Shown in pieces: positions 1 to 32,668 of a stretch of 32,668 nucleotides of DNA. Source of the stretch: Sphaerobacteraceae bacterium. GTDB taxonomy: Bacteria > Chloroflexota > Chloroflexia > Thermomicrobiales > UBA6265. Below the pieces are notes generated by a model. It saw only the letters and a program-made list of their open reading frames with translations, had not been told where the DNA came from and made no database searches. A program made the position numbers and the translations under genes. Each line of letters opens with the position of its first letter. The first letter of the stretch is position 1. The DNA is taken from the NCBI GenBank assembly GCA_016781925.1, contig JADDPH010000063.1, positions 1-32,668 of the forward strand, written 5' to 3'.

Positions 1-2
1 CC

Positions 3-1115
3 CGCACCAGCGCGGCGGCCGTCTATGTGTGGGACGCGACGGCCGGGCAGGTGCTTTACGCGCTCAATGCTGACGACCAACGAGCACCTGCCAGCACCAC
101 TAAAATCGCGACCGCGCTCGTCGTTGTGCGGAACGCCGACCTTGATGACGAGGTCGTGGTGGCAGCCGGCGACACGGTCGACACCACCGTCTTTTCGCAC
201 ATGGGTCTGCAGGCGGGCGATACGCTGACCGTCGAGCAGCTCTTGTACGGCCTGCTGCTGCCCTCGGGCAACGACGCCGCCAATGCCCTGGCGCGAACGG
301 TTGGGGAGTCGCTGCGGGACACCTATCCGGAAGCGTCCGGACCGGTCGGGGCGTTCGTGATGGAGATGAATGCCTTTGTGGAGACTCTGGGCCTCGTCGA
401 TACGCAATTCCTCAATCCCGCCGGTGAAGACGACGAGGGGCACTACTCTAGCGCCCATGATCTCGCCGTCCTCGCCGCCGAACTGCTGAAGGACCCGACG
501 CTTGCAGAGATTGCCGGGACGCCTGCGTGGCAAGGCACATCAGTGGGTCCGGAGCAGCGGTTCTTCGACCTAGTGAATACCAACCAGTTGCTGGCCGAAG
601 ATCCCTCGGTCGTCGGGGTCAAAACGGGCACGACGGAGAACGCCGGTGCCTGCCTGGTAGTTGCCCGCGAAGTCGAGGCCGGAAACGTTGTGATCAGCGT
701 GACGCTGGGCAGTGACCCACCGGTCTATGACGACGCCGGCAACGCGACCGACGTGCGCTTCGACGAGATGAACACCGTTTTTGAGGCCCTGGACCGCGAC
801 TACGTCTGGGTTTCGCCCTCCTCACCCGGCGAGGTGGCCGGGTTGAGCGAGGAGATGGCCGCCTGGCAGGTGGCGCTGAAGCCGGGCCCCGCCGTGGCAG
901 TCCCTGCAGAGGAGGCCGGTGAGCTGAGCTATCGGCTCCGCCTGGGACCACCGGCCGACCCGAACGAGCGCGTGGGACGCGTGCTATTCTTCGTCGGATC
1001 CCGGCAGATCGGGGAGCTTCCGCTCTATCAAGCCCCGCTCCTCGATCAGGATCAGGAGGGAGACGGGGCTGTCGCGGTGGGCGGCGAAGCTCCGACACCC
1101 GAGCCCAACCCCTGA
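3..1115 (+). CDS. D-alanyl-D-alanine carboxypeptidase (penicillin-binding protein, peptidase S11), 5' partial
   Basis: Open from the window edge in the frame of ORF 27..1115; SxxK motif (STTK), SGN (PSGNDAANAL) and KTG (VGVKTGTTENAG) of S11 serine peptidases. Confidence 0.9.
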   Translation, partial: RTSAAAVYVWDATAGQVLYALNADDQRAPASTTKIATALVVVRNADLDDEVVVAAGDTVDTTVFSHMGLQAGDTLTVEQLLYGLLLPSGNDAANALARTVGESLRDTYPEASGPVGAFVMEMNAFVETLGLVDTQFLNPAGEDDEGHYSSAHDLAVLAAELLKDPTLAEIAGTPAWQGTSVGPEQRFFDLVNTNQLLAEDPSVVGVKTGTTENAGACLVVAREVEAGNVVISVTLGSDPPVYDDAGNATDVRFDEMNTVFEALDRDYVWVSPSSPGEVAGLSEEMAAWQVALKPGPAVAVPAEEAGELSYRLRLGPPADPNERVGRVLFFVGSRQIGELPLYQAPLLDQDQEGDGAVAVGGEAPTPEPNP

Positions 1116-1221
1116 GCTTGGGAACACGCTGGACCGGCTAGAGCGCGGACACGCCGCTGGCGCAGACCAATGATTTCCCGTTCTCTCTCAACCTCGTGTT
1201 CGAGGGTGGAGGCGACACACC

Positions 1222-2811
1222 ATGGAGCGGCTGCAGCGTGTAATGGCCGCCCGGGGCGCCGGCTCCCGCCGTGCCGCCGAGGAGATGATCCGCGCTGGGC
1301 GGGTCTCCGTGGACGGCGAGACCGTTACCGAGCTGGGAACCAAAGTGGACCCGGTCCACGCCAAGATTCGCGTCGATGGGCGCCTCCTCCGCGCTCAGCG
1401 TCCACGCTCGATCATCCTCAACAAACCGTCCGGCTACATCACCACCACCAGTGACGAGCGCGGCCGGTGGACCGTCATGGACCTGGTTGACGTGCCGGAG
1501 CGGGTCTATCCGGTGGGGCGATTGGATCGGGACACTGAGGGGCTTCTGCTCTTCACGAACGACGGGGATATTGCCAACCGGGTCATGCACCCTCGCTACG
1601 GTTTGGACAAGGAGTACCACGTCCTTACGCTCACCCGGCCCGACGACCGCACGCTTGCACGTGTGCGAGAAGGCATCACCGTCGACGGGCGCCGGATTGT
1701 GCCGGAGGAGTTCCGTATCCTGCGGGAGACGCGGGAAGGGCTCATTCTTCGCATCGTGATCCACGAGGGGCTCTACCACGTCGTGCGTCGGATGATGGAC
1801 GTGGCCGGCATTCCGGTTGAGCGTTTGCGGCGGGTTCGGTTGGGCCCCTTGAGTTTGGAAGGCATTCCTAAGGGAACCTGGCGGGACCTGACTGCGGGTG
1901 AGCTGAGCCAGCTCCACCAAGCCCTAAGGTTGGATCGCGACGACGTGGAGGATGCCGCGGAGGCCCCGGTAGGGCGACGGGCGCAGCGGCGCCGAGCCAT
2001 GACGGCCGCCGCGGGACGGAACGGGGAACAGACAGGGCCAGGCGAGTTGAGGGAGCGAGTGAGTCCAGTGCGGCCGGCTCAACGGCCAACTCCGCCTTGG
2101 CGCCGGTCGCCATCGGCTGCTCCAGGCGAGCGTCCGGACCGGGGCGGCCGACAGTCAGCTGAGGAGCGCCGGTCACCCCACCGCCCGAGCAATCCCCGGC
2201 CCGCGGCAGGGAGGGGGAGACCACCGGAATCGACAGACCGGCTGGATTCCGGCAACAGGAAAGAGCAGGAGGGAGTGCCACCGATGGATCGGCGGGGTGG
2301 TGGCGCTCCATCTCGGGGACACCGTGATGCGCGAAGGTCCGATGCCGAGAGCCAAACGGACCGCCCGTCACACCGTGAGGAACCGCCAGGCAACAGGAGA
2401 AGAATGCGTCGGAAGGGAGAGCCGCCGGCACCCGCTCCCCGGCGCAGGGACGATCGGGGTTCCCGCCGGGAGGGACCGCTGCAGGGGCGGCGGCAGGCGG
2501 ATCCGCCTGTACGCGACAACCGCTCGCCGGGGCCAGGACCATCCTGGGGCAGTGGGGCCCCTCCTAGCCGGCCACCGAGGAGGCCCATTAAGGGCGGTCA
2601 TGGGACTCACCGTGGGGTAGGTGGAGGACGACCGCGACGTGATGTGGACGATCAGGAGCGACCAGGGCAGCAGCGTGAGTTTGACCGAGACAACCAATCT
2701 GAACAGGAAGCAGGACCACCGTTGGGTCGTCGCCATCGACGGCCCCGCCGCGGCGGGCAAGACGACCGTGGCCCGGCAGCTCGCCGGCCGCCTCGGCGTG
2801 ATCCTGTTTGA
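1222..2811 (+). CDS. rluB: 23S rRNA pseudouridine synthase (RluB/RsuA family) with S4 domain and long Arg/Gly/Pro-rich C-terminal tail
   Basis: MERLQRVMAARGAGSRRAAEEMI S4-like start; GRLDRDTEGLLLFTNDGD catalytic motif; VVRRMMDVAGIPVERLRRVRLGPLSL. The tail after about 1980 is low-complexity. Confidence 0.85.
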   Translation: MERLQRVMAARGAGSRRAAEEMIRAGRVSVDGETVTELGTKVDPVHAKIRVDGRLLRAQRPRSIILNKPSGYITTTSDERGRWTVMDLVDVPERVYPVGRLDRDTEGLLLFTNDGDIANRVMHPRYGLDKEYHVLTLTRPDDRTLARVREGITVDGRRIVPEEFRILRETREGLILRIVIHEGLYHVVRRMMDVAGIPVERLRRVRLGPLSLEGIPKGTWRDLTAGELSQLHQALRLDRDDVEDAAEAPVGRRAQRRRAMTAAAGRNGEQTGPGELRERVSPVRPAQRPTPPWRRSPSAAPGERPDRGGRQSAEERRSPHRPSNPRPAAGRGRPPESTDRLDSGNRKEQEGVPPMDRRGGGAPSRGHRDARRSDAESQTDRPSHREEPPGNRRRMRRKGEPPAPAPRRRDDRGSRREGPLQGRRQADPPVRDNRSPGPGPSWGSGAPPSRPPRRPIKGGHGTHRGVGGGRPRRDVDDQERPGQQREFDRDNQSEQEAGPPLGRRHRRPRRGGQDDRGPAARRPPRRDPV

Positions 2812-3436
2812 TACGGGTGTTCTGTACCGAGCCGTAACCCTGGCTGCGCTTCACGCCGGCATCGCGCCTTCAGATGCTTCGGCACTGGCCGCCCTTGCCG
2901 CCGCTCGCCACATCGACGTGACCCGACCCAGTGCTAAGGATGGCCGGCTCTACGACGTGCGGTTGGACGGTGAGGATGTGACGTGGGCCGTGCGCGATCA
3001 GGCGGTCGAGGAGCGCGTCTCGGAGATTGCGGCCCATCCGGGAGTGCGAGACGCCTTGCTGCCGGTTCAGCGCCGGATTGCCGATGGTGGGGCCGTAGTG
3101 ATGGTTGGGCGTGACGTTGGGACGGTGGTTGTCCCGGATGCCGGAGTCAAGATTTTCCTCCTCGCCAGTCCAGAAGAGCGGGCTCGTCGTCGCCAACGAG
3201 AGCTGGCAGAGCGCGGGGTGGATGTCAGCATGATGGATGTGCTTGCTGATTTGCGCCGCCGGGACGCCGTGGACACTGGTCGGGCCGTCTCCCCGCTACG
3301 AGCCGCTGAGGACGCGATACCGCTTCAGACAGACGGTCTCACGGTGGACGCGGTCGTAGACGCCATTGAAGGGCACGTCCGCGAGGCATGGGCGGGGTTC
3401 GAGGGAGCAAGCCGCGCCGACTCCCAGAAGGCATGA
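2621..3436 (+). CDS. cmk: Cytidylate kinase
   Basis: VAIDGPAAAGKTTVARQLAGRLGVILFDTGVLYRAVT P-loop; GRDVGTVVVPDAGVKIFLLASPEERARRR. Start uncertain (GTG 2621 or ATG 2642). Confidence 0.93.
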   Translation: MEDDRDVMWTIRSDQGSSVSLTETTNLNRKQDHRWVVAIDGPAAAGKTTVARQLAGRLGVILFDTGVLYRAVTLAALHAGIAPSDASALAALAAARHIDVTRPSAKDGRLYDVRLDGEDVTWAVRDQAVEERVSEIAAHPGVRDALLPVQRRIADGGAVVMVGRDVGTVVVPDAGVKIFLLASPEERARRRQRELAERGVDVSMMDVLADLRRRDAVDTGRAVSPLRAAEDAIPLQTDGLTVDAVVDAIEGHVREAWAGFEGASRADSQKA

Positions 3437-4197
3437 CCACTCCCGATCGAGGCGTGGCGCCAGATGTGGCACGGGGAACGCTTCAGGGTCGCTGGTTTCG
3501 ACTGGTGCGAGCGATTTTTCTCCTGGTCCTGCGTCCGGCCGTTGGTTTTCGGGTGGAGGGGCTGGAGCACGTCCCGGCCACGGGGCCCGTCCTGGTCGTC
3601 TGTAACCACCTGCACAACGCTGACCCAGTGCTGATCTCGGCCGCGTTCCCGCGTCCACTGCATTTCATGGCCAAACGGGAACTTTTTCAGGTGCCAGTCG
3701 TCGGCTGGCTGATCCGGCGCGTTGGTGCCTTTCCGGTGGACCGCGGGAAAGCTGACCGGGCGGCGCTGCGGCGAGCCGAGGCCGCCTTACAACAGGGGAT
3801 TGCGGTGGGCATGTTCCCGGAGGGAACCCGCAGCGTCTCACGGTCGTTGCAACGAGCACTTCCCGGGGCGGCGTTAGTGGCGCTCCGGACGCGGGTGCCG
3901 ATCCTCCCCCTAGTGATCACGGGGTCAGAGCGGTTGCCGGGGAACGGCGCGAAGGCGCGCCGGGAGGCGGGAGTGGTCGACCCAGACTCAGGCCACCGGG
4001 GAATCCGGGTCCGGATCGGCCAGCCGTTTCACCTTCCCTCGCCGCCGGCCGGTGGGCGATTGAGCAGCGAGGCTGCGATCGAGGTGATGATGGCCGAAGT
4101 CGCGCGCCTCCTGCCGCCCGACTATCGCGGTGTGTACGCGGAGGCGGCAGAACACGAGGCTCAGCCGGTCGGCGCAGGCACTACCGGCCCCGGCTGA
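3433..4197 (+). CDS. plsC: 1-acyl-sn-glycerol-3-phosphate acyltransferase (PlsC family)
   Basis: NHLHNADP (variant of the NHx4D motif) and FPEGTRS motif; ATGA overlap with the cmk stop at 3433-3436. Confidence 0.88.
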   Translation: MTTPDRGVAPDVARGTLQGRWFRLVRAIFLLVLRPAVGFRVEGLEHVPATGPVLVVCNHLHNADPVLISAAFPRPLHFMAKRELFQVPVVGWLIRRVGAFPVDRGKADRAALRRAEAALQQGIAVGMFPEGTRSVSRSLQRALPGAALVALRTRVPILPLVITGSERLPGNGAKARREAGVVDPDSGHRGIRVRIGQPFHLPSPPAGGRLSSEAAIEVMMAEVARLLPPDYRGVYAEAAEHEAQPVGAGTTGPG

Positions 4198-4225
4198 GGA
4201 CCGCAGCCGGATCGACCATCCCGTA

Positions 4226-5608
4226 TCACTCCTCATCCAGGCCAGACTCCATCTCCCTTTCGGCGCGGGTCCTCCGTCCTCGGCGGCCGGCGGTGGCCAA
4301 CTCCGGTTCTTGGTCACCCCAGACAAGCTCATGGTCGGCGATGTGGACCATGTCGCCCGGTTGGACACCCTGCCGCGTCAACTCATCGCTGATACCGCTA
4401 GATTCCAGGACGCGTTGGAAACGCAGAATTGCATCGTCATTGGCGAAATTGGTCATCTTCGTGAAGCGCTCGATGCCGATGCCGACGACATCGAAGTGGT
4501 GAGCCGACCGGCGGCGCACCTCCCAGGCCCGCTCGTCCACGTTGGCCAGGGTGTACCGGCGCCGCTCCTGCGGCTTCTCAGGCTGCTCTCGACGGAGTTG
4601 CTCCAACTCGCGGAGCTCGGCGCCGACGGCGTTCATCAACGGTTCCACGCCCTCGCCGGTGGCGGCCGAGATGGGGTAGACGTGATGCCCCTTCTTCTCA
4701 AGGGCAGCCCGCAGCCCGCGAAGGTTCTCACGTGCCTCGACGAGATCGATCTTGTTCAATGCGACCAGCATCGGTTTGGCCCGCAACTCCGGGTCAAAGA
4801 GTTCCAACTCCGCGTTGATGATGCGGAAATCCTCCAGCGGGTCACGACCTTCCAAGCCGCCAGCGGCATCAAGCACGTGCACGAGGGCTTTGGTGCGGGT
4901 GACGTGGCGGAGAAACTCATGGCCGAGACCCGAGCCGGATGCGGCCCCTTCGATCAACCCGGGGATGTCGGCCAGGACGAAGGTTTGACCACCCCGTCCA
5001 CCGATCTCGACGACGCCGAGATTTGGCTCCAGAGTCGTGAACGGGTAGTCGGCAATCTTTGGACGGGCTGCGGATATAGCCGCCAACAGAGTTGATTTGC
5101 CCGCGTTGGGCAGCCCCACCAGCCCCACATCGGCGATCAGCCGCAGCTCAAGGCGGAGCCAAAACTCCTCCCCTGGTTCGCCCAGCTCGGCCAGCCTTGG
5201 CGCCTGCCGGGTGGACGTCTTGAAGTGCGTGTTGCCGAGGCCGCCACGGCCGCCTCGGGCAACCACGACCTCCTCCTCCGGCTCGGTGAGATCCGCCAGC
5301 ACCTCATCCGTCTCGTCATTCCAGACCACGGTTCCCGGCGGAACGTCAATCGTGAGATGGTCGCCGTTCTTGCCGTGCCGGTTTCGCTTGCCTCCCCCGC
5401 CGCCACTCTCTGCCTTGAAATGCTGGTTGAACTGAAAGGGCAGGAGGCTGGTGAGATTGGGCTTCACCCGGAGGCGGACGTTGCCGCCACGCCCACCGTC
5501 ACCGCCATCCGGCCCGCCACGCGGCACGTATTTCTCGCGCCGGAACGAGGCGGAGCCGTTTCCACCGTCGCCGGCCTTGACGTGGATCTTTGCGCGATCA
5601 ACGAGCAC
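4226..5608 (-). CDS. obgE: GTPase Obg
   Basis: Gly-rich Obg fold (KAGDGGNGSASFRREKYVPRGGPDGGDGGRGGNV), G1 GLPNAGKST, NKID, C-terminal OCT-like domain. Confidence 0.95.
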   Translation of the reverse strand: MLVDRAKIHVKAGDGGNGSASFRREKYVPRGGPDGGDGGRGGNVRLRVKPNLTSLLPFQFNQHFKAESGGGGGKRNRHGKNGDHLTIDVPPGTVVWNDETDEVLADLTEPEEEVVVARGGRGGLGNTHFKTSTRQAPRLAELGEPGEEFWLRLELRLIADVGLVGLPNAGKSTLLAAISAARPKIADYPFTTLEPNLGVVEIGGRGGQTFVLADIPGLIEGAASGSGLGHEFLRHVTRTKALVHVLDAAGGLEGRDPLEDFRIINAELELFDPELRAKPMLVALNKIDLVEARENLRGLRAALEKKGHHVYPISAATGEGVEPLMNAVGAELRELEQLRREQPEKPQERRRYTLANVDERAWEVRRRSAHHFDVVGIGIERFTKMTNFANDDAILRFQRVLESSGISDELTRQGVQPGDMVHIADHELVWGDQEPELATAGRRGRRTRAEREMESGLDEE

Positions 5609-5748
5609 GGAAGCCTCCGAGGGGTTGTTAGACGCCAGTGGTCAGACGCTAGACGCCAGATAAGCAACGAAAGTGCTTTGCCCAGTCCCAACGCGCCCGT
5701 GGGACCTGTTGATCCTCGTGAGCAATCCCTGGACCAGGACATGACGGA

Positions 5749-5768
5749 GGGGCGGCCTAAGCCGCCCC
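5749..5768 (-). terminator. Probable intrinsic-type hairpin downstream of rpoD
   Basis: GGGGCGGC-CTAA-GCCGCCCC, perfect 8-bp stem with 4-nt loop; no good U-tract. Confidence 0.5.
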
Positions 5769-5808
5769 CCGGTTCTGGTGTCTGGGGTCTGGTGTCTGCG
5801 TTCTGGGC

Positions 5809-7518
5809 TCAGTCCAGGTAATCCCGGAGCTTCTTGGCACGGCTAGGGTGGCGCATCTTGCGAAGCGCCTTCGCCTCGATCTGGCGAATGCGCTCCCGGG
5901 TCACGCCGAATCTCCGGCCGACCTCTTCAAGAGTGCGGGAGCGCCCGTCATCAAGGCCGAAGCGCATCTCGAGGACTTCCCGCTCACGGTCGGACAGTGT
6001 GCCGAGGACACTCTCCAGGTGCTCCTTGAGCATCTGACGGGAGGCGGCATCCGCCGGCGCGAGGACCTTGTGATCCTCGATGAAGTCGCCGAGGCTGCTG
6101 TCCTCTTCCTCGCCGATCGGTGTCTCCAGGCTTACGGGCTCCAGGCTGATGCGGGTAATCTCGCGCACCCGCTCCGCCGGCAACTCCATCGCCACCGCAA
6201 TCTCCTCGGACGTTGGCTCCCGCCCGAGTTCCTGCTGAAGCCGGCGGGAGGTGCGAACGAGGCGGTTGATTGTCTCCACCATATGAACTGGGATGCGAAT
6301 CGTGCGCGCTTGATCGGCAATGGCGCGCGTTATCGCTTGCCGGATCCACCAGGTCGCGTAGGTGCTGAACTTGTATCCCTTGTGGTGCTGGAACTTCTCG
6401 ACGGCGCGGATCAGGCCGAGGTTCCCCTCCTGGACGAGGTCGAGCATCCCCATCCCGCGGCCGACGTACTTCTTGGCGACCGACACCACGAGCCGCAGGT
6501 TCGCCTCCGTGATGGCAACCTTGGCCCTGGCCCCGGCCTCAATCTGATCGTCCCAGCGCCGCTGGAGACGAGCCGCCTGCGCCCGGAAGATGCGATCGAC
6601 TTCCGCGTCATCCGGCCAGGTCTCCGTGCTGCGAATCATGTTCTGAATCGCGACGGGCAAGAGATCCCACTCGACGGTTCGCTGACGAAGTGATTCCTCC
6701 AGTTCCTCCGGGGAAATTGCGAGCGCCGCGCAGACCTCTTGGATCGCTCCTTCGGGCACCTGGGTTAGGGGGAGCACCCGGCGCAGCATCATCGGCTTCG
6801 GGGGTACTGAGACCTCCGGGTGAATGGCGGCATGGAGCGTCTGAACGTGGATCCAGTTCTCACGAAATGCGTGGTAGATGGCCCGGCCGAGAACGTCCGC
6901 CTCAGGCTTCTCTCCATAGTCATCGCGCAGGGCTTCGCGGCGCTGCACGAGGTAGTCGCCCCGCTCCATCGCCATCGCGAGTTCGACTTCCCGCGCCCCA
7001 GTGAGCAGCGGCACACGACCGATCTCCCGGAGGTACATCCGGACGGGGTCGTCGAGGGCCACAGCGCCGGCGTCAAAGTTGACGTCGGGCACCGTCGGCA
7101 GCGCCGGTCCGTCGTCCTCCTCGTCCGCACCGACTGTGGTGATCGCATGTCCATCGTCCCCGCCATCACCGGGGGAGGAGGTTAAGGCGTTGAGTTCAGC
7201 GAGGCGCTGGCTGAGGGCGTCAGCAGCTGTGGGATCGCCGTCGACCGCTGGAATCGCTTCCAGGAGGGCCTCCAAGGCGATGGCGCCGTCAGCTTGGTCA
7301 CTGCGGTCCGGGATGATGTCGTCGCCCAAGATGCTGTCCCCCTCGTCGTCGAAGACCTCATCGCCTTCGCTTGCCAATCCCCGTGGTGCTGGTCGGGCGG
7401 CCCCTCCCTTCGTCGACCGGATGCCCCCGCCTCGTTGCTCCTTATTGAAGGAGGTCGACGCGGGTAGCTCTCGCGCATCTCGTTCAACCAGCGGTTCTTC
7501 GTCGGGTTGTCGGTCCAT
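5809..7518 (-). CDS. rpoD: Primary RNA polymerase sigma factor (sigma-70)
   Basis: Region 2 ([32 protein letters not shown]), region 3, and region 4 ([32 protein letters not shown]). Start set at MDRQPDEE (7518) rather than the longer ORF start at 7725. Confidence 0.93.
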
Positions 7519-7736
7519 CGATGTTCGCTCCGCGCTCGAGAGGTGAGCCTGAATGGGCGGATGACGACGTACCGGCCCCGGTGCCTCCGAGGCCCAGATG
7601 GGACAGACGGCGGATTCTTGACGTTGCGCCGCCTCTGCATGACGCCGTACGAAGCTTGGCTCCATGCCTTTGGCGCAAATGGTGCTGGACCTGGGTACGC
7701 TACTATGTTCCTTCCGAGTGCGCAAGCCGCGCTGTC

Positions 7737-9071
7737 TCAGACGCCTTCGACGAGCAAATCCGTGTGTTGTCCCGGGAGAACGTCCATGGCTAGCACATCC
7801 TCATACCGCTCCCGACGTCGGATCAGGTGGGCGTTCCCGTCCCCGACGAGGACCGCGGCTGGTCGCGGGGCGAGGTTGTAGTTGCTGGCCATGGAGAGCG
7901 TATAGGCTCCGCAGGCAGGGACGGCTAATAAATCGTCGGGTTGCAAGCGTGGGAGTAACGAGTCCGACAAGAGCAGGTCCCCGGACTCGCAGAACTTCCC
8001 GGCGACGGTGACGCGCTCGTCCGGCCCGTCGGGAAGGCGATTTGCGACTGCCGCCGTGTAATTGGCCCCGTAGAGCGTGGGCCGAATGTTGTCCGCCATC
8101 CCTCCATCGACCGAGACGTACCGGCGAACTCCAGGAATGTCCTTCACGGCTCCGACCCGGTAAAGGGCGACGCCGGCTGCCCCGACGATGGAACGCCCGG
8201 GTTCGACGACTAGTTCAGGGAGTGGAAGCCCTCGCTCTTCGCAGCCTAGCCTGAGCGCCTCCGCCATGGTCCCCGCCCATTCCTCGATGGGCGCCTCCTC
8301 ATCGCCCTCCTCGTACGCGATACCGAACCCACCACCCGGGCTCAGCACCTCCGGGACGACCCCGTGGGTGCGGTGCATGGCGGCGGCGAAGTGGAGGACG
8401 CCGCGGATGGCCGCCTCGTAGGCCTCGATATCAAAGAGCTGGGAGCCGATGTGGGCGTGGTAACCCACCAGATCTAACCCGGTCGTGGCGAGAATCGCGG
8501 CGACAGCGGTCTCAGCCGCGCCAGTTTCGATCGGCAACCCAAACTTGGAATCCAATACCCCGGTGCGGATCTTGACGTGGGTGTGCGCATCCACGCCGGG
8601 ATTCAACCGGAGGAGAACCCGGACCGTTGTTTGAGTCTCAGCGACGAGGGCCGTCAGGAGTTCGATTTCCCGCGCGTTGTCGATGGCGATCAGGCCAACG
8701 CCAGCCTCGACGGCCTCGCGAAGCTCCTGCACCGACTTGTTGTTACCGTGGAAGGTCATCGCCGAGGCAGGGAGGCCGGCCTGCAGCCCGGCGTAAAGCT
8801 CGCCGCCGGAAACGACATCGAGACCGATGCCTTCCTCCCAGAGGAGCGCGGCGATAGCTGGCGAGAGGTACGCCTTGCCCGCGTAGACAACGCGGGAGCG
8901 GGGGTAGGACGCGGCGAAGGCATCCCGGAACCGCCGGGCCTGACGGCGCAACGTCGTCTCATCGAAGATGTAAAGCGGCGTGCCGAAGTGATCGGCCAGG
9001 GCGGTGAGGGCAACCCCGCCGATCGAGAGTTGGCCGCCAGAGGTTCGTTGGGCTGTCACAGGCCAGAGCAT
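7737..9071 (-). CDS. lysA: Diaminopimelate decarboxylase
   Basis: PLP enzyme: [13 protein letters not shown] (PLP lysine), [39 protein letters not shown]. Confidence 0.93.
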
Positions 9072-9413
9072 GGCATCACTCGCAAGATTTGCTGGGGATC
9101 GTCCCGGCGGGCGTCACCGGTCACGATGTTGTCGTGGTCAGCGACATCTAAGTAGCGCTAGGGTAAACCCGAAGCCGGATTTCGCGTAAGTGTACGGACA
9201 CCGCGTGAAATGCGCAAGTGGACGGTCGGCGCTCAGATGGGGTGTCCGGTTGCCGGCGGCGGACGAGCCTCCCGCGCAGCCCCTCGGGCCGGTGGACGGG
9301 TCCCGTCGATGAGTGGGCCCTGTTGCTATACTTTGTTGGCCGCTCTGGATCTACCTGGCAGCCATGATTATGCAATTCGGACACGGTTGTCGATCCTCAA
9401 AAGCGAGTCCTCA

Positions 9414-11384
9414 ATGCCCCCGACAAGCATCCTGACCGTTACTGACCTCGCCAAGACGTTTGGTACGGAGGAGATTTTCTCCGGCGTTACGTTTCAAGTC
9501 GCCGAGCGAGAGCATGTGGCTCTCGTCGGGGTCAATGGTGCCGGGAAATCCACCCTTCTTCGCATCGTAGCCGGTGCCGAGCACGCGAACGGCGGAATCG
9601 TTGCTCGCGCCAGCGGCCTGCGGGTGACCTACCTTCCCCAGGAGGCCCGCTTCAACAGCGACCGAACCGTGCGCGAAGAGGCCCGCTCTGCCTTCGAGCC
9701 GGTGCTGCTGACTGGGGAACGGATGCGGGAAATTGAGGTCGCGATGGGGACGGCCGCGGAGGGAGAGCTGGAAACGCTCTTGGAGGAATACGATCGGCTG
9801 CAGAGTCGGTTTGAGGCGGCCGGCGGGTACGACATCGAGCATCGGACCGACGAGGTGCTTTCCGGCCTTGGCTTCAGCGAGGAGCAGTGGGAAGAGCCGG
9901 TGGACCGTCTCAGCGGCGGCCAGAAGACCCGGGTCGCCCTCGTCAAGGCGCTGCTGGCCGACCCGGACCTCCTACTCTTAGATGAGCCGACCAATCATCT
10001 TGACCTCGAGATGTTGGAGTGGCTGGAGACGTTTCTACGTAGCTGGAATGGCGCCTGCCTGATCGTCTCTCACGATCGTTACTTCCTCGACCGCGTGACA
10101 AACCGCACGCTCGACCTTGCCTTCCGTCGTCTGGAAGACTATCCGGCACCGTACGGACGGTTCCTTACATTGCGCGAGGAGCGGATGGCACGCCGTCTCC
10201 AGGAGTATGAGGAGCAGCAGGCGTTCATCGCGCGCACCGAGGAGTTCATCCGTAAGTACAAGGCGGGTCAGCGGTCGAAGGAAGCGCGGGGGCGCCAGAC
10301 CAGACTGGAGCGGTTGGAGCGACTGGAGCGGCCACAGGAGCACGACGCCCTCTCCCTCAAGATGGGGTCGGCAGTCCGGAGCGGCCGGGTGGTGCTCCAC
10401 CTCTCGCCGCTGCACGTGGGCTACCCGCCGGAAGCTGCTGATGGGCACGGTCAGGCTGAGGTACTGGTCCGCACACCTGAGCTTGAGATCGAGCGGGGGG
10501 ACCGGGTTGGGCTGCTAGGCCCAAACGGTAGCGGCAAGACGACGCTGTTGCGAACTCTGACAGGACAACTCCAGCCCTTGAAGGGCCGGTTCCAGTTTGG
10601 AACCAACGTCAAGGTGGGGTACTACGCACAGGCGCACGATCAGCTGCACCGGGAAGGCACGTCACTCTCCACAATCCTCGGTGCCCAGGCGATGAGCGAG
10701 GAGGCGGCTCGCACCTACCTGGGCCGCTTCCTCTTCAGCGAGGACGATGTCTTCAAGCCGGTGAGCGCGCTTTCGGGTGGTGAACGGTCGCGGCTGGCCC
10801 TCGCTCTGCTTCTCCTTCAGCAGGCCAATCTGCTGGTTCTGGACGAACCCACGAACCACCTCGACATCCATGCCCGCGAGACGCTGGAGGAGATGCTCGG
10901 CGACTTCGACGGCACCATCCTGTTTGTCTCCCATGACCGGTACTTCATCGACCGCATCGCGACTCGGATCTGGGCCATAGAAGAGGGAAGCCTGAAGACC
11001 TACCTCGGGAACTACACCGATTATCAACGCCAGCTGGGCCGGCGGGAGGCGAAGGCCGCCAAGGAGGCTGAGCGCGGGCCGGAGCTTGTGCCCGTCAAGA
11101 GTGTCAAGGAGATGGCACCGCCCTCAGCCGCACCTCGTCAGCCCGACGGAAAGGCGCAGAAGTCGCTGATGCAGGCCGAGCGGGACATCGCCAAGCTGGA
11201 GGGCAAGCTCAACGAGCTCAGTGACGCGCTCGCCGTGGCGAGTATCGACGCCGATGTGGATGCCCTCGCCCGTCTTGGCACGGAGTACGAGCGCGCCCAG
11301 ACCGAGCTGGAGGAGGCCTACGCCCGCTGGGAGACGTTGAGCGCTCAGTTCGAGCTCGCGGCTGGTCCGGCACCGAGCCGTTGA
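9414..11384 (+). CDS. ABC-F family ATP-binding protein
   Basis: Two ABC domains (GVNGAGKSTLLR, LSGGQKTRVALVKALLADPDLLLLDEPTNHLD; GPNGSGKTTLLR, LSGGERSRLALALLLLQQANLLVLDEPTNHLD), no TM domains, coiled C-terminus. ATG 9414 preferred over 9210. Confidence 0.93.
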   Translation: MPPTSILTVTDLAKTFGTEEIFSGVTFQVAEREHVALVGVNGAGKSTLLRIVAGAEHANGGIVARASGLRVTYLPQEARFNSDRTVREEARSAFEPVLLTGERMREIEVAMGTAAEGELETLLEEYDRLQSRFEAAGGYDIEHRTDEVLSGLGFSEEQWEEPVDRLSGGQKTRVALVKALLADPDLLLLDEPTNHLDLEMLEWLETFLRSWNGACLIVSHDRYFLDRVTNRTLDLAFRRLEDYPAPYGRFLTLREERMARRLQEYEEQQAFIARTEEFIRKYKAGQRSKEARGRQTRLERLERLERPQEHDALSLKMGSAVRSGRVVLHLSPLHVGYPPEAADGHGQAEVLVRTPELEIERGDRVGLLGPNGSGKTTLLRTLTGQLQPLKGRFQFGTNVKVGYYAQAHDQLHREGTSLSTILGAQAMSEEAARTYLGRFLFSEDDVFKPVSALSGGERSRLALALLLLQQANLLVLDEPTNHLDIHARETLEEMLGDFDGTILFVSHDRYFIDRIATRIWAIEEGSLKTYLGNYTDYQRQLGRREAKAAKEAERGPELVPVKSVKEMAPPSAAPRQPDGKAQKSLMQAERDIAKLEGKLNELSDALAVASIDADVDALARLGTEYERAQTELEEAYARWETLSAQFELAAGPAPSR

Positions 11385-11466
11385 CCAAGAACGGTGCGGT
11401 CCAGAGACGCTGCGCCCGGGGCCAGGCTGGATTGTCCGGCTCCGGCCGTGCGACAAGGAGGAACGC

Positions 11467-12078
11467 GTGGCGACGGACCCAGCAGGGGCGGTCGAGCGCC
11501 TGGTCATCAATATCGAGGGTCAGCTGGTCGCGCTTGGCCCGTACCGCCGCGACCACATTCCCGTCTATCAGGCCTGGATCAACGACTTCGGGACCACTCG
11601 AACGTTGAAGATCCCGCCCGCCCCGATGACGGCCGAGCAAGAGACAGCCTGGTACGACGCCATGAGTGGCTCGTCGACCACCGCCTCCTTCGTGATCTAC
11701 GAGCGGTCGAGTGGGCGACCGGTCGGGGGCACCAATCTCCACGACATCGATTACCGCCACCGAACGGCAAGCTTCGGCATCATGATTGGGGCGCCGGACT
11801 ACCGGGGCAAAGGCTACGGCACCGAGGCAACGCGGTTGATGCTCGACTACGCCTTCACGGCGCTCGGGCTTCACAGCGTGATGCTGACGGTGTATGCGTT
11901 CAACCTCGCGGGGCAGCGGGCCTACGCCAAGGCCGGATTCAAGGAGATCGGCCGCCGGCGGGAGTGCCGGTGGATGGGAGGGCGCTTGTGGGACGAGATC
12001 TACGTGGATTGCCTCGCCACGGAGTTTGTCAGTCCCATCCTGGATCGGGTCTTCGTGCCTGACGAGCCCCGCTCATGA
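11467..12078 (+). CDS. GNAT family N-acetyltransferase (RimJ/RimL-like)
   Basis: GIMIGAPDYRGKGYGTEATRLMLDYAFTALGLHSVMLTVYAFNLAGQRAYAKAGFKEIGRRRE acetyl-CoA binding motif. Confidence 0.9.
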   Translation: MATDPAGAVERLVINIEGQLVALGPYRRDHIPVYQAWINDFGTTRTLKIPPAPMTAEQETAWYDAMSGSSTTASFVIYERSSGRPVGGTNLHDIDYRHRTASFGIMIGAPDYRGKGYGTEATRLMLDYAFTALGLHSVMLTVYAFNLAGQRAYAKAGFKEIGRRRECRWMGGRLWDEIYVDCLATEFVSPILDRVFVPDEPRS

Positions 12079-12091
12079 TCTTGCCGTCTTT

Positions 12092-12694
12092 GTGAGGCGC
12101 GGTCCCTTCGTCCTCGGCGTAACAGGCAACATCGCTTGCGGCAAGAGTACCGTCCTTCAAATCCTTGCCGAACGCGGTGCCGAGACGCTTGACGCGGATG
12201 CCGTTTACCACGACCTCATAGCTCCCGGTGCTCCACTCTCGGAGGCGCTTCGTTCAAGGTACGGCAGTGACATTTTTGCTCCTGACGGGACGATTGATCG
12301 GCGCGCCCTCGGGGCCCTCGTTTTTGCCGACCCTGCCGCCTTGGAGGAGCTCGATGCTCTCACCCACCCCGCCGTGGTGGCGGAGGTCCAGCGGCTCATT
12401 GAGGCGAGCGACGCCCAGGTGATGGTGGTCGACGCGGTGAAGCTGGTCGAGAGCGGGCTGGCAGACGCATGCGACACTCTTTGGCTGGTCACGTGCGAGC
12501 CCGATCAGCAGGTTGAGCGGTTGATGCACCGAAACGGTCTCTCTCGCGAGGAGGCCAAGCGCCGAGTTGCGTTGCAGCCGTCGGTGGAGGCCAAACGCGC
12601 GCTTGCCGGTGCCATTATCAACAATAGTGGAACCATTGCAGAGACTCGACGCCAGGTGGCGGAGGCCTGGGAGCGGCTCCCCATTCGCTCATAG
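12092..12694 (+). CDS. coaE: Dephospho-CoA kinase
   Basis: GVTGNIACGKSTVLQILAERGAETLDADAVYHDL; start GTG 12092 inferred inside the longer ORF 11894..12694. Confidence 0.9.
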   Translation: MRRGPFVLGVTGNIACGKSTVLQILAERGAETLDADAVYHDLIAPGAPLSEALRSRYGSDIFAPDGTIDRRALGALVFADPAALEELDALTHPAVVAEVQRLIEASDAQVMVVDAVKLVESGLADACDTLWLVTCEPDQQVERLMHRNGLSREEAKRRVALQPSVEAKRALAGAIINNSGTIAETRRQVAEAWERLPIRS

Positions 12695-12910
12695 CACCCG
12701 GAAGGGAGACCCGGGCGGATGGTCGCGTGCCTTGCAGCCTCCCTTCCTGGTAGCGGTGATGCTCATCGGCAGCCCTTTATGCCGGCGCGCCGACCGTCGG
12801 TGCGTCAGGGAGCCAGACCATGAGCGACGAGGCGTGGCACGCATTCTGTGACACACGTGGAAGATTTGCGGCCGCTTCCCTCGCCAGGAAGGGCATCATC
12901 ACGAGGACGG

Positions 12911-13546
12911 ATGAAGGATCCCATGGACGACCAGATCACGTTTGACGTCTACTTCGACTACGGTTGACCTTACGTCTACAGCGCGGCGGTCTGGCTGCGC
13001 GGGGTGCGTGAGCAACTCGGCGATCAGTTGCAGGTCAACTGGCGCTACTTTCCCTTGGAGCAGGTCAACTCCGCTGAGGGGCCGGAGTGGAAGCTCTGGG
13101 AGCAGCCCGATTCCCATCGTAGCCGGGGCCGGGTTGCCTTCCAAGCGGCTATTGCGGCCCGCAACCAGGGCGATGAGGCGTTCGAGCGGTTCCACTGGGG
13201 CCTCCTCAAGGCCAAGCATGAGGACGGCCAGGACCACGGTAAGGCCAGCACCTTGCGAGCCGTGGCGGAGGAAGCGGGCCTGGACCTGGAGCAGTTCGAG
13301 CGAGATCGGACTGATCGCTCAATGCTCTCCAAGATCGGCGAGGACTACGCGGAGGGGCACGACCGCCTGGGCGCGTTCGGCACACCGACGTTTATTTTCC
13401 CGAACGAGGCTGCGGCGTATCTCAAGCTGACGCCGAAATCCCCCTTGTCTGACCCGATGGCCTTCTTTGAAGAATTCATCCGCATCGGTCGGGACAGGAC
13501 GGACGTCCTGGAGATCAAGCGCCCAAACCGGCCGAGTACGGGATAG
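12911..13546 (+). CDS. Candidate selenoprotein: DsbA/FrnE-like thioredoxin-fold oxidoreductase with Sec (UGA 12965-12967) at the active-site Cys position
   Basis: ATG 12911 (GAGGA at 12903-12907 upstream) reads MKDPMDDQITFDVYFDYG-[UGA]-PYVYSAAVWLRGVREQLGDQL... in frame into ORF 13004..13546, which carries the cis-Pro loop GTPTFIF. 211 codons including Sec19. SECIS-like hairpin directly downstream of the UGA. Confidence 0.82.
12981..13000 (+). promoter_or_regulatory. Putative bacterial SECIS element of the DsbA-like gene
   Basis: GCGCGGC-GGUCUG-GCUGCGC: 7-bp stem (one G-U pair) with apical GGUCUG, starting 13 nt after UGA; GGUCU starts 20 nt after UGA. Confidence 0.75.
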
Positions 13547-13589
13547 CGAATCGGCGGCCACCTCCGTTGAGTACGCGAGTGGACCGGGA

Positions 13590-13611
13590 GGGGCGGTGCG
13601 GACACCGCCCC
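13590..13611 (+). terminator. Probable terminator after the DsbA-like selenoprotein gene
   Basis: GGGGCGGTG-CGGA-CACCGCCCC perfect 9-bp stem followed by TTCTCGCTATCTTT. Confidence 0.65.
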
Positions 13612-13723
13612 TTCTCGCTATCTTTCCCCAACGTCACCAATCTCGAAGCACAGCGTCGCGCCCGCTGCCTCCCGGTGCGGGTTATCGGCGGGAAATTGGC
13701 CGAGTCCGGGGTAGACTCTCCCT

Positions 13724-14704
13724 ATGTCCACCCCTTCCCTTGAACCGGCCAAGATCGTCGCCGTCCAACAGGGCTTGCTGGGCTGGTTTGAGGCCAACCG
13801 GCGGGATCTCCCCTGGCGCCGGACCCGGGATCCCTACCACGTCCTGGTCTCGGAGATCATGCTTCAGCAGACCCAGGTCGACCGGGTCTTGCCCTACTAC
13901 CGCGCCTTCCTGGAGCGCTTCCCGACAGTCCAGGCCTTGGCCGCTGCGCCGACCGCCGAGGTGATCAAGGCCTGGGCGGGTCTTGGATACAACCGCCGCG
14001 CGGTCAATCTCCAAAGGACCGCCCGATACATTGTCGATAACCTGGAGGGGACTTTTCCTCGCGAAGTGGAAGCCCTCCGCTCGCTGCCGGGGATCGGGCC
14101 GTACACGGCTGGCGCGGTGGCGTGCTTTGCATATGAGCAGGACGTAGCTTTCATTGATACCAATATGCGTCGCGTCTTGCACCGGCTGTTCCACGGCGTT
14201 GACGTGCCGAGCCCGACGGCCAGTGATCGCGAGATCCTGGGTATAGCCTCCGCCGTCGTGCCTCCCGGACGCGGCTGGGTCTGGAATCAGGCCTTGATAG
14301 AGTTTGGCGCGCTGCACTGCACGGCGCGGCGGCCGGCCTGCGTCGTTTGCCCGCTCCAGGCTGTCTGCTGCGCCTATCCTGGTGTTCAGTCCGCCATCGC
14401 GGCGGTGCCGCGAGGCGCTCGGGCGACGACGGAGCCGCGATTTCACGAATCCAACCGCTACTACCGGGGTCGGGTCCTGGCAGCCCTGCGTGATCTGCCG
14501 GCAGCGGAGAGCGGGGAAGGCATCGCCCTCAAGGCGCTCGGACATCACGTCCGTGACAACTTCACCGAGGCGGACGTTCCGTGGCTTTACGGTGTGGTGA
14601 AGGGATTGTCGGACGACGGCCTGGCTATGGTGGCCGAGGAGACTCCCGGTTACGACGGGGGCAGTGATGAGCCTGAACCTCAACTGCGCATAAGGCTGCC
14701 CTAG
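13724..14704 (+). CDS. mutY: A/G-specific adenine glycosylase
   Basis: LPWRRTRDPYHVLVSEIMLQQTQVDRVLPYY; HhH LPGIGPYTAGAVACFAYEQDVAFIDTNMRRVL; 4Fe-4S Cys cluster CTARRPACVVCPLQAVC. Confidence 0.93.
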   Translation: MSTPSLEPAKIVAVQQGLLGWFEANRRDLPWRRTRDPYHVLVSEIMLQQTQVDRVLPYYRAFLERFPTVQALAAAPTAEVIKAWAGLGYNRRAVNLQRTARYIVDNLEGTFPREVEALRSLPGIGPYTAGAVACFAYEQDVAFIDTNMRRVLHRLFHGVDVPSPTASDREILGIASAVVPPGRGWVWNQALIEFGALHCTARRPACVVCPLQAVCCAYPGVQSAIAAVPRGARATTEPRFHESNRYYRGRVLAALRDLPAAESGEGIALKALGHHVRDNFTEADVPWLYGVVKGLSDDGLAMVAEETPGYDGGSDEPEPQLRIRLP

Positions 14705-14743
14705 CGTCCGCTGCAGTCGACGAAGGCCCCGGCGCCGGTCATA

Positions 14744-17209
14744 TCAGTCGCTGCCCGCTGACTGCATCGCCATCAACCTTTTCTCAGATGGCAGAAGCAT
14801 CGCCTCCTCGGGTTGTCCGACCCGCAGCAGCCGCAGCGAGTTGAACGTGACGAGCAGCGCCATGCCGGTGTCTGCCAACACTGCCAGCCAGAGGTTCGTG
14901 ATGCCGACAAACGTGAGCACCAGGAATATCGCCTTGACCAGAAGCGAGGCAGCGATATTCTGGCGGATGATTGTGAGGGTTTGGCGGGCGAGACGGAGGG
15001 CCACCGGAAGCTCCGACAGCTCGTCGCCCATCAAGGTCACGTCGGCTGCCTCGACAGCGACATCCGTACCTGCCCCGCCCATCGCCACCCCGGCCGTCGC
15101 CACGGCAAGCGCCGGCGCGTCGTTGACGCCATCACCGATCATGGCGACTGGCATCGTCTGCTGGAGGTCACGCACCGCCACGACCTTATCCTCGGGCAGC
15201 AACTCGGCGCGGACGTCGGCGACCCCTACCTCCTCGCCGATTCGCTCCGCGGTGTGGCGGTTATCGCCAGTCAGCATGACCGTCTGTAGGCCCAGCGCGC
15301 CCAAGGTGGCGACGGCGCTGGGACTTTGAGCGCGAAGGGGATCTGCGACAACGATGATCCCATTGATGCGATCCGCTGTTCCCACCAGGACGGCCGTTTT
15401 TCCGCCGCGCTCCGCCTTCACCAAGGCTCGCTCGACCTCGACGGGGACCTGGGCAAAGAGGCGCCGGCTGCCGACCACGATGGTCTCGCCGTTCACCACG
15501 GCGTGCGCACCCCGCCCTGGGACGGTCTGGGCGTCGGTGGCCTCGGGGACCGAAAGTTGCTGCGCCGTTGCCGCGTCGACAATCGCCCGCGCGATGGGGT
15601 GGGTCGACCGGCACTCCACTGCAGCGGTACGAGCCAGGAGAGCCTCGGCGGAGAGTCCACCGAGTGGCATGACATCAGTGACGGCGGGCCGGCCAGCCGT
15701 CAAGGTCCCGGTCTTATCGAAGGCGACCGCGCGCACGGCGGCGAGGGCTTCGATGGCGGCGCCTCCCCTAAACAGAATCCCGCGGCGCGAAGCCGAGCCG
15801 ATCGCCGCCACCAACGCGACGGGAGTAGAGATCACCAGCGCGCATGGGCAAGCCACTACGAGTAGCACCAAGGCCTTGAAGATCCAGCCGCGGAAGTCGC
15901 CGACGATGAGTGGCACCACGGTCGCGATAAGAAGCGCCGCGGCAACGACGATCGGCGTGTAGACCGCCGCGAAGCGATCGACGAAGGCCTGGACCGGCGC
16001 CTTGGATGCCTGGGCCTCCTCCACCATGGTAATGATCCGGGCCAGCGTCGTGTCGCAGGCCGGCTTGGTCGAGCGGACTTCGAGCGCGCCGTCACCGTTG
16101 ATGCTGCCGGCGAAAACGTTGCTGGCGGGCTCCACCTCCACCGGGATCGACTCGCCGGTGATCGACGCTTGATCGACGGACGATCGGCCGGCGGTGACCT
16201 CACCGTCGACAGGTACCCGATCGCCTGGCCGCACGACGACCACTTCCCCGACTACCACCGCGGCCACCGGGACGCGGACCTCACCACCGTCCCGCTTCAC
16301 AGTCGCCTCCGCCGGAGCGAGGCGGACGAGGGCCTGGATGGCGCGACGGGTGCGCTCCACGGTGAGCGTCTGGAGCGTGAGACCGATGGCAAACAGGATC
16401 AGGACGGAAGATCCTTCGTCCCATCGGCCGATGGCCACGGCGCCGACGGCGGCGACGCTCATCAGCACGTTCATGTCGGCCCGGCGGGCCTTCAGCGCGT
16501 ACCAGGCCGACCGCACGATGGGGTGCCCGGCGACCACCATCGCGAGGAGAAAGGGCACCGCGCTGACGACGCGTTCAGCGCCGGCGCGCTCGAGATCGAA
16601 ACCAACCACCCATAGCAGCGCGGCCGCCACCGTTTCGATCAGCCGTCCCTGGCGCCACCAGCCGTGGGTTGCCGCCAAAGGGAGGTCTTGGGACCTCCCC
16701 CGCCGCGTCGCCCCATAGCCAGCCTGCTTGACCGCGTCGACGACGGCTTCCTGGCCAAGACCCGATTCTTGCGGTTCGACGGTCAGCGTGCCCGCGCCGA
16801 AGTTCACGGCCGCCGACGCCACCCCGGGCAGTCGCTGGACGCCGGCCTCGATCGTCTTCGCGCACTCGCCGCAGTCCATCCCGGAAATATCGAAGACCCA
16901 CGGCCCATCGGTCTCCATCGGTGGTGGAGCTTGGTGAACTCCATACCCGAGCGCCTTCACCCGCCCGACGAGGTCCTCCTGCTCAACCAAGGTCGGATCG
17001 TAGGTCACGTCTGCCGTGCCGCCGGCGAAGTTGACTTTGGCGGTCTCCACGCCGTGCAGGGAGGCCAGCGACGCCTCGATCGTCTTCGCGCAGCTCCCGC
17101 AGTCCATGTCCGTCACGTCGAGGCGGCAACTCGCGCTGATCAACGACGCGTCGGTGCGAACGTGCTGCCCAGACGGCACGGTACAGTCCGCCCCGCCGTC
17201 TCGTCTCAC
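14744..17209 (-). CDS. Heavy-metal translocating P-type ATPase (Zn/Cd/Pb, CadA/ZntA type) with two N-terminal HMA domains
   Basis: MDCGSCAKTIEAS and MDCGECAKTIEAG metal-binding motifs, CPC (VACPCALVIS), DKTGTL, GDGVNDAPAL. Confidence 0.93.
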   Translation of the reverse strand: MRRDGGADCTVPSGQHVRTDASLISASCRLDVTDMDCGSCAKTIEASLASLHGVETAKVNFAGGTADVTYDPTLVEQEDLVGRVKALGYGVHQAPPPMETDGPWVFDISGMDCGECAKTIEAGVQRLPGVASAAVNFGAGTLTVEPQESGLGQEAVVDAVKQAGYGATRRGRSQDLPLAATHGWWRQGRLIETVAAALLWVVGFDLERAGAERVVSAVPFLLAMVVAGHPIVRSAWYALKARRADMNVLMSVAAVGAVAIGRWDEGSSVLILFAIGLTLQTLTVERTRRAIQALVRLAPAEATVKRDGGEVRVPVAAVVVGEVVVVRPGDRVPVDGEVTAGRSSVDQASITGESIPVEVEPASNVFAGSINGDGALEVRSTKPACDTTLARIITMVEEAQASKAPVQAFVDRFAAVYTPIVVAAALLIATVVPLIVGDFRGWIFKALVLLVVACPCALVISTPVALVAAIGSASRRGILFRGGAAIEALAAVRAVAFDKTGTLTAGRPAVTDVMPLGGLSAEALLARTAAVECRSTHPIARAIVDAATAQQLSVPEATDAQTVPGRGAHAVVNGETIVVGSRRLFAQVPVEVERALVKAERGGKTAVLVGTADRINGIIVVADPLRAQSPSAVATLGALGLQTVMLTGDNRHTAERIGEEVGVADVRAELLPEDKVVAVRDLQQTMPVAMIGDGVNDAPALAVATAGVAMGGAGTDVAVEAADVTLMGDELSELPVALRLARQTLTIIRQNIAASLLVKAIFLVLTFVGITNLWLAVLADTGMALLVTFNSLRLLRVGQPEEAMLLPSEKRLMAMQSAGSD

Positions 17210-17613
17210 GATCCGTCCTCCGAGATTTGGTGGCGGATGTGGGCGAGGGCTTGACCGTAGAGGGCCGTGACGTGAGCGTCGTCTAATGCGTAGTAGGCGA
17301 GGCGGCCGTCACGGCGGGCGCGGACGAGGCCGATCGACCGCATCAGGCGCAGGTGGTGGGAAACCGCGGATTCGCTGTGTCCAACCGTCGCGGCCAAGTC
17401 GCAGACGCACAGTTCCCGCTCGGCCAGCGCGGCCATAATGCGAAGGCGCGTGGGATCACCGAGTGCGGCGAATAAATCTCCCAGGGCCGCGAGGGCCGGC
17501 ACCGCCGGGAGCGTTGCCCGGGCGGCCCGCACCGCATCGACGTGAACCAGCTCCTCCTCGCATGAGAGGTCGGCCAGAGCAGCCAGTTGATCCTGTTTAC
17601 GTGGGCGGGCCAC
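17206..17613 (-). CDS. ArsR/SmtB family metal-sensing transcriptional regulator
   Basis: ELCVCDLAATVGHSESAVSHHLRLMRSIGLVRARRDGRLAYYALDDAHV; CadC/SmtB-like ELCVCDL; stop overlaps the start of the P-ATPase gene. Confidence 0.92.
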   Translation of the reverse strand: MARPRKQDQLAALADLSCEEELVHVDAVRAARATLPAVPALAALGDLFAALGDPTRLRIMAALAERELCVCDLAATVGHSESAVSHHLRLMRSIGLVRARRDGRLAYYALDDAHVTALYGQALAHIRHQISEDGS

Positions 17614-17653
17614 TGCGGTTGCCTTTCACATCTCAGGTCGCGGAGCGCGTCAG

Positions 17654-17669
17654 CTGAGTAGTAACTCAG
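17654..17669. promoter_or_regulatory. Candidate ArsR-family operator (inverted repeat)
   Basis: CTGAGT-AGTA-ACTCAG perfect 6-4-6 inverted repeat about 40 bp upstream of the ArsR start. Confidence 0.45.
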
Positions 17670-17737
17670 TGATCAGGGCAAGTATAGCACCCGGGACAGG
17701 CGCCCCGGCCGTCCGCGCACGAGCATGCCGCAGCGGC

Positions 17738-17782
17738 CTCCGGGACAGCAATCGCAGCCGTGGGCAACACTGAGTCCCGGAG
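17738..17782 (-). repeat. 9-bp inverted repeat just downstream of the ZIP remnant (possible terminator)
   Basis: CTCCGGGAC ... GTCCCGGAG separated by 27 nt. Confidence 0.35.
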
Positions 17783-17790
17783 TTAGTCCA

Positions 17791-18585
17791 TCACGAGAGG
17801 AGGCGGGAGTGGTTTGAGGGGGACGGAGGCTCATCGCCGAGAACGGGAAAGACCGCGACGGTGACGAGGAACAATGCGGCAGAAGACGATTCTCGTGCTT
17901 CGGCCAGGGTGCTCAGTTTGGGCTTCAGGGAGCACCTGAACCGGGGCTAAATAGGTGAGCATGCCGCCGGCCAGACCGGTCAGCGTGCCCTCAGCCTGGC
18001 CTTCGGCTACGGGCAGGGCGGCAGTCGGGCCGGCCGCAAGTGGAATCACGAGACCAAGTTGGACTGCCATGCGTGTCACCGTGCGGCGGGTCGATTGGTT
18101 CGCGACCAGCACTGCCGCAAGCGATAGGCCCGCGGGGAACCGGTGTACCAGCACTCCGAATCCGAGGGCGGCGCTTTCGAGACTCGCCTAGTCCGCGCCG
18201 ATACCAAGTGCAAAACCGTCGGCCCCGTTATCGATGGCCAGGCCTATCGCGAACGGAGTCATCGGGTGACGATGGACGGGCTCGCCGCGGCCGTGGTGCG
18301 TGTGCCCTTGGGCAACGCTTCGATGACAAAGAGAAGGGCGAAACCGCCCTCAAATCCTGCAACCGCCGCGTCATCCGGTTCCACGCCATGTGGAACCAAG
18401 TCACCGAAGGAGAGCACCAGGAGCGTTCCGGCAGCAACTGCGACGGCATAGGAACGGACGAAGGATGGAACTCGGTTTCCGTAGACCGCTAACAAGCTGG
18501 ATCCTGACAAGCCGACGGCCGCGAGGGTCGCGATGCCGAGCGCTAGGAACGTGAAGATTTGTCCATTCCCGTACCCGACCTCCAG
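17791..18585 (-). pseudogene. ZIP family metal transporter, disrupted
   Basis: Fragments in several frames on the minus strand: GQIFTFLALGIATLAAVGLSGSSLLAVYG...GTLLVLSFGDLVPHGVEPDDAAVAGFEGGFALLFVIEALPKG; then HTHHGRGEPVHRHPMTPFAIGLAIDNGADGFALGIGAD-TAG-ASLESAALGFGVLVHRFPAGLSLAAVLVAN...GGMLTYLAPVQVLPEAQTEHPG; then ALFLVTVAVFPVLGDEP. Two frameshifts plus a TAG at 18188-18190; no clear start codon. Confidence 0.8.
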
Positions 18586-18785
18586 CCATCGGTCGCCCGA
18601 GACGCCCGGACTTTGTACCTGCCGTGTCCGAGAGCCATCTAGGATGAGGGGTGAAATGGGCCAAGCCAGGACTGCCCCGCCACCACCGACCCTGCTTCCA
18701 CCCGCAGGGCTTGCATCCCGCGCCAGGGTCTCAGGGAGATGCGTCGGACCGCTAGCCGGTTCCCATTCCGTCCATATCCCCGGAC

Positions 18786-19451
18786 TCAGGAGGCGCTATC
18801 CATTGATGCCAAGATAAGGTCGTCTAGCAGCATCTGCATCTGCTCGACCTCTGATGCCTGAGCCTGCGCAATCGCCCGTGCCAGCTGACGAACCTCGGCT
18901 CCCTCGGCCCGCTCCACCGCTGCCCCGGCCATGGAGACCCCACCTTGATGGTGCCGAATCATCAGCTGGAGAAACGCAACGTCGGCTTCCTGAGGAGACA
19001 GTTGCTGAAGCCGGTCGATTTCCTCCCGGGAAGCCATCCCTGGCATGGGGCCGGTTGTCGGATGGCCCATCCAGGCCATCGCCGGCTCAGGTCCAGTTGT
19101 CGGCAGATCCCAAACCGCAAGCCAGCCGAGCATCATGCCACGCTGCGTCGACTGGCTCTGGACGATGTCCGTCGCCAGATACTTGATGGCCTCATTCGCG
19201 GTCCTATCGTACGCAATGAGTGCCATTTCCACCGCTTGTTCATGATGGACGGCCATATCCCGTGCGAAGCCGGCGTCGACGGAATCATCGCCGGGAACGC
19301 TCGGCCATTGCTGCCAGGCGAACGCCGTAGCGGCCCCTAGGAGGGTGACCAGCAGCAGGATCGGAAGCAGAAACCAGACGTTAAAACGGGCCGCCATCCT
19401 GGCCGCCGAGTCATTTTCGGCAACCAGCAGTTCGGAAACAGGAGCGCTCAC
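18786..19451 (-). CDS. DUF305 domain-containing membrane-anchored protein
   Basis: N-terminal TM segment; DAGFARDMAVHHEQAVEMALIAYDRT and FLQLMIRHHQGGVSMAGAAVERA, typical of the DUF305 family. Confidence 0.88.
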   Translation of the reverse strand: MSAPVSELLVAENDSAARMAARFNVWFLLPILLLVTLLGAATAFAWQQWPSVPGDDSVDAGFARDMAVHHEQAVEMALIAYDRTANEAIKYLATDIVQSQSTQRGMMLGWLAVWDLPTTGPEPAMAWMGHPTTGPMPGMASREEIDRLQQLSPQEADVAFLQLMIRHHQGGVSMAGAAVERAEGAEVRQLARAIAQAQASEVEQMQMLLDDLILASMDSAS

Positions 19452-20264
19452 CTAGACCGTCGCGTTCGTACCGCCAGTACAGGCAGCCCCCGGCTCGGGT
19501 GCCTCGGGACTCTGTCGGAATTTGCGGATGAACTGATCAAGTTTCTCGTCGTCCACGGCGGGTAGTTGAAGCTGCTGGTTCCACGCCGACGCCACGACAT
19601 TCACCCCGTCCGGCAGGTTCGGGTAGGGGCTGACGAGCACGTAGGTTTGATCCTCAGCCCGCTTTCGCAGGCGGTCCACCTGATCTCGCGGCAGATCCGG
19701 CCGATAGGTGATCCAGACCGCGCCATGCTCCAGGGAGTGGACCGCGTTCTCGGAGCGAACCGGAGCGGCGTAGTAGCCGCAGTTCTGCCAAACCGAATCG
19801 TGGGTGCCACCAACTGGCGGATTCTCTGCGTACGCGACCGTTTCGCCAGGCTGCTGCGTGTGATCACCGCCCGCGTACTGGAACGTCTGCGTTCCCTCAG
19901 GGACCTTGTTCAGTCGCGAATCCTCGATGTAGGCAAAGGCCGTCCAGCCGATGCCGGCAACAATCAGCACGGCGACCAACGCTCCGCCGATCCGGGTCCA
20001 CTGGCGAATCCGGCGCTGGCGCTCGTACGCCTTCATCCGCTCTTCCCGCCGCTGCTTAATCATCTCCGGCCGTCGCTCAGCCCGGCGTGGCTGGGCGACC
20101 GGTGCGGACAGATCTGGGTTGACCACCTTGTTGACGCGCTCCCGCGCCCCAGTGATCAGCCTGGGAACCTGGTTTTGGGGCTGGTTCGATGCCGGCTCTG
20201 AGGGCGGAGTCGCGGCCGTCTTGGAGGATTGGGAGCGCTTGTTCGTGGACGCCATGATGGGCAA
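19452..20264 (-). CDS. DUF3105 domain-containing membrane-anchored protein
   Basis: TM helix (GGALVAVLIVAGIGWTAFAYI); PPVGGTHDSVWQNCGYYAAPVRSENAVHSLEHGAVWITYRPDL. Likely start MASTNKRS at 20255. Confidence 0.87.
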   Translation of the reverse strand: MPIMASTNKRSQSSKTAATPPSEPASNQPQNQVPRLITGARERVNKVVNPDLSAPVAQPRRAERRPEMIKQRREERMKAYERQRRIRQWTRIGGALVAVLIVAGIGWTAFAYIEDSRLNKVPEGTQTFQYAGGDHTQQPGETVAYAENPPVGGTHDSVWQNCGYYAAPVRSENAVHSLEHGAVWITYRPDLPRDQVDRLRKRAEDQTYVLVSPYPNLPDGVNVVASAWNQQLQLPAVDDEKLDQFIRKFRQSPEAPEPGAACTGGTNATV

Positions 20265-20433
20265 AACCTCTGATAGGGCGCGGCTGGCACCCGCCTCGCG
20301 CGGCGCAGCGTCGCAACATCCCGGCGTCGCCTATCGCGAGACTCTTCGGGCGGAGATGATACCATCCTCGCCCCGGCCCGCCTGGGCCTGAAGAAGAGGA
20401 TTCACTTATGTCGGCAAAGAACGAGAACAGGCG

Positions 20434-23400
20434 ATGGCCCTGATGCGACCCCTTCGCGACATCCTCCGGCGCCACGTCGGCGCCTTGCCGAACCCCATCA
20501 GCAGGAGTACCGCGGAAGCGAAGCCACGAATTCGTGATGCCACTATGACTGTGAGTGTCTGCCCCTATTGCGCGGTTGGCTGCTCCCAGCTGGTCTACGC
20601 CAAGGAGGACCGGATTGTTGACATTGAGGGTAACCCCGATAGCCCCATCAACGCCGGCACGCTCTGTCCCAAGGGCGCGGCGACCTCGGGCTTGGTCGAC
20701 AATCCGCTCCGCTTGACGACGGTCAAGTACCGGCCGCCCTATGGCGAGCAGTGGGAGGAGCGCCCGCTAGGCTGGGCCATGGAGCGCATCGCGGGGCGGG
20801 TGAAGGCGACGAGGGACGCGACCTTTGAGGAGCGTGACGAGAAGGGCAACCTCGTCAATCGGACACTGGCGGTCGGGCACCTGGGCGGCGCGACCCTGGA
20901 CAACGAAGAGAATTACCTCATCAAGAAGCTCTTCACCGCCGGCCTCGGTATCGCGGCGGTGGAGAATCAGGCCCGCATATGACACTCCTCCACGGTGCCC
21001 GGTCTGGGCGCCCGACTGGGACGCGGCGGCGCGACTACCTTCCTTCAGGACCTCGCGAACAGCGACTGCATCGTGATCATGGGCGCCAATATGGCGGAGA
21101 ACCACCCGGTCGGGTTCCGGTTCGTGGTTCAGGCCCGGGAGCGCGGGGCGACGATCATTCACGTTGACCCCCGATTCACCCGCACGTCCGCCCTCTCGGA
21201 TCTTCATGTGCCCCTGCGCGCGGGGTCGGACATCGCTTTTCTCGGAGCGCTCATTAACCACGTCCTGACGAACGGGCTCTGGTTCGACGAGTACGTCCGC
21301 CACTACACCAACGCATCGACCATCGTTGGCGAGGACTTCCGCGACACCGAGGACTTGGCGGGCCTCTTCTCCGGGTATGTCCCCGCCGAGCGGCGCTATG
21401 AGTTCGATTCCTGGCGCTACGCCGGTCAGGCGACCGACCCGGCGCCGTCCGAGGATGCCAACCAGGACTCTCAGGCGTACGACCAGCGAGTTGGCCGCAC
21501 CGATGGGGCGCTGGAGGTCGATCCGACCTTGCAGCACCCAAACTGCGTCTTCCAGATCGTGAAGCGCCACTTCTCGCGGTACACCCCGGAGTTGGTCGAG
21601 GAGACCTGCGGCGTGCCGCGAAAGCTCTTCCTTCAGGTGGCGGACGCCATCACCCGCAACTCTGGCCCGGAACGGACGACGGCTTTTGCCTACGCCGTGG
21701 CGTGGACTCAGCACACCACCGGGACCCAGATGATCTCCTGCTGCGCCTTGCTCCAACTCCTGCTTGGTAATATTGGACGGCCGGGCGGTGGGATCATGGC
21801 CCTTCGCGGTCACGCCACGATCCAGGGCAGTACCGACATTCCAACTCTCTACAACTTGCTGCCCGGTTACCTGCCGATGCCCAACACGGCCCAACCGTCT
21901 GCCACCCTGGCGGACTATCTCGGCCAGGTGACGGCGCCGACCGGCTGGTGGCACCATGCCCCCGCCTATATGGTGAGCCTCCTCAAGGCCTACTACGGCG
22001 ACGTGGCCCAACCGGAGAACGACTTCGCCTACGACCTGCTGCCCAAGATCGGCGGGGACTACTCCTTCCAGCCGATGCTCCTGATGATGCAGGAAGGCGC
22101 CATGCAGGGACTCTTTTGCATGGGGCAGAACCCGGCGGTCGGCGGTCAAAACGCCCACCTCGCCCGCCGGGCGCTCGCCAACCTCGACTGGCTGGTGGTC
22201 CGTGACTTGTTCGAGACGGAGACCGCAGCGTTCTGGCACGACGCTCCCGAAGTCCGAAGCGGAGAGGTGCGGGCCGCGGACATCAAGACGGAGATCTTTC
22301 TGCTTCCGGCAGCGGTCACACCCGAGAAGGATGGCTCCTACACCAACACCCAGCGGTTGGTGCAGTGGCATGACAAGGCCGTTGACCCGCCCGGCACCGC
22401 CCGCTCGGAGGCCTGGTTCATTCACGATCTGGCTTGCCGCCTCAAGGAGCTCTATGAGGGGGAGGATACCCCTGCAGCCCGCCAACTTCAGGCCCTCGCC
22501 TGGGACTACCCGGATACGGGCGGCGAGCCACATCTTGATGAGGTGGTCAGGGAAATCAACGGTTACACGGTCGGCGACGGCCGGTTAGTGCTCGATTACA
22601 CCGCCTTGAAGGATGACGGCTCCACTGCCTGCGGCTGCTGGATCTACTCTGGCATCATGCCCGAGGAGGGACGAAACCTGGCTAGGAACCGCCGCGGTGA
22701 CGAGCGCGCGTCGCTTGGCTGGGGGTTCGCCTGGCCTGCTAACCGACGCATGCTCTACAACCGGGCCTCTGCCCGACCCGACGGCACCCCTTGGTCGGAG
22801 CGGAAAGCGTGGATCTGGTGGGATGCGGAGCAGGGCCGCTGGACCGGGCACGACACGGCCGACTTTCCCGCCACGAAGCCGCCGAGCTTTCGTCCGCTTC
22901 CGGACGCCAAGGGGATGGAGGCTCACGGTGGTGACGCGCCATTCATTATGATGGCCGATGGAAAGGGACAGTTGTATGCCCCGACCGGTCTTCGGGACGG
23001 TCCCTTGCCCACTCATTACGAGCCCTGGGAGACGCCGGTCGGCAACCTCCTCTATCCTGACCAGCCACGGAGTCCATCAGCCAAGCTGCATGACCGGCCG
23101 GACAATCGCTACCATGCCATCGGCGACCCGCGTTTCCCGCATGTGATCACCACCTATCGGCTCACAGAGCATCACACGGCGGGCGCGATGAGCAGGTTCG
23201 TGCCGTGGCTGGCGGAGCTGCAGCCGGAAGGGTTCGTGGAGATCGATCCGGTGCTTGCGGGCTCGATGAGCGTGGATAACCGCGACTGGGTGACGGTCAG
23301 CACGTTGCGAGGAGCGATCGAGGCACAAGCGTTGGTCACGGATCGCATCCCGCCGCTGACGGTTCACGGTCAGCGCCTCCACCAGATCGGGGTCCCCTGG

Positions 23401-23586
23401 CACTACGGGTACACCGGGATCGCCGTGGGCGGCATCGCCAACGACTTGAGCGCCCTCATCGAAGACCCGAACTCGTTGATCCATGAGGCAAAGGCGTTTA
23501 CCTGCGCGGTCCGGAAGGGCCGCCTAGGTGACGTGGGCAGCGATGAGACGGTCACAGACCGCGCCTCTGCACGGGGAGCGGGATGA
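20434..23586 (+). CDS. fdhA: Formate dehydrogenase catalytic (alpha) subunit, selenocysteine-containing (Sec at UGA 20980-20982)
   Basis: ORF 20434..20982 reads through the in-frame UGA into 20983..23586 (NQARI-U-HSSTVPGLGARLGRGGATTFLQDLANSDCIVIMGANMAENHPVGFRFV). CPYCAVGC 4Fe-4S motif, molybdopterin oxidoreductase fold. Start may be 20443. Confidence 0.95.
20994..21012 (+). promoter_or_regulatory. Bacterial SECIS element in fdhA
   Basis: GGUGCCC-GGUCU-GGGCGCC: 7-bp stem, GGUCU loop, stem starting 11 nt after UGA and GGUCU 18 nt after UGA. The same spacing and loop are recalled for E. coli fdhF. Confidence 0.88.
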
Positions 23587-24452
23587 GCGTGGCTTCGGAG
23601 CCTCAGGAATCGCCATCCGGCAGCACCGGCGCGCGACCTGGCGCCGTCGGGTTCCTGACGGATGTCTCGCTCTGCATCGGCTGCAAGGCATGCGAGGTCG
23701 CCTGCAAACAGTGGAACCAGCTTCCAGCAGACGGCTCCGTCGCCGGCTCAGGCCTGACCGGATTCAGCTATGACAACACCGGCGATCTTGGGGCGACTAC
23801 CTGGCGGCACGTCGCGTTCGTGGAACAGGCGCCCGCGCCGACCGGAGATCTCCTCGCTGGCCTTCTGGGATCAGCGCCCACACAAATGGCCTGGCTCATG
23901 CTCAGCGATGTCTGCAAACACTGCGTCAACGCGCCTTGCCTCGACGCCTGTCCAACGGGAGCGATCATCCGCACGCGTTTCGACACCGTGGTCATCCAGG
24001 ACGATGTCTGCAACGGGTGTGGGTACTGCGTGCCAGCGTGTCCCTTCGGCGTGCCTCAACTCGGGGAGGGGGATCGTGGGGCCCACAAGTGCACCCTTTG
24101 CTACGATCGGTTGGTGGACGGGATGGAGCCGGCCTGTGCCAAGGCCTGTCCGACCGACTCGATTCAGTTTGGCCCGATCTCCGAACTGATGCCGCGAGCG
24201 GTGGAACGTGTCACGGAGCTGCAGAACCGAGGCGTCGAACAGGCGCACATCTACGGCGACCGCGCCTGGGGCGGCACCGGTGGGATCAACGGCCTCAACG
24301 CCTTTTTCGTCCTGACCGCGCCGCCGGAAACCTACAACCTACCCGCCAGCCCTCAACGACCGAGCGACCAGGTTCTCCCGGCATTCTTGACGACGGCGGC
24401 GGCGGCGCTCGGTCTCGGCCTCGCGGCCGTGGCGGCGCTCAGGGGACGATGA
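23583..24452 (+). CDS. fdhB: Formate dehydrogenase iron-sulfur (beta) subunit
   Basis: CIGCKACEVACKQWN, CKHCVNAPCLDACPTGAI, CNGCGYCVPACPFGVP, CTLCYDRLVDGMEPACAKACP; C-terminal TM helix; overlaps the fdhA stop. Confidence 0.93.
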   Translation: MSVASEPQESPSGSTGARPGAVGFLTDVSLCIGCKACEVACKQWNQLPADGSVAGSGLTGFSYDNTGDLGATTWRHVAFVEQAPAPTGDLLAGLLGSAPTQMAWLMLSDVCKHCVNAPCLDACPTGAIIRTRFDTVVIQDDVCNGCGYCVPACPFGVPQLGEGDRGAHKCTLCYDRLVDGMEPACAKACPTDSIQFGPISELMPRAVERVTELQNRGVEQAHIYGDRAWGGTGGINGLNAFFVLTAPPETYNLPASPQRPSDQVLPAFLTTAAAALGLGLAAVAALRGR

Positions 24453-24503
24453 CGGTTAGACGTCTCGTCCCCAATTGGAACGGATTGGCGGAGTTTCAGA
24501 CTG

Positions 24504-25568
24504 ATGAACACGTTCGCGCGGCGTTGGGAGCCGGACCGGCGAGGAAGGCGAGCGGCCGCAACGGGCGCGCTAGCAGCCCAACGGGGGCGAACGTCGGCGG
24601 ACGAGGCTCGCGGCAGCTACTACGGGGTACCGGTGATCCACCGTGCCCACTGGCACTGGCTGATCATCCTCTACTTCTTCTTGGGGGGGATCACTGGTGC
24701 CTGTTACGTGATTGCCTCCATCGCGCACCTGGTAGGGCCTTCAGAAGACCGGAGACTGGTGCGCGCGGGGCGCTACCTATCCTTCGTAGCCTTGGTGCCC
24801 AGTCCGGCGCTGCTCATCCTTGACCTTGGCCGACCGGGGCGGTTCTACAAGATGCTTCGAGTGGTGAAGCTACGCTCGCCGATGTCGGTCGGGACGTGGG
24901 GGCTGACGGTCTTTGGCGGCTTCTCCGCCCTCTCTGCTCTGGTGCAGGCTGCCGAGGATGGGATACTGGGCCGAGGGCTGAGGGCGAGAGCTGTGGGGAG
25001 GTGGCCTTCCAAAATCATCGGTATCGCTGGGATGCCGTGGGGCTTGTTTGTCGCCGGCTACACTGGGGTTCTGCTTGGAGCGACCGCGGTTCCCTTGTGG
25101 GCTAAGAACGCGCTCCTGCTCGGGCCGCTCTTCCTCGCGTCGGCGTTCTCCACCGCGGCATCGGCCATCGGACTGGCCCTCTCGGCGGCGCAGGGGACGG
25201 AACCCGCGACGCTGGAACGGCTGGAACGACTAGAACGGCTGACTATCGGGGCTGAACTGGGTCTACTGGCGGCATCCAGAGCCCGACTCAGTGCTACCGC
25301 GGCGCCGGTAACAACAGGGACGCCTGGGGCACTGCTGCGTTACGGCACCGTCGGCTCGGGCCTTCTGGTGCCACTGGGGCTCCACGCCGTCGCTCGCCTA
25401 ACGAGTGAGAAGACCGGGCGCAGGCTCGGCATGCTCTCGTCGGTCCTGGTTTTGGTTGGCGGGTTCCTGCTGCGCTATGTCACCGTCGTCGGCGGTCATG
25501 CGTCCGCGGATGACCCCCGCGCGACGTTCGACTACGCTCGACAAGAGCAGAGCGGAACGCCGGCGTGA
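24504..25568 (+). CDS. nrfD: NrfD/PsrC-like polysulfide reductase membrane subunit (quinone-interacting FDH gamma equivalent)
   Basis: HWHWLIILYFFLGGITGACYVIASIAHL..., LILDLGRPGRFYKMLRVVKLRSPMSVGTWGL typical of NrfD; multiple TM segments. Confidence 0.88.
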   Translation: MNTFARRWEPDRRGRRAAATGALAAQRGRTSADEARGSYYGVPVIHRAHWHWLIILYFFLGGITGACYVIASIAHLVGPSEDRRLVRAGRYLSFVALVPSPALLILDLGRPGRFYKMLRVVKLRSPMSVGTWGLTVFGGFSALSALVQAAEDGILGRGLRARAVGRWPSKIIGIAGMPWGLFVAGYTGVLLGATAVPLWAKNALLLGPLFLASAFSTAASAIGLALSAAQGTEPATLERLERLERLTIGAELGLLAASRARLSATAAPVTTGTPGALLRYGTVGSGLLVPLGLHAVARLTSEKTGRRLGMLSSVLVLVGGFLLRYVTVVGGHASADDPRATFDYARQEQSGTPA

Positions 25569-25618
25569 GGCGGGCGGAGCCAGTGCCCGGGGCGAACGCC
25601 ATTTGAACGCGAAGGGTC

Positions 25619-27061
25619 CTACGCGATCCGCTCCCGCAGAAAGGCGGGAACCTCAGCGAGCGGAACCCGGTGCTGATCCGTGGTGTCACGGTCGCGGACC
25701 GTGACGGCATGATCGTCGAGGGTCTCGTAATCCACGGTAAAGCAGAAGGGCGTGCCGATCTCGTCCTGGCGCCGGTAGCGTTTGCCGATGTTGCCAGTCT
25801 CGTCGTAGTCGACCAGGGCGCCGGTCTCCGCCTCTAACCGCTCGAAGAGCGCCCGGGCCGGCCCCGCCAGCTCCGGCTTCTTCATCAGAGGCAGGACGGC
25901 CGCCTTGTAGGGGGCGATCCTGGGGTGGAGCCGGAGCACGATCCGGGTGTCCGGCTTGCCGTTGACATCGGTCGTCTGCTCCTCGTCGTAGGCGTTGAGG
26001 AGCAGGACGAGCACGGTGCGGTCGACCCCGAAGGTCGGCTCGATGACGTGCGGGAGGAAGCGGGTGTTGTTGGCCTGATCGAAATAGGTCAGGTCTTCAC
26101 CGCTGTGCTCCTGGTGCTGGCGGAGGTCGAAGTCCGTCCGGTTGGCGAGGCCGTATAGCTCCTTCCAGCCCATGGAACCGGGGAACAGATACTCAAAGTC
26201 GACCGTGCGGTTGGAGTAGTGGGAAAGTTCCGCCGCGGCATGTTCCCTTACGCGCACGTGCTCGCCAGACAAACCAACCAGGTCGAGCCAGCCGCGCATG
26301 GCGTCTAACCAGCCCTCGAAGGCGGCCGAGCCCTCCTCCGGCCGGACGAAGTACTCGATCTCCATCTGCTCAAACTCGATGTCGCGGAAGATGAAGTTGC
26401 CCGGGGTAATCTCGTTGCGGAAGGCTTTGCCGATCTGGGCGATACCGAATGGCAGCTTCACGCGGGCCGTGGCCACGACGTTCTTGTACTGGACGAACAT
26501 CGCCTGCGCCGTCTCCGGTCGCAGGTAGACCTGAACACCGGTTTCGGCAACGGGGCCGATAACCGTCCGGAACATCATGTTGAACTGCCGGGCATGCGTC
26601 AACGTGCGGTTGCCGCAATGAGGGCACGGGAGGTTGGCCGAGGCCAGGATCGCTGTCAGTTCCTCGGGTGACTTGCCCTCGGCGTGTTGCCCGAGCTTCT
26701 CCCCGATCAAGTGGTCAGCGCGGAAACGGCTCTTACAGGTTTTGCAGTCGACGAGCGGGTCGTTGAAGTTGACAACATGGCCGGAGGCTTCCCAAACACG
26801 GGGGTGCATGAGGATGCCCGCGTCCAGGCCGACGATGTCTCGCCTGCGCTGCACGAAGGTGCGCCACCAGAGCTGCTTGACGTTGTTCTTGAGCTCTACC
26901 CCGAGCGAACCGTAGTCCCAGGTGTTGGCGAGGCCTCCATAGATATCCGAGCCGGGAAAGACAAACCCTCGTCGCTTGCAGAGGGCGACAATCTTCTCCA
27001 TCGTCGCTGCGCGGGTCGTCGGAATTGTCGGTTCGCTGGTCTCGGTCATCGACGTTGCCAT
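25619..27061 (-). CDS. glyS: Glycyl-tRNA synthetase (class II, single-chain)
   Basis: [78 protein letters not shown]. Confidence 0.95.
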
Positions 27062-27184
27062 CTCCTCATCGTCGTCGGCTGTCCCAGCGACGCCCGCGTT
27101 GTCCCCGCCCTCCCTGCCACGGGAGTGACACGGAAGGCGGGAGGAGCCGTATGTTGGAAACCCTTCGGATGAGACAGTCGCTCG

Positions 27185-28144
27185 TTAGTTGAGCACGCCC
27201 TGGCCGTCGCTTGAGCCAACGCCGTCGGCGCCACTCCCGTCAAGAGCGGCCTCCAGGACCACCGACTTGCCGACAAGTTGGCGGTAGACCTGGGTGGTGG
27301 AGATGCTGACGTGGCCCAGCATCTGTTGGACGTCGCGCAAATTCGCGCCGTGCTTCAAGGCGTGGGTGGCGAAGGAGTGGCGCAGCGTATGGGGCGTGAT
27401 ATTCCCAATGTCAGCTTGCTGCGCATAGGACTTGAGGATCAGCCAGAACCCCTGTCGCGTCAGACGGTTGCCTCGGTGGTTAAGGAACAGCGCGGGGTCA
27501 TCACCGAAGACGATGGCGGGGCGGCCGTCCTCGAGGTAGACGGCCAAGGCACGCACGGCGCTCTCGCGCAAGGGCACCGTGCGCTCGCGGCCGGCCTTAC
27601 CCGCGCAGCGTACCTGTCCGGCGTCCAGGTCCACATCGGTAATGTCGAGGGAAACGAGCTCGGTGACCCGCATTCCAGTGGAGTACAGGGTTTCCAGCAT
27701 CGCCCGATCGCGCAGGGCTTCAGGCCGCTCCAAGCCGTCGAGCACGTCCTTGCACGGCTGCTCCAGCAACCGTGCCACCTCGATCGGGCTAATCGCCCGG
27801 GGCACGTATTTGTCGACCTTGGGGGAGGCCATGTTGGCAGCGGGGTCGGCTGGTGTCAGTCCCTCACCGAGCAAGAAATGACAAAAGCTCTTGATGGCCG
27901 CCGTCTTCCGAGCCACGGTGGAGGAGGCGTACTCCCGATGGCGGAGATGGAGCAGGTAGGTGGTCAGGTGACCATCCGTGAGCTCCGTCCAGGCGGCGCA
28001 GCTCTCTTGTCGGTCGTCAGGCGGCGGTTCACGAAGGTAGACGATGAACTGGTTGAGGTCGTTCCGATAGGCGGCGATGGTATTGAGGGAAAATCCCCGC
28101 TCCCCCTCCAAGACCTTCAGGAACTGCTCCACACTGTCGTGCAT
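27185..28144 (-). CDS. xerD: Tyrosine recombinase XerC/XerD
   Basis: LYSTGMRVTELVSLDI, HTLRHSFATHALKHGANLRDVQQMLGHVSISTTQVYRQL catalytic R...HxxR...H...Y. Start MHDSVEQF at 28144. Confidence 0.9.
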   Translation of the reverse strand: MHDSVEQFLKVLEGERGFSLNTIAAYRNDLNQFIVYLREPPPDDRQESCAAWTELTDGHLTTYLLHLRHREYASSTVARKTAAIKSFCHFLLGEGLTPADPAANMASPKVDKYVPRAISPIEVARLLEQPCKDVLDGLERPEALRDRAMLETLYSTGMRVTELVSLDITDVDLDAGQVRCAGKAGRERTVPLRESAVRALAVYLEDGRPAIVFGDDPALFLNHRGNRLTRQGFWLILKSYAQQADIGNITPHTLRHSFATHALKHGANLRDVQQMLGHVSISTTQVYRQLVGKSVVLEAALDGSGADGVGSSDGQGVLN

Positions 28145-28248
28145 TCGAATCCCTTCGCATTCTCTGCCGGTCACGAACCAGCCACCCCGCGGCCCGGTTT
28201 CACGGAGAGCGGCCACCCCTCTCCCCGCCTGCGGGCGTCCTCGACCCG

Positions 28249-29361
28249 TTACGCGACTCCCGCGAGCGGCACGGCTTCGAGGCCGAATGCCTCGGCCACT
28301 GCCCCGTAGGTGACGCGACCATCGAGGACGTTGACACCCTTGGCGAGGACGGGATCCCGCGTAATGGCCTCCTCCAACCCCAGATCGGCCAGCTCAAGAG
28401 CGTACGGCAGCGTCACATTCGACAGGGCGAACGTGCTGGTGCGAGGCACTGCCCCTGGCATGTTCGTGACGCAGTAATGGATGACGCGATCCACGGTATA
28501 GATCGGGTCGCTGTGGGAGGTCGGTTGCGCGGTCTCGATGCATCCGCCCTGATCGATCGCGACGTCGATCACCACCGACCCGGGACGCATCGTCCCGATC
28601 ATCTCGCGAGTCACCAGTTTGGGAGCCTTGGCTCCAGCGATCAGGACACCGCCGATTACCACGTCGGCTTCCCGCACGGCGGCGGCGACGTTCTGGCTGT
28701 TGGATGCCAGGGTGTGGATGCGTCCATGCAGCACCTGGTCCAGGTGGCGCAGACGCTCGACGTTGCGATCCAGGATGGTCACGTTGGCACCCATCCCAAG
28801 GGCCATCTGGGCCGCGTTCGTGCCAACCACGCCGCCACCTACGATCACCACATTGGCCCCCGGCACGCCGGGAACACCGCCAAGAAGCATGCCCCGCCCA
28901 CCGTGGGTGCGCTCAAGATAGTGAGCGCCGACTTGCACCGCCATGCGGCCGGCGACTTCGCTCATGGGCGTCAGGAGGGGCAGGACGCCGTTGGGAAGCT
29001 GAACCGTCTCGTAGGCTACCGCCTTGACCCGGTTTCGCATCAAGGCTCGGGTCAGGGCTTCCTCCGCCGCGAGGTGGAGATAGGTGAAGAGGAGTTGATC
29101 GGGGCGAAGCAGGTCATACTCTTCGGCGATCGGCTCCTTGACCTTGACGATCATCTCGGCCCGCTCGAAGACCGCCTCGTGCGTCTCGACGACAAGGGCG
29201 CCGGCCGCCTCGTACTCGGCGTTGGAGAAGCCACTTCCGGCGCCAGCCTCCCGCTCCACCAGGACCTGGTGGCCCCGTGCGACGTACTCCACCACACCGG
29301 CCGGTGTCGTTGAGACGCGGTTCTCGCGGTCCTTAATCTCTCGCGGCACCCCGACGATCAT
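28249..29361 (-). CDS. ald: Alanine dehydrogenase
   Basis: [77 protein letters not shown]. Start set to 29361, not 29457. Confidence 0.95.
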
Positions 29362-29810
29362 GCGCCTGGTTCCCCTCCCCAACCGATACCACTGCCTGAC
29401 CCAGCACGGCTCCAAGGCACCGCTTTCGCAGGCCGAGCTTCGCGGGACGCTGACCATCGCAGGTTACGACATTCTAACATAAGGTCAAGCCACACGTTAT
29501 GTCGGCCATAACTCGATTGTCTGGATCGCGTTCCCCCTTGAGGCAACTAGGGAGGTACCGCTTCACCTTTCGTGCGCGGGACGGCTACCACGTTTCAACG
29601 GGCTGGGTTCAGCGCTGGGTAGGCCAAACCTGCGACGACTTGGTGCTCAGCCAGGACCGCGTCCGTAGCGCCGTAGCAGTCCGCGCGTTGCGCCTAGATG
29701 CAGGGGTCGCTACCATTCCATCCAGACGGACCTCGTCCCCGCTCGGAGCATAAGGGCGGCTCGAAAGGTGTCCCACCCGGGGGCTCGGCCCCGACGCGTT
29801 AGGCAATCCC

Positions 29811-31394
29811 TTGAACGGCCTCTTCATTATTCCCATCCTCGCCGTCCTCATCCTCATTCACGAGTTCGGGCACTACATCACCGCGCGGATGGTCGGGGTT
29901 AAGGTCGAGGAGTTCGGCATCGGCATCCCGCCCCGCATCAAGGGGTGGACGCGCCGGGGCGTCATCTGGTCGATCAACGCGATCCCGTTCGGCGGTTTCG
30001 TGCGGGTCCTTGGGGAAGACGGGAAGAGCATGGAGCCGGGCTCCATGAACACAAAGTCTCCCGGGCAGCGGGCCTTCTTTCTCGCCGCCGGCTCCGGCAT
30101 GAACGTGCTGCTCGCCGTAGTCCTGATGATCTTCTTAGTCGGCATCCAGGGCGTCCCGAGCAGCAACGCCTACATTGACGCTGTCGCCCCGAACTCTCCC
30201 GCCGCCGCCGCCGGCTGGCAGCCGGGTGACCAGATCGTGGAGGTCGCGGGCGTTCCCGTTGACGACACGGACGATGTAATCGGCGTCACCGGTGAGTACG
30301 GTGATCGGCCGATGAACGTGGTGGTTGAGCGGGCGGGACAGCGGATCTCGACCACGGTCACGCCTCGCGCCAATCCTCCAGCAGGACAGGGTCCAACCGG
30401 GATCAACCTTGCCAACCCGACCGCGGCCCTCATCTACGTCGGGTCTGTCACCCCTGGCAGTCCCGCCGAGCAGGCCGGGATCCAGGCCGGAGACCGGATT
30501 CTCGCCGTGAATGGCCGCACGGTGGAGGACAACTACGCCGCGACCTTCGAGTTGGATCGGCTTCAGGGCAAGACCGTCCCAGTGACGGTCGCCGGTGACG
30601 AAGGGAACGGCGAACCGCGCGAGGTGCAGTTGTCGGTGCCCGTCATGGGGCTGACCATCACCGACGTGGAGCAGGGGTCGGCGGCGGCCGCTGGGGGATG
30701 GCAGGCCGGCGACCGGGTTGTCTCCATTGGGGGGCAGCCCATCACGTCGCCACAGGTCCTGGCGGACGCCTTGGAAGCGGCTCAGGGCACTACACTGCCG
30801 GCTGAGGTCGTCCGTGCCGGGTCCACACAGGCGACGGAGGTGGCAGTGCCGGACCTCTCCGGCGCCGATACTGTCCTGGCGGGGATCGGCATCAATGCCT
30901 CGCTCCCGAGCGCCTACGCGCCCATCGGCATTGATCCGAAGATCGAGCCGCGGTTTGAGGACGTACCGGCGGGTCAGGTGATCCCGCGGGGCTTCAGGGA
31001 AGCCTACGACCAGACCGTCACGATGATCCGTGGACTCCGGGAACTCGTGACCAGCCGGGACCAGTGGGACCAGGTGGCCGGTCCTATCGGGATGGGACAG
31101 ATCACCAGCGAAACGATCGAGGCCAGCCCGCTGCCGCTCTGGAGTGTGCTGACGCAGATCGCCATCGTCCTGTCGCTCAACCTGGCCGTGCTGAACCTGC
31201 TGCCGCTGCCGGCGCTCGACGGAGGGCGACTCTTTTTCGTCCTGATCGAGATACTGCGGGGTGGGCGGAGGATCGCCCCTGAGAAGGAGGGCGTGGTCCA
31301 CTTCTTCGGGCTCGTTGTCCTGCTCGGCTTGATGTTCGTGATTGCCTTCTTCGACGTGGATCGCATCGTGGACGGCCGATCGTTCCTGCCGTAG
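29811..31394 (+). CDS. rseP: RseP/site-2 protease-like M50 zinc metalloprotease with PDZ domains
   Basis: HEFGHYITARMVGVKVEEFGIGIPPRI; PDZ repeats (VTPGSPAEQAGIQAGDRILAVNGR etc.); NLLPLPALDGGRLFFVLIEILRG. TTG start. Confidence 0.9.
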   Translation: MNGLFIIPILAVLILIHEFGHYITARMVGVKVEEFGIGIPPRIKGWTRRGVIWSINAIPFGGFVRVLGEDGKSMEPGSMNTKSPGQRAFFLAAGSGMNVLLAVVLMIFLVGIQGVPSSNAYIDAVAPNSPAAAAGWQPGDQIVEVAGVPVDDTDDVIGVTGEYGDRPMNVVVERAGQRISTTVTPRANPPAGQGPTGINLANPTAALIYVGSVTPGSPAEQAGIQAGDRILAVNGRTVEDNYAATFELDRLQGKTVPVTVAGDEGNGEPREVQLSVPVMGLTITDVEQGSAAAAGGWQAGDRVVSIGGQPITSPQVLADALEAAQGTTLPAEVVRAGSTQATEVAVPDLSGADTVLAGIGINASLPSAYAPIGIDPKIEPRFEDVPAGQVIPRGFREAYDQTVTMIRGLRELVTSRDQWDQVAGPIGMGQITSETIEASPLPLWSVLTQIAIVLSLNLAVLNLLPLPALDGGRLFFVLIEILRGGRRIAPEKEGVVHFFGLVVLLGLMFVIAFFDVDRIVDGRSFLP

Positions 31395-31446
31395 ACGCCG
31401 CCGTCTGCACTCCATACTCGGCGTTCATCCCAAGGAGTAACAGGTC

Positions 31447-32625
31447 ATGTCATTGGTAGCACCGCGCCGGAAGACCCGGGTGTTGGATGTCGGGGGAGTC
31501 GGGATCGGTGGGGAGAACCCCATCCGGGTCCAGTCAATGACTACCGCCGACACCCGTGATCCGATTGTCACCCTCGCTCAGATTCGGAAGCTGGCGGAGG
31601 CGGGGTGCGAGATAGTCCGGGTGGCCGTGCCGGACCGTAAGGCCGCGGCTGCGCTGCCGGACATCGTGCCCTTCTCCCCGGTCCCCCTGATCGCCGACAT
31701 CCATTTTGAGCACACTCTGGCGCTCAAGGCGCTCGACGCGGGGATCCATGGCCTGCGGCTGAACCCGGGCAACATCCGCAAGCCGGAGGATGTTCGCGAG
31801 GTCGTCGCGAAGGCTAAGGAGCAGCAAACGCCAATTCGGATCGGCGTCAACTTTGGTTCCGTCGCTCCGATGACGGAGGAGTTCGTCGACGAGATGGCGT
31901 CGCAGGGCGCGAGCCAGCTCGAGTTGAGGGCGGAGTGGCTTGTCCGCTCGGCGCTCGGCCACATCAAGATTTTGGAGGATCTGGACTTCGGGCAGATCAA
32001 GGTCAGCTTGAAGGCATTTGAGGTCCCCGTGTTGCTCGAGGCCTATCGTCGCTTTGCGCGCCTCCCGAATGACTATCCGCTCCACCTCGGGGTGACGGAG
32101 GCGGGCACGCCAAGGGCGGGAAGCGTTCGGTCGGCGGTGGGCATCGGCACCCTGTTGGCGATGGGAATCGGGGACACCATTCGTGTCTCCCTCACCACCG
32201 ACCCGGTCGAAGAGGTCTTCGTCGGCTACGAGATCTTGAAGTCACTGGAGTTGCGGCAGAAGGGCGCCACGATGATCGCCTGCCCGACCTGCGGACGAGT
32301 CGAAGTCGACCTGTTCAAGCTGGCGAATCAAGTGGACGACTTCCTGGCCACGGTGGACGAGCCGATCCGGGTTGCCGTGATGGGCTGCGTGGTGAACGGG
32401 CCAGGCGAGTCGCGCGACGCGGATGTCGGGCTGGCAGCCGGCAACGGAAAGGGTGTGATTTTCCGCAAGGGCAAGATCGTGCGCACGATTGCCGAGGCGG
32501 AGATGCTCGACGCGCTCAAGCAGGAGATTGGCTTGGTTTTGGAAGATCGTCGCAACGGCATCAGTGACGAGCCCGAGGAGGCGGCGTCTCGCTACAAGCC
32601 GATGCTGACCTTGACCGCGGTCTAG
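31447..32625 (+). CDS. ispG: 4-hydroxy-3-methylbut-2-en-1-yl diphosphate synthase (flavodoxin/ferredoxin)
   Basis: NPIRVQSMTTADTRD; LRLNPGNI; GVTEAGT; ACPTCGR...MGCVVNGPGESRDADVGLA. Confidence 0.95.
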   Translation: MSLVAPRRKTRVLDVGGVGIGGENPIRVQSMTTADTRDPIVTLAQIRKLAEAGCEIVRVAVPDRKAAAALPDIVPFSPVPLIADIHFEHTLALKALDAGIHGLRLNPGNIRKPEDVREVVAKAKEQQTPIRIGVNFGSVAPMTEEFVDEMASQGASQLELRAEWLVRSALGHIKILEDLDFGQIKVSLKAFEVPVLLEAYRRFARLPNDYPLHLGVTEAGTPRAGSVRSAVGIGTLLAMGIGDTIRVSLTTDPVEEVFVGYEILKSLELRQKGATMIACPTCGRVEVDLFKLANQVDDFLATVDEPIRVAVMGCVVNGPGESRDADVGLAAGNGKGVIFRKGKIVRTIAEAEMLDALKQEIGLVLEDRRNGISDEPEEAASRYKPMLTLTAV

Positions 32626-32668
32626 AGCGTGTTATGGACTTTGTGGAAGGTGTTTCTCCGGAGTGGCC

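Follow-up and report, generated by a model that had tools for sequence, protein, structure and literature searches.

An in-frame UGA followed by a predicted bacterial SECIS hairpin in a DsbA-like gene of an uncultured Thermomicrobiales bacterium

The DNA analysed here, referred to below as the window, is a stretch of 32,668 nucleotides within contig C51 of a draft genome (2.23 Mb, 82% complete) most closely related, among named genomes, to Thermomicrobiales MAGs (Chloroflexota). The window contains a DsbA-like gene and, 8 kb downstream, a formate dehydrogenase gene, each with an in-frame UGA and a hairpin that presents the same GGUCU loop. The features are as follows.

12911..13546, + strand: DsbA-like gene predicted to encode a selenoprotein of 211 aa, with UGA19 as Sec (from translation, the Pfam DSBA match, homologs spanning the UGA, and AlphaFold2)
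12965..12967, + strand: in-frame UGA, predicted Sec codon (aligned with the catalytic Cys codon of homologs)
12981..13000, + strand: predicted bacterial SECIS hairpin (stem 12981-12987/12994-13000, loop GGUCUG 12988-12993)
20434..23586, + strand: formate dehydrogenase alpha subunit, the second predicted selenoprotein gene (from translation and NCBIfam; 20434 is not an assigned start codon)
20980..20982, + strand: in-frame UGA of formate dehydrogenase, UGA183, predicted Sec codon in RI-U-HSSTV (from translation)
20994..21012, + strand: predicted SECIS hairpin of formate dehydrogenase, GGUGCCC-GGUCU-GGGCGCC (loop 21001-21005, 18 nt after the UGA)

The DsbA-like gene begins at ATG 12911 or, alternatively, at the in-frame ATG 12923, and with the UGA read as Sec its 211-aa translation opens with MKDPMDDQITFDVYFDYG-U-PYVYSAAVWLRG. 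The protein carries the motif DYGUPYV at the Sec site and a cis-Pro motif, FGTPT, that is kept across its homologs. It matches PF01323 (DSBA) with 61 bits against a cut-off of 25.6 (E=1.7e-16), and the domain match, the FGTPT motif and the structural model put the active site where helix 1 begins and supply the cis-Pro loop, as is expected of members of this Pfam family. The AlphaFold2 model, in which Sec was modelled as Cys, has a mean pLDDT of 92.6 and a pTM of 0.89. The translation contains no Cys residue, and inspection by eye revealed no obvious signal peptide and no hydrophobic N-terminal segment; in these respects, and in its UPYV motif, it is unlike classical periplasmic DsbA, which combines CxxC or UxxC with a signal peptide. 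The nearest PDB entry both in sequence (1.6e-32) and in fold (TM 0.83, 30% identity) is DR2335 of Deinococcus radiodurans (PDB 7dk9, and 7dka for C24S), which has a DsbA-like fold and a Cys-Pro-Tyr-Ala site with no second motif Cys, but whose catalytic residue is Cys and not Sec. Taken together, the Sec-Pro-aromatic-Val motif, the absence of Cys, the cis-Pro loop, the lack of a signal peptide and the nature of its relatives suggest that the protein is probably a one-Sec oxidoreductase of the DsbA/DR2335 type that depends on an external thiol for resolution.

The gene is flanked by coaE upstream and by an endonuclease III/MutY-type gene downstream, and given that these neighbours are housekeeping genes the context gives no pathway for the protein. 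On the minus strand of the window, positions 14744-17613 hold a heavy-metal P-type ATPase adjoining an ArsR-family regulator. The same genome also encodes a Cys-type paralog of the DsbA-like selenoprotein (L070, G000:C5:3379-3888; 45% identity). No viral relatives were found.

The UGA at 12965-12967 is followed by a 13-nt spacer (CCUUACGUCUACA, 12968-12980) and then by a hairpin in which GCGCGGC (12981-12987) pairs with GCUGCGC (12994-13000) to form a stem of 7 bp with one G-U pair (12985-12996), such that GGUCU begins 20 nt 3' of the UGA. A first-pass annotation of this DNA had proposed this hairpin as a SECIS, and the sequence, coordinates, stem and loop it gave all proved exact, as did the 20-nt distance when re-measured. 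RNAfold places the hairpin in the MFE and the centroid structure alike. The total folding energy of the segment showed no gain over dinucleotide shuffles (z -0.02), a value that carries no information; because the DNA is so GC-rich, folding stability is uninformative here, and whole-segment folding energy was dropped as evidence for a SECIS.

Published generic constraints on bacterial SECIS elements (bSECIS) call for a loop of 3-9 nt, a stem of 4-16 bp, a G at loop position 1 or 2, a distance of 16-37 nt from the UGA and an MFE <= -7.5 kcal/mol (PMC13188914), and the hairpin falls within these limits (20 nt, 6-nt loop, 7 bp, -13.1 kcal/mol). The same generic model is satisfied by 81 of the 870 TGAs that the window has on its two strands (9.3%), and therefore a hairpin after a UGA is, as such, a weak argument. 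When the apical loop must be GGUCU, the stem no shorter than 5 bp and the distance from the UGA 16-37 nt, just two of the 870 remain, UGA 12965 of the DsbA-like gene and UGA 20980 of formate dehydrogenase.

At gathering scores Rfam gave no match anywhere in the window. When the search was relaxed, the sole meaningful match was SECIS_3 at formate dehydrogenase (20977-21035; sub-threshold at 36 bits against a gathering score of 63), and at the DsbA-like hairpin there were only chance matches, with no family that fits. The DsbA-like hairpin nonetheless resembles the bSECIS of E. coli fdhF and Rfam SECIS_3 in being a short hairpin directly after the UGA, with an early loop G and GGUCU within 16-37 nt. 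The E. coli fdhF SECIS has a bulged U in its stem and places GGUCU 18 nt from the UGA, whereas the stem of the DsbA-like hairpin is a perfect 7 bp without a bulged U and the distance to GGUCU is 20 nt. As for formate dehydrogenase itself, the translation matches NF041513 (1509 bits) and TIGR01553 (991 bits), both above the NCBIfam cut-offs; its terminal stop is a TGA too, and translation table 11 breaks the gene into ORFs 20434-20982 and 20995-23586.

Homologs of the DsbA-like gene were drawn from 101 related genomes and a genome-contig scan, with duplicates removed. In the main family the catalytic codon, which keeps one register throughout, is TGA in 30 genes (the window gene included) and TGC or TGT in 67, which thus have Cys at the codon of Sec19. 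The UGA homologs span Thermomicrobiales, Dehalococcoidia, SAR202 and others, and never carry UAA or UAG at this position. The inner five pairs of the stem are complete in 27 of the 30 UGA genes (the exceptions in the window register being L033, L123 and L155) and in 4 of the 67 Cys genes, a difference with a Fisher p of 1.5e-16 when relatedness is ignored; 86% of stem cells are paired in the window-hairpin register in UGA genes versus 47% in Cys genes, and the published bSECIS constraints hold for 25/30 versus 4/67. The six-position loop begins with GGU, AGU, AGG, CGU or GGA in every one of the 30 UGA homologs, each of these with a G among its first two letters. Equal retention of the hairpin by Cys homologs, which the first-pass annotation had named as a result that would undo its proposal, was thus not what we observed.

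These data bear on whether the UGA is simply a true nonsense mutation that cuts short a DsbA gene of the Cys type, with the hairpin there by chance. The open frame is indeed interrupted, and generic hairpins follow 9% of the TGAs in the window, but a nonsense mutation does not account for UGA, to the exclusion of the other stop codons, at the catalytic codon of 30 homologs across several lineages, nor for a hairpin that is conserved with UGA only. Moreover, the 173 codons analysed downstream of the hairpin are under strong purifying selection (dN/dS 0.047 versus the same-genus copy), and the genome encodes Sec machinery, described below. Conservation already strongly disfavours a pseudogene, and we consider one very improbable.

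It was also conceivable that the hairpin arises merely because AAVWL(R/H/Q) is encoded by GC-rich codons, without any role as RNA, the UGA perhaps being read by other means. We compared each gene with a null in which it was synonymously recoded with its own codon usage. For UGA genes this null alone already yields 4.4 of the 7 pairs, and the 7 pairs of the window gene by itself reach just p = 0.08, and therefore the case for a SECIS rests on the family. Summed over the UGA genes there are 180 pairs where 131.8 +/- 5.0 are expected (z 9.5), as against 220 where 216.5 +/- 7.4 are expected in the Cys genes (z 0.5), some of them coding for identical residues. At the Ala codon, the third base of which pairs with the Leu codon, 24/30 UGA genes have GCA, whereas that third base is A in 3/67 Cys genes. 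Synonymous change between close relatives is suppressed over the hairpin in UGA pairs (0.27, versus 0.54 in downstream codons; p 0.0009) and not in Cys pairs (0.39 versus 0.37). At the level of sequence comparison these patterns show the hairpin to be under selection in UGA genes only, and a hairpin that merely reflects coding is accordingly hard to credit.

The stem also shows compensatory variation. Among 27 distinct UGA sequences the covariation score was 0.169, compared with 0.122 +/- 0.012 in shuffles that leave relatedness in (0/500 as high) and at most 0.082 when the partners were slid. Double changes, 13 cells in all, occur at the outer two positions of the stem alone (C-G/G-C/G-U and U-A/C-G); further in, the five remaining pairs exhibit one-sided variation or none among the UGA sequences, and the number of pairs with a double change was not above that in shuffles (474/500). 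A stem that failed to covary among UGA homologs would, according to the first-pass annotation, have counted against a SECIS; covariation was found, in the outer two pairs only. Phylogenetically independent contrasts were set aside as a test of the hairpin, given that the 3 Sec/Cys pairs usable on well-supported branches leave it underpowered; about 1.7 of these favoured a link between hairpin and UGA, and on average 0 spoke against it.

The host genome encodes SelA (510 bits), SelB (319 bits) and SelD (353 bits), the last with an in-frame TGA of its own at the UxxK site (...SAG-U-ASK...), and from these three genes we infer that the host decodes Sec. The SelD gene (L020, G000:C118:11471-12403) has a GGUGC-loop hairpin ~32 nt downstream of its in-frame TGA. 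A tRNA-Sec was not found in the 82%-complete host assembly, in which the best RF01852 matches were tRNA-Ser and other ordinary tRNAs and a query with the tRNA-Sec locus of the same genus returned scattered short matches only; a tRNA-Sec with a UCA anticodon is present in the same-genus genome G001. SelA scored above cut-off in 20/20 genomes with UGA homologs, an enrichment that gives only mild support because 83 of the 101 related genomes have SelA anyway. The four genomes with Cys homologs and no SelA match at all (G004, G022, G026 and G095) hold Cys forms only.

Least probable of all is that translation stops at the UGA and restarts at GTG 13004, for although the resulting 180-aa ORF exists and is the likely call of automatic annotation, it would be a DsbA fragment without the catalytic residue, and the codons before the UGA correspond to the domain's first beta strand and are conserved as protein, with zero amino-acid changes in the ten codons before the UGA among the three closest UGA genes (L024, L025 and L026). 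Given the dN/dS downstream, the conservation before the UGA, the recurrence of UGA to the exclusion of other stops and the machinery genes in the host, both reinitiation and a pseudogene were rejected.

Conservation of the hairpin with UGA only, compensatory variation in its stem, the presence of SelA, SelB and SelD, and a second UGA/SECIS gene in the window all support the SECIS first proposed for this locus. The hairpin at 12981-13000 is therefore very probably a SelB-type bacterial SECIS that recodes UGA 12965 as Sec, leading to a predicted full-length, cytosolic 211-aa protein of DsbA fold in which Sec19 is the sole redox residue. Judging from gene content, SelA would use selenophosphate from SelD to make Sec-tRNA-Sec; by what is known of the SelB family, SelB-GTP together with Sec-tRNA-Sec would bind the GGUCU loop and deliver the latter to the UGA in the A site. 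The full-length product would then act as a DsbA/DR2335-like thiol oxidoreductase with one Sec, passing through a mixed selenenyl-sulphide whose resolution falls to an external thiol. An ordinary gene caller is likely to truncate the DsbA-like gene at the UGA, with loss of the active site.

Neither bSECIS elements nor selenoproteins of the DsbA-like kind are new; both are long established, and a UxxV form is among those catalogued. The GOS survey described 'DsbA 3', a pfam01323 selenoprotein with the motif UxxV represented by 5 marine sequences (PMC2398784); compared by description only, it shares with the present family the DSBA domain, Sec at the catalytic position and V three residues on, but the present family is largely from Chloroflexota and not only marine. 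DsbA-like proteins are among the common selenoprotein families in 5200 genomes (PMC5029168). A 2026 inventory lists a 'DsbA-like protein form 2' in PF01323 with the motif DxxUP (MDP6049977.1; PMC13188914), to which the D-Y-G-U-P of the window protein conforms when compared by motif and not by alignment; unlike the window protein, that entry is named a crotonase/enoyl-CoA hydratase family protein in the table. DsbA is not mentioned in deep-Sep (PMC12013277), and in the literature searched we found nothing that names this family in Thermomicrobiales. The present analysis adds a well-supported predicted selenoprotein gene with its SECIS in an uncultured, little-studied Thermomicrobiales lineage, and a family centred on Chloroflexota for which no fewer than 10 Sec/Cys switches are inferred.

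On the tree of 97 proteins the Sec/Cys changes number at least 10 (bootstrap range 9-10), 3 of which are forced by well-supported branches; the tree is unrooted, and gain of Sec is thus not separable in it from loss. A Cys gene, L052, groups with a Sec clade, and a UGA gene, L033 (G010:C300:2877-3479), lies inside a Cys group and has a hairpin that is shifted and without GGUCU, which may be an independently evolved SECIS. One could envisage from the best tree a Chloroflexota-centred family of one-Sec DsbA-like reductases that has undergone at least 10 exchanges of Sec and Cys, a SECIS being built or lost each time and that of L033 perhaps arising independently; we offer this tentatively, as a history with somewhat less than an even chance of being correct. 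The family's Sec and Cys versions, close relatives of which some have a SECIS and others do not, constitute a natural series for studying the origin and decay of SECIS elements within coding sequence.

Several further homologs merit mention. The UGA homolog L155 (JAUXIQ010000044.1) lies on a contig labelled Nitrospinota, which points to transfer or mis-binning. Five TGA genes outside the count of 30 and 67 belong to a more distant DsbA-like UPWx subfamily (L060-L064, from genomes G081, G068, G071, G079 and G077), with the UGA in EYxUPW(A/S/C); their hairpin is of another, CGUGCG type, and for the most part it does not pass the simple bSECIS test. The Cys homolog L150 (JASLQE010000247.1) still has GGUCUG at the loop position next to a broken stem, a possible SECIS relic.
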